DNA of 64,000 bases from Stachybotrys elegans (taxonomy: Eukaryota > Ascomycota > Sordariomycetes > Hypocreales > Stachybotryaceae). Every line of letters starts with the position of its first letter. Positions within the stretch are counted from its first letter, which is position 1. Under the pieces are notes generated by a model. It saw nothing but the letters and a program-made list of their open reading frames with translations. It ran no database searches and was not told the DNA's origin. The position numbers and the translations under genes are program-made. Below, one piece after another: positions 1 through 64,000 of the stretch. Where the stretch lies: the NCBI GenBank assembly GCA_020746835.1, contig JAGPNK010000005.1, positions 1,674,001 to 1,738,000 of the forward strand, written 5' to 3'.

Positions 1-2237
1 GAGTTGTAGAAATCGCTGGTCGGTAGAGGCTGAGGATTCCAACGCGTGTCGGTTGGTACAGGGAGAGCCTCGCTGGTTCTTCGACCAGCCGCCATATTGT
101 TGGCAGCAAACATCAATGCCAAAACACGTGAAGCAGCCTTTATCTGCCAGTCATCTGCGTACGGTGTCTTCTTGATGGCTTCCTTCGACTTCTTGGAGGA
201 GCTCGATGCCCCGATCTCGTCATGCAGTGATGCACCAGATCTTCCTGTTGGCATGAGCGGGATCAGCCCAGCAGTGATATCAACTTTGGTGTCTTGCTTC
301 TTCTCATTCATGCGCAGCACCCGGTAAGACAGGAAGCCCGACACCAAGTCCTTTGCCTGAACGAACCGATCCGCGGGGTACCTCGCGAACCAAACGGTAA
401 GCTGGTTGTGGCATTCGGCGGATGAATTGGAGATGAGACCAATTATGCGCTTGATGACACCGGAATGCTGGCCAGACATAGGACCTGACTTTGGTCCAGA
501 GGTGTTTCTTTGCAGAGGTGCCCTCGAGGCTGGCCGTGGGTCTACGTCCGGCTGGAGGAGTCCTCGAAAGAACCTTGGCTCAGATTGCAGTAGGGGATTC
601 TCCAACATGAGCAGAAGGAATCGGAGATCGCCCGGCTCTGACATGGGACGTCCTGGGCGCTTCAGCATCACCTCGATTGCTTTGAGCAGGACTCTTTGGA
701 TGTGCTCCTGCGCAAGCAAGAGGGTTCGCTCTAAACCCTGGAGTTCCCGCTGAGCCAGTGGCGAGCAAGTAGGATCCTGGCTTTGCTCTTCGTATACCCT
801 GAACCACCCCTCGGCTACATTCAGCACGGTCATGTACCACTCAGAAAGCTCCGCCCAGTTGATCTGTGGTGACTTGGAGGGCGTGGTTGTCGTGGCGCCG
901 TGATCAGGGGGTTGGGAAACCGATCTCGAATTTACCATGTTGCCTTGCCCTCCGGTCCACCAAGTCCCATTCTCTGCGAAATCTCCAACAAGCAGCATCT
1001 TTGCGTCGAATCCAGCGAAGCCCGTACTAGTTGATGTCGGATCGTGTACCGATGGTTTGGGTTGGTTCGCATTGTCTCGTGAAGCCACGGGTTTACGACG
1101 AACGGCCTCGCATCCATTTCGCATAGGAGCACGGCCATTATGGGACAAAAAGGCGTTATTAATGCTTTCGAACGAGTTCAGACAAGATACGATGTAATCT
1201 TCAAGGGGTTTGAAAATCCGCCTGGCCTCGTCTTCGGCGCTCAATGGCGTTGGTGGAGGCTGCTTCAAGGCATTATTGGACGGGTTTGCTGGCCTCGCCG
1301 ATGCGGGATGCGTGGAGGGTGAAAATCTGGAATTGGGAGAAGAAGCAACTGGACTTTTGTGCAGCGTTGGTTCTTCGTCGAAGACAAAGCGAGGGACATA
1401 GCCAGCGGAGCCTTGACTTCCTATCGGTTCCTGATTACTCCGAATGGGGAGGGTATAGCCACGACCAGCAGCATCGCTTTTAGGCATATGCCCCCCTGGC
1501 GGAACAGGAGTGGTTTCTGCTCGTTTGACGTGCTTGCTAGAAAGTCTTCTTGATATGTATGCACTGAGACACTGATGGACCAGGTGCTTCGTGTGTCCCA
1601 AAGATAATGGTGATGCTGCACAGCGTAAACATGATGTCCGATGTGCAGGTCATAGGTGCTTACCTTTGCCATGAACTACTCCAAATGATGCTTGTCTAGT
1701 ATGATCCCGCCTCTGGCTCTCGGCATCTTGGTCTGCAATGGGCAAGGGTACTAGGTCATTGACCGTCGAACATATCGTACACTTAAAGACCTTGAGATCT
1801 TTGGGCCACCTCACCAACGAGGCGCAAGTCATGCAGTTGCCGGTTATAAAGTCCTTGCTGCCGGCCGATAGACCAGCCCGCGTGTGCGTTCTCGAAGTCT
1901 GCTTCTTAGATATCTTGCCATCATCGTCAACCCAGTCCAGATCCAGGGTTAGGGCGCTCGATGAAGCTTGCTCTTTCTTCTTGCCTCCCAGAAGAGCGGG
2001 AAATGGATGGCTCATGGAGCGCGAGTGCACAGGGCGAACCGGCTGTGGTTGTGAGATTTGCTGGTCACGCGACGGAGATCCAAAATTCCTGTTGTTGGAG
2101 TAGGTATTAGAAATGGACCTTGAAGACGGCTCGGTTCGCGACGAGGGTGCAGATGTTGCAAAGACGCCGTTATGGATATGGTTAAAAACGCCGTCGGCCA
2201 CTGGTCGACGATCCCGGTGGAAACCCGAGGGAGCCAT
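1..2237 (-). CDS. hul4: HUL4-like HECT E3 ubiquitin ligase, N-terminal part (truncated by window edge)
   Basis: Two coding exons, 2237-1664 and 1615 to the left edge, joined across a 48-base GT..AG intron in phase 1; about 729 residues are visible and the frame is open to base 1. The start is the ATG at 2237. Around residues 134-155 lie two Cys-x2-Cys pairs (CMTC and CTIC) flanking the motif RWPKDLKVFK, which I recognise from the N-terminus of fungal HUL4-type ligases. Later come a helical segment (RIFKPLEDYIVSCLNSFESI) and a conserved block containing WFARYPADRFVQAKDLVSGF. The catalytic HECT lobe with its thioester cysteine would lie beyond the window. Family members transfer ubiquitin to nuclear and chromatin substrates. 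The assignment rests on recalled family sequence; the absent HECT domain is the main uncertainty. Confidence 0.75.
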
Positions 2238-3755
2238 TCCCACTTGCAAGGCGAGAAAGCAGCCCGGGAGTAGTTAAGGGTGCGCAAATCCTCCTTTCAA
2301 CAAGGGAAACAGGCGAGTGCATCTGAAATCCCAAAGGGTCCAAAGGGGCGAGTAAACCAGACACTTGTAAGGGGTTTCTTTCATGTAGCACTCAGGAGCC
2401 CAGGCGTCCACGGGAACATCCGATGGTGATTGTGATGCAAAGTAAACGAACGAGGCGGTACGACAGTGATGCTGTGGCGACGAAACGAAGAAATGTCACT
2501 GGAGATATGCGCCAAGCTGCGTGTGTCAGCAAACGGGTATCCAGCCTATCTGTTTACATGACAAAGAGATCAAACAATGGGTGGAGAGAATCAAAAGATG
2601 TAAAAAGTAAGGTAGCAAAGTGAAGCCAGGCAAACCAAAGGCATCCAGGTGACGTTTTGGGGTGCTTTGAGTGCCATCCGAGCATCCCAGGTACCTGTAC
2701 CTGTAATAAGAAATGTCAGGCATGCAGGCGCCCGACCTACAGGTGGGGGGACGTTCCTGCCCATGCCTCACCCTACCTTGGGGGTACCTTGATCCTTGCA
2801 CCGCATGTTAGCGGGAGCCGTACCTACCTGTACTTACCTTAGGTACTAAGGTAGGCGCCTAGCAGTCACCCAGGCACCGAAGCCCCTTTCTTCGATGGAC
2901 AGGGCGGGAAGGAACAAATCTCAGACCTACCGACGGTCGCAAAGGTCCCTAGTAGAGGGGCTGAGCACATCCAATTCTCGGGAAATACGACCTCAAATAT
3001 TGGCCAAATAAAAAAGCGGCCCTACCAAATAAACGCAAAAAGGACAGTGAGCTGTTCTGGGAGGTTCGTGAGAGCCACGCAGGGGTGCCACGGGCTTGTC
3101 GTAGATGCTCCTTTCAAGGGGATGGGCGATCTTGTCCCTGGTACTCCGTACATCTGTAATAATCTTCAAGCAGATCTCTATTTTGCCCAGCCCTTTCCCA
3201 GACACTTCCAAACGCCCAAGCCATGGTGGTCGTCAACCTCAAGACCGCTGCGAGCTCAGAAGCCGCGTAATTCTTTTACATATCCTACCGCAATCTTGGC
3301 GGCGTGCCGTGGTGCCGCGCCTATCATGCCAATGTGCTGGTGCTTTCTCACAGGAGTAGTGGAAAAGCAAGTCCATGTCTTGGATGTGATGCAGTAGATA
3401 GCTGACCATTCCCGTATCGCGAATGGAACCAATAGATAAAGGAAAGAAAAGGAAAAGTTTCTCGATGGACGACAAGGGACCAGGGTCGTGGTCATTAGGT
3501 GTTTTGTCTATCATGGCCGGGCATTTGTTATGCAGCCCGGAGGAGGAAAGATGCAGCGCGTTGAAGAGACAAATTCACCACCTCAACAATAATACAGCGC
3601 CACCACCAGACTGCGCCTCAAGTGCAACGTCGCCGGGCGGCAGAAACAGGCGGCGTAAGCATGTCGATTGCGGTGCAGTTGCAATGCGGCACAGTCATGC
3701 AGTATTCGCTCCCGTTGTGCCCATGGAATGGAGTTGAAGGAAGCCTCCGCCACCT
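2238..3755. other. Intergenic spacer between two minus-strand genes
   Basis: No supportable gene. It should hold the HUL4-like promoter (right of 2237) and the 3' end of the DUF3712-like gene. Short open frames here lack domain signal. The stretch 2684-2866 is dense in TACCT/AGGTA words. Confidence 0.5.
2684..2866. repeat. TACCT/AGGTA-rich low-complexity stretch
   Basis: Repeated GGTACCTGTACCTG, CTACCTTGGGGGTACCTTG and GTACCTACCTGTACTTACCTTAGGTACTAAGGTAG-like words, both orientations mixed, so the strand can pair with itself. A similar AGGTAGGTAGGTAGGTACC run occurs at about 37171-37192. Confidence 0.6.
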
Positions 3756-4587
3756 TCATGCCGACAGAGCTGCCGCGCACTCCGTCGGGATATTGACGTC
3801 AAGGCTGATGTACTTGATGGTCTCTTTACACCACGAATCCCCGTCCACCCCAACGCCCACCAATTTGCCCTTGGGCGTGGGCGTGAAGCTCCTTTCCAGC
3901 TTCCCTTCGAGTTTCACCTCAAAGTCGCCGCGGACAATCTTGACGTCGCCCTTGAGTAGCGAGATTAGCTCGCCGGTCGTGTTCCGGAACTCGAAGCTGC
4001 TCATGCCGTGGTCCATCTCCACCGGGCTTGGGTTCTGAAGCCGGGCTGTCACGGCGATGTGCTCTTGGTCCAGCCGAGACCGCTCCACCTTGGTCACGGT
4101 GCCCGCCAGCCCCATCATGCCTCGTATCGGCACCCTCAGGCGATACGTGCAGGGAATCCCGATTCCTAGCGCCCTTATTGTACAAACTCCATTCTCCAGG
4201 TGGAAGCCCGTCTCCTTGCTCACTAGGACGCTTTGGACGTAGTCACGATATGTCGCCATGTCGAGAATCTGCACCTTTTGCTCCTCCACTTTGACCTTTG
4301 CGCCTCCCCACCAGTGCGTTTGCAATTCCGGCGTGCGCAATTTCGCGAAACACTTCCCCTCGTAAGTGAGGTCGAGCTCCATGGGACTGACCCGAGTACC
4401 GATGGGTCCAGTGCCGGTAACGTCCGTCTCAATCGCAATGACATAGGAACTGGTTCGGTCTTGTCAGCCCCGTCTATGTACCAATGCATTGCTCTTCTCA
4501 CTCTTTGGTTGGTTCGGTAATCTTTACCAGGGCAACATCTACCCTGGCCCGGTCCAAGAGGTAATGAACAACGCCGTCAATGCTCAT
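3756..4587 (-). CDS. DUF3712-like (LEA2-like beta-sandwich) protein
   Basis: Two exons, 4587-4502 and 4449-3756, with a 52-base intron in phase 2; the product is 259 residues. After splicing the N-terminal part reads ...KITEPTKDSYVIAIETDVTG, and it continues GTGPIGTRVSPMELDLTYEG. This is the pattern of fungal DUF3712 domains: a 'pt.dS' strand, a 'tGtGp..a.v.pm..dl' strand, then 'q.vqI.Dm..f..yv..vl'. Most DUF3712 proteins have a basic N-terminus and one transmembrane helix; none is visible here, so either this is a soluble short form or an upstream exon was missed (the frame stays open upstream of the chosen ATG). Function is unknown; the fold is presumably a lipid- or membrane-surface beta-sandwich. 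Confidence 0.55.
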
Positions 4588-5166
4588 GTCGTCGGAGAAG
4601 CTGCCCTCGATGCAGGACTTTGTGCTTATTCTCGTTTGCTTTGGATCCAAGTGGCCAAGATTCTCGAAGATGAGCCACAGGCCGGAGCACGTGAAGGAAA
4701 GACAGACTCGAAAAGATGCTAATTTAACACAATATTCAAGAAATAATGATATCAGTCATTAATAGGGGCAAGGGGTATAGCGATCGTAAAGTGTTTGATC
4801 AACGGCGCAGATCAGAGTCAGGTTGGATGACTTTAGGTTAAGGTTACTAGTTGGAAGGTAAACTGGTCAGGGGGCCCTTAGAGGTAGTCTTTGCCTTAAA
4901 ACCTCCATCAGCTCAAACTACGATATCTGTCTATTGCTTTTTGCCACTCGGAAATCCCATGTCTACAGTAGACTCCTAGGCGGTCGGCAGGGCAATAAAG
5001 CACTGGGCCTAATACCAGATCCCACGCGCATGCATCTCTAACCCTAAACAGACTTCTTCTACGTCATCCATTGATGCTGGTGGCGGGTTACTTCAATTCC
5101 AGACAACTCTACAACATTTTTATTCATTTTTGCCAAAGCATTATCTGCAGTAGCCCCAGCTCTAGT
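4588..5166. other. Intergenic, AT-richer spacer
   Basis: Contains the presumed promoter of the DUF3712-like gene and the terminator side of the dehydrogenase gene. Nothing else was recognised. Confidence 0.4.
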
Positions 5167-6877
5167 CTAATCGAAGACGATAGCCGCCTTGATGGCGCTC
5201 TTGTTCCTGATGCTCTCGAGAGCCTCGCCAAACTGCTCCAGCTTGAACGTCTTGTTGACGATGCCAGCCGTCTTGACCTTTCCGCTGTCGAGGTAGTCAA
5301 TGGTAGCAGCTACATATCGAGTCAGCCACGATATCATTATTTGGACCATGTGCGCTTTCACTTACGGAACATGAAGGTCTCGGAGAATGATCCCAGAATG
5401 GTGATTTCATCGCCAAAGATCTTGGCAGGAGGCCACGACACACGAGCAGAATCTGCGTAAACACTGGCACAGAGTTAGTCATGATACAGGAAAGGGGAGC
5501 AGGATTCATATACCCATAGACGACAAGAGTGCCGCCACGGCGAACATAGTGGATTGCATCCTCAAGGATCTTGACAGATCCGGTAGCCTCCACAACTAGA
5601 ACCTGTAAGCGGCGTGCGCAAAGACCAGAACACCGACATACCAATATCGAAGCCGTATGGGTTCTCCTGCTTCAGCTTGGAGAACTGGGCCTCAGGGTTC
5701 GATCGAGAGAGCTCAATGTAATGGTCTGCGGCCTCAAGGCTCTTGGCAAGATCCATCTTCAGGCCTTGAGGAGCAGCAATGGTGACCTGGCAACCACCGT
5801 TTTGTCGCAACAGCTGGGCGAGCATCTAGAGACTGTCAGAAGGGGCTCAAGGTGTCTTGGGCACTCGAACACTTACAAGGCCAGTGGGACCAGCACCGAA
5901 CATGAGGACGTGGGAACCAAGCTTCGGGCGGATCTTCTCGAGGCCATGGCAAGCGCAGGACGCGGGCTCGAGCAGAGTGGCGTCTACCCAGTTGAGGTTC
6001 TTGAACTTGAAGACCTTGCCGGCGGGATAAGCGCAGTACTCGGCAAAGCCACCGCTCATGGTAACACCGTGAGCGTTGAACTGGATAGGTCAGCAAGATG
6101 AATTGGTGAAGCTGAGATGCTGGCGACGCTCACGTTCTCGCAGAGCAGGGCTTGGCCACGTCGGCAGTAGAAGCACTCGTTGCAAAGCTCGCTGTTGTCG
6201 GCAGCCACCTTGTCGCCAACACTGAAGCCTTGGACGTCCTAGGCCGCATGTCAGTCAAGAACCCCAACCACACCGAGGAGATATATATACCTTGCCGACG
6301 GCGGCGACGACACCGACGGTTTCATGGCCAGGGATCAGGGGGAACTTGGCAATGAACTCGCCCTCGTGGATGTGCTGCACAAGAGCCGGTCAGTCGACTA
6401 CTTTATTGTTTGGATTAATTCATACCAGGTCTGCATTCCTTGTCAGCTGGATACCAGGAAATGGGAGGATGGATGTGCCTTACCAGTTCCGCAGACACCG
6501 CAAGCCTTGACCTTGATAAGGATATCATTGTCGCGCATCTCGGGGAGAGGGACTTGGACAATTGACCAGTCCTCTGGCTTCTCGTAGCTGCATACATGAG
6601 TTGTTAGTAAATTGATAGTTCTTGGCTCGACGCAGCCAATCTTGAGAGCAGATCGCAGCTGGCATGCCAATGTATGTCGGAGATACAGCAATGACCTCTA
6701 GGACCATTCGCACTCTATCAAAGCTTCCCCCTCATGTTGTTGCTCTCATTATCTACACTCGTATGCCCCCAAGGCATGACGTCTCGGATAGACCTCAAGG
6801 CCGCATGTATTGAGCCTATTAACAGAGCTGCGGAATGCTTACCGGAGAGCCTTCATTTGCTTAGGAAGGGAAGCCAT
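5167..6877 (-). CDS. Zinc-dependent medium-chain dehydrogenase (D-arabinitol/sorbitol dehydrogenase type)
   Basis: Ten coding exons: 6877-6843, 6587-6484, 6430-6426, 6374-6291, 6238-6134, 6080-5877, 5825-5642, 5595-5514, 5463-5366 and 5309-5167, giving 347 residues with every junction in phase. The protein starts [19 protein letters not shown]. Visible motifs are GVCGTDLHIHEGEF (catalytic zinc Cys), PGHE, the structural-zinc set [21 protein letters not shown], and the Rossmann loop GAGPTGLMLAQLL. It ends with the basic [11 protein letters not shown] tail common to fungal NAD(P)-polyol dehydrogenases. The likely reaction is reversible oxidation of a polyol (arabinitol, sorbitol or a related diol) in the cytosol; exact substrate cannot be read from sequence. 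The third exon is only 5 bases (ACCTG), yet it supplies the Asp-Leu of the conserved CGTDLH motif. Confidence 0.88.
6426..6430 (-). other. 5-base microexon of the dehydrogenase gene
   Basis: Bases ACCTG (minus strand) are preceded by GGAATGCAG and followed by GTATGA. Joining ...GGAACTG, ACCTG and CACATCCACGAG restores Gly-Thr-Asp-Leu-His-Ile-His-Glu, the invariant motif of the family. Confidence 0.8.
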
Positions 6878-7713
6878 GATATTTCAGTCGATGTGATAAC
6901 GGTGGTAGGAAGGTGGCGTGAGTATGGGATGGTGGCCGAAAGAGGTGATAAAGAAGTATTCTCAAAGACGATGATCAAGGCACAGTATGAAGAGAAAAGG
7001 GACGAAATGGATGTGGGCGAAGCCAGATATTTCTACTAACAAGTGAGGGGGTGCTCTGGGTATCGGAGAGGCCTGACTGTCAAGAGACCCCCATGTTTAT
7101 AAGCCAGACTCGGCATCCAATTGTCCTCGTTGATCACACCACTACGATTCAGTCAGGTTGTCACTGCAGCAAGACTGCCGGAAGACCCCTGCTGCCACCC
7201 CTAAAGTCTCACCACGAAGCAGTGGGATATCCGCGGCGAGGAGAAACGAAGACAAATTGTTCCCCTCAGCTTAGCTTGCTAGGCCGTCATGAGCTCTTTT
7301 TAGACCACCACAGCCACAGTCGTCACCGGGCCGTTTGTAAAATATCGCACCTCAATTGACCTCCAATATTTGATCAATTCTGAAGACCTAAATCCCAAAG
7401 GCCAAAGTAGTGGGATGCGCCCTTGCTTAGGCGTACAAGTGGCGTACGTCGCAGCTGATAGATCATATCCGCCTCTGGGCGGCGGTGACTGCTTCGCTGC
7501 TTCGCTGCCCAATGGACATTGGACAAGCAATTCATATGATCAAGATGATTTTTTTCACCAGGCAGCTGCAATGCAGTCTTAATGCACCTCCTTCCACACT
7601 CGAGTCTCGCCCGCCGGATATGTGATACGTCTCGTGGTATAAGCCCTCGGGCGGATCTAGATGCCGCTGGCGAGCACCTTCAGCCTATCACCAACCGTGA
7701 CGGAAAGAATGTC
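6878..7713. other. Intergenic: dehydrogenase promoter side
   Basis: No gene supported. It holds the upstream region of the dehydrogenase gene; short open frames are not conserved-looking. Confidence 0.4.
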
Positions 7714-8132
7714 TTAGTTTTCCAGAGCAGACCGCTTCTTTGGACCCTTTGTTGAGTCGGAGGGACTCGGCGGATTGGAGATAAGAGGTGGTGAAGGGGC
7801 GTATGACTCCTCCCAACAAGATGGTGATGCGATGGCGATTTCCACAGAAGCGACCATCGCCCGGCGAACGCCGAGGTCGGCTTTATTGGCCAGAGACTGG
7901 GAAGATTGGCTTTGGCCAACGCAGACCGCTGCCAGTACATGAATTGGCTATTGACCCAAGGACTACCAAAGACAGAGCGATTCCACAAGAGAGTTCTAAT
8001 GACAGAACCCTCACAACATAAGATGCGGCCGTCATCTAGTGTAATGTTCGCTGCATTTCTCTTCTTCCTGCCTCGCCGAATGTCTTGGTTCCCCAGACGC
8101 CGGCGCAATGTAAGACCAGACGTGGAAAGCAT
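7714..8132 (-). CDS. Possible small two-exon hypothetical protein
   Basis: A candidate gene of two exons, 8132-8015 and 7928-7714, with donor GTGAGG and acceptor TACTGGCAG, giving 110 residues in phase 1. The ATG at 8132 is the first Met after an in-frame stop. The start is basic (RRGRKKR near residues 20-26). The end is proline/serine-rich with a nuclear-signal-like KGPKKR just before the stop. I do not recognise a family. Support is compositional only: the frame reads like a real fungal C-terminus, with normal amino-acid usage and a short in-phase intron. It could equally be chance, and upstream exons cannot be excluded. Confidence 0.28.
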
Positions 8133-8434
8133 CTTGTTTGCCCCTCATGGGGTGCGTGGCTAGGTTCTGCAGCTTCGCTGCACATACATCACATACATGG
8201 GGCCAATTGTTCGTATCTCACGTGTTCCGAGCAACTATGTCGTTTCAACGGCAAATGATTGACCCTGATGCAAAGAATTTCCGAGGATCCTAGCTTCCAG
8301 AACTCCCACGATGTCCCCGACGCAACCGGTCACACGAGCGGACTCATGGTGCAAGTGCCCTCCAAATTTTTAGAGTACATGCCGTTGCCTGTCATGCCTC
8401 TCACAAGTGATACCCTAAGGAAAAGTCGTGTCGT

Positions 8435-9061
8435 TTAGGAAGGGGGAGCGCCACCACGGCCGCGGCCATATCCACCACGGCTGTCATTCGTGTTAGTCAA
8501 TCGACCCAATCTCGCCATCTCCGTCTTTGGGGGAAGAGGGAAAAACTCACAACTGAGGAGCAAACTCGCCGGGAGCACCACCCTCCTTGCCCTCACCACC
8601 AGCCTCGCGCCTTCGGTATCCGCCCTCACGGTCGCCACGGTCGCCACGGCCACGGCCGCCGAAAGGTCGCCTCTCGCGCTCGCCCTCGCCGAGCATGCCA
8701 CGGGGGGGAGCATGCGAGCGCTGCTGCTTGATGTGGGTGGCGGGAACAATCTCAGCGGGCAGGTGAAGCCATTCGCGGAGGTAGTCGAGACCCTCGGGGG
8801 TCAGAGTGTAGTAGTAGTACTGCCAAGAGAACTGAGTCTTGACATAGCCGCGAGAGGTGAGCGACTGGCACGCCTTGATAACGAACAGGTTCTTGGTGTC
8901 GATATCGGGGTGCTTGGGAAGGTTGAAGTCCTTCTGTGCGACGAGCACGCCCTCGCGGAAGAGGTACTGCCGGAAATTGTTAGACGCGGATCTGATGAAG
9001 GTCGAGAAACATCTTGATTTACCTCGTGGATCTTCTTGCGGTCGGCCTTGGGAATCAACAT
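8435..9061 (-). CDS. rps10: 40S ribosomal protein eS10
   Basis: Three exons, 9061-9023, 8966-8551 and 8480-8435, give 166 residues, the usual length for fungal S10. It begins [20 protein letters not shown] and continues with the winged-helix S10 core ([39 protein letters not shown]). The C-terminus is Arg/Gly-rich ([31 protein letters not shown]). The protein sits at the beak of the small subunit. The first coding exon holds 13 codons, a layout common in fungal ribosomal genes. The gene is divergent from sde2, with about 310 bases between the two start codons. Confidence 0.96.
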
Positions 9062-9372
9062 CGTGGCGGTTGCGTGCTCGGGGTCGATGTTGAAGTTGAG
9101 AGTGCGAATCGCTTGCCAGGACTCAAAATGGATTACTTTTGTGGGCGTAAACCCTACAAGAAATTCGAGAGCCGACATGGTGGGGTGGCTCATGTGGTGG
9201 TTGTGGCCATAGTCACGTGGTGATAAGATGGAAGCGGGCTGTGGCGCAGGCAGGAGGCTAGTGAAGCCTCCCAGACTGACTTTGGCGCGTAACAACCATA
9301 GGCATCCCTCCCGCCGCTCTCACCTGCTGCGCGTTCTGCGTCCGAAGCCTCTTCGTTTATACTCTGTGCACA
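9062..9372. promoter_or_regulatory. Divergent promoter region of rps10 and sde2
   Basis: 311 bases between two ATGs facing away from each other, so both promoters and both 5' leaders must lie here. It contains a CACGTG E-box at 9214-9219 (TCACGTGG). That the box acts on either gene is inference. Confidence 0.55.
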
Positions 9373-10212
9373 ATGGAAGACAAGACACTCAACGTTCTGG
9401 TCACCTCATTCGGAGGTCTTGGCCTGCCCTCGACTCTGGTCCTGCCCATTCCCTCGTCAACATCAGTCTCCACCCTAAGAAACGAGATCAACGAACGGCT
9501 GCCGACGGCGCAATCTAGGTTCATCTTGACGACCATCTCGAACAAGCAGCTCCCTCAAGAATCAGAGGCTCCTATATCAAGCCTACTATCGTCAGCAGAG
9601 AATGATTTCCTCTCGCTGCGACTTTCTGTCCCGCTATGCGGTGGCAAAGGTGGTTTCGGATCCCAACTGCGAGCGGCAGGCGGTCGCATGTCATCGAGGA
9701 AGAAAAAGACCCAAGAGGACCACGGATCCAGTCGCAACTTGGACGGCAGAAGACTGCGCACTGTGAATGAAGCCAAGGCACTCGCCGAGTACCTGGCAAT
9801 CAAGCCTGAGATGGACAAGAAGGAGAAGGAGAAGCGGCGCGAGCGTTGGGAGGAGATCGTACGTATGACAGAGGAGAAGGAGGCAGAGATCAAGTCCGGC
9901 GGCAAAGGGCGCCTGGACGGAAAATGGGTGGAGGACAAAGAAGAAAGCAACGAAAAGACACGAGAGGCAGTTCTTGCAGCGATGAAGGCCGGCAACTACA
10001 AGGACAATCTCCTCGGAACTTCCCAGGGCTCACAATCTACCGACCCTCGCAACAGCGCCTCTACCAGTGATGAGGACAATGGCAGTTCAAGCGAGTCTAC
10101 GCCACCGCCCGAAAGAGAACAAGACGGAAAGGGCAAGGGAAAGCCTCGGACCTTCTTCGGTTTCGACGAGGATGATGAGTTTATGAGTTCTGATGAGGAG
10201 GAGCAGAAGTGA
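9373..10212 (+). CDS. sde2: Sde2 family ubiquitin-fold splicing/silencing protein
   Basis: Single exon, 279 residues. The first ~90 residues form a ubiquitin-like fold that ends in [20 protein letters not shown]. The GG|KGG junction, cut after Gly91, is the hallmark of Sde2, whose ubiquitin-like part is removed by deubiquitinases to expose an N-terminal Lys. A lysine/glutamate-rich helical stretch (about residues 140-185) and an acidic, serine-rich tail ending in SSDEEEQK follow. In fission yeast the processed C-terminal part joins the spliceosome and promotes removal of particular introns, with effects on telomeric silencing and genome stability. Start choice is clear, since the Met directly precedes the ubiquitin fold. 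Confidence 0.92.
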
Positions 10213-10501
10213 TCACCAGACCTACGTGTTTCGTCGCAGGCACGGCGTTTTATTTGTATGATTCAGGGTCCGGGAGTATTAAGGCGGCATGTATCAATAT
10301 GCTAGTATTATTTCATGAGCGATATGGAATTTAGTTTACGACATGCTTCACAGGCTTTGAATGGGAGCCATACAGAAAAGAAACCCGGCAGCCAATGTTA
10401 TGTATGTATCTGTCTTTTGAGGTCACGACTAGTACAGTTGCAGCATCGCTGCTCACTCCATCTATCAACATGATTTAGAGATATGACGACCATCGCACGG
10501 C

Positions 10502-11063
10502 TTAAACGTCGAGCTTCACGGGGAAGTTTCCATTGTCTTGGGGTGCGTTAGCATATGGCCTTATGCGGCAGGTTTAATCCGGGTTTACATACCACGCTGC
10601 TCATCCCAGCGGGCGGTCCATCCAGAAGGGCACAGAGACTTGTAGGCCAGGAGGAACTGCCATTTTGTCAGTCTGCGCGCTGCGCAACCTCGCCACCGTG
10701 TTTTCTCTCCAATCGCATACCTGACGGCAGGGAGCAAACTCCTCGCCCTTGGCGTTGACACACTTGTGGTAGTCGACGTAGTTCTGCCAGCAGTGCTTGG
10801 TCTGGTTCATGTTGGGAAAGCGGGCATCGGTGCCTGGGGAAACGGGCGTGTCAGCATGAAAAGAGTTCTCGTCGGCTCAATTGATTCGATTCGGGATGCG
10901 GCGATCGAGTCGTCGTCGTCGGTCGTCGAGGAAAAGCTTACCAGCTGCACAAACTGTTAGCCTCGGGCAAGAATCAGACCATTTTTCGAGAGGGATTATC
11001 GTGCGTACCAGTCACAAACTTGAAGGGCTTGGTGACAAGCTCCTGACCATCTTCCTCAGCCAT
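10502..11063 (-). CDS. cox12: Cytochrome c oxidase subunit VIb (Cox12)
   Basis: Exons 11063-11009, (10944-10942), 10833-10721, 10656-10593 and 10536-10502 give 89 residues if the 3-base microexon is included, 88 if skipped. The twin cysteine motifs are intact: C-x9-C in [12 protein letters not shown] and C-x10-C in [12 protein letters not shown]. The product is therefore a Mia40-dependent intermembrane-space protein that bridges the two monomers of complex IV. The start [18 protein letters not shown] and the core [13 protein letters not shown] match fungal Cox12. The last acceptor is AAG rather than CAG/TAG. The gene is divergent from another respiratory-chain gene. Confidence 0.92.
10942..10944 (-). 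other. Possible 3-base microexon in cox12
   Basis: CTG on the minus strand sits between a good acceptor (TTTGTGCAG) and a good donor (GTAAGC). Inclusion changes Val-Thr-Gly-Thr to Val-Thr-Ala-Gly-Thr and keeps the frame, so both forms would be translatable. Confidence 0.55.
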
Positions 11064-11381
11064 TGTGACGGGTAATTAATTGATGAGCGGAGAGGTGGTT
11101 TGATTTGTGTCGTCGGGTCGAGATTGAGCTCGGGTGGTTGATTTGAATGGGAGAGTGATGCGTCGACGGGTTGACCAGCCAGAATCCAGTGGTCCGATGC
11201 TTGGCTAATGAGATTCGTGCCTGAGGCTGCAGCCGTCCAATAGCGTCACCCGATTCCCGTGGGGAGCCAACCAGCTCCGACAACATCGTATGCTAATTCG
11301 TCACAACCTATCACTGGGCGATATTTTCCGCAATTGAACCTCCAACGCTGGACGTCAGACTCTCCGCTCTCCTCAATCACG
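11064..11381. promoter_or_regulatory. Divergent promoter of cox12 and the MLRQ-like gene
   Basis: 318 bases separate two outward-facing start codons of respiratory-chain genes, so a shared control region is likely. No specific site was assigned. Confidence 0.5.
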
Positions 11382-11966
11382 ATGCGATCGACTGCTGCTC
11401 TCCGAATGATCCGGCCAACGGCCCGCATGATGATGCGGCCTTCGCCCAGCATGTTTGTGCGCCCGACGGCTCGCAGACTTGCTGTGCCTGTGAGTAGCCT
11501 GGGCGACAAGGAGACCTCGGTTAATGGATGCTAACCTTGCGTGCGATTGTAGAAGGAGGACCAGGCCGGTACGTGACGACGATTCCACCCCCTACGCTCG
11601 ACGCGCGACGACGACGACACTTGGAGATATTTTTTCCCTCCAACCCTTCAATTCCTCGCACGTTTTCCCGGGCTGCTCTAACAATCTCCTCCAAGGCCAC
11701 ACCATCTCCCAGCGTCTGCGCAAGCTTAAGGACATCCCCGTCGAGCTGCTCCCTCTCGGTAAATACGACAGCCACGAATTACACTGGTGCACGTTTCTAA
11801 CACGAAGGCAGCTTTCGTCGTTGGCCTGGCTTGCTTCGCTGCCGGTTACGCCCTGATCAGGAAGCTCACGGTCGACAAGACCATCCGCCTGTACCGTCAA
11901 GGCCCTGCTGCCCGTGCTGAGCACTCTGCTGAGCACTCCGATGAGCACTCCGATGAGCACCACTAA
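11382..11966 (+). CDS. Mitochondrial MLRQ/NDUFA4-like small inner-membrane subunit
   Basis: Exons 11382-11489, 11553-11568, 11696-11758 and 11812-11966 give 113 residues; the second exon is only 16 bases. The first ~36 residues are rich in Arg and Met with no acid, a mitochondrial presequence. A single transmembrane segment follows (LLPLAFVVGLACFAAGYALI), then RKLTVDKTIRLYRQG. This order (Pro-rich entry, one membrane helix, Arg, then a short basic matrix motif) fits the MLRQ/NDUFA4 (B12D-like) family, now counted with complex IV in animals. The C-terminus carries tandem (A/S)EHSDEHS repeats ending in EHH. An in-frame upstream ATG at 11259 would only add promoter-like sequence. Confidence 0.6.
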
Positions 11967-12173
11967 GCATCTGGCGAATGGATCGAGCCACTTTGGGGGA
12001 ACGATGTCGGAAGCTGGAGGTTACTGTATATGGAAAGAAGAATGGCATGGTGCTGAATAGACGCCTTGGTTCAATCCTTCAACTTTCTCCTATGTTCACC
12101 ATACAAAAGTTTTGAGTCCAAGATTCCTAACGCCATCGCTATGCCATGCTTGAAGTTATCTAGTAAATGCCTC

Positions 12174-12681
12174 CTATTCGGGTTTGGGTCCAGCCACGTC
12201 CAGCCCTTCCAGTCCCTGCATAGGATCCGGAGCCGTATCCTGCAGCATCTTTGCCTGCTCCGAGGACGGATCAGCCTCGCCACCGGCATTCTTTGCAATC
12301 CAGCTTTCCTGTATTAGAGTCAGCAAATAGGCTTCCTGTCATGTATCCATTGTGTCCCACCTGTTCCCAGAGGGCCTTCTTGCTACCCAGCCCTTCGTCG
12401 GCACTCTTAGGTGCTTTGGCTTGTGATACTTTGATGATTCTGCCGAATAGTTCAGACTGGTCCATGTTGTCGATTGCTTCCTTGGCGTCTGCGACGTCTT
12501 CGTATTCCACGTAGGCAAAGCCCCTATGGCGTTCTCCGGGATTCCGACCGTCTGACTCCGGCAGCTGCACTTCGACAATCTCCCCAAACGGGATGAAGGC
12601 ATCGTGAATATAGCTTGAGGTGACAATCGGCGCGAGCCCACCGACGTACACCGTCGCCTTCCAGCGATTAGCATCAGCCAT
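12174..12681 (-). CDS. RRM protein of the cyclophilin-E N-terminal type
   Basis: Two exons, 12681-12361 and 12308-12174, join in phase 0 for 151 residues. Residues ~9-85 form one RNA-recognition motif: RNP2-like VYVGGLAP and RNP1-like GFAYVEYED, with EIVEVQLPESD between. After the RRM comes KAPKSADEGLGSKKALWEQE, the linker seen in PPIE-type cyclophilins, but no isomerase domain follows; instead there is a short acidic tail ending LDVAGPKPE. Fungal stand-alone proteins of this type are probably spliceosome-associated. The start at 12681 is preferred over an in-frame ATG 15 bases upstream because the RRM begins right after it. Confidence 0.82.
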
Positions 12682-13241
12682 AGTGTATCTTTGCAAACCA
12701 AAAGGTCAGCTGTTAGGCTTTTCGATTCGAGATATGTAGCTCTGGTTGCCTCGCAAGAAACTGATATATCAAGCCGGACATGAGATGCCTTCTTCTCATT
12801 GGGCGCTCATCTCCAAAGTTCGTCACTCTTGGAAATCACGTGATTTCTACCGCTATCAAGCTTAGGGCCAGCTGTGAGGCAAAGCAGGCAATGTGGCTCA
12901 AGTGCCCCTTGACCCTTCGGGGGTGGGCTAGAGGAGGGGGGGTTACATATGTACTTAGGGGCTGGGAGCTTGCTAACTCCTGGAAAGTGGGCTACTTGGA
13001 AGTGGGCTCCATGCAATCTGGCATCTGGCATCATACTTGAAGCACGACCTCGCCCATCTGGCACCAGGACGTTGTCTACCTCACCTTTCCGTTGGTGCTT
13101 TCTGCTGGCAGAGGCTAAGAGCTTTACATTGCTGCAAGCTCAATGTCAAGCCGAGGCCATTGAATGCATAGTAATTCATACTCTTTACGCCAAACTACCC
13201 ACATCATCCGTCCTTAGTCGCCGGTCGAGTTCCCCGCCATC
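12682..13241. promoter_or_regulatory. Divergent promoter of the RRM gene and sec31
   Basis: 560 bases between outward-facing starts. It contains a perfect 16-base palindrome centred on an E-box (see 12832-12847) and a run of GGCTAGAGGAGGGGGGG-like G-rich sequence near 12930. Confidence 0.55.
12832..12847. promoter_or_regulatory. 16-base palindrome with central CACGTG E-box
   Basis: GAAATCACGTGATTTC equals its own reverse complement. TCACGTGA is the classic site of Cbf1-type bHLH factors. It lies in the divergent promoter about 150 bases from one start and 395 from the other. Confidence 0.55.
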
Positions 13242-16200
13242 ATGGTGCGCCTGAGAGAGATCCCTCGAACGGCCACATTTGCCTGGGCGCCCGGTACCGG
13301 AAAGCCTCTCCTCGTCACAGGCACGCGAGCCGGTGCCGTCGACGCCGACTTCTCCGACGAAAGCAAGCTTGAGCTCTGGGATCTAGCACTCGACGATGAA
13401 GATCAGGGTCTTGAGCTACAGCCAGTTGCCAGCATAACGACCGATTCTAGGTAATGCCTCCAGGTTCCAAATAGACGAGGCCTCAGTTCTAACAGCTTTC
13501 TCAGGTTCTACGACATCGCTTGGGGCCCCCCTGACGCCGACCACCCCAGAGGAATCATTGCCGGAGCCTTGGAGAATGGCACACTTGAGCTGTGGGATGC
13601 TAGGAAGCTCGGGGCTGGCGACTCGGGAGCTTCCATCTCCAAAACGACAAAGCATACTGGAGCTGTCAAGGCACTGCAGTTCAACCCTCTGAAGCCTCAA
13701 ATCCTCGCCTCCGCAGGCGCAAAGGGCGAGCTGTTCATTTACGATATCAACGATATTGAGAACCCGTTCCGACTGGGTAACCCAGCTCGTTCGGACGATA
13801 TTGAGTGCTTGGCTTGGAACCGAAAGGTGTCCCACATTCTCGCCACTGGTGGTACCGGTGGCTTCGTCACCGTATGGGATCTGAAGACGAAGAAGGCCTC
13901 CCTGACTCTGAACAACAGCCGCAAGCCCGTCAGCTCCATCGCCTGGGACCCTAACAACTCCACCAAGCTCCTCACCGCCACGCCGGACGATAACACCCCA
14001 ATGATCTACCTGTGGGATCTTCGAAACTCCAACGCTCCGGAAAGGGTTCTGCAGGGTCACGAGCAAGGTGTTCTTTCTCTGTCCTGGTGCACCCAGGATA
14101 GCGATCTGCTGCTGTCCTCTGGCAAGGATAATCGAAACATTGTCTGGAACCCGCAGACTGGAGAGCGCTATGGCGAGTTCCCCGAGGTTACCAACTGGGC
14201 GTTCCTCACTCTCTTCAACCCTCACAACCCCAACCTGTCCGCCACCGCCAGCTTCGATGGCAAGATTGCTATTCAGACCCTGCAGAATACCAATCCCGAC
14301 ACATCCAAGAGTGCTGCTGAGAAGAACCTGGATGATGAGGAGTTTTTCCGCGCTGCTCAGACGCAGCCTCAGGATGCCTCGTGGTCATTAGCCAAGGCCC
14401 CCAAGTGGTTCGAGAGGCCTGTTGGAGCTACTTTCGGCTTCGGCGGAAAGGTTGTGATTTTCAAGGCGAACCCCGCACAGGCTGGTCAGAAGCGAAGCTC
14501 CAAGATTGTCATTGCTCCTTTCTCTGTCGACTCGGAAGTGGCAGCTGCGAGCGAGAAGTTTCAAAAGACGCTCGAGTCTGGCGATGTGTCCGCGATCTTT
14601 GCCGAAAAGATTCAGGAAGCCACCACAGAGGAGGAGAAGGCTGACTGGAAGGTCATGGAGACTCTTGTCGGGGATAACCCACGGGAGAAGATTGTTGAAT
14701 ACCTGGGATTGAAGCAGGAGCAAGTCAACGGCGAGGCCAAGGAGAGTACTGAGGAGGCACAAGAGGCTGCTAAGGAAGCCGACGGCGAAGCTGCAGAGAA
14801 GAGCGGTGTATCGGACTTCTTTGGTGGTGGTGGTGACGGCGAGGCGGAAGGCGACGACTTCCTTTCCACCCTGACAGCCAACAAGGGAGCAAAGACTGAC
14901 AATCCGTTCCACCTGCTGAGTGATAGCGACACAGCGGTTGAAAAGGAGGTTACACAAGCGCTGCTGTTAGGAAACTTTGCCAAGGCGACCGATATCTGCT
15001 TGAAGGAGGATCGCATGGCTGATGCTTTCCTCATCGCGAACTGCGGAGGACAAGAACTCGTGGACAAGGTTCAGGCTGCCTATCTCGCCCGAAGGAGCGG
15101 TGTTCCTAGCTACATGCGCCTGCTGAGCTCTGTCATTGCAAAGAACCTCTGGGACGTTGTCTACAACGCTGATCTGGAGAACTGGAAGGAGACCATGGCG
15201 GTCATCTGCACCTTTTCGGACCCTACCGAGTTTCCCGACCTGTGCGAGGCTTTGGGAGACCGAATCAACGAGCAGGGTGAGCGCAAGGATGCTTCATTCT
15301 GTTACTTGGTAGGCTCCAAGCTGGAGAAGGTCACGGCCATCTGGACTGCTGAGCTGGAGGAGGAGGAACAAGCAGGCATGAAACAGTCGTCCGAAGCTTC
15401 CAGCTCAACGATCCATGCCAAGTCTCTGCACAACTTCATCGAGAAGATCAGTGTCTTCCGTCTCGTCACCAAGTTCCAAGACAGCGAAAAGTCCCTAACC
15501 GAAGGGTGGAAGTTGGCATCTCTGTACGACAAGTACACCGAGTATGCGGATATCCTGGCTGGCTATGGGCAGCTGCAGGTGGCGCAGAAATACCTTGACC
15601 TCCTCCCTGCCAATTACCCTCCTGCTGAGATCGCCAGGAACCGCGTCAGACTGGCTACCCAGAAGCCCGCCGCTCAGCCCGCTGCTAAGCAGCCAGCAGC
15701 CAGCCGTGTGCCATCTCGCGTGCCGGCCAACATCGGTTATCAGCCACAGCAGGCAGCTCCTGTGATGCCTCCCACCAACCCCAATCCCAACCCTTATGCA
15801 CCACCTTCAGTGGCACAGACTCCTCAGCCAATTCCCCAGCCGTCCTATCTGCCGCCAGGAACTACTACCCCTTACGCACCGCAAGCCGGCTACCAGCCTC
15901 ACATGCAGGCTACTCAAACGCCCTACACCACTTTTGCCGCGCCGCCTCCCCCAATGGGTGGTCCTCCTCGCTCATCGACACCCTCCATGGCGCCGCCATC
16001 CAAGTCCAAGACCATGGAGAACTGGAATGACGTGCCTCTGGTTACCAAGATCCCATCTCGAAAGACAACACCTGCCGTGGCCCCCATTACCTCGCCGTTC
16101 CCAGGACAACTGAGTCAGTCCATTCCTCCGCCGCCCACCTCGTTCGGCCAGCGTACAGGCTCTACACCGCCACCGCCGCCCAAGGGACCCGCTCCCCCCC

Positions 16201-17115
16201 GTGTGCAGTCACCTTTGGCCGGACCTCCTATGGGTATGCAAGGACCCCCTCGACCGTCGTCTACTGCCGCGAATCAGTATGCTCCCCCGCCGCCTCCTCC
16301 ACAGGCCGGAAGTGTGCCCCCGCCTATGCCTGGTCTCGTAGGACGCACTGCATCGCCTTACAATGCTCCTCCGCCCGGCCCCCCTCCGTCTAATAGGTAC
16401 GCGCCAGCTCCTGCACCACAGCAGCCTCCTTCACAAACCCCCGGAATGCCCATGGCACCACCACCTGGCGCAAGGCCGCCCAACCCTTACGGCCCGCCTC
16501 CCCAGCAAGGAACACCTTCCAACCAGTACGCTCCGTCTCCCTACGCACCGGCTCCTGGTCAGGCACCCGCACCGCCTCAGGGGCCACCTCAGGCCACTCC
16601 CCAGGGTCCCCCAACTGGGCCACCTCCCATGGGACGGCCGGGACCTCCACCCGCCTCGGGTCTGACGCCTACCCCGCCGCCCCCCAGAGCTGCCGCGGCC
16701 CCTCCCGCTGCAAAGCATCCTCCGGGAGACAGGTCCCACATCCCGGCAAGTGCTCAGCCGATGGTAGACATCTTGAGCCAAGACATGCAGCGGGTTGCCT
16801 CGAAGGCGCCAGCTGGGTTTGCTCAGCAGGTGAGGGATACTCAGAAGCGCCTGAACCTGCTTTTCGATCACCTCAACAACGAGGAGCTTGTTCAACCCGC
16901 TACGATCGACCAACTGTCACAGCTGGCGACTGCTCTTCAGTCAAGGGATTACGCCACGGCTCAGAGACTCCAGGTTGAGATTCAGCGAGACAAGACGGAA
17001 GAATGCGGTAACTGGATTGTAAGAGAACCAAAACTCCATTCACAAGACAATGGCTGACCAATGACTACAGGTTGGAGTCAAGAGGCTCATCAGCATGAGC
17101 AAAGCGACGCCCTAA
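13242..17115 (+). CDS. sec31: COPII coat outer subunit Sec31
   Basis: Exons 13242-13450, 13505-17018 and 17071-17115 give 1255 residues, the normal length for fungal Sec31. The N-terminus ([18 protein letters not shown]) opens a seven-bladed WD40 propeller over about residues 1-370, with repeated WDLR/WDA motifs. It is followed by the insertion blade and alpha-solenoid (about 370-780), then a Pro/Gln/Ala-rich linker (about 790-1150) that in yeast binds Sec23 and stimulates the Sar1 GTPase. The last ~100 residues form the conserved helical C-terminal domain ([20 protein letters not shown]). Sec31 with Sec13 builds the cage of ER-exit vesicles. A very short last exon encodes [17 protein letters not shown] sequence. 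Confident call. Confidence 0.96.
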
Positions 17116-17964
17116 GTGTTCAGCAGCGTAATTCGGACGGGAAATGCGCATTTACGTTAACACGACGCCCAAAGCAAGTAGCGGGTTCCTGGAGATGTTG
17201 GCGTACCTGGGGCAAGGTAGATTAGAAAAGTATATGGACAGCAGCATATTATTATCTCAATTCTCGAAGACAATCCCAGACTTGGCGTGAAAGAAAAGAT
17301 GTCAACACTACGGAAACAAGCTGACACATGGTTAGGATAGGTCTCAGATGTCAAGGTGAGACTATCAGCGGTCCGAAGATGTCTTGAAACAAGAGTTGAT
17401 TGCTGTTTCGTCCAAGATGAAAACTGCGACCAAAGAGATGGTTGGCCTGGGCAACCCGTCGGCCAAAAGCCCAGGGTTCTTGGGCCCAACACCTTTGTCG
17501 TATCTCGATTGTTGCATGTTACCCAGTTACGGTTTGTCGTAGGGGCAACCTGTTCCATCCCCGCGGGCTTTTGCTCTGCCGTCATTACAAGGGTGACCCT
17601 GATGTCTCTCCGTTGAAGATGGGAGTGTTCGCCAGCAGCCCCGCGGTCGAGGATGGCGACGGCTCCCTTGGGTTGCGGCTGACGCTCTGGCAAGAATATG
17701 GCATCCCTTGTCGCTTCATGCAAATACAAATATGAGGGCTTCGCGCAAGCTGTCGTACGGATCGTGCAGTCCATCACCCATTCATTCATTCATTCATTTA
17801 TTCATTCTCCTATCAGAATCTTACCTTTCATTTGTTGCCTCCATCTACACTCCTTCCAACGTCTCCCGTTCTTCCTTCTATACTTCTTCTAGCACACTAA
17901 TTGTCCTGTTATTCAAGCACATATTGGCAAATAATTGTCATCGATTCCCTTATTCATACTCATT
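17116..17964. other. Intergenic between sec31 and the secreted-protein gene
   Basis: No gene supported. It contains a (TTCA)n run at 17779-17807 and a pyrimidine-rich leader before 17965. Confidence 0.5.
17779..17807 (+). repeat. (TTCA)n microsatellite
   Basis: About seven TTCA units with one TTTA variant, in the leader of the downstream gene. Confidence 0.8.
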
Positions 17965-19198
17965 ATGCACATTTCAGACCTCCTCGTCGCGGGGCTCCTT
18001 GTGGGTTCTGCAGCTGCCGGTAGACGAGAGAAGAGAACATTCACTGTCCCGTCTGAGAATGGATTCCCAACTCCCAACGAGGATCAGCTTCGCACCATAC
18101 AGCTCGACGCAGAGGGACGTCTCCCCGACAGACCGTATCCAACTTCTTTGAGCTCTGATGTTGTTGCATTGTACCAAGTCTACACTTTCTTGGAGCAGGC
18201 GACGAGCGGCTTCTTTGCTCAGATGTGGAACAACGTCACCAATAACGATCCGGGCTATGAAATCTTTGTGGCAGAAGACAGAAACGTCATCCTCGAAGTG
18301 ATCGACACAGCCATCGCGGTAAGTCTATATCCGCGTCCTCCGAAGCACTTGCATGTCGAGCACTGTGCTGTCTCGACTCTTGTGGCTAACTTGGCCTCAG
18401 CAAGAGCAAGTCCGCGCCCTGAGAGGCATGAGTATCCTGAGCGCCGCCGGTGCGTACGTGCCTGAGCCTTGCGTGTATGGGACGAATGCAGCGACCTATA
18501 TCGATGCCGTGGACACGTCCCAAACGCTCTTGACCCTGGCCACGGGGTTTCAGCAGAATCTGGCCAAGGTCCTCGCGCGCGAAGAACAATACGAACTCTT
18601 GCAGCAGGAGATGTCCATTGCTGGTCCAATCGGTGAAGAAAGCGGATTCTTTCGAGCCAATCTCTTCCGTCTCCCCAATGAAGGTCCATTCACGACGTAC
18701 GTGCCCGCTGTATTCATGTGGTCATACATTCGCGCCTTCGGTCTTCTTGGTGGCGGCCATTGCGACTGGGACCTCAACACAATTGCCATGCCTGTCGTGG
18801 CCGACCTCCGGCCCGGTGGTCGTCGAAGACTGTTCGTCCCGGCCGAGGACCAGGATCTCCTTTTCCAGGTGGATTGGAACCAAGTCACTGCTCCTGGGGC
18901 GGGTGCCTATGTTGGCGGAGACGGATCGGGCCTGTACCTGACGTGGATCGTGGGCCAGTTGGAGCCTTTCTCCGTATCTGTCAACAACGTGACGTGGAAC
19001 GGCCGACTTATGACGTTCTTTGCGTCCTTCCCGTTCACGGAGAACGTCATGTCGGGCACATCTATTGCAGCGCTCACAACGACGAATACGTTTGACAGCG
19101 TTGAGGATATCGTTGACAGCGCCCTTGCAGGGCCAGGCATCGTCCAGTGCGACTACTCTCACCCTGACTCGGTTGCTAATAGTAACAACCACAACTAA
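17965..19198 (+). CDS. Secreted late-sexual-development (LsdA)/Rds1-like ferritin-fold protein
   Basis: Two exons, 17965-18318 and 18401-19198, phase 0, 383 residues. The N-terminus (MHISDLLVAGLLVGSAAAG) is a signal peptide followed by a basic RREKR that could be a Kex2-type site. The body shows the helical pattern of the fungal LsdA/Rds1 family: a Tyr/Phe-rich first helix (VVALYQVYTFLEQATSGFF), NVTNNDPGYE, an ILEVIDTAIAQEQVRALRGM helix, then YVPEPCVYG and a long C-terminal beta-rich part. Members of this family rise during sexual development and starvation stress; biochemical function is not established. An in-frame ATG at 17935 would lengthen the signal peptide by ten residues. Confidence 0.68.
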
Positions 19199-19849
19199 TG
19201 ATGCAGTCTTTTACTACCTGCATTGGCCTATGGCCAGGTATGGCAGCCATATACCGTGGCATGGCCTTCTTATTATCTTCCTCAGTCACCCCAGCCGCTG
19301 ACAGTGCAGCTTGGGTAGGGGTTAGAAGACTGTATCATCTTGCAGCATTCTGTACGAGTATTGGTTGGTGAAATGGCGGCGTGTATTTGTAGTCATTTAA
19401 TCAGGATAATCTATAAGCCCTGTTTAGCCTGGATTTACCATAATTACCATAATTACCATGGATTTCATATTCATTCATCAACTTGTGACTCATATACACG
19501 GCCACATAGTACAAAAACACCTCAGCGTATAAACATTACTTGACCCGGACAGGCCAACCAAGACAAGATATAAAGCATAAACATATACCACCAAGAATTT
19601 CCGTCCATATTCGACACCCGTTGCTCATTTTCTGATCCCTATGCACCAACTGGAGGTATTACCAATAGCCATCTAGGGTAGGGAGCAGTCAGCAACCCCA
19701 CCCACAAATGACGTGGGACCGTACATACATTTCCAAAATGCACCACGTGTGGTCAACCATCAGCCCCTCGATATAGGTATTCTGGGAAACTCACGCCACG
19801 TCCACCTACCCAGCCGGTCCTCATCTTCTAGGGATACGACAGCGAAATT
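19199..19849. other. Intergenic, AT-richer spacer
   Basis: 3' end of the secreted-protein gene and promoter of get2. It contains three direct TAATTACCA-like copies near 19440-19460 and a CACGTG at 19744-19749. No gene seen. Confidence 0.45.
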
Positions 19850-20850
19850 ATGACGGAGAGTGCGGCTACCTCGAGCGATGCCGCTGCCGAGCGGGCGGCC
19901 GAGCAGGCCCGCCTACGCAAGGAGCGTCGAGAGGCCAAGATCAAAGCTGGTGGCTCCGCTAGGTTGAACAAGATCAATGGCATGGGAGGCCGTATAGTTG
20001 GCGGTGAGCACCAACCACTTCTTTGCCCGTCTCCTTCTACTTACGTCTGGTTGCTAACTCTAACCCCCCAGATACCCCAGCACCGCCTGTCCCAGCACCC
20101 GAAGCGCCCGCGCCGACAGCGGCGTCCGCTGACCCCGAGGAAGTCGACATCTCCCAGCACTACTACGCTCCTCGAAAATCCGTCCAGGACGTCTTCTCCA
20201 CCCCCGATGCCCCCAGCGCCCCCGAACCCGCCCTCTCCGAAGCCCAGCTGCGGCAGATGATGCTCGGCTTCGACCGCCCAGCTCCCACCGCGGACGGCGC
20301 CGCCGGAGGCCTGGCCGAAGACCCCATCATGCAGATGATGTCGCAGATGATGGCCGGCGCCGGCATGGGTGGCGCGGGAGGCCAGCCCGGCGCCATGCCT
20401 TCGTTCCCGGGAATGATGCCCCCGCAGGCACAGCAGCAGGCGCGGGCACCCGACCCCTACGCCTCCATCTGGAAGCTGCTGCACGCGCTCGTGGCGCTGA
20501 GCCTGGGCTTCTACATCATCGTGCTGACGCCCTTCACGGGGACCAAGCACGAGCGGGAGCGCGAGGCCATTGCGTCGGACCCGCTGGCCGACGAGATGGC
20601 GCACCACAAGAGGCTGTTCTTCTGGATCTTCGCCACGGCCGAGACGCTTCTGCTGACGACGCGTCTGTTCCTCGACAAGAGCCGCCCGCCGCCGTCTGGC
20701 ATCCTCTGGACGGTGCTGGGATTCGTGCCGGAGCCCATCAAGGGCTACTTGACGGTGGGACTCAGGTACTGGCAAATCTTCAGCACGGTGCGTTCTGATA
20801 TCCTGGCCTGCATCTTTGTATTGGGTATCTGCTCCTGGTGGAGGGGATAA
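19850..20850 (+). CDS. get2: GET complex membrane receptor subunit Get2
   Basis: Two exons, 19850-20003 and 20072-20850, phase 1, 310 residues. The N-terminal cytosolic segment contains RLRKERREAKIKAG, the basic helix that in yeast Get2 captures the Get3 ATPase, followed by SARLNKINGMGGR. A long Pro/Ala-rich acidic linker precedes three membrane segments at about residues 185-206, 231-250 and 294-310. Get2 with Get1 forms the ER insertase for tail-anchored proteins. The topology (cytosolic basic N-terminus, three C-terminal helices) and length match ascomycete Get2. The gene converges with the TMEM135-like gene, whose stop is about 160 bases away on the other strand. Confidence 0.85.
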
Positions 20851-21010
20851 TCACCTAGAATGAATTCACGGTAGAAGTATACTGCTGCTCAACCATGCCC
20901 CGAAATGCTACGTGATCTCGCCCTATCATACATAAATTATTTGCAATGTTTTACAGTTCCAGGGTGACGTTTTGTCCATTCACCCTTCTGTTACAAGGCA
21001 GCGTCTGCAC

Positions 21011-22693
21011 CTACTGCCTCATAACCATTCCCAATAGACGGCCCAGGAAGCCTCGTACACTCTTGGGGTTCTCCAAGACGCCCGCAAATACCACTGCAGC
21101 ACTGACAGAAAACACCAACGTCTCTCGCCACTGCTTCTCGATGGGGTACTGGCGCGGGACGATGGTGCCCAAGCCGCGGGGAGCTACGAACAGGGCCATA
21201 TCTGTACGTCGGCTCATGGTCTCGAAGAGAACACTCCAGCCGCACAGGAAGCAACCCGTGGCAACACAGATGCCGCTATCGATCCGTTGGCGGCTTGCCA
21301 CATCTTTACCCAGGACGTGTGGCCCAATGCGGGTGCGCGCCAGGCACACGCCGTAGTAGAAGAGCGTGATGAACATGCCCAAGAAGACAGAAGAGCGGGA
21401 GGCTGATTTGATGGCTTTGACCAAGCCTCTTCGACTCGGGTTCCGGACGAGAAGAGCGAGGGAGATGGGGAGATAGGTCATCATGGACCATTTCCAGGAA
21501 CGAACGAAACGGCTCAGGGCGTGATACTCGCACGATGGCCCGCAGCCCATGTGAACCATTTCGCAGGGGATGGGAATCGTCTTTGCCGGATCGGCCCATT
21601 CAAGCGGCCACTCGTATTCCGCACACATAGGCTCTAGCAGTGCTGCTTGCCCCGTGTCCTGGCCGTACTGTAGCTCACCTTTCAGACACCGCTGGAGGGC
21701 CTCGATCAAGCGGTGGTCGACTTGCGCCGCGGATGTGATCCATTTGGCATAGGTCTTGGGTAGGGTATTTGGGGTGTAGAACCAAGCCCACATGATGAAG
21801 CTACACGAGGCAGAGAAGACAAGAGGGTCAATGAGATGAGAGACCAGCCGCTCACCCTAACCGTTGTGGTTAGCAGAGCTATACGAAAAGGGTGCACTGA
21901 TGGGAAGCTAGAGACTGACCCTGGACCATGTACGAGCCGCCTCGCGACGGGCACGATGTTTCGACCACAATTCACCAACAACAACATCCACGGCACGCGT
22001 GGCGGCGAATAACGTGAGGTCGAGCGTGCGATCCGAAGCCATAGCTGGCATTTCCTCGGAACTACCCGTAGGAGAGCCGGCTTCTGGGGCAGCATTGCTC
22101 CGTTTCTTGCCCTGAAGAAGCCTCAGACTGAGCCACGCAGCTACGAAGGAAGCAGTCCATCGTGCAAGTCTAAGGCAGAGGTGGTGAGCTGGGGCTATAA
22201 GCTGCTTCGTCTAAGTTGACAGACTTACCTCAACCGACTGAGTTTGCTGAGGTTGGCAGCGAATTCATCGACGAGTTTCCGGACAGGTGCCTGGTGATAT
22301 TTCAGACTGTATCAGCATGGTGAAGGAAGGCGATGTCATAGGCTCAGACATGTTGAGGCCACATACCTGGAGGAGAGCTGTTCCTCCTGCCAGCGCCGCA
22401 CAGAAAGCAGGGAACCGGTTAATCTCCAAAGCTACGCGGAGAATATGTGCAGCAGAAGCAGCAAACGAAGGGGCATCATGATTCGCGGCAGGCTTTTCTC
22501 TCCTCCTCCTCAAGATATGCTTTACAGCGAGAGCCAGGAGTCGCGGCGCCACGGAAGACACGTAGCCCAGCAGATAGGCGCGCACAAGTGGCCGCAACAC
22601 GGGCGGGACGGACTCGAGCTGTAGGAAGAGGCGGAGGGCCGATTTAGGCTGCGGGATCGAGCCCACACGGGACTTTGTCGTGGCCAGAGACAT
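21011..22693 (-). CDS. TMEM135-like multi-pass membrane protein
   Basis: Four exons, 22693-22367, 22290-22229, 22169-21920 and 21856-21011, all in phase, give 494 residues. There are several hydrophobic segments (for example LVFSASCSFIMWAWFYTP, SSVFLGMFITLFYYGVCLA, ICVATGCFLCGWSVLFE, TLVFSVSAAVVFAGVLE) and a Cys-rich motif PCEMVHMGCGPSCEYHAL, the conserved N-terminal motif of TMEM135 proteins. Animal TMEM135 is a peroxisomal/mitochondrial protein linked to fission and fatty-acid metabolism; filamentous fungi carry uncharacterised homologues. The start at 22693 was chosen because the upstream in-frame extension to 22774 lacks family-like sequence. Exact organelle is inference. Confidence 0.72.
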
Positions 22694-22883
22694 GAATGCT
22701 GGGCGAGACCATGACCAGACCCTGAAAGGGGGATTGCGGGAAGATGACGCGGTATAGATGCAGTGAGCAGACAACCCAGAAATGAGAGACTATGAGCCGC
22801 AGGAAAACTGCAAGGCCGCAAAGGAAGAGTGGAAAACGGACATGGATGACTTGATGCAGGCGCATGCAAGGAGGAGTTGGGCC

Positions 22884-22912
22884 GAGTGAGTGAGTGAGTG
22901 AGTGAGTGAGTG
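22884..22912 (+). repeat. (GAGT)n microsatellite
   Basis: Seven uninterrupted GAGT/TGAG units. Confidence 0.9.
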
Positions 22913-25170
22913 ACATACAATGTGATTGATTGATCTGGAGATGCCGAGCTTGTCCTAGAGCGGGTAAGAGAGGTTCGGACTACACGTGAAAGCGAAAACG
23001 GCCAAGAGTTCTGAGACGCCGAATTTATGTATTTAATTTTATTTCTTAACGTGCTTTTTTCCTATCGTTTATTTGCCTTGTCTGGGCTAAAGAGAAGGAC
23101 AGCTCAGCAGGCGACGATCCCGATTTACATTGCATGAGCCTACGACAAATGGGCTCGCTCTTGATCATTTGACAGCAGGGAGGCGCGTGACGCCATCTCG
23201 TTGCATTTGGGGCGTCGGAGGCTTCTGCCTCGGCTGCCGATCAGGTGCATCGAGCGCTGTAATCGGATCGCGGCAGGGGCGCTGGGCCAATGAGGATGCG
23301 TGGGAGTAGCCAGAAACGTTGATTCAGACCCCTGCTGCATCTCTACAACTCCCCCTTGTGTATACCTTGTACAGTGTGTTCAGATGGACGTGAGAGTCAA
23401 AGATTATTACCATAGAAACCCGGTAAACGGTAAACGGGCCGGTCATCATACCGGTGAGGCGTTGTGCAGGGAGAAACGTTGGGGATGTCCTCCATGGCCA
23501 ACCGAACCTTGAATCAACAGCACCACATGCCTTGCAGGACGCGATACGAGGGTCGCCACGCGTCTCCCGCAACGAGCAAGACGTTGATAAGAGCCGATGC
23601 AAATAAGGAATACAAGACAAGCAGTATTGGGGCTCTGGGTAAAGGTTAAGGTCGGGCTTCCCAGGCTATGACTCCTCGCCCCGGGCCGCAACGACCAAGG
23701 ACCAACCACCGGTGCCCGAAGTCGATAGGACCAATCATGCAGATAGATATGCAAGGGAGGGGGACAGACGATAGTGGTAAGGATGGCTCGGAGAGGGGTT
23801 GGAGAGGGGGAGGGGGAAAGCTTATCTAGAAACGTAGGCAACTGGGACGGGCTGTTTGTGTTTTCTTTTTTGAGCTCGCGCTTGTCTGGGCTCGCCAATG
23901 TCTCGGGGCAAGATCCGGCGATATGGAAGATAACCATTTTTTTTTTTTGTTGGCGAGCATGTGATTTTTGTGTTAGAAGAATGCGCCCAGGCTACTTATG
24001 CACATAGGCGGAGCGTGTGCTGAAATCGAGGGACCACATGCCAAGGCGACACACTCGCAGACAGAGCCGTCACGCGATGATTGCCAGTGATTATTGTCTT
24101 GATCTGGGCGCCAGAAGCCTGATCCCTCCGCCCTTGATGGCGGATTGTTCTGAGAATTGGGATTGGGCTAGCGGTGGTGCGTTTGTTGAGGCCGTTGGAT
24201 TTTCTCCTGACGAGCCCATGATGCCATTGTCCGGCAGAGCGCACTACAGACTACAGGCACGGCAGGCTCAATGGCCAAATGCAGCGAGACCCCGAACAGT
24301 TACCCCACTGTCAGTCACCTCATGGATCCCATCCAATTCTTGCCTACCACCGCCTCTCGGTGAGCGCTCGCGGACTTGACCGTGCTCATGGGATTTGACC
24401 ACGGCAGTGAAGTGATTGCTGCCTGCATCCGACAACCAACCTTTCAGGAACACCCGTCTGCTTGCATATACTTATTGAGATGCTACGTAAAAGAGTCATG
24501 TTGTTGGCGGCGACTCTCACCCCGGCTGCCACATGAAGCATTAGTCCGTCCCATGGGCCACTCCTTTTCCTCCACCCTCATCCACCTGGGAGATTTGTCT
24601 AGGTCTCACCTTCCATTCACAGCAGCAGCGTGCCTACAACTAGAATGCTGAGGGCCAAGTGGTGAGGAGAGGGTGAGGAGAGGTGAGAGCGACGACGAGG
24701 GTTGGGCCATGCCAGTTGATGAAAGAGGCAATAATGCATAAAATAATAATCATGGCAAAGCTGCACGAGACATGTGTGTGTCCAGGTGAGGTGCTGGTGA
24801 GGTGCTAGAGAGGTGCTAGACGCAGCACTAGCCGACTTGATGCGCGGGCAAGGGAAACCTTCTGCAGCGTTATGGAGAAGCCTGAACTATGGTGTGCTCA
24901 CCTGAGATTCCTGCATGTCCCGATGGGCACTAGGAAACACTGCTGACGGGTTCTGCAGAGCTGTGGCTGCTCTCTTATTGATGAGCGACTCGAAGGCGAG
25001 GCAAATGCGACTCAGCCCAGAAAAACGCCGCGCCATGGCAGACATGTAGATACTGGCAATAAGCACCGTGGTCGAGGTACTAACCCAACAATGCACTTGT
25101 ACAACAGAGGTCGTAGGCAATCATTTTAGGACTACGCCCTCGCCTTTCCCAACCTTGCCCGCCCACTACA

Positions 25171-25230
25171 GCCTTACCTTACCTTACCTTCCTTTCCTTG
25201 CCTTGCTTTGCCTTGCCTTGCCTTACCTTC
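25171..25230 (+). repeat. CCTTA/CCTTG pyrimidine pentamer repeat
   Basis: Alternating CCTTACC, CCTTTCC and CCTTGCC units forming a nearly pure pyrimidine tract on the coding strand of the bHLH gene's upstream region. Confidence 0.75.
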
Positions 25231-25529
25231 CTCTTCTTACATCCATTGCCTACTCTACCTGCTTCCGCAGCGCTCCTCTCGGCCCGGTCTTTAATATCTA
25301 ATATTCGCACCTCGTCTGCTTGGGCCGTCAATGCCATCGTCGCGCACCTCCGCCACCCCGGCCGCACCGTAAACCCGTCTCCCTCCAGCCAGGGCGCGCA
25401 CGACCGCACGAACCAGAAAACCTCAGCGGCCCCGAACCCCTGCAGACTCTCCCTCCTTCTCGGCAGCCTACCCCGGATTCTCTCGCTTCGCCGCCATGTG
25501 ATGTCCCTAGTTAGCTCCCAACCCCCAGC

Positions 25530-25614
25530 AGACTGAACCACCAAAGACCACCAAAGACCACCAAGACCTCCAAGACCTCCAAGACCACCACCACCACCAC
25601 CACCACCACCAACA
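25530..25614 (+). repeat. ACCACC/AAGACC tandem repeats
   Basis: Units such as AAAGACCACC and CAAGACCTC grade into a pure (CCA)n run, probably in the 5' leader of the bHLH gene. Confidence 0.7.
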
Positions 25615-25827
25615 ACAACCCTCCGAGCCGTTCCTTCTCACCTTGACCTCCGACGACCACGCCCGCCTACGACTGCGACTGCCCTCCACTCTATCGACTC
25701 GGGCCAGCACGGCTGCGCCATCCCACCTACCATTCGATGCCTCTACATCCCACAACAAAGGCATCCCGGCGACTCTCCGCTGACACCCCGAGGCGCGCCC
25801 ATGCTAGCCGTCGAATCTCGTCCCAGG

Positions 25828-27370
25828 ATGGGATCTTCACAACCGCCTCCCAATCCCTTCCTGCCCTTCGGTTGTACGTGCTCACTCCTCCTCCTCCTGC
25901 TCCCATGGTCTTGTATGCTGCTGCTACTACTGTTTCCGGCGCTGACGCGATTCCGCTGCAGACTCTGTCGATGCGGACCAGGAACCCGATCAGGAACCAG
26001 CTCCAGAACCGCCCGAGCACGCTCCCGGCGCGCCCTTATTGACCGACAACGACACCCGATTTCTCTCTTCCTTCTTCGATAGCATCAACTCCAACCAATA
26101 CAATGTAGCCTCGTTTGGCGAGGGCCTCGTCTTCAGCGATCCATGGCTTAACCTACCGCCCCAGTTCATGGGCACCACGACATCTTTTGGACAGCAGCCG
26201 GGCTCTACCCTCGTTTCTCCCCCCGACCATGCCGCCAACGAGCAGCTCGATCTCTTGAGAGCTTTACCTGGGCACGAGCTCATGCCACCGCCCCCTCCTC
26301 CGCCATCTCTGGGTTCTTCCTCGTCATTACAGCTTCCCGTGTCGCACGCTCAGGCATTCACGCCCGTGAACCCCCACCCCTCCTCCTCCTCCCACCACTC
26401 ACAGCATTCAGAGGATGTTCTCAACGCGGCCGCCACCTTGATGCAGAATGGTAATGCCGCCCGCCTTAATAGCTTTAGCGACCCGGCTGCCAGTCCGTCA
26501 CGCAGACACGCGGGGCCTCCCGCCAGCCACCTGCAACACCAGCCCCTGGAGGAGTTCAAGGAAGACAGCCGCAGGGGCGCGTCGGCGTCGGCAACGACCA
26601 ATGCCCCCGAAAACACCTTTGCGGACTGGATGTACGGAGCACCGGAGCTGCGCGGGCCTAGAAGCGCTCCTGTGGCGCCCTACGCCTGGGGTTCCGACCC
26701 CAACTTCAATCCGCTTCAGGCGTACACTCCGGCGGAATCCAAGGAAACTCTTGAGAGTATGCACCAGGAGCAACTAAAGGTGCTCGAGGCCTTCAAAGCG
26801 GCGCCCAGCGCACCCACAACTCGCGCTCCAAGCCCTACCAACGGCTACGAAGCCCCGCCCGCCGGCGCCCAGAGTCTGAAGGCATCCAATGTCTCGAGAC
26901 GGGAGGACATGGCTGCACCGCCGAGCAAGAGGCGGAAGAGCAGAAACAAGATGGAAGATGAAGAAGAGGCCGTCGTGGACGATGGCGACGAGGATGCCGA
27001 GGCACCGAAGCCGGCGAGGAGGAGGAAACTCAAACAAGAAAGGCCCCCCCCTACCGCAGCACCGGCAACGGACGAGAGTGAGGACACGGGCACGAGTGGG
27101 AAGAGGCGAAAGTCTGCGGTAGGGGGTGCAAGGCCACAGCGCGAGAACTTGACAGAGGAGCAGAAACGCGAGAACCATATTCGCAGCGAGCAGAAGCGGC
27201 GCACCCTGATCAAGGTGGGCTTCGAAGATATGTGCGAGCTCGTCCCTGGACTCCGAGGAGGGGGTTTCAGCAAGAGCACCATGCTCACCATGGCAGCATC
27301 GTGGCTAGAAGCTGTCGTCCAGGGTAACGAGGAACTGGCCGCGCAATTGGAAAAACTCGAACAACAATAA
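25828..27370 (+). CDS. bHLH transcription factor
   Basis: Two exons, 25828-25873 and 25962-27370, phase 1, 484 residues; an in-frame ATG at 25801 would add nine residues. The C-terminal ~75 residues are a basic helix-loop-helix: basic region ENLTEEQKRENHIRSEQKRR with the E-box-reading Glu/Arg positions, helix 1 LIKVGFEDMCELVPGL, loop RGGGFSKS, helix 2 TMLTMAASWLEAVVQGNEEL, with the protein ending in a short leucine heptad. The remainder is disordered: Pro, Ser and His-rich N-terminal half, and acidic/basic stretches with nuclear-signal-like SKRRKSRNK and PARRRKLK. It resembles the INO4/phospholipid-type single-bHLH proteins of ascomycetes, but that link is weak; target genes unknown. Confidence 0.85.
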
Positions 27371-28600
27371 GATGATGGGATGGGCTGGCAAGCCCCTCGG
27401 TTACTGTCGACGAACCGTTGGAAAGCCCAAAACAGATACTTGAGCGGCCTTTTGGGATTAATGTGCGGATTCTTTCCTTTGCCAGGAGTTTTATGAACAC
27501 GGGCGTTTTACGTTGATACTGGGCCGGAGGGAAGGGGTTCTGCTGGTGTTGGATATCCATAACAAAGGAGCAGCGGAGGAGAAGGGCGAAGCGATCGACA
27601 ATGGAGATCGGCAGGATAGATTGGATGGGCTACAAAAACTGGGCATGCATGGCAGCGCCCGCATCGACGATGTTCATGAACGGAGGAGCTATACCAGGAG
27701 GTATCCGTACCTAGCAATTGTTTGAGAGGAAGGACCAATTGATCACGATCCCCGAAAGAAGATGGTACAGTACCATGTACTATTGCTATAGAAAGGAAAC
27801 GATGAATTTTTGGAATGGAACCGAGCTGAACTGTCGTTGGCCTCAATGGGGCAGATTGTCCCTACATAGTAGTAATAAATGACACTTTCAGCCTTATCTC
27901 GCGAGTCCAAGCTGTGTCTGGCCGAGAAGGGAAGGACAAAGTGACTCTGGCCGTACATACTGCAGTATGTATGTACAGTCATGGCCGCCTGAGACTGACG
28001 CAAGGGGAAACCTCCCACACACATACAAATCGAGCATCCCCTGAACGGTCAGATAGCACAGCCATCGAGAGAACCTTTCAATGGGGACCAACTCATCCTT
28101 GGCCCTCTTTTCTTCAACGGCGAACTGACGACTCCATTCCACAATTCGGGCTTCATTTCGGCATCCAAATCCACACTCGCTCTCCATCGCAATGGGGCAG
28201 AAGGATCGGCCATCAATTGCGGGCTCTTTCACCTCTACTACTCCGTACCACCGGTTTCACCACGTTGCAGCCATTCACGTCGCGCGCCCTGTCACTTTCC
28301 CCGCCAAGGGTGACGATGCTGATGGGCTCTCTCGGATCCTTCGTGTTGCACCTGCAGGGATTCCCTCAGGACAGCCTGCGGCCCTGTGGCGGTGGTGCTG
28401 GATGGTTATCAATGTGCAGCTATGCTGGCTCGAACGAGTTATTTCTTCATATTGCGGCGTGCCTCGTTCGGGTGTTGATCGTCGCTCGTCGCACGTTCTC
28501 TCCAACATCCTCCTCTGTCGTGACGTGATCCCATTTACATTCGTTTTTTGAAATACAGACTTTCTGGGCGGGAGCAGCTCTCGTCTCACATGGGCCCATC
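27371..28600. other. Intergenic between bHLH and lectin-like genes
   Basis: No gene supported. A 204-codon open frame on the plus strand (27914-28528) has no domain and unlikely composition. It probably contains the 3' end of the bHLH gene and the promoter and leader of the lectin-like gene. Confidence 0.45.
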
Positions 28601-30218
28601 ATGGTGAGCAGCAGCTGCACGCAAAATCATCCCCAACATGGTACTTTGCCTGCTGACCCATCTCTGCTGGTAGATTGATGAGGAGAGATATCCGTCGACG
28701 ATCCAGTCGGACCCTTTCCACGATGCGCCAGAGGTTGTCACCCAGCAGTACCCCGATCCTCATGGGCGCGACTTGTTGGTGACGCAGCAAAACATTGACG
28801 TCAGAGATGTCGAGCGAGGGAAGGGCATGGAGGCAATGACAATGTCAACGCCGGTAACAGCATCAGGACCTCCCTCCGGGCCGCCATCGGGATGGGCCAT
28901 GTCAATGGCGCCGCCGCCATCTTCATTACCAACACATACAGCAGAAGCAGCATCAACGGCTCCCTCACGACGGTACTGCGGTCTAAGGCGAAGGACCTTG
29001 TTTATCCTCATCGGCGTTGCTGTGGTCATTGTGGTGGCTGCCGTCGTCGGAGGCGTCGTAGGCAGCATGGCCGGGTCCTCAGACGGGAGCAGCAGCAACA
29101 ACAACAACAACAACGACAACGGCGGGCAAAACTCTCCTCCGCCAGCGGAATCCTCCTCGCCAACCTCGGTCTCGCCGGCCATCGAGACGGGCCCCATCGA
29201 GCCCAGCCAGCGCCAGATGGCCGTGTCGCTCTCCCTGGACAACGACGACAACTCGGACGTGCAGCTCTTCTACCAGGACCTCGACACGCGCGCCGTCCAC
29301 TACCGCCGCATCCTGTCCGACGAGGCGGGCGACGAGCGCACGCTCGACCTCGACATCGAGCCCACCTGGGGCACGCCCCTCGCCGCCACGGCCGTCAGCG
29401 GCTCCAACCCGCTGCGCGTCCTCGTCTACTACGTCGCCGCGCTCGGCGGCGTCATCCACATCGCCCAGGCGGACCTGGTGTGCGCGCGCGGCGGCGGCGA
29501 CTGCGAGACGCGCGCCAACTCGCTCCTCACCGAGCAGTCCGACCACCCCCTCAACCCGGCCACGAAGCTCGCCGCGCTGCACCTCGACGATGATCGCGTC
29601 CGCGTCTACTACCAGGCCGAGTCTAACGACCTGTGGTCCCTGGGCAACGACATGCGCGGCACCGGTGGCTGGAAGTACGCGCACATGACGCCTGGGGGTT
29701 ATCCCGGCACGAGCTTGCTGGCCTATGGGCCCAACGACACTTCAATTCACTTTTACTACATCTCCGATGCAGAAGATGAGCGGGATGCTCTGCGCCACAT
29801 GCAGTACGCCGATATAACAGGTCCTGGCCCAGGTTCGTCAACACACTCCTTCCCTGTGTCCCTCTCCCTCAAGCAACTAACAGGTCCGCACACAGACGAG
29901 GCCATCCAGAACAGCACGGGTTCAGCATGGTCCCGCAACGTCTCGTTCGCGGGCATGTGGGATCCAACCTCGATCCGCCTCTACTACGCCAAGCCCGACG
30001 GCGGCGACATCCTGTCCAACTTCAACCGCTTCGCCGAGGACCAGTGGAGGACCAACCACGAGGACAACTGGGGCCGCGTCGACGGCGGCTTCGCCTCGCT
30101 CTACTGGCCCGGCTCCAGCAGGCTGTACTGGTTCCAGGACGGGGAGCTGCGCATGTCTTCGCAGATTCCAAACGCGTGGACGGACCCCCAGACGCTGTTT
30201 AGAGAATCCCGCAACTAA
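28601..30218 (+). CDS. Type II membrane protein with fucose-lectin-like beta-propeller
   Basis: The first coding exon is just the ATG at 28601-28603, followed by a 70-base intron (donor GTGAGC, branch-like CTGAC, acceptor GGTAG); exon 2 runs 28674-30218. The product is 515 residues. Residues 1-106 are cytosolic and Pro/Ser-rich (MIDEERYPSTIQSDPFHDAP). A transmembrane segment TLFILIGVAVVIVVAAVVGG sits at about 107-131, followed by an Asn/Ser-rich stalk. The C-terminal ~340 residues show repeated blades with VQLFYQDL, VRVYYQAESNDLW, IHFYYIS and IRLYYAKPDG motifs, the pattern of fungal fucose-specific-lectin-like propellers. Ligand binding is unproven. The first ATG could differ if another leader exon is used. 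Confidence 0.7.
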
Positions 30219-30579
30219 AAGCGGCCGGTGTGCTCGTTCGGGCTGTATATATATAATATTTCATTGCGTGGGTGGGTGTTTGTTTTTTTGTGTACGTGAG
30301 TTGAGGCGTTTGGGCGACCGTTAGATTGTATAGCACCCGTTTATGAGACTACGGCGTGAGATGATGCCGGTGGAGGCAAGGAAAACATCAAGAGCATGAG
30401 CTGAAGTTAATCCCACATGTATTGCGAGCCTCTACGCCAGATGGTATGGTACAGACAGAAAATTCCCATTACACACGACGCCCTTTCCCTTTTTATTGGC
30501 CGTGCAACGAAATTCACCCTCTTCTCCGCGCTCTATCCTTCTCTCTCTCTCTCTCTCTCCATCAGCATAAAGCAACCCT
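30219..30579. other. Convergent 3' spacer
   Basis: 3' flanks of the lectin-like gene and rvb2, with a (CT)n run at 30539-30559. Confidence 0.5.
30539..30559 (+). repeat. (CT)n microsatellite
   Basis: About ten CT units just downstream of the rvb2 stop codon. Confidence 0.85.
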
Positions 30580-32113
<1,534 letters not shown>

Positions 32114-33434
32114 GATGGTTGTCCTCCACTTGGGAAACGGTGAGACGGATGGTGGTGGAGGAGTGGTGGCGGGCTGTGAGGGCTGTTGGTGTTGCTGATG
32201 CGATGGTCTGGTTTGGCAGGCGCAGAGCAACAGGCGGCTCAGTGATCAGGAAAATACTGGACCGGTGTCAGCGCGGCAGGGCGCTTAAGGTGGCGTATGG
32301 GAGCGAGCTGCTAGACGCGCTTCAGTGGGCGGGTGGATCCATCGGCCATGCAGCACCAAATCGCAACTTTTTGGATACCAAGTTTCCCCAGTAAAATATT
32401 CACGAGACCAGATGATAATGCCCGAAACGGCTTTCACCGGCCGCCACAATCATGTCATTTGTAACCAGCTATGAGTCTAAACTTCGCTGGCAGATCCGAT
32501 ATTACGTGGAGGATAGAGCAAGGATTCCTATAGACATGTATAGCCCAGTGCTCGAAGCAAGAAATCAATGGGTCACGTGGATCGCATTCTAGAAACAGCG
32601 GGCCGTGCACCTCTGGGCTCCCGCGCTACTAGTCACGTGTGGGACAGGACAGAAATGAAACGGCCCAAGCGTATTGGAAAAAGCAAATGAAACACACGAG
32701 TGGAAGAGTTCGCGCAACCAAGAGAGGAAAAGGAAGAAAATTCTTCAATTGTGTAACGCTGCCATGCGGGTGCTGGAAAGCTGCCTAGCACTGGGGGCCA
32801 CGTTGTATTGACGTGGGCGACCGTGATTTTAGTATTGTGTTGCTGTGCTTTTGGAGGTGGTGTAAACATGAAATCTGTAACGCCGAGTGACACAAGATAA
32901 TGCGTGTTTTCTGCGTGGCGTTTCTCGTGTGACTGGATGTAAGAATTCTTCCTATCTGCATTCATACAAACCACCAGCTGAACCCAGCGCGTTTGATTGA
33001 GTGGGAGGAACACTCGCAATCACATCCTAATTGGCTGATTGGAATGATCACAAGGCCAATCATGATGAACCAGACAAACTAACCTTGCTAAATACGCGTT
33101 CAATTTACGCGTCCTACGTGAAGCAAAAGCAACAACCCGTACTTACTCGCGGCCCTGTCAGAAGACAGGGAATAATAGCAGGGTGACAAAATGAAGCACA
33201 AGGGCAAGCATCAATCACGAGTAACTCAGCAAAAAGACAAGGACCGTGTACATTAATAAGAAGAACCAAAAACAAGAGGCTTTTTTTTTCTTTTAAAGGA
33301 GAAGAAGAAGAAAACAACAATAAAAAAATCCCCCACAACAAAAATTTGAAACAAATAGTACTGTACCCATCACAACGGTATATAACCGCACATAAAGTTA
33401 ATAGTGCCAGGTGTGGGCAGGGGCATCCTGGTAC
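32114..33434. other. Intergenic upstream of rvb2
   Basis: Contains the rvb2 promoter with two CACGTG boxes and, to the right, an A/T-rich stretch with purine runs (33270-33350). No gene supported. Confidence 0.45.
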
Positions 33435-33714
33435 CTGTTGGTAGCGTCTGGGCTCAGCTCGGTAGGTCAGTAGCGCGGGGGGTGCGAACGCTCCCGTGCC
33501 TGAGGTGGAGGAGGTGCTTGACGCAAACAACGTTTTGCTTTTATCTCCCTTGGCCTGCTCCAAAGCTTCACACCACATGAACATCTTGTCCCTCATCTTG
33601 TACCCAAACCTCTCTGCTTTCTTCCGTTGGTCTTTCTCCCAACTCACCAGCTGCGATAAAAGTCTATCACATGTTCTGCACTTTGGCGTAAGACAAACAC
33701 CCCACTACGACGAC
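33435..33714 (-). CDS. Possible internal exon of an unrecognised minus-strand gene
   Basis: The minus-strand frame from an acceptor-like CGTAG (exon start 33714) to a donor-like CAG|GTACCA (exon end 33435) is open and reads like protein. It has a Cys-x2-Cys near the start (CRTCDRLL), then a charged amphipathic helix, SWEKDQRKKAERFGYKMRD, then KMFMWCEALEQAKG, and a Ser/Thr-rich tail. There is no in-frame ATG before the helix, so an upstream exon is required. That exon would overlap the start of the plus-strand coiled-coil gene at 33770, which is the main reason for doubt. Family unknown. Confidence 0.32.
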
Positions 33715-33769
33715 CTACGGCCAAGTAATCCTCCACCCCCCCGATCGATCCAAGGCTGTGCCGCTCGCA

Positions 33770-35753
33770 ATGCCTGGATTCTCCCAGAGTACTGGGCGCT
33801 CCAGGGATCACATAGACAGCCGACGTCATGGAAGCGAACATTCTTCTGAGCGCTCTTCTGTCTCGGCTCGGTCCTCTCCCAGCACAGCTCACAACCAACG
33901 TACGTTGTCACTGCTACCTGCCTTGACTGCAGAGTACCCGTGAGTCAGTTTCATCTTACTGATCTGGAACAGTTCCCTCGAGATCCCATGCCACATCGAG
34001 GCGCGATGAGCTGGACAGCATCCAGCGCCTCGCTGATCTCCTCAGCGAAAAAGTCTCCTTGACTCTGCAACGGAACAAGGCGGTCGAAACGGTGGATCAT
34101 TGGGAACGCAAGAAGCAACACACACACGACCGTCAAGACTTTCATAGCGGCCGGGAACTCATCCTCGAAACCTTGCGAAGAGCGAACCACGATGTCACCA
34201 AGTATAACAACCGCATTTCGGCCGTTGATGGTAAGCTGGCATCCAGCTTCTCCGCAGCACTCGAGCAGGCCGGCCAGCCTAGGCAACCCGAGCGACGAGG
34301 TAGCCAAAGTGAACGAACTAGTCGTGACACATCGCCCAACCAAGACGACCGCAAGAAGTACCAAGACCTCTTGGATCGTGTGGCGGCTCTGGAGGAGTCA
34401 AACAAGGCAAAGGCAGCCCCCGAAGACACGGTCATGACTGGCACAAACTCCACCGAGAGCCAGCACGAGGATGAGATCAAGGAGTTGCAGGCCCAGAACA
34501 AGCGCCTGGAGGAGAGAATCAACGAGCTGGACGGGAAACTGTCTGCTGCCAGTGATGCCGCCAAACTCTCTCAGGAGGCCACTGCCGAGTTGGTGCGCAG
34601 CAATGAAGATCTCGAGGCCAAAATGGCCAAGATGGAAGAGAGGCTGCAGAAGATGGACCGCGTCCTCAGCAAGCAAGGCCTTGTCGATGCACCGGGTAGC
34701 CTGATCGAGACCATCGAGACACAGAGGGCCGAAACAGCAGCATTACAAGAAGCCCACAAAGGCCAGTCAGAAACAATAGCAGCTCTCCAGCAACGGCTGG
34801 GTAGCTTACCAGAACAGCTGGAAGGCCTCCGTACGGATGTTGCAAACGAAGTCAAGGCTATGCGCAACCAGTTTGTGGAAAAGGCTGCTGTTGAAGACCA
34901 ACTGCGAGCTCTGGATCTCGGTACAAACGGGAGATTCGAGGCATTCGAGTCGAAGCTACCCAGCGAGGAGGTGATCACTCAGGCTCTGTCAGAGATTGAG
35001 CGGTTTAAGCAACATATAAAGGAATGTGCTGATGCCGCAAATGAACGGCAGGAACGACAGAAGAAGTTGGAGGAGGACGAGAAGTCACAGCAGGCCATGG
35101 AGTCGACGCATAGCGATGTCACTCTGTCACTTCTTTCTTCAGAGATCGATCTCGTCAAGGCGCATATCTCCAAGCTGATGTCACATCCGCCGGGTGCACA
35201 GAATGAGCCCATCCAAACAGCCATGCGAGCGTTTATCGCGCCCATCATGAGTGGCCTCCAAACAAAGCTCAATGGCATGTCGACCAAGTTTGGCTCCATG
35301 TTGGACAAAGAAACCGACGAGAGAGAGAGGCTCGTAGGGGAGGTGAACAAGATGCAAGACACCCTCGCAACCATATCCAAAGACGTGGCTGTCACGAAGT
35401 CGTCGTCGGGACAAATTTCAGAAATACACGCCCTTGTCCAGAACCATGCCAAGGAGCTGGCTTCTCAGAAGGAGAATATCACGGCCGTTTGCACCAAGGT
35501 GGATGCTACTAAGGAAGAAACCACCAGTACCATTGAGACCCTGCAGCACCAGATGCTTTGCCTGGACCAGTGGCAGAACAACTTCTCCACAGACAAGCTT
35601 TATAAGAATATCGTTCGGCATATTGATGAAACCATGCCTAAGGGGGTGCAGCACCAGATGCGAAACATTTCTTCGCGGCTAGAGGCTGTGGAGAGGCAAT
35701 CACTGATGGAGGACGAACCGTTCAAACGACGAAAGGTGTCGGCTGGGGGCTGA
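33770..35753 (+). CDS. Long coiled-coil protein of unknown function
   Basis: Two exons, 33770-33899 and 33973-35753, phase 1, 636 residues. The first ~65 residues are Ser/Arg/His-rich (MPGFSQSTGRSRDHIDSRRH). From about residue 70 the chain is almost wholly helical with heptads: DELDSIQRLADLLSEKVSL, DEIKELQAQNKRLEERINEL, DLEAKMAKMEERLQKMDRVL and many more. It ends in a basic FKRRKVSAGG that could be a nuclear signal. No catalytic motif is seen. It could be a structural or tethering protein of cytoskeleton or nucleus; nothing in the sequence decides. Exon 1 is required because the rest of the frame has no early ATG. Confidence 0.72.
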
Positions 35754-38150
35754 AGGACACACGCCGTGTGGTGCTTTCTCCGGAGAGTATGCATAGCGGA
35801 TCTGGGGTGAAATCTTTGGCGTCGAGGCGCGGGCTTCTTTGACGGCGTTGGTTCTTGGTACGAGCTTATGATACCCTGTGCTATTGGGGCTTATATATGC
35901 TCGCTGTGAGTATGGCATGGAATGTCACGGATGACGGAGGATTGAATACCAAAGGTACATGCAGGCACATATTTTTATACCCGGGTAATCGATACAGAGC
36001 TATGTTAATATAAACTTGCGAACACTTGCCCCAGTTATATGTGATGATATAGATATGCCATTATTAGACAAAGTGCAATGATATTGGTTCCCACGGAACA
36101 ACGTGGAGACTACAGTTGGGATAACATGCCATGTGCCCCAAATGGGTACGGACGCAATCGTAGGATTGGATGGTACTCGGGTGTTTGTCTGATAGTGGCT
36201 TACATCTTACATGTTAAGTTGCATTCGCTTACGGCTACCTTGACAAGACGATCGATGGCCGATCAGCGCGCGATCAACGTGATCTGATCGGAGCAGTCTG
36301 TCAGATGACTGGGCAAATATAATGCAACAGGTAAGCGTTGGGACAAAAAAACCAACGAAGGGGAGGGGGTGGTATCGCAGGTGCAATACGATGGCGATGC
36401 ATGCGTTACACGAGACGAGACACACATCATATGACGTGGCAGTGGACAAGTAAAGAAGGGGGGGAAGAGAGAGAAAAGAAAAGAAAGAAGGAAGAAAAAG
36501 AAAAGAAAAATAGCACAGGAACGCTAGGCGGTCTGCCAGCGATAAAAAGTCGGAGAGGACTCCGGGAAAGGATATTGGTTGTGATGTGACGAGTTGCTTC
36601 TCTGGTGTTCTTGCTGGGGGGGTGTTTCTGACTGATCCGCTTGGTCGGCATGCTGTCGGTACTGGGGAAGTTGGGCTGTGCCAGTGAAATGCCCGGGGAC
36701 GTGGCGGCCAGCCACCTGTTGCTCCATCCACCCTCATCCGTACCGCTCACCAGGTGACACGTCGGTGGGGGGGGACAAACACGCGGTGATACCGGCGCAC
36801 TCCTCTCTTCTTGAGGGTTCCTTTTAGTTCTTCATCTTGTCTGTTTCGCGCAGTGAACTGTTCTGGCGAGTCACTGGCCGCTAACGAAAGCAGGTCCCCC
36901 AATTGTGGTTTACCATCTGGATCGCTGACATCAAACACGCAGTAGAGGTCCATATTCATTTCCGTATCCAGCTACCTGGAACAGCAAGGATTGGGCTGGA
37001 TGCATTGGTTTGACAGCTTGACAGGGTACCATCACCGACTACCAACCCGGGGCAGGGCAAACTGGGTAGCGTAGCGTCGTACTCTAACCATGAATAATAG
37101 AGATGTTTGTCGTATTTTCTTCACCATGCGGTGCATCTTCACATGGCAATCATTTACATACAGTACTAGGTAGGTAGGTAGGTACCTACTTGATGATAAC
37201 CCTCTAAGAAGTACCTAGTAGTAGCAACGAGCAAACAGCAGCATGTTTGTATCCGCTACCTGCAGCTGCCTCCACAGCGCATGTGTGTCCAAGTATCAGT
37301 AACCATGGAATTAACGTGGCACCGTTTCCCAGTCACGAGATAACGGAACTTGCCTTGGCCTTGTTTGTACCTCTGCATGCATCCTCGCCGCCAAAGATAC
37401 TTGGCTCCCTAGGTAAGTACGGACTTGTCCCTCCCCGTCCCGCTTTTTTCCCTCCAAACCAGCCCGTACCACAGACAACCACCACCAACCACACCACTCG
37501 CCGCCCATCGACCCTTTTCTTAGCCTGCTAAACCTTACCTTGCCTGTACCCTTTTACAGGCTACAGGCGACGGGCTACGACTCCGCTGCCCACGACCACG
37601 ATCCGCCAACGCGGGCCGCTTTCGCATCACCAAGCGACACCGACCCCCGACTACCTCACCAGACGCCCGGCGCTTGTCTCTCCTGTTCCATCGACTCGTC
37701 CTGCTACACGCACGCGACGCGAAGCAGCCACGCTCCCTCGGTTCGCCTTGCTACCCTCTCGGCCTCTGTTATCACGGCGCGAAATCGCTATTGACAGACG
37801 GCCTTGGACGGGGCTTCTCAGCTCTGATCCAGTGCCAACTGTGCTCCCGTCTCCCGTCTCCCGTCTCCCGTCTCGCCTCCTCCAATCCCGCCCATCACGT
37901 CACAATCTCTCTCTGCATCTGCTTTCGAGCCGCAGACTCCTCTCGCTTCTCGATTCCCTGCGGAGTCAAGCCTCAGTTCTCGCCTTTGTTTGCCGCGCGC
38001 GCGCACGCTCCTCCACCACCACCACCACAACCACAGCCACCACAATCACATCCTCCACCAACTGCATCTTCCTTCGACGCACCACCGCTGCCACCTCTAT
38101 TCTCTTCCTCTCGGCCGTAACGCACTCCGGCATGCGCAGGCCGACGAACC
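35754..38150. other. Intergenic region before the AFF-like gene
   Basis: About 2.4 kb without a supportable gene. It includes an AT-rich part (35930-36080), a G/A-rich run (36450-36515), an AGGTA repeat (37171-37192) and a C-rich leader with three CCCGTCTCC repeats near 37852-37872. A 70-codon minus-strand frame at 36747-36959 was considered and left out. Confidence 0.45.
37171..37192. repeat. AGGT tandem run with inverted ACCT end
   Basis: AGGTAGGTAGGTAGGTACCT followed by ACTT; half of a self-complementary word family also present at 2684-2866. Confidence 0.7.
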
Positions 38151-40736
38151 ATGGAAGCTGCGGCGAAGTCGATCGAGTTGCTCTCCCAGCGCATATTACC
38201 CCAGCATCCTCATCATCTCTCCTACTTTCACGATTGGCGCTATCGCCAGCCAGCTGACGACCGCAAGCGCTCCGAGGAATGGCATAGCACCCGTCTGCAG
38301 TATCTGACGCTCATTTCAGAGGTGGACCGTGGTGTCCTTCTCACCCGCCCCGACTACGATATGCGCGAAGAACCCGCCAAGCCCCCGTCTCGGGATGTCG
38401 CCTCTCTTGCCAGCAGAGGCGGCGAGAAGAAGAAGCTCTCCTTGAGCGACTACAAGAACAAGAAGACAACCGCCCCCGGGCCAGCTTCACCTACCAACCC
38501 TCCCCTCAACAGACATGATCATGACCGCTCGGGCGTCACTCCTTCGTCCGCCAGAGACTCCCATTCTTCTCAATACCCACCTTCATCCTCAAAACCGCGA
38601 AGCGACGGTCCCAGATCCCGAGACACGTCTTCGCACTACGAGAGCAAGACCCATCCGCTTCGTGCGTCCAATGCCGTTGACATGAGGTCAGATATAGCGA
38701 TATGAAATCCCCTCCAGATGCTAACATCTCTCAGTCTGCCCCCTAAGCCGCCTGGCAAGACATCGCTACCTCCGAGACCCCCTTCGCCCGAAGGAAAGAA
38801 GCGCGGGGCCGACTACAACGACGAGCCGCGACCGCAGAAGCGATCCAAACCTGATCTGGGACGGAGCTTTGACGATAAATCGCAATCGTCTCGCGACTCT
38901 CGCGATTCCCGAGACCAGCGAGAGACCCGGGATCCACGAGACGGCCGAGATGCTCGAGATTCCCGAGACGCTAGAGAAGTACGAGAAGTACGAGAAGCAC
39001 GAGAAGCTCGGGACGGCCGAGACTCTCGAGATTCTCGGGACGACGCGCATCGGCGTAAGGATCGTGACCCTCTTCCACGGGAACCTAGCGTGCAGAAGAA
39101 CGGTCGGTCGGTCAATTCCCCTCTTCCTAATGGTAGAAGCATCTTCAAGGGAGCCAGCAGCTCCAATAACAACCTCTCTCCGGCATCGCGACCACGCGGC
39201 AACTCCCTCAATGGCGTCCGCTCGTCCGCCACGAGCAACACACGAACGACGCCAAACAAGTCGGACAACGGCAAATCCTCTGTCCCACCACTACTATCGC
39301 CCCTGCGTCTCGACCTCGATAATCGTGACAGCGAATCGGCAACGAGAGACGAGAGGAGGAGACGAGAAGACGACCGAGATGCCCCCAAACCAGCCAGGCC
39401 GAAGAAAACTGAGCCCCCTCCCACTGCAAGCAAGAGGCCGAGATCTCCGCCGCGAGCCGTGCTACCACCCTTGCTGTCGCCAACTCTTCCTCCAATTGTC
39501 GAAGCCGAGCTTGAGCGTAGGAAAACCAGACCCGACGCCGATGCCAAGGACGAGCGACCAGCCAAGGACGAGCGACCAGCCAAGTCGACAACTGCCAGGA
39601 AGGGACCCGCTGATGTGTACGACATCTATGAATTTGACGAGTCGGATGAGTCGGCTGTGTCGAGACGTAGTCTCATCGTCACTATCAAGATCTTGAAGCG
39701 ATTGAGGCCAAGTGTTAGGCGCATACTCGCACTGCCTCCTTCCAAGAAGGATTCTCATGAAAGGGAAAGAGACAGAGAAAGCATGGAACCTGCTCCTCCT
39801 CCCCAAGCCAGGAAGCGGCCTGCTGGATCGGGCGACACTAATACTTCTGGGTCGATTGCCGTCAAGCGTCCACGAACATCCGACATCTCCAGCTCCGCTA
39901 GACTCACAGCACCTGCGACGCCTTCGAAGAAGGGAACATCCATGTCTCGCGTTAGCTCCACCAACTCGCACGCAGCCAACACTCCCGGCGACTTGACCAA
40001 CACGACCCCATCGGCCGGTCACATCGCAGAGCGCCCATCCCACGACGCGGAGCCCAGCGATGCTGTCAAGGCTGAGATTCAGGTGTTCAAGACTCGGGAG
40101 GCCAGAATGGCCCACATTGGCAGGAAGCTCAAGCACAACGCCGACCTGGCCATGAAGGGACGCTACGGACCCCACGCGCAAACCAACGGCAACGCGCGGC
40201 CAAGCGACGCAAGTATCAAGCTCGGCTACGTGCTTGCGCTGGAAGGCATGGTCTCCTTCATTGCCAGCTTCCAGGCTCAGAATGGCTATCGTAGTCTGGG
40301 TAAGAAACCATGCGATGCCCAGAGCTGGTTGTCGCTATTCCCACTCATGGAGTTTCATCAGAAGGAGATGCGTCGTCTTGACCCGCGACGCTACCAACCC
40401 CTATACGCGCTCCTCCTTCTCCTGCACGCTGTCTCTATCGACGAGGTCATCAAGTGCTACTGCACGCTCGAGAATCCAAACTCGATCATCTCGGCGCAAG
40501 AGTTTGTCAAGCTGGAGCGCAACCGCAATCGGTTCTGGCCGCAGATCCGCGATGTCAACGCTAAGATCGAGTCATCTGGTCTCCGCGTCGAAATGCACCC
40601 CTGGACCACGACCTCGGAGGTCCTAGAGATGACGATGCGCAACTTGCGTCGCTGGTCTGCCGATGAGAACATCGATTGGACTCCCGAGGTCAACCTTAGG
40701 GACAACGGCACGAGGGCAGAGGGTTCTAGCCACTAA
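38151..40736 (+). CDS. Large disordered nuclear protein with AF4/FMR2-like C-terminal domain
   Basis: Two exons, 38151-38686 and 38735-40736, phase 2, 845 residues. The N-terminus (MEAAAKSIELLSQRILPQHP) is followed by a long disordered, basic middle with an Arg-Asp dipeptide region at about residues 228-283 and many Ser/Pro stretches. About residues 625-845 are helical and ordered: KTREARMAHIGRKLKHNADL, then LGYVLALEGMVSFIASFQAQ, then MEFHQKEMRRLDP and YALLLLLHAVSIDEVIKCY. The spacing of the Lys-His-x-Ala-Asp helix, the 'YL.al.sFi' helix and the following helical repeats resembles the C-terminal homology domain of AF4/FMR2 scaffolds; fission yeast Ebp1 is a fungal relative that works with Ell1/Eaf1 in transcription elongation. 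That assignment is inference from pattern, not alignment. Confidence 0.6.
38880..39050 (+). repeat. Coding minisatellite for Arg-Asp/Arg-Glu dipeptides
   Basis: Imperfect repeats of CGAGACNCN and AGAAGTACGAG units keep the frame and encode runs such as RDSRDSRD and REVREVREAR in the AFF-like gene. Confidence 0.75.
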
Positions 40737-41997
40737 TCATACAAACGCATGTCGTCATTCGTGCTTTTACTGATGCATTGGCATCGTTATGCCTCCCTTT
40801 ATGAGGAGGGATGTATTCTCACTTTGGCTTCGAATTATACCAGGACATGTCCACATACAGACGTTTACAACACCACCACAACATAGGGTGGAGAGAAACA
40901 ACAGGAGGACGCAGAAAAAGGAAGTCGGGAGGGCAGACTTTAGCGAGGCTCGTTTCGGCGTTTGATACCCTGCAACACCCCCCCAAGGTTACATCTTGCC
41001 GGAGTGCGCAAAGAGGGATCCCTAATCCAGGGGCCCTGTTGACTTGCTTCTTTTCATGTTTTCTTTTCCTCTTCTTTCAAAGTCAGTGTATTTCTCTCTC
41101 TTTTACTTTTTTCTTTCTATTTGCAATTTTCGCCCTCTTATTGTGGGGGTAGACGAATCAGATCGAGCTGCCTTCAACACTCCCTACGAAGCAAAGGGAC
41201 GGGGGAGAAGGGGAAACGTGGGCGACGGACGAGATGACAGATGCGGCGTTGCAAGGACGAGGCGAGCCCGGAAGGAGTAGTTTGGGCGAGGCTCTACTAT
41301 GGAACGGCGTGGGCTTTCTCGTCGATGACAGGGAAGGGGGCGAAGAGACCGGATGTCCCGGGCAACTGAGTTCGCCGAGCACCAGCGCCTCTGCGCTTGG
41401 TATAGCGATTTGTATGTTAGACGTGACCCCTTGAGCGGCACCAATGTTGGCCGGGGGTTGTGTATGGATCATGATATCCACTCGCCCGCTCTACGGAGAG
41501 GGAATGATGATTTTTGCTGTTCTTGTTCCGCGCCTGGTTGCACGATGCGCGCCTACTATGCAATACTACCTACCGTGTGCATGATAAGCTGGGGCGGCCG
41601 GCCTCAAATTCGCCGATGTCTATTGGAGGGGTCTGGCATTTGCGGCACGTATGCCACAATTACACTTCACTCATCATTCACAGAGGACACACACACCTTA
41701 CGACCAAAATGTGAGCGAAAGACTGGTCTATTCATGGAGACTATGCTAAGAAAAGCAAGCAGTTGTTCAAAACGAACATCTGGCACCGGTTTTTCTTATC
41801 GCCCCTCGCACCACTTCGTCTCAATTCCTCGTGTCCTAGGTGATTTTCTTTTGTTTTGAGAGTCGACAAAGGAAAGCTTAATTCCGCCCTCTCAGAATAT
41901 CTGACCCGACAAGGCGTTTTTACTTTATTTCATTAGGTGACCTGGGTAACGGTCGAAACGGCGGCAGCCGGTAGGCAAAGTCCATTATGCCAGTAGC
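40737..41997. other. Convergent intergenic region
   Basis: 3' flanks of the AFF-like gene and gpd1. A T/C-rich run lies at 41040-41130. No gene supported; open frames of up to 168 codons show no domain. Confidence 0.45.
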
Positions 41998-43466
<1,469 letters not shown>

Positions 43467-45868
43467 AGAAGTGTTTGGGTTCTTCTAGTGATTGAGGTAG
43501 ACTGTGGTAATCTTGTCGTCAATGGACAAGATGCTCGATCTGAGGGTGGGAGGAGGATGGTATGGAGAGAAAGGAAGAGAAAGAGGGAGAGGGAAGAGGA
43601 GGGTGGTGGGAGCTTGCCTACTTTAATACAGGTCGAGGGCCGTCAGGCAGGCAGGCAGAAGGCAAGTAAGGTCCGGCAACAATGGGCGTAGCGTGCTAAG
43701 CTTCCCTCAAGCTTGCTGCAGGCAAGGAGGACAGGTACAGGTGGTGTGCTGCTGCTAAATGGAGAGCTAGGTGAAGCCATGTATCGACGGTCCAGGCCGC
43801 TCTCGCAACATACCTCCATGGCCACCCACCACAACGCTGGAGCTCTGGTAGCTCCCCTAGCTGCAATGTTTGGACGGTACCTTGGGGCTACCTCTTGGCG
43901 GGCACCCTCCCGCCTGACATCATGTACCTCAACAGGACGACATTCGAGCTCAGCCCACCCAGCCATTGCATTGGCCACTGAGACCGGCCTCACCCTCACC
44001 ACCTCCAAATTCGCCGCCAAAAGGTGAGACCACCACGTACATCCCATCCCACCGCCCACTCAACCTGACTAATATATCATCATATTACCGATTTTCCCTC
44101 TCTCTCTCTCTCTTTTGTGCCTACGGTATGACGAAAGATTGAGCATGCGGTGACTCTATAGACCTGTCGGGTACCTACACGGACGGACCCAGCAATGAGC
44201 TTTCATATCGGGACGCGTGGGACATACGAGGCGGCGGCACACCCTACCATCCATCCATCCCACGCCCACGGGCAGGTCCGTGGTCGGGGCATAGGGACAA
44301 GGGCAGCAGGGGACGGCGTAAATCTAGGTGTCAGACATGATCCTAGCAATGCTACACATGTTTACTAGCCGAACAGACACGGCGACTGGGATTTTTTTTT
44401 GGGAAACATGCTTCTCCCCATCCTCCCGATAAAGCTTTACATGGCAGCACCAGGCTCAACAAAAATCTTGCTCTCTACACTAGACCGTTCCGTGGCCCCT
44501 CTACCTGAACCAAGTCCTCATGCACGCGGCCAAACAAGAAAGGGGGGCCGTATCTTGTCTCGAGAGGGGCAAGCCGAGCAATGGGAGGAGCAACAAGCAG
44601 CTTGCGAGATGGGAGCTGCGGCAACCAGCTGGCAACCATGTACGCAGGCAAGCAGGGGGAGGAGGGGGAGGGGCAAGATCTTGATACGCATGCTAACTCG
44701 ATTACACACCAAAATCACACTAGGACGTTCCGAAGACTTGTAGGTGGGGAGCTACCATATCGTTCACCGGCTTTGCGTCTTTTTCACGAGGCACCTTGGC
44801 GCCCGTCGTCAAATCCCATCTCCTAAGAGGAACCCGCGAGATACCTAGCGAAAACTGCCCGGTCCGCAGTCCCGGCAAAGTATGGCCGAAGTACCCCGTA
44901 GCGTGACGATAATTGCAGGCTTTTGGTCTACGAGCCCCAGCTTGTGTTTCGGTCGGACTGCCGCGTGTCGCGACAACCGCCCGGATTTTCTGCTCTACTT
45001 GTTAGACGAGCTGAATATCCTGCTGAGAGATTTATGGCGAGTTGGATCATTGGATCCAGAAGCGTGGGATTTTCACAAGAGGAAATTACCAATCGAATAA
45101 AATCACTCATGTCCGTGTCACCCGTCCTCTGACGGACACGTGTTGCACGGTGAGACAGTCAGGCCATGGGCTGCTGGGACGAAGTCGGAGCCTTCTATCC
45201 CAACTTCTCAACTCGACACACTCTTCGCATCGCATTGTCACTGTTTCTGTAACAGCCCAGCATGAAAGAACCCATCAATCCCAGAATCTTTAGAGTCTCA
45301 CGGGTTTCTATTTTGGAATTGTACATATTTCTTTATTTGGCTCAATTCTTTTACCCGCTGATTTTCCCCCTCAATCCCAAAACATTGTCTTTGGTGGCGT
45401 TGGGTTGCCATCGCGGCGGGCAAGTTGACAGGCTCTTTCAAGTCGAGTTTAGAAGACAGCCGGCTTCCCTTTCGCTAACAAGAGCTTGGTACACCAATCC
45501 CTGACTATTCACCAATGATATTCCAGGGAAGCGCACGTCAGAGCCGTATAGCCTCGGGTCGGAACGGATCGGGTGCCATGGGGACGAAATCTCGCCTCCC
45601 CCGCGAACGACTAATTAGCCTCCCGGCTCCAGACGATCATCTCGACATCCTCGAGGCAGACATCGGGACACTTCGGCCCCGATGCACGGGGCCGACCGGC
45701 AGTTCAATGTGGACGCTAGCCCACGCATCTTGGCTGCATCGTGACTGGCCTGGGCCTATGTAATAACAATCGCGAGGGACCCGGCCATGGCGGTTGGCCT
45801 CGGCCTTGATAGCCGGATCTCGGGTGAGCCACGAGAATCCGGGAACATGGCCCGTGAACAGGTCGACA
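43467..45868. other. gpd1 promoter and intergenic spacer
   Basis: About 2.4 kb. It holds the gpd1 promoter and leader nearest 43467, a (CT)n run at 44095-44114, and no supportable gene. The right end is the 3' flank of lin1. Confidence 0.45.
44095..44114 (+). repeat. (CT)n microsatellite
   Basis: About nine CT units preceded by TTTCC, in the gpd1 upstream region. Confidence 0.85.
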
Positions 45869-47224
45869 TCAGGCGAAATCCGGCACCGTAGACCACTCTC
45901 CGGCTTTGTCCGTCCAACGGAATTCCACGCCGCCTTCGAAATACCCGGCATCCTTCCACGCCTTCATCGTGACGCCATCAAACGGGCCTTGGGTCGCGCC
46001 GCCATCGCGTCCATCTGACCATCTGAACTCCCACATCTTTCCGCCCTCGGCCGGCCGCTGCTCCACAGGCTTGTCGTCATCGTCGGGGGCCGGTTTTGCG
46101 GATTCGACCCAGTCCTCGCCAGTTTCGCGCCTGTAGTCGCGAACCAGCATCTCCCTCTCTTGGTCGTAGATCTCCTCAAACCCCCGAGTCAGAAGATGAT
46201 CCGCCGCTTCGGTGATGGCGTTGATTGATTCTCGTATCCTCGCTTGCTCCGGATCTTCCTTGGCTTCCTGATCCACTTCCATGTCCTCGGATTCCTTCTT
46301 CATCTTTTTCAATTTCCATTTTGGTGTCTTCTTGACCTTTGTTTGGCCCTTGCCGAGACGTGCTAGTGCCTCGAGAGGGGTTTCCGCCTTGTCGAGTCGC
46401 AAAATGAGCGTCTTGAGAAGGTCTGGTACCGTGATGCTGTCCTCCTCAATACGCTGCTTCCGCGCTGCTGCTTCGCGCCGCTCGTGCGCTTCGGCTGCCT
46501 TCTTCATGTCCTTCTTGCTCAAGCCCTCGAGCCAGTTATCGTGGACGGCGTCGGGATCTCCGGCTTTGCGAATGTAGTTTCCGGACTCGTCAAACTGGCC
46601 ATCCTCCATCTCCTGCTTGAGGTTGAACGCTTCCACCTTGGGGGCGTTTCTCTTAAGACCACCCGCGCCAACCTCCTCGTCCACACCTTCTTCTTGTATG
46701 GCGAGCTCCACGTCTTCCTCATCGTCGCTGCTTCCTTTGTCGTCCAAGCGGATCTGACCTCCCGTAGTACTGCTGTCTACTTGTCCTTGGATTTCTGATG
46801 CGTCGAGAAACTTGACCTTCTTCTTGTCGCTGCCTGCTGTCTGCACTCCGCTCTCTTTTTTATCTTCATCTTCGGCTTCATCGACCTCGGCGAACATGTC
46901 GTCATCGTCGTCGTCGTCGTCATCGTCAGGCTTGGGAGGCTGGGCATTTTCCTTCTTCTTGTCGCCTTGCGTTTTTATGTTGTCGTTATCGGAATCGCTG
47001 TCATAGCCATCCAGGTTGACAGCGCCACGCTTGGTTGAGTTTCGTTTTCCAATCACATCTGCTTCCAGCACGGCGTCCTCCTCGGGGGCATCAGGAGCCA
47101 ATGTCGATGGATTGCGCACGTCGAACTTGACGCGCTTGGGATCTGATTCGCCGTCGTGATGGTGAGTGCGAGCATACAGCTCGCCGTCTCGGTTAGGACG
47201 GGCGGCATTGTACCGTGAAGACAT
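45869..47224 (-). CDS. lin1: GYF-domain protein of the Lin1/CD2BP2 family
   Basis: Single exon, 451 residues. It starts MSSRYNAARPNRDGELYART with KRVKFDVRNP soon after. It contains a ten-residue aspartate run (about residues 100-110), the motifs KVKFLDASEIQ and FNLKQEMEDGQFDESGNYIR, typical of CD2BP2/Lin1, and DNWLEGLSKKDMKKAAEAHE. The last ~60 residues form the GYF domain: MWEFRWSDG, ATQGPFDGVTMKAWKDAGYF and VEFRW. In yeast and human the protein belongs to the U5 snRNP/tri-snRNP assembly line and binds Pro-rich partners through the GYF pocket. The ATG at 47224 starts the conserved MSSR; an in-frame extension upstream to 47485 is promoter-like. Confidence 0.9.
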   Translation of the reverse strand: MSSRYNAARPNRDGELYARTHHHDGESDPKRVKFDVRNPSTLAPDAPEEDAVLEADVIGKRNSTKRGAVNLDGYDSDSDNDNIKTQGDKKKENAQPPKPDDDDDDDDDDMFAEVDEAEDEDKKESGVQTAGSDKKKVKFLDASEIQGQVDSSTTGGQIRLDDKGSSDDEEDVELAIQEEGVDEEVGAGGLKRNAPKVEAFNLKQEMEDGQFDESGNYIRKAGDPDAVHDNWLEGLSKKDMKKAAEAHERREAAARKQRIEEDSITVPDLLKTLILRLDKAETPLEALARLGKGQTKVKKTPKWKLKKMKKESEDMEVDQEAKEDPEQARIRESINAITEAADHLLTRGFEEIYDQEREMLVRDYRRETGEDWVESAKPAPDDDDKPVEQRPAEGGKMWEFRWSDGRDGGATQGPFDGVTMKAWKDAGYFEGGVEFRWTDKAGEWSTVPDFA

Positions 47225-47726
47225 GACAAGAGGCCGTCGGGAGATTTGCCGCCGTAATTCTAAGGGTGGTGGAAGATCGAAAAGTGGCAATGTGAGTCTG
47301 CAAGTGGTTGGTGATGTCCAAAGTTTGGAGTATCTTTCTGTAGTAAAGTTCTGATGTCGCGCAAGCCGTGGTAAAATTTTGATAAAGGTACCTGAAGGTA
47401 CTTGTCTGTGGGACATGGGCTCAGCTGCTAAGGTTACCTGGATCTGCGTCATGCAGAGCTGCCTCGTACTAAGCTGCCACCCCACGTCTGTCTGATCTTA
47501 TCAAAGGCAGGTCGAAAAGCAACTCGACTTTAAACTCTCTGAACACCTGGCTTTGCGGCAACAAACGAAAATCCCACCTGCAGGACTCCCTTTTTACATT
47601 TGAACGAATAGCACATTCTTGTGAAGTTCTCAAGAAGAGTCACCGATATCCTCGGGCACCCGAAATCGCAGTCCGCAACCCGCCCGCCACTCACGATCAA
47701 AAGCTACACCAGCCAGCGTCGCTACC
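47225..47726. promoter_or_regulatory. Divergent promoter of lin1 and ufd1
   Basis: About 500 bases between outward-facing start codons. Contains a GGTACCTGAAGGTACC near 47387-47402 but no site I can assign. Confidence 0.5.
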
Positions 47727-48970
47727 ATGGTCTGTCCTAGGTCGCGCTATGCCTCTCTGCCATCCTCTAACTTGCAAGTATAGTACCAGTCCGGCTTTGG
47801 GGGTGGGTTTGACCCCAACGACCCCAGTCAACTCTTCAACATGGCTCGACACGGCCGAAGACCCATCATACAGCGATTCGACGAGTACTACCGATGCTAT
47901 CCCATCATCATGGCACCCGGATCCGAACGTCCCGAACTCAATTTTGGTTCCAAGATTATTCTCCCACCTTCGGCCCTGGACAAGGTCTCCAAGCTGCATG
48001 TCCAGTGGCCGCTGTTGATGGAGATGATTAATGGAGAGAAGGGCAAGCACTCCCATGCTGGTGTGCTGGAGTTTATCGCCGAGGAAGGAAGAGCGTATAT
48101 TCCACAGTGGGTGCGTTAAGACATCGTATGATCGGCTGGTAGGCTCCTGCTGACTCCCGCCAGATGATGGTCTCCCTGGGCATGGATGTTGGAGACATGA
48201 TACAGATCAGGACCACGTCCTTGGAGCTTGCCAAGATGGTCAAACTGCAACCCCAATCCGTCAGCTTCCTGGAAATTAGTGACCCGAAGGCTGTTTTGGA
48301 AAAGGCGTTTCGCAACTTTGCCACGCTGACGAAAGGTGACATCTTTAATTTCGAGTACAACGACGAGGTTTACGAGGTGGCTGTCCTTGACGTGAAGCCC
48401 GAGACGGAAAAGATGGGTGTCAGTATGATCGAGACCGACGTTTCCGTTGAGTTTGCTCCCCCGGTCGGCTATGTCGAGCCTGAGAGAAAGAGTGGTACCA
48501 GCACGCCGAGTGCTAGAGGCGGCGTGCCTGCCAGTGGCGTCCTCCACAGCCAAGGAACCATGGCGCAGGCCATCAACTACAGTTCTATCGCCCCGTCGGC
48601 GACCAGCGTGGTGACAAACTTCTTGGGCGAAGGCCAGCGTCTGGCCAAGAAGGGTAGCAAGGCCTCGACACCAAAGCCTGCTACTCCGGTGCCTGTCGAA
48701 ACAACGGCGCTGTCACGACGGACAGGAGGCCCTGCGCCTTTGCGGCTACCTCCCAATAAGCTCTTCTTTGGGTATGAGATCAAGCCCGTGAAGACCAAAG
48801 AGGACAAAGAAAAGGAGGCAGCCGAGGCCAGCAAACCTCATTTTGCCGGGCAAGGCCAGTCTCTACGAGGAGCGACCAAGAGAAAGGGTGATGAGGAAGA
48901 GCAGGATGAGGCACCAGACAAAAAGGGCCCTGGCGAGGGTAACAGGCTAGATGGACGCCGGCCAAGGTAA
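47727..48970 (+). CDS. ufd1: Ubiquitin-binding Cdc48 cofactor Ufd1
   Basis: Exon 1 is the ATG alone (47727-47729). After a 54-base intron, exon 2 covers 47784-48110 and exon 3 covers 48164-48970; 378 residues. The N-terminus is Gly/Phe-rich (YQSGFGGGFDPNDPS), then RRPIIQRFDEYYRCYPIIM opens the double-psi barrel that binds ubiquitin, with KIILPPSALDKVSKLHV and WMMVSLGMDVGDMIQI. The C-terminal part is disordered with LRLPPNKLFFGYEIKPV, the Npl4-binding region of Ufd1. Ufd1-Npl4 delivers ubiquitylated clients to Cdc48 in ER-associated degradation. The ATG|GTCTGT donor is not consensus beyond GT, so the first junction is the least certain part. Confidence 0.9.
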
Positions 48971-49373
48971 AAGCAATGAGACGGGTTTACGGCGTTGGGG
49001 CTTACTTATCGGAACCATGGGTCTTGACCAACGACTCAGCGCATGCCTTGCTACATCTTCGCACATGCCTCTGCATTAGGAATGGCAATGAGACTTAGCA
49101 TAACCGAGAATGGGACAGTTGTTTTCAGCCGAATAGGTGAACGAGTGTGATTGCTAGCAATACGTGACCTCTTGAAATGAATCTGCAAAGATGATCTTGA
49201 TCATCATATCGTCTTGTCGAGCTCAGCTGATTCCAGCCATCAATATCAGCTTCAACATCCTTTGTCCCATCTAACGCCTCCGAGACTGATCATGATGACA
49301 ATGGGAAGTCAACATCCACTTCCATGCTTCCCATAGCTATGTGTAACTGGTCCGTCCTTTGCAAGTTTCCTCT
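48971..49373. other. Convergent spacer at the left border of the Myb-like cluster
   Basis: 3' flanks of ufd1 and the first Myb-like gene. Nothing else seen. Confidence 0.45.
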
Positions 49374-49811
49374 TCACTGTTTCATCCACTGGTTGAAAGC
49401 GGCCTCGTTATCAGCGATAGTTGCGCTACAGCACTGGTCAGCAGACATATCTACGAAGCCAGGGGTAGATGGAAGGGGAGGATCGTGTACCTTCTAGCGC
49501 GCTGAGGCATAATATCCTCGAGTTTGACAAAGTGCTCGTCATCTTCGTCCTTCTTCTTCATCGTTCGCGACTTCTTGGTCGGGGTCTCCATGTCATCGTC
49601 ATCATCTTCCATGTCGACGAGGGGCTCGGACTTGAAGGCACTGCGCTTCTTGGAAGCGGGCGTAGTGGTCTTCCTGGCGCGAGGGGTCGACTTGGAAGCC
49701 GAGGGGGTGCTGGGCCCGCTGGCCGTGCTGCCGTGTCGGGCCTTGAAGTCCTTGAGGATGACCTTGGTGAAATGCTGGCTGTTTGCGAGGGGCAGACGCG
49801 CGTTAGTTGCT

Positions 49812-49842
<31 letters not shown>

Positions 49843-50031
49843 GCAGCCGCAGAGGAGGGTTGAGACGTACGACATGGCATCCTTGCTGAAGCCGTAACCA
49901 TGCTCTTGCATAAACTCGTGGACTTTGGGCCAGTTGTAGCGGACACGCTCGCCCTCTTGGCCGCAAGTGATAAGTGCCACGCAGAGGTCGCGCTCAGCAG
50001 CAGCGTCCCACTTCTTCTCCGGTCCAGGCAT
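49374..50031 (-). CDS. Small Myb/SANT-like nuclear protein, subtype A
   Basis: Exons 50031-49871, 49778-49491 and 49425-49374 give 166 residues. Residues ~6-65 form three predicted helices with aromatic anchors: KKWDAAAERDLCVALITCG, then YNWPKVHEFMQEHGYGFSKD, then AMSQHFTKVILKDFKARHG. Intron 1 is in phase 2 immediately before Gln-His. The tail has Ser/Thr/Pro and lysine-rich sequence (SKSTPRARKTTTPASKKR), an acid run, TPTKKSRTMKKK and a final NEAAFNQWMKQ. I read it as a DNA-binding Myb-like domain similar to the small fungal Myb_DNA-bind_8 type (recalled, not searched). Intron 1 contains a 30-base homopolymer. First member of the cluster of nine domain copies. Confidence 0.75.
49812..49841 (+). 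repeat. Poly-G tract of 30 bases (poly-C on the coding strand)
   Basis: Thirty consecutive G on the plus strand, inside intron 1 of the minus-strand Myb-like gene, 30 bases before its acceptor. Length may be unreliable in the assembly. Confidence 0.85.
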
Positions 50032-51434
50032 GGTGTATCTGGTGAGAAGTAACGGTTGGAAAAGAGAAGATTCTGAGTCGGGCTCCTGTTTGTAGGCGGA
50101 TACCTGAAAGGGAGAGTGAGAGGATGATGTTCTTGGGGATCGGGTGGCACGATTCTGACCTCGCGAGGGAGGAAGGTGGGCGGAGGGGGGATGAGGTTTG
50201 GGGAAGGGGAAGATGCGAACAAGATGTATGTTTTTGTGTGGAAGAGAAGAAAAGTTCGGGAATGCAATGCATCGAAAATAAGGGAGTAAAATGCTCGTTG
50301 GGTGCTGGGGTGGTGCCATCGAGTGGCAGCAGTTGTCAGCCCTCGAGCAGATTGATCACCTGGAAACCCGCCAAGCAAGTGCTATCTAAACAAGCAGTTT
50401 ATCCTCTCGTCATGCGGAATAAACAGCTCAGGCTCGCATATAGCAAGATATTCAGGTGTAGAGTCAAATGTCGGGCGTAGAGGTTCCTACTGTTGGGAGT
50501 TTTAACAAAGACGATAGCATCACCTTTCTGTACGTATTGGAGACCAATGCCTGCTCAGACCAGATACTCAACCTATATATCTTATCCAGGTACTCTCCAC
50601 TGTCCTGACCTTCTTGTTGGAAATCCCGCTCACTTGGTGATGGCTGGTCTGAGCTGGGGTCTTTATACCTAGGTTGATGCTTGGGTCCTCTTTGTCATTT
50701 TTGTCACGGCTCGTTGCTTCTTGTTTACTAGCCAGATGTATTTTTTCAAACTAGGAGATGCGAAGTTTGGGAATGTCGCTGGCGAAGATCCCCAGCACCG
50801 GCCGTGGAAGAAGGCTGCCGCTGCCGCTGACGAAGGTCCCAAGCTCTAGCTGTGGACGAAGGTCAGGATCACGGTTATCAGCAAGACCATGATGCCATCC
50901 AAGGGTGCATGTCCAAAGGCCGCCATCAAATTAATCTGTCTCTCGTGCTGAGCTCTCGTCCTCTAGGCTTTTGTTTGCTACATTCAGTGTACGGCCGGGG
51001 GAGTGTTAATAAAGTCCATGTGGAGGGCACCATATACATGATGCTAGCCTTACAGCTTCGCTTAATTATATTGGAATTTGCATGAGCATGACTTTGCCGT
51101 CTCGGGGACTGTGTTAAAGTGAGTGAGGCAGTTAGACTTCTGTCCAAGAAGAGATGGGCCGCCCCTGGAGCAAGAAGCAGAGAGCCTATCTCATATCTAG
51201 GGAGTGAGCCTGCAGCGATCGATGCTTCGTAGAAGAAACCTCCTTGAAGGCATTAATCCCTTTTAGTAGATGGCATGGAATTGTGTGAATTCAAGGTTCT
51301 GTCTCAAAATGCCACACCCGAGTAATGTTTTATTGTTCGTTAAGCGAAACTCTACTTGATTTCTGAAATGAGAAGCAGACCATGACTACCCTTCTGAACA
51401 AAGAGACGCGACCAGTATTGCCCGTGCCACCGCT
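50032..51434. other. Intergenic within the Myb-like cluster
   Basis: Leader and promoter of the gene ending at 49374 lie at the left. Short open frames only. No further domain copy was found here. Confidence 0.45.
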
Positions 51435-51928
51435 TCACTGTGATTCCTGGCTGCCGACAATGATGCTGTCATCCTTTTCCTCGTCCTTGATGGGAGAATA
51501 GGATGGGGAAGTGGCCAGGTAGGAGTAGAAGACATCATCGTCCTCGAGATCTTCTTTCTTGAGCTTGCCCCGGACTCCCTTGCCCTTGGTGCCGGAGCGC
51601 TTGGTGGGTGTCTTGACGACCTTGGTGGGCGTGGCGCGCACAGAAGACGGGCTAGAGTTGGGATCGCTGCTGATTCCTAGCTTGCGCTTGACCTGGCCAA
51701 AGCGGACCTGAGGGGTAGAGGACCGTGGTCAGCGAACAGGATTCAGTGTCAAGAACAGAGCACGGGTGGTTATAGCAGTACCTTGGCGACTTCGGCATTC
51801 TTGAACCCTTGCTCTTCGGCGACGGCGACCCAGTCAATATCGGCCTTGTTCTTGGTGTGCTTGACGATCGCAAAGAAGAACATGGCTTCGGAGGCAGTGG
51901 GCTCCTTTTTCTTGGCCTGCTCTGCCAT
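51435..51928 (-). CDS. Small Myb/SANT-like nuclear protein, subtype B
   Basis: Two exons, 51928-51782 and 51707-51435, phase 0, 139 residues. The N-terminal domain reads TASEAMFFFAIVKHTKNKAD, IDWVAVAEEQGFKNAEVAK (intron), VRFGQVKRKLGI: helix, DW..VA helix, then an Arg/Lys recognition-like helix. The tail is Ser/Thr-Pro and basic (ATPTKVVKTPTKRSGTKGKG) then acidic, ending EEKDDSIIVGSQESQ. It lacks the Gln-His motif of subtype A. Nuclear DNA- or chromatin-binding is inferred from architecture. It is one of the tandemly arranged paralogues and is on the same strand as its neighbours at 49.4-53.7 kb. Confidence 0.72.
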
Positions 51929-52966
51929 GGTGATGCTGTCATGGTCTGAGTGAATGCGCGAATGGAGGAGCGAGGCAAGGAGGAGGAGAGACTGACCTTA
52001 TTGATGGGTGAGTTTGGATGGTAATGCGATGTTGCGAGACTCAAAGTTATACTTGGGCGAGACGCAAGGTTGTGCTTGGGTTTGAGAAGAGGAGTTGCAT
52101 GAAGATGAGTGAGCTGTGGTTGTGCAGAGGAAGAGGATGAGGAGAGAAGAAGGGGGGAACAGAGCAGTAGTAACCACAGTGATGGCCACCAAGCACGGCT
52201 GAAGCGAGCTGCCACTCTCTGCCAGCTGGCAAAGGAGCACGCACAATGCTTTCTCTCCCCCTCACTTTTCGGTCCACCCTACCTTAATGCATTTGTTATC
52301 ATTTTGACTTGATTTCCGTTTTCACCCGGTCTGGCGCTGGGGGAAACAATAAAATGCTCACATGCATAATCGCACATGAGCGCGTTGTTAACAACACTCG
52401 GAGGGGCTGTGTGAGACGGGGGCTTTCGAGCTGATACATGCTCTTTGACAAGCCTCGATTTGCATAGCCATGAGGGATACGTGTGAAAGGCTAGCCGCTT
52501 GAGTATGTTCGACACCACACTCCATTGAGGTGACGAGGTGGCAAGAAAGCAGTAGTTGAAACACAGAAACAAATGCGTCCGTTTCCTGCCCAATGATTCA
52601 CTCCATGCATTACTAGATTTGGGACACAGAGCAATGAGTAAAGATATTTGAGGATAGAGATCTAAACATGTCGTGAAGCAAGGAAACAATCTCGTCCGCA
52701 TCAAAAAAAACGGGATGCCGAGCTCGTAATATACATCTCTCCTAGCATAAGCAAGCCATAGGCCCTAACTCCATACACCGCTCCTGACGAAGCAGCCATA
52801 ATTACTTCCCCATACTTGAATAATTTTTTCGGTCAGTATTCCCTTTCATCTTGGAGTCATCAATATATAGTCATAACAACGAGAAAAGGAAACGTATAAA
52901 AGAGCCTGGTGAGCATGGCGATGAGGACGACACGTGGACTGCTCCAGAACTTTGGTCGAAGGGGTA
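51929..52966. other. Intergenic within the Myb-like cluster
   Basis: No gene supported. Promoter of the 51.4 kb gene at left; the right end is the 3' flank of the next member. Confidence 0.45.
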
Positions 52967-53715
52967 TCAAAACAGTGGGGGATCGAAAAAGTTCTTGTTC
53001 CAGTCGTGGTCCAGGTCGGACAGAGCCTGCGGTGCGATAGATGTGGGCAGTTCTCCGTTATGGACAAGCCCAGCATCAGGTCTGTATGGGCCCAGGTCGA
53101 ACGCTGCGTCGAAGGGGGAGAAGGTGGGCGACACTGGGTTTCTGAAAGCACGCGGGTCCATGAACTCTGATCCGGCAGCGTTCATAGTCATGCTGACAGG
53201 GACATCGTCGCTGCAAGGCGTCAAGAAACGTGTCGTTGGGTCTTCAAGCTCGCCCATATAGGGGGAGGTGGTAGAGGCGGGCGAGAACTGCATAGCTTGT
53301 CAGGATTTTGCTTGGAATGGGATGATGGCGAAGGACGGCAACATACTTGAGGACAAGAGGCAAGGCTCACACTCGACTCTGACTTGACTACACTGGCTTT
53401 CCTGGGTTGGGGAGCAGGCTTTCCAGGCTTCGTGATGCGTCCCTTATCGCCTGATTTGTTTCTCTTCTCGGGACTGTGCCCCAGAACAGTGGACCGAAAT
53501 CGAGAATACCTCATTCTGGCGGCATGGCCATTGGGGATTGGCTGTAGAAGCACAGGATCTTGTGCAACCAGGTTCCAGTCAATCTGTGGAAGAGGGCATG
53601 GTCAACCGAGATCCCGGGTGCGAATGACATCAACTTCACTTACGTCCTTAAGGTTCTTCTGCTTTAGGATGGCGAACAGAAGGCGAGCCGTAGCATTATC
53701 GGTGTTAGGCGACAT
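52967..53715 (-). CDS. Myb/SANT-like nuclear protein, subtype B, with longer tail
   Basis: Three exons, 53715-53644 (24 codons), 53583-53347 and 53287-52967, phase 0 at both junctions, 209 residues. The domain is NATARLLFAILKQKNLKD, then (after the intron) IDWNLVAQDPVLLQPIPNGH, then AARMRYSRFRSTVLG, with an insertion before the third helix compared with its neighbours. The basic linker (KPGKPAPQPRKASVVKSESS) is followed by a neutral, Pro/Phe/Asp-rich C-terminal half (MDPRAFRNPVSPTFSPFDAA) ending LDHDWNKNFFDPPLF, which could be an activation region (inference). The 24-codon first exon with a phase-0 end recurs in the 62.2 kb paralogue. Confidence 0.72.
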
Positions 53716-56700
53716 GGCTGCGACTGACCGTCTGCTTCCAAACAGATGATGAAGGGCGTTGTAGTTGGGATGCGATGTCGTCCACGGGTGGGCGAGTCAA
53801 GCCTTAAAAGACTGTTGACAGCAAAGGCAGTGATGACCACAACTGCTAGGCAGAGAGGACGCCTCAACAGATGGGACGCCGGGGCAATATTGAGCGGGGG
53901 TAAGGCGTCGAGCTGGGTCCGTGAGTCACGCTGAAGGCGGAGAGTGCGTGAATTCAGGATGATATGCAGCGTGCGCGGAGGACTGGATATCACCTCGTCA
54001 GGTGAGTCGGATGTGGGCGATGGCGGTTGCGTAAGGGCCGACGTAACGGGAGATACGGTGCAAGAGGAGCCTGATGGCGTGATATATGGGAGTGAGGCGG
54101 AAGGATGCGATATGAGAAGATGGATGACTTGCTGGGGTGGTGGAAGCTGGGGCGAGAGTGAATAAGAGGATAATAGGAGGAGAGTGAATAGGCTTGATGT
54201 GGCGGATGAATGGATGGACGGCAGGATGAGAGGTAAGTAGGTGGATAGAAGCGCCCGCCTCGGCTTGGGAAGGAAGGAGAGAAAGCCTAAAGTTTGATGG
54301 AAGAAACAGGCGAGCACGCATTCACGGAGATGGGAGCAGAGCAGTATATAAATGGACGAGGCAACAGATCGGACAGACTAGCCCATGCGGCAAGGTAGAA
54401 ACACCCTTTTGAGAGCAGGGGAATGAGGGAACATGACATTGAGCCACTCCCAAATACGGACAGAGCAAGAGACTTGTCAACCATGGGGATGGGAGGGGGT
54501 GCGGGGGTTCGACATGCAAGCACTTTAGATCCCCGTGCCCTGCTCAAATCAAGCGAAAGAGTGAGGGGGGGTGTGAGAAGAATAGGAGATGTCCATGTCT
54601 GAGATGGGCGACAGTGGTGATTTTTTGGAGGAGAAGCGATGTGGGTGGAGGCGGCTGTTGCCTGCTGTGGCCGTGGGCGTCTCACCGCGTAAAGTGGTTT
54701 GCGAGTCCGCTAAAGTGGCCTGGAGCCGCGATCCCTGTTTAGCGCCTGGCCCCAGCAGCGCCGCTGGCGTATGAAGAAGGAAGCAACAAAAAAAAAAGCA
54801 AAAGAAGAAAAAAGACGAAGAATAATAATAAACCAGAGTGAAGTAGGCGACAATCAAGGGCGAGGCTTTCCCAGCAGTGAATGGCGTGCAATTGGCCTGC
54901 AGCCTGCAGCCTGCAGTCCCCGGACAACAGGCAAGACGGGTGAACACAATATGTCTTGCCGTCGTTTCTGCATGTACGTCAAAGGTCACTGTGGGCGAAG
55001 CATGTGCGGATAGGCTCGTTCTGCTTTCGTCCCATCGGCAAGGGGTGGCCCAATTAGTTCCTTGAAACAGCGTGTGACTCATTCATGCTGGCGTGCATTA
55101 GCAAGGGTCGAATGCGATGTGCCGGGCGAGGAGGGTCGGGATAGCCTCGCTGCATTCCGGGTCGGGGCCCGCCACAAAATACAAGTAAATAGGCATGTAC
55201 ATGCAAGGACGACAGGTCAATGATGGCAGTCTTGCGGAGGGCAGCTGCAGGAGTGATGTGATTATTGCGAGCGTTTGCGCATTACTAAAAATCGGACGGA
55301 CAAAACGTAAATAAATGAGGAAATCCAAAGGCCCAACACCACTAATACGACCGGCCAACAACTACGCAAACTGGGACAAACCCAAGGAGAGAGAAGAAGA
55401 AAAAATTGCTGAGCATTGGCAGCTATCTTACGACGGGCTTACGAAAGTGCAGGGATGGGTCTGAGCTAGGGCCCCGATTCAGCCCGCTGTGCCTCGTCTC
55501 GACTCTTGTTGCGAGAAGCATCCAAGATGGGGGGGGTTGAGAGGGGTCGACAAAACCAGCAGGCCGAACAGCAGCCATTCCACGCAGAGAAACGCCCCGG
55601 AGACGTGGAAAGTCTCCTCGCCGGCAATATCGGCCATCGCAGACCCATTGGCGCACAATTGGGCGCGCTCCATGGTCAGGCCGAGGCGCCAGGCCGGACG
55701 GTCGTGGTGGAGGGTCGTGGGAGTGAGGTTGTTGGGAGACGCGACGGGCGCGAAGCTCGGGGGACGCAGAGCAGCTACGGTGGACGCCAGGTTGCCACGA
55801 AAGCACGTGAGACGCCTGGGCTCCTCATTAATTGAACATGCCCCCGGGCTAAGCTCAGGCAGGATGGTGGGCCCGCTGATCCCCTGGCCCTTGTCTGATC
55901 CACCGTCCATCCATCCACCCAAGCAAGCAAAACCTCAGGCCACGACCAGGTTTCACCCGTAAACGACCCTCCCTGAGGCATTCACAGGGTGGCAGCCTAA
56001 ATCGCAAGGCTGCAGTGGGAGGATATCGCACCCACCCACCCATTTACCACGGAAACAATGTTGCATGCATGGTGCTGTGCATGCGATATGGGAGCAATGA
56101 CTGGTGTGTCTTTGCTCCTGTCTTTCCCCCTCCTCTTCCAATGGGATGAGACGGGGAATTGTCTGTCTGGTTGGCCAAAGTTTAATGGACAGGCAAGGTA
56201 GGTAAGTACTTTACTTGTAGCCGTCACTGCTCAGCCCACCAGAGTCTACTCCAGTGGGGGACGAGAGCGGGTAAACCCAGGCCAAGCCTCGGGTAATCCT
56301 TTGTAACACGGCATCTTCAAAGCAATCTGGACGCAGAATGTCTCGAGCCAGGAGGCACGGCCAACTCGGAAAGAGATTAGAATTGACACAAGTCATCTCG
56401 ACTCCCTCCGGATCCCATTATGGCGTGCCCGGCGACGACACGTCCCCTGTGAAAGCGCCCTCTTCCGGCGCACGAGTTATTCCGGACGTCTTCCCCCCAC
56501 ACGTGCAGCGTCGCAAGGGAAGACGTCTCGCGCACGGACCCCACTTGGGGCCGACGGTACCCCCAACCTCGCGCCAAACCACCACATCTCACTACCAATT
56601 TTCCCATTTGTCCCAGCTCTGCACTTAACGCGCTCTATCAGCTCTACCTATTGCTTTGCTCAGCCAGGACAAAAAAATTAAGCCCGTCCCGTCCGCTCTT

Positions 56701-56796
56701 AAACGCCCTCTCACGTATCATAGGAGGAACCAGACGGGCCCCGAACCCCACTAAAGAGGCCGGCGGCTTGGGAAACAACAAACGGCTTCTTTCACC
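53716..56796. other. 3.1 kb gap between minus-strand and plus-strand halves of the cluster
   Basis: No gene or degenerate Myb-like copy recognised. It separates the two divergently oriented halves, so promoters of 52967-53715 and 56797-58028 lie at its ends. Confidence 0.5.
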
Positions 56797-58028
56797 ATGA
56801 ACACCAAGAATTGGAATGACCGCGCCGACAAGGACCTCTTCTTTACCATTTTGTCCGTCAAGAACATTGGCGTCATCAGCGGCAGCGAATGGACCACCAT
56901 TGGCAACCACATGAGAGGCCTCGGCTACGGCTTCACCAATGAAGGATGTCGGTACGTACTTATATCCATCTTATACACCACCACCACCACCACCATTCAC
57001 TCTCCACCATCTGCATCTTGACCCAACTCTCGGCCTTACCTTGTCTCGTCTCGTCTCATCCCTCTCAACCGCGACAATCGAAGCCATAGGTTTGCTGCCC
57101 ATGTCTTCGTCAAGTTCGGCTTTGCATGTGGGATGGCTCGTGAAGAATACAGAATGCCCCCGCCCACTTACATTCACACATGGTCAAACTCCTTGTCTTT
57201 GGTCCTCTTCACTTCCTCCTCATTCCAGCTCGATGCTCTCTGCACCTGCATTCCCTCACCGAGCCGCGGCTGACGGGCTTCTAGGCAACACTTCCAGGGC
57301 CTGCGGAGGGCGCAGAACAAGGTTGAGATCAATGGCGCAGTGGTGGACACCTCCAGGCGGGTTGATCCAACCATGAATCCCATCACACGTCGTCCAGGGC
57401 CTGGCAGGGGCAGGCCTCGCAAGCAGCAGGCTGTCGCAGCTCCCGTCGATGGTGTCCCGCCTGCCATCTCCGGTGCATCTCCAGCTCCAGCACTTGCACA
57501 TGCTCCGGAACCGGTCCCCATCCCCCAGGCTACGACACCTGCTGGTACACCGCAGCCACCATCGCAGAACGTGCCCATACCGCAAAACCTCATCTCAGAG
57601 AACAACGAGCACACGGAGCCCATTCCCATGTCGGCAGCACCATCCGACGCCTTGACCGCGCCCCAACTCCCTATCGTGGAGGACACACCGGGTATGACCC
57701 CTCCTCCCCCTCTTCCCGAGTCGGCACCAGAGTTGCAATTAGACACGGAAGCCGATGCGGAGGGAGACGATGAGCCCGCCGCAGATCATGACGTCGCAGG
57801 TGATGAGGACGAGCCGCCGTCAAAACGCCAGCGACTTGAAGAGCCAGACCTTCCCCAGGACACTTCGCTAGATGACGAGGCTGTCCTGGCACTAGCTGTA
57901 CACAGCAGCGCTGCCGTTGCAGACCAGGACCAGGATCAGGACCAGTACACGACGGAGTAAGTCTCTCCAGGACACTGCTTGGCTGATGCATACTGACGGA
58001 CTGTAGTTTCACGTACGGCGAGACATAG
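56797..58028 (+). CDS. Myb/SANT-like nuclear protein, subtype A, with long Pro/acidic tail
   Basis: Exons 56797-56951, 57285-57956 and 58007-58028 give 282 residues; intron 1 is unusually long for this window (333 bases) and in phase 2. The domain reads KNWNDRADKDLFFTILSVKN, then SEWTTIGNHMRGLGYGFTNE, then GCRQHFQGLRRAQNKVE, the subtype A pattern with Gln-His right after the junction. The tail begins with an AT-hook-like RRPGPGRGRPRKQQ (Gly-Arg-Pro core), then a long Pro/Ala-rich region, an acid stretch with the nuclear-signal-like PPSKRQRLEE, and (after intron 2) DFTYGET. The AT-hook-like motif supports DNA contact. Confidence 0.75.
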
Positions 58029-58564
58029 GAAGACGCTGCCTATTCGTGGTAGCCATGGGGGTGGTAGCATGACTGCACGAGAGCATGTTTGTCCTCGGTT
58101 ATGATCTATAATAGGCGAAAGGGCGGCCTTGTCCTTAATAATGGCTGGCGGGTTTGTATACAAAAATTTATGTTGCTGGGTGGCTTCCACTCTGGGTCTT
58201 GAGTGTTCCGATATAAGAATGGCGTTGACAAGCGGACTGTCTGGAGTACGAGAGGGGGGCTGGCTCAAGCGATTGTTACTGTAATGAATACATGGTGTTT
58301 ATGCTCATGGTTTGGCTGTTTATGCTTGACAACCTCGGGTGGCTTTGCTCACGCTGGCAAGCAGACAAGGTAAATGACCTTCCCCCTCTTCTCCTGCACA
58401 GCTCTCTTTTCTTCTCTCCAACAACACCACCACCACCATCGACCACCGCAGAACATACACGTCCCCCTCGAGCCTCAGCTCAAGGATCCTCTCATGCGTA
58501 CAGCTTCAAGAGAACGATAAAAGCAGCGATATCGAATATACATTCCCCTAACCATCACTTCACG
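58029..58564. other. Intergenic and pyrimidine-rich leader of the first variable exon
   Basis: 3' flank of the preceding gene, then a C/T-rich stretch (58380-58560) typical of fungal 5' leaders. Confidence 0.5.
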
Positions 58565-58740
58565 ATGCCACCTCGCGCCAACGGAAGCTCGACTTGGGGC
58601 AACGCCGAGTTCCTCAACGACTTGGTGATTGCCTTCTACAATACCAGCCACCAGGCCGGCGCGCTCAACTCCGATTCTCAGAAGACCATGGTCCAGTACC
58701 TCACCTCTCGCGGCTATACCATCTCCTGGGAGGCGATTCG
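58565..58740 (+). CDS. Candidate variable first exon 1 of the 58.6-60.0 kb Myb-like locus
   Basis: ATG at 58565 opens 58 codons plus two bases and ends at CG|GTAAGC, a strong donor in phase 2. It encodes STWGNAEFLNDLVIAFYNTS followed by TMVQYLTSRGYTISWEAI, the first two helices and turn of the subtype A domain. No Gln-His exon or any basic-tail exon follows before the next ATG at 59080; the only compatible acceptor exon is at 59706. Joining 58740 to 59706 gives Arg-Gln-His-Val-Gln-Lys-Leu, the exact family consensus. Either it is an alternative first exon sharing the downstream constant exons or a stranded duplicate. The intact frame and donor favour use. Confidence 0.6.
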
Positions 58741-59079
58741 GTAAGCATGGCTTTCTTCATCTGTCACGTTGGCCTCTGGAATATTCCCAGTGGCTTTCCT
58801 CTTGTTTCTATGCATCTCCATCTGTTTTGGCCGTGTGGGAACCGCCAGCCTGCTTGCCAGGTGTCAGGCACTGCTATGATTTCCTACCTCTCCTCCTCTC
58901 CTCCTCTCGCTCCTATTTATGCACCTCGATTTATTCTCCCTCTCTCCCTCCCCAAAGCACCCTCTTCGCCTTCATCCTAAAATCACTTCGCAATCAAGTT
59001 TTGGTCTGCCCTTGCTCCATCACGAGGCAATCATCATTCACAAATCCTTCTTCTATTCACGTTTCCCCCTATCGCAGCC

Positions 59080-59231
59080 ATGGGGCGTCAGACCATGAAG
59101 TGGGATCACAAGGTGCATGAGGATATCCTCATTGCCCTGTGCCAAAATCTCAAGCTCTCGGCGCCCGAGTGGTCGGCCGTCATGGCTGACATCCAGGCCA
59201 TGGGCTACACATTCACTGAGTCAGCTCTTCG
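59080..59231 (+). CDS. Candidate variable first exon 2 of the 58.6-60.0 kb Myb-like locus
   Basis: ATG at 59080, 50 codons plus two bases, ending CG|GTATGC in phase 2. It encodes MKWDHKVHEDILIALCQNL then PEWSAVMADIQAMGYTFTES then ALR, a canonical subtype A half-domain. It is preceded by its own C/T-rich leader (58880-59079) and followed by another (59234-59484), not by a tail exon. Splicing to 59706 would give ALR-QHVQKL. This is the copy closest to what I expect of the family consensus. Confidence 0.62.
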
Positions 59232-59484
59232 GTATGCTATTTTCTCATCTGCCAGCCCTTGTTTGCTTTTTTGCACCCATCCTAACCCATCTCTTTTTCT
59301 TCTTTTCACACACAAACCCAAAACACTTCCCAGAAAGATCAAGAGCCGCCAACGTTCAATTTTCTTTCCTGGTTCATCTCTCATTCTATCATCTCTCTAT
59401 CTCCAGCATACATTATCATTGTGCTCGGTTCCTGCTTTCATACCATCCCATCTGCCTTTACTTCTTCCACACCCACCATCCATC

Positions 59485-60014
59485 ATGTCTCGCAAGCCAA
59501 GTCGCGGCTGGGATGCCACCTCCCACGAATCACTGCTCATGGCATTCATCGACGAGATAAAGCCCAACAAGGCCATTATCCAAAACGTCACCCAGCGGAT
59601 GACTGCCATGGGCTATTCCTATACCTACGATGCAATCAAGTACCTTTTCCACGTTCAGTTATGAATCACTTGCCATGTGTCCTCTTGCTAACACCGAGAC
59701 TCCAGCCAGCATGTGCAGAAGTTGAAGAAGAACCGCGAGGCCGCCCCTCAGGGGGATGGCACTGTGACTCCCACCAAAACACCCACTACGCCTGCCAAGC
59801 GCAGCGCCAGTGGGAAGAAGAAGTCTGCCAAGCAGATGAAAGAGGACATCAGTGATGATGATCCAATCCCGAAACTCGAGTTTCCTGACGAGCTTCTCAT
59901 GGACACCCCGTCCAAGCGTGCCAAGACCAAGTAAGTAGGTATAGGACAAACTCATGAGGCGGGTGTGTCTAACATGTTGCTAGGACGGCTATGAAGGAGG
60001 CTTGGGAGTTTTAG
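59485..60014 (+). CDS. Myb/SANT-like nuclear protein, subtype A: variable exon 3 plus constant exons
   Basis: Exons 59485-59639, 59706-59930 and 59984-60014 give 136 residues. Exon 1 encodes RGWDATSHESLLMAFIDEI, then MTAMGYSYTYDAI, and ends AA|GTACCT in phase 2, a weaker donor than those of the two upstream exons. Exon 2, here called constant, starts C-CAG-CAT (Gln-His-Val-Gln-Lys-Leu-Lys-Lys) and encodes a basic Thr/Pro-rich tail (TPTKTPTTPAKRSASGKKK), an acid patch, LEFPDELLMDTPSKRAKTK, and via exon 3 TAMKEAWEF. This is the only one of the three tandem half-domains with directly adjacent downstream exons. Confidence 0.75.
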
Positions 60015-60798
60015 AGCTCTTGTCTATTCCCAAAGACCCAAGGTGGAAGGTACTCGATTCATGTGGCTGCCTAGCACAGTTCATTTCGGCCAAGATGTTT
60101 GCTCGGGGGCGGTTTTGATAGGACATTGATGTGCAAAGGATTCCAGCAAGTAGATGCAATCAGCAGTTGCATAGGACATTGCCCAATTTCAGCTCCAGTG
60201 TCGTCTTGAAGACAGATATTCTCGTCTTAGCAGTGACTTTTGGTGTCGTAGAATATTCTTTTACATTGTCTTGTATGGTAGCGGCTCTAAGTGTACTTAG
60301 GATGATATGTCCAGCCCGAGTACATGGGAATTCCTCTAACTACTAATACAGCACTGCTTCTCGTGTCCCTACTTGCAAGTCGACAGCAATGCCGCTTGAT
60401 GCTCAGATACGCAAGTTTTCAGTCAATTGCCATTCAAACCGCATCTCGCTATTTTGGCATACCCATGCCATGCTGGTCTATTTGGCGTTTGGGTTGAATC
60501 CACGAGTTGCTGTGGTGGCGGACCTGGTGCCAGCTGGCGAGCACCGCCCAACCCAGCAGACACATAAGAGAGGCTCCTCTTGCTGCTCTCTTTCATTTTT
60601 TCCTTTCTTCCTCCACCATCATCTACCTCTTTCATTGCCATACTCCAAGGCTTCTTCCCAGATTACCCCGAGCACCACTCAACCGGCAAATCCACTGCCT
60701 CGCTTGACCATCCACTTCCTTTACCAAGCTCGTACACGCAGGTAAGAACATGCACGTCTCCCCGACAACCCCCCCTCTCTCTAACTAACTTTACAGTC
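60015..60798. other. Intergenic with leader of the next member
   Basis: No gene supported in 60015-60560. A C/T-rich leader follows, with a 5'-UTR intron at 60742-60796. Confidence 0.5.
60742..60796 (+). other. 5'-UTR intron of the 60.8 kb Myb-like gene
   Basis: Donor CAG|GTAAGA and acceptor TAACTAACTTTACAG two bases before the ATG, with a branch-like CTAAC. Confidence 0.6.
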
Positions 60799-61185
60799 AT
60801 GCCTCCCAAGAAGAGCGCCGAGGACTCTCCCATGGGTCTCACCGACAGCGAACTCCGTTTCATCAAGGCTGTCTTCGACAACATGACGCAGAAGCCCGAC
60901 GCCGACTGGACTCGAGTCGCGGGCGACCTCGGTCTCAAGGACGCCAAGTGTGCCAAGGAGCGTTTCCGCCAGATGTCCGTCCGCCACGGCTGGCGCGAGC
61001 AGGCGGGCAACGGTGCGCCTTCGCCTTCTCCCCGCAAGCCCAAGGCTCCCAGCGCTGGTGTCAAGAAACCGCGTACCCCGCGCAAGAAGATGGCCAAGAG
61101 GAGCGACTCGGACGATTCAGATGATGTCAAGGGGGAGGACGATGATACCAAGATGAAGAACGAGGCCGATGAAGACGAGATCTAA
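60799..61185 (+). CDS. Small Myb/SANT-like nuclear protein, subtype B
   Basis: Single coding exon, 128 residues. The domain is LTDSELRFIKAVFDNMTQKP, then DADWTRVAGDLGLKDAKCAK, then ERFRQMSVRHGWREQ, closely parallel to the 51.4 kb member (DW..VA and A-K-x-R-F motifs). The tail is a basic histone-H1-like segment (SPSPRKPKAPSAGVKKPRTP then RKKMAKRSDSDD) followed by an acidic end, KMKNEADEDEI. Loss of the introns found in its paralogues could reflect a retro-copy or intron loss. Codons are strongly C-ending and the leader is C/T-rich, suggesting high expression (inference). Confidence 0.75.
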   Translation: MPPKKSAEDSPMGLTDSELRFIKAVFDNMTQKPDADWTRVAGDLGLKDAKCAKERFRQMSVRHGWREQAGNGAPSPSPRKPKAPSAGVKKPRTPRKKMAKRSDSDDSDDVKGEDDDTKMKNEADEDEI

Positions 61186-62203
61186 GGGCGGACACTGGAC
61201 TTGGGCAGCAGTGATGGACTAGGGTTCCTACATTTGTCGTCCTCTTGGATGGTGATAGGTTACATTCGCCTTTTTGCTGGACGGAACAGGGAGCAATCAG
61301 GGTTTCTCGACATGGCAGTTATTTGTGTTTGTGACGAGACTCGCCGTAAGGGTATAACAAGGAATAACGTCTTCTCTTCTATCTGATTACATCCATCCCA
61401 TCATTGCGCGATGTGACGACGCCTATCCCCCATCGTCTCCATGGTTTCACAGTAGACTCATTCATCAATCCAATTCACATTGTCTTTTTCCACTACATGC
61501 ATTCGCGTCCTGGGGACAGTGGAATCAGTCTAGCATCTGCTGCCCTGCCAACCTCTGATTGTCACATCTCATTCGCCTGTTGTTGGCGGCTCGTGATTTC
61601 GCGACTGGCGACAGCTGCCACAAATACTTGTTCTCTCTTCTCTACCACGCTTCTAGCAAAACAAACCCCTCGCAGCTCCGTACTTGGACTCTTCCGCGCT
61701 GGCCCTCCTCCTTTCTGTCCTTTTCTGCTTGCCTGCCTGCATGCTTGCCCCGCGCCCTCCCTCTCACATTTCTCTCACCTCGACATCCAGACCTTTCTGT
61801 TCACATTGAGCTCAGCTGGCCACAGGTACTTGACGGCTATTCATACAGCTAGTGCTCAGATCAGTGCGTCCTTGTCCAAGCATTTATTGTCTGCTCTTCT
61901 CCTGCCACTCCCTTCCAAACTCTTCCTCTTCATCTCTCTCGCACACACCACTTCTTCAACACACACCATCTTACCATCCCGTCACCGCCAACCCAACATA
62001 CCATCGTCTCTCAAATAGAGACGGAATTCATCGTGAGTTCTTTCTTTCTCTTGCCCCCCACCATACTCTGCATCACATCACCCTCGCACCCTTTCGTCTC
62101 AAGTCACATCACACCGACCTCTAGAGAGGCATCTTCGAGCTCGTCTAAGATCAGGCCACAGCAACCACTCATTCTAGTACCTTGCGAGAATACATCTGCC
62201 AAT
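61186..62203. other. Intergenic with long pyrimidine-rich leader
   Basis: From about 61620 to 62200 the plus strand is almost continuously C/T-rich, as in leaders of strongly expressed fungal genes. The 204-codon open frame here is a by-product of that composition. Confidence 0.5.
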
Positions 62204-63157
62204 ATGTCCAAGGTCGAGCCTATGGACCAGGTCCGATTTCTGGTTTCGTGCATCGGGCACACCTCCAACGGTCGAGTAAGTCGCGCCACCACCACCACCA
62301 CCACCACCACCACCACCCACAACATCAGGAGGCTTTGTGCTCACTAGTCAAAGCCTGATTTCGAGGCCGTTGCTCTCGACCTGGGAATTGTGTCCAAGGC
62401 CGCTGCGTAAGTCTCAACCTCTCTACCCGTTCTCTCTTAGATCAAGGGCATCGGCTCATTGTCGTCTGCAGCCAAAAGCGATATGAGCGAATGCTCAAGG
62501 CCAACAATGTCACCCCCGTTGGCAGGGCCGCCTCCAAGGCTCCCGCCGCTGCCAACGATGATGAAGCAAAGCCTGGCGCTCGCAAGCCCGCGGCCAAGAA
62601 AACTGCTGGTGCCAAGAGAACTCCTGTTCCAAGCAACGCACCCGCTCCCAAGGCTGCTGCTGGCTCCAAGCGCAAGCCTTCCGCTCGCCTCGCTGTCCCC
62701 AACGGCCGACGTGCTGTCAAGAAGATCAAGTACTCTGACTCTGTGAAGTCTGAGGACGATTCGGATGACAAGCCTGATAGTGCCGAGTCGGATGACGAGA
62801 TGTCCGAGGAAGATGCAACCGAGAAGTCCGCGGCACGACTTCCGACCCCCCCTACCCGGGCCAAGGCCACTCGAGCCCCGGCTTCGAAGCGTGGTACTGC
62901 CAGGGGCAGCAACCGTGCGGTGAAGAAGGAGGCCGACCAAATCAAGGTCAAGAACGATGAGCCGGAGTCTGATGATGTCCAAGAGGGTGTTGACGAGGCT
63001 GTGTCCAAGAAGGACATTAAGCGCGAGAATGAGAATGACTCTGAGCTTTCTGGTGAGTACTATCACCCTTGGCTCACACGTATGGACCAATCGCTAACAC
63101 ATGAGCTCCTCAGATCCTCCTACTGCCGACGAGGGCCCCGTCAAGGAGGAGCAATGA
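62204..63157 (+). CDS. Myb/SANT-like nuclear protein, subtype B, with long Lys/Ala and acidic tail
   Basis: Exons 62204-62275 (24 codons, phase 0), 62354-62406, 62472-63052 and 63114-63157 give 249 residues. The domain reads MDQVRFLVSCIGHTSNGR, then PDFEAVALDLGIVSKAAAQ, then KRYERMLKANN: DF replaces the usual DW. Acceptor 2 is AAG. The tail is Lys/Ala/Pro-rich and histone-H1-like (ARKPAAKKTAGAKRTPVP), then alternates acidic runs (SDSVKSEDDSDDKPDSAESD) with basic ones and includes consensus sumoylation-like VKKE and IKRE sites, ending PPTADEGPVKEEQ. Intron 1 carries a (CAC)n run. First-exon length and phase match the 53.7 kb paralogue. Confidence 0.75.
62286..62318 (+). repeat. (CAC)n microsatellite
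   Basis: About eleven CAC units within intron 1 of the 62.2 kb gene. A shorter (CAC)n run lies at 56976-56996 in intron 1 of the 56.8 kb gene. Confidence 0.85.
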
Positions 63158-63753
63158 GCTCTCAGCCGTGGACTCTAGTCTCTGGACTCTACTACACGCC
63201 AAACAAGTCGTGTCACGAAGATTTGCTATACGCCCAATGAGATGGGGCTAGGACTGGATTCCTTGAGGGTGCAGGTATTACGGTAAAGAATGCCACGACT
63301 ATGACTGCATAGCCAAACTATCGTAGCATCTACAATCAAGGGGTTATCTGCACAAACAAGTTGCTATAGTTGTGGGATGGACATGGGTAAACAGGTTGCA
63401 ATAGCAAACTTAGTTGACAAATGGAATGGGGTATCGACAAGGTTCCTTTGGCTCAAATCTAAGACAGGCGGTTGTTTACGTGATGAATGATTATAAGGCA
63501 GTGGTTTACAATTGATCTGTGTATTTCTCAGATACAAGCCATTTGCACTTAACATGTACTGAAATACAGTGATCTAAGCTACATTCCCACTTCCTTCGTC
63601 TGATCTGTCAGGATGAAATGGAGCGAAGTGAAATGAAACAACGTCGTTCGACCACGGATCCAGTGACAGGAGCCAGAGCCGCAGAATGTCGATTCAAGAC
63701 TGGCTGTGTCTGTCCTACAGACGGCAGGGGTATCATTAATAGTCGTCACAATC
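63158..63753. other. Spacer at the right border of the Myb-like cluster
   Basis: 3' flank of the 62.2 kb gene. No gene recognised. Confidence 0.45.
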
Positions 63754-64000
63754 CTATCGTGGGCATCGTACCACGGCTGCTCCAGCCGAGTCAAATACAG
63801 TGGCCATCCCCAAAGTGTAGAGGAGACTGTCCACGAGGGGTAGAAACCTGACTTTGTCAACAATGGTCACAACAGTACCGGGAGGATGGGGGCGTACAAG
63901 CAAGTCGTCAAAGAAAATCTGGCTCTCCCCTGGGAGGACAATGTCTGTATTTTGCTTCCCGCAGTTTTCACCTGTTTCGGTTGAAGGAACCGACGACTGG
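63754..64000 (-). CDS. Open frame running off the right edge, unidentified
   Basis: The minus-strand frame is open from the window edge for 81 codons to a TAG at 63754-63756. It includes GKQNTDIVLPGESQIFFDDL, VTIVDKVRFLPLVDSLLYTL and MATVFDSAGAAVV, a normal-looking alternation of hydrophobic and polar residues. It could be the last exon of a gene to the right. No family recognised, and an open frame of this length can arise by chance. Confidence 0.3.
   Translation of the reverse strand, partial: QSSVPSTETGENCGKQNTDIVLPGESQIFFDDLLVRPHPPGTVVTIVDKVRFLPLVDSLLYTLGMATVFDSAGAAVVRCPR

What the first reader, a model, noticed from the sequence alone, without database searches (positions are those of the whole stretch)
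58565..60014. Three tandem Myb-like first exons sharing one constant tail exon
At 58565-58740, 59080-59231 and 59485-59639 there are three intact ATG-started exons encoding the same half of a Myb-like domain. Each is preceded by its own pyrimidine-rich leader, and each ends in a phase-2 GT donor. Only one acceptor exon (59706-59930) can complete the third helix (Gln-His-Val-Gln-Lys-Leu) and add the basic tail, and it is in frame with all three donors. No tail exon lies between the ATGs. This is the layout of variable-first-exon/constant-exon loci (known in animals, for example UGT1A and protocadherins) and would let one gene make three nuclear proteins with different DNA-reading surfaces from three promoters. 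I know of no described fungal example of this kind for a DNA-binding domain.
Basis: partly seen in the sequence, partly recalled or inferred. Interest (0 to 1): 0.88.

Follow-up and report, generated by a model that had tools for sequence, protein, structure and literature searches.

The report
Three gene starts, one shared end
In the fungus Stachybotrys elegans three neighbouring start exons each encode the front of a small, predicted DNA-binding protein and a single exon completes all of them in frame, a layout that gene models of many related fungi also show, so one gene likely makes three different proteins.

Summary
The window is Stachybotrys elegans. E1 (58565-58740), E2 (59080-59231) and E3 (59485-59639) are intact ATG-started exons with phase-2 donors; one acceptor (59706) supplies QHVQKLKKNRE and the basic tail in frame with all three. 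E3+tail+a last exon (59984-60014) is the published protein B0I35DRAFT_459816. Profiles built without S. elegans find each head (E 2e-20 to 3e-28) and one strong tail (9e-13).

Relatives give the best support. Among 70 homologous proteins each head type is found joined to the tail at the same residue. Models of one species with different heads carry near-identical tails (F. falciforme E1/E2 105 of 106; F. proliferatum E2/E3 96 of 99) while the heads share 13 of 45 and 18 of 47. Heads sort by type; tails hardly do. Three models hold E1-E2-E3-tail in order. So this looks like an old, maintained variable-first-exon locus, not stranded duplicates.

Corrections: most of helix 3, the presumed recognition helix, is constant; the domain is predicted three-helix, without a convincing Pfam match. 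Promoters, transcripts and the 965- and 474-nt splices are unseen; 13 of 70 models are multi-head, so an E2-E3 fusion stays the main rival.

The parts
58565..58740 (+). Variable first exon E1: ATG, helices 1-2 and start of helix 3; phase-2 donor CG|GTAAGC at 58741
   Evidence: profile without S. elegans E=2e-20; E1 heads in 13 named relatives
59080..59231 (+). Variable first exon E2: ATG, same half-domain; phase-2 donor CG|GTATGC at 59232
   Evidence: profile without S. elegans E=2.5e-27; E2 heads in 20 named relatives
59485..59639 (+). Variable first exon E3: ATG, same half-domain; phase-2 donor AA|GTACCT at 59640
   Evidence: part of published protein P0001; profile without S. elegans E=3.2e-28
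58741..59079 (+). E1-E2 interval: no helix-3/tail exon found; no in-frame open acceptor leading into E2 (the only in-frame AG, before 58791, meets a stop)
58930..59079 (+). Pyrimidine-rich leader of E2 (0.707); candidate promoter/5'UTR, function inferred
59335..59484 (+). Pyrimidine-rich leader of E3 (0.700); candidate promoter/5'UTR, function inferred; in the rival E2-E3 fusion (acceptors 59334 or 59346) it would be coding linker
59688..59692 (+). CTAAC branch-point-like site, 16 nt before the AG (59704-59705) of the shared acceptor
   Evidence: fungal branch consensus recalled
59706..59930 (+). Constant exon 1: one base completing R (E1, E2) or N (E3), then QHVQKLKKNRE (rest of helix 3) and basic/acidic tail
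   Evidence: tail profile E=8.9e-13
59984..60014 (+). Constant exon 2: end of the protein (TAMKEAWEF-stop); intron 59931-59983 (GTAAGT)
   Evidence: spliced product equals P0001

Best explanation
This is most likely one gene with three alternative ATG-bearing first exons and a single constant tail, in which each first exon is likely transcribed from its own promoter and predicted to be spliced to the same acceptor at 59706. Shown: the exons, their compatible phase, only one tail exon in the locus that completes helix 3, and the presence of all three head types and of the same join in gene models of relatives. Inferred: promoter use, the E1 and E2 splices, and that the products are nuclear DNA-binding proteins that keep one constant helix 3 and basic tail but differ in helices 1-2 and the first turn of helix 3, so that promoter choice would change the scaffold, partner contacts or fine specificity of the domain.
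For: (1) Exon anatomy and phase; no other acceptor within 1,300 nt supplies helix 3. (2) Of the 68 of 70 homologous proteins that have a tail, gene models join it directly to E1 in 3, to E2 in 14 and to E3 in 51. (3) Joins without insert read N after E3 in 43 of 43 and R after E1/E2 in 16 of 16 (9 of 68 joins with an insert set aside), as expected if AA and CG donors meet one tail whose first base is C or T. (4) Different heads with nearly the same tail: F. falciforme E1 vs E2 tails 105/106, heads 13/45; F. proliferatum E2 vs E3 tails 96/99, heads 18/47; T. viride E2 vs E3 tails 93/103, heads 8/47; T. longibrachiatum E1 vs T. aethiopicum E3 tails 94/97, heads 15/46. (5) Head tree: E1, E2 and E3 each on one side of a branch (four groups, 3 changes, the minimum; shuffled mean 34.9). 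Tail tree: 14 changes of head type (minimum 2; shuffled mean 15.9), tails grouping largely by genus. (6) Order E1-E2-E3-tail in single models of F. decemcellulare P0061, T. harzianum P0049 and Tolypocladium capitatum P0044; T. evansii has the consecutively numbered models 378373 (E1 and part of E2, no tail) and 378372 (E3-tail).
Against: No RNA was available; the joins in relatives are gene predictions, some perhaps ab initio, and I saw no two single-head models with the same tail from one and the same genome. The published S. elegans model uses only E3. The predicted E1 and E2 introns are 965 and 474 nt, long for an ascomycete (recalled), and would compete with the 66-nt E3 intron; the E0 gene does appear to have a 333-nt intron at the same place. 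13 of 70 models glue two or three heads into one chain. Support for the E2 and E3 groups in the head tree is low (44 and 14; E1 97). The tail tree keeps a hint of clustering by head type (16 of 200 shuffles as low), and the S. elegans tail, a long branch of odd composition, does not group with the S. chartarum tail. The own-genome searches gave no second copy, but they also missed the diverged paralogues E0 and 50031(-), so they say little about distant copies. E1's leader is not pyrimidine-rich.
Confidence: 0.77

Rival explanations
1. A single multi-domain protein: heads are spliced to each other (E2 to E3, or E1 to E2 to E3) and then to the tail, giving tandem half-domains with one complete domain at the end.
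For: 13 of 70 relatives' models are multi-head: 5 E1-E2-tail, 3 E1-E2-E3-tail, 2 E2-E3-tail, 1 E1-E3-tail, 2 E1-E2 without tail. In S. elegans E2 and E3 lie in one open frame and in-frame acceptors for E2-to-E3 exist at 59334, 59346 and 59502; a CTAAC lies 50 nt before the AG of the first.
Against: In S. elegans E1 cannot be joined from its 58741 donor to E2 in frame: the only in-frame AG, before 58791, meets a stop. Linkers differ in length and sequence between species, and in 11 of 16 inter-head joins a Met lies within 18 residues before the next head; by eye, in several of these (MAKRQ, MSGKP, MGAPKS, MPSRGW) what follows it matches the start of single-head proteins. E1 and E2 would lose most of helix 3. 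57 of 70 models have one head.
Confidence: 0.12
2. Stranded duplicates: E1 and E2 are remnants of tandem gene copies that lost their tails and are not used.
For: Only E3+tail is the published S. elegans model seen here; a gene with its own tail (E0, 56797-) lies just upstream, so duplication happens here.
Against: E1 and E2 heads are present as open, alignable coding stretches in models of 13 and 20 named relatives, of 8 and 12 genera; window E1 matches relatives' E1 (best 24/50) better than the window's own E2 (10/47) or E3 (13/47), and E2 likewise (33/47 vs 14/47 for E3). Unused remnants would not be expected to persist so.
Confidence: 0.05
3. Conserved upstream reading frames: E1 and E2 are translated within one long leader and regulate E3, without being joined to the tail.
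For: P0014 and P0019 are E1-E2 models without any tail, read past the E2 donor to a stop.
Against: The conserved stretch is a predicted structured half-domain that ends at a phase-compatible donor; single-head E1-tail or E2-tail models exist in 5 genera (Fusarium, Trichoderma, Trichothecium, Amphichorda, Cladobotryum).
Confidence: 0.06

Closest known systems
Vertebrate GCNT2 (IGnT) cluster: three variable first exons, two constant exons in human, mouse and rat (PMC1885805, passages read)
   Same: Number and order of parts: three homologous tandem first exons, each with its own start, and two shared 3' exons.
   Different: Kingdom, protein (glycosyltransferase), scale; there a distinct promoter and a separate splice are reported for each variable exon. 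No sequence relation claimed.
Vertebrate UGT1 and clustered protocadherin alpha/gamma (PMC1885805, passages)
   Same: Variable N-terminal part, constant C-terminal part, homologous variable exons in tandem.
   Different: About a dozen or more variable exons; here three, and the junction cuts inside one small domain, within helix 3.
Type I (mutually exclusive) alternative first exons of plants (PMC2174465, passages)
   Same: Mutually exclusive first exons on shared downstream exons.
   Different: In type I clusters the commonest outcome reported is an identical ORF; here each first exon codes a divergent copy of the same half-domain.
Alternative transcription starts in fungi, e.g. F. graminearum Zeb2 (review PMC9604717, passages) and Cryptococcus (PMC11302930, passages)
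   Same: Alternative starts altering a protein's N-terminus, in Zeb2 removing a DNA-binding domain.
   Different: The passages seen describe truncation, leaders or targeting; 'first exon' occurs 0 times in the main text of either.
Trichoderma virens Xlr2 microexon (PMC11121469, start of abstract in a search listing only)
   Same: A Hypocreales gene whose RNA form decides on a DNA-binding domain.
   Different: Inclusion of an internal microexon, not a choice among homologous first exons.
Small GT-1/homeodomain/Myb-like three-helix DNA-binding domains

Membership tests
Variable-first-exon / constant-exon gene | Tandem homologous first exons, each with its own start codon | tested here: met
   E1, E2, E3 each ATG-started and homologous
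Variable-first-exon / constant-exon gene | One downstream constant exon set, none between the variable exons, phase-compatible with all donors | tested here: met
Variable-first-exon / constant-exon gene | Constant exons shared in evolution (heads sort by type, tails do not) | tested here: met
   on gene models and with the weak supports stated
Variable-first-exon / constant-exon gene | A separate promoter before each variable exon | not testable with these tools
   no CAGE or RNA; leaders of E2 and E3 pyrimidine-rich, E1 not
Variable-first-exon / constant-exon gene | Each variable exon spliced to the constant exons in RNA | not testable with these tools
   only gene models seen; the E3 join is the published S. 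elegans protein
Myb/SANT domain (Pfam) | Match of the window's proteins above a curated Pfam Myb/SANT cut-off | tested here: not met
   no Myb/SANT model listed up to E 1 for E1, E2 or E3+tail; (41 members scanned, 25 of 50 families shown): Myb_DNA-bind_4 in 3 and Myb_DNA-bind_3 in 2, best E 0.029; commonest is HTH_12 in 8, best E 0.00075
Myb/homeodomain-like three-helix fold | Three helices with a long third helix; similarity to solved DNA-binding domains | tested here: inconclusive

The most novel reading that the evidence does not exclude
A protocadherin/GCNT2-style gene in fungi, kept across the order Hypocreales, in which promoter choice swaps helices 1-2 of a DNA-binding domain while its recognition helix and basic tail stay fixed: a splice-made set of three transcription factors that genome annotation has been misreading as fusions or single genes.
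Probability: 0.6. Interest if true: 0.85.

Novelty: new variant of a known kind. Interest (0 to 1): 0.76.

Why it matters
Tandem homologous coding first exons on a constant tail are a well-known device of vertebrates. A long-kept fungal case, with the junction inside one small DNA-binding-like domain, would show the layout in another kingdom and in compact, short-intron genomes, and gives a simple three-part system to test how a distal donor wins over a proximal one. It would also explain why public gene models of this locus differ so widely (eight head/tail arrangements among 70 proteins).

Tried and rejected
Looked for a hidden tail behind E1 or E2: AG acceptors from 45 to 1,300 nt behind each donor were translated; none between the heads supplies a helix-3 sequence. 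Looked for second copies in the genome: none found (3, 2 and 1 candidates scored; next-best for the tail E 0.06 and 0.16), but these searches also missed the diverged paralogues known from the window. Pfam: nothing convincing. Foldseek: no match at E<=0.001 for either model; the E1 model's rows are mostly ribosomal proteins at probability 0.25 or less. Looked for relatives' DNA to measure codon-level selection and splice sites: one scan each of genome contigs and viral contigs gave no relative, so no dN/dS. Literature: searches (20 of 44, 15 of 145, 20 of 227, 12 of 117, 12 of 6,613 and 7 of 7 papers listed) and 'variable first exon'+'fung' (6 of 6 listed; one of them opened, where the phrase is a reference title) showed no fungal tandem homologous coding first exons in the titles and abstract starts listed; (9 of 9 listed) gave mainly vertebrate clusters; one search gave 0 papers. 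The library is open-access PMC only and most listings were partial, so this is no proof of absence. The 'different DNA-reading surfaces' reading was rejected as worded.

Sampling caveat: the 70 proteins are all rows returned under the E limits (12 of 16, 11 of 17 and 55 of 3,566 candidates; 8 of the 55 already seen); one search was queried with tails taken from models already found, so class counts are not a random sample. Heads were classed with profiles seeded by me and then checked on the tree. Near-identical species were not removed. Structure jobs used 41 and 35 chosen rows, not all 70.

Full report
What the window is. E3+tail+last exon, spliced from the window, is identical to the 136-residue protein B0I35DRAFT_459816 of Stachybotrys elegans (P0001), a fungus of the order Hypocreales; the window lies in a 43.4-Mb assembly.

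The observation. The constant part has a second short exon, 59984-60014. Profiles built from relatives only find E1, E2 and E3 at E 2e-20, 2.5e-27 and 3.2e-28 and the 59706 tail at 8.9e-13; the tail profile also hits, far more weakly, the basic ends of two other window genes (2.2e-4 and 0.002); helix 3 alone has a single window hit under E 1. Translating behind AG acceptors 45-1,300 nt from each donor finds no other exon that completes helix 3. Searches of the own genome gave no second copy of E1, E2, E3 or tail, but they also missed the diverged paralogues E0 and 50031(-), so they only exclude close copies.

Relatives. Three searches gave 70 proteins (sequences). Their head/tail make-up: E3-tail 45, E2-tail 9, E1-E2-tail 5, E1-tail 3, E1-E2-E3-tail 3, E2-E3-tail 2, E1-E2 without tail 2, E1-E3-tail 1. 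Each of the three heads is thus found joined directly to the tail in some species. Where nothing is inserted, the residue at the junction is N behind E3 in 43 of 43 and R behind E1 or E2 in 16 of 16 (9 of 68 joins carry an insert and were set aside). In the window the codons are AA|C and CG|C, and a single tail starting with C or T predicts just this.

One tail, many heads. If each head had its own tail, tails would sort by head. They hardly do: F. falciforme E1 and E2 models share 105 of 106 tail residues but 13 of 45 in the heads; F. proliferatum E2 and E3 share 96 of 99 and 18 of 47; T. viride E2 and E3 share 93 of 103 and 8 of 47. These are different records of one species name, not two models of one genome, and records named T. 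viride are heterogeneous (P0035 is more distant). On the head tree the types each fall on one side of a branch (four groups, 3 changes, the minimum; support 97 for E1 but only 44 and 14 for E2 and E3). On the tail tree the head type changes 14 times (minimum 2, shuffled mean 15.9, as low in 16 of 200 shuffles); tails group largely by genus, though the S. elegans tail, a long branch, does not join that of S. chartarum. Three models of three genera hold E1, E2, E3 and one tail in that order, and none of the 70 holds a second QHxQKL motif. In T. evansii the consecutively numbered models 378373 and 378372 are E1 with part of E2 and no tail, and E3-tail.

Are the multi-head models real fusions? 13 of 70 chains have more than one head. 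Their linkers differ from species to species, and in 11 of 16 inter-head joins a Met lies within 18 residues before the next head; by eye, what follows it in several (MAKRQ, MSGKP, MGAPKS, MPSRGW) equals the N-terminus of single-head proteins. This looks like gene callers reading through leaders. In S. elegans E1 cannot reach E2 in frame from its donor. E2 can reach E3 in frame (acceptors 59334, 59346, 59502), so this fusion stays the main rival.

How it likely works. Inferred: separate starts before each ATG, the cap-nearest donor joining the shared acceptor. The E1 and E2 donors (GTAAGC, GTATGC) look closer to the fungal consensus (recalled: GTRAGT) than E3's GTACCT, which could help a distal donor win over the 66-nt E3 intron. 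CTAAC lies 16 nt before the shared AG. Introns of 965 and 474 nt would be long for an ascomycete (recalled); the paralogue E0 upstream appears to have a 333-nt intron at the same position (my model, not an annotation).

Known things. Anatomically it matches vertebrate GCNT2 (three variable, two constant exons), UGT1 and protocadherins (PMC1885805, passages). Plant type I first exons mostly keep the ORF (PMC2174465, passages). A review and a genome-wide study of fungal alternative starts do not use the phrase 'first exon' in their main texts (PMC9604717, PMC11302930, passages). I found no fungal case in the searches listed under Tried and rejected; those listings were partial and subscription papers are not covered.

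Verdict. The layout is real and, on relatives' gene models, old and maintained; its use as a three-promoter gene is the best explanation (0.77) but waits for RNA.

Noticed in passing
56797 to about 57960 (+): E0: a paralogue of the same head (exon 1 56797-56951) with its own long tail; predicted 333-nt intron 56952-57284 at the same phase-2 position (R|QHFQGLRR).
   Followed up: partly
50031 to about 49454 (-): Another paralogue on the minus strand, with a predicted 92-nt intron at the same place (S|QHFTKV) that contains a run of 30 C (30 G at 49812-49841 on the + strand).
   Followed up: partly
51438-51728 (-): A basic/acidic ORF end that the tail profile hits weakly (E 0.002); perhaps the tail of a further paralogue, making 49-61 kb a small family cluster.
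   Followed up: no
60801-61185 (+): Single-exon reading frame with a sub-threshold match to Pfam Myb_DNA-bind_8 (E 0.00065, 19.4 bits against a cut-off of 27), directly downstream; the tail profile hits its end at 2.2e-4.
   Followed up: no
P0014 (Stachybotrys chartarum, residues after the E1 head): The E1-E2 model reads R-QHVI-M before E2; QHV equals the first residues of the constant tail. Chance acceptor in the leader or a remnant of an old E1 tail; needs the DNA.
   Followed up: no
P0007, P0008, P0010, P0062 (unnamed sources): E3-tail reading frames in which the stretch at the usual intron position stays open and in frame (19 to 26 residues between head and QH).
   Followed up: no
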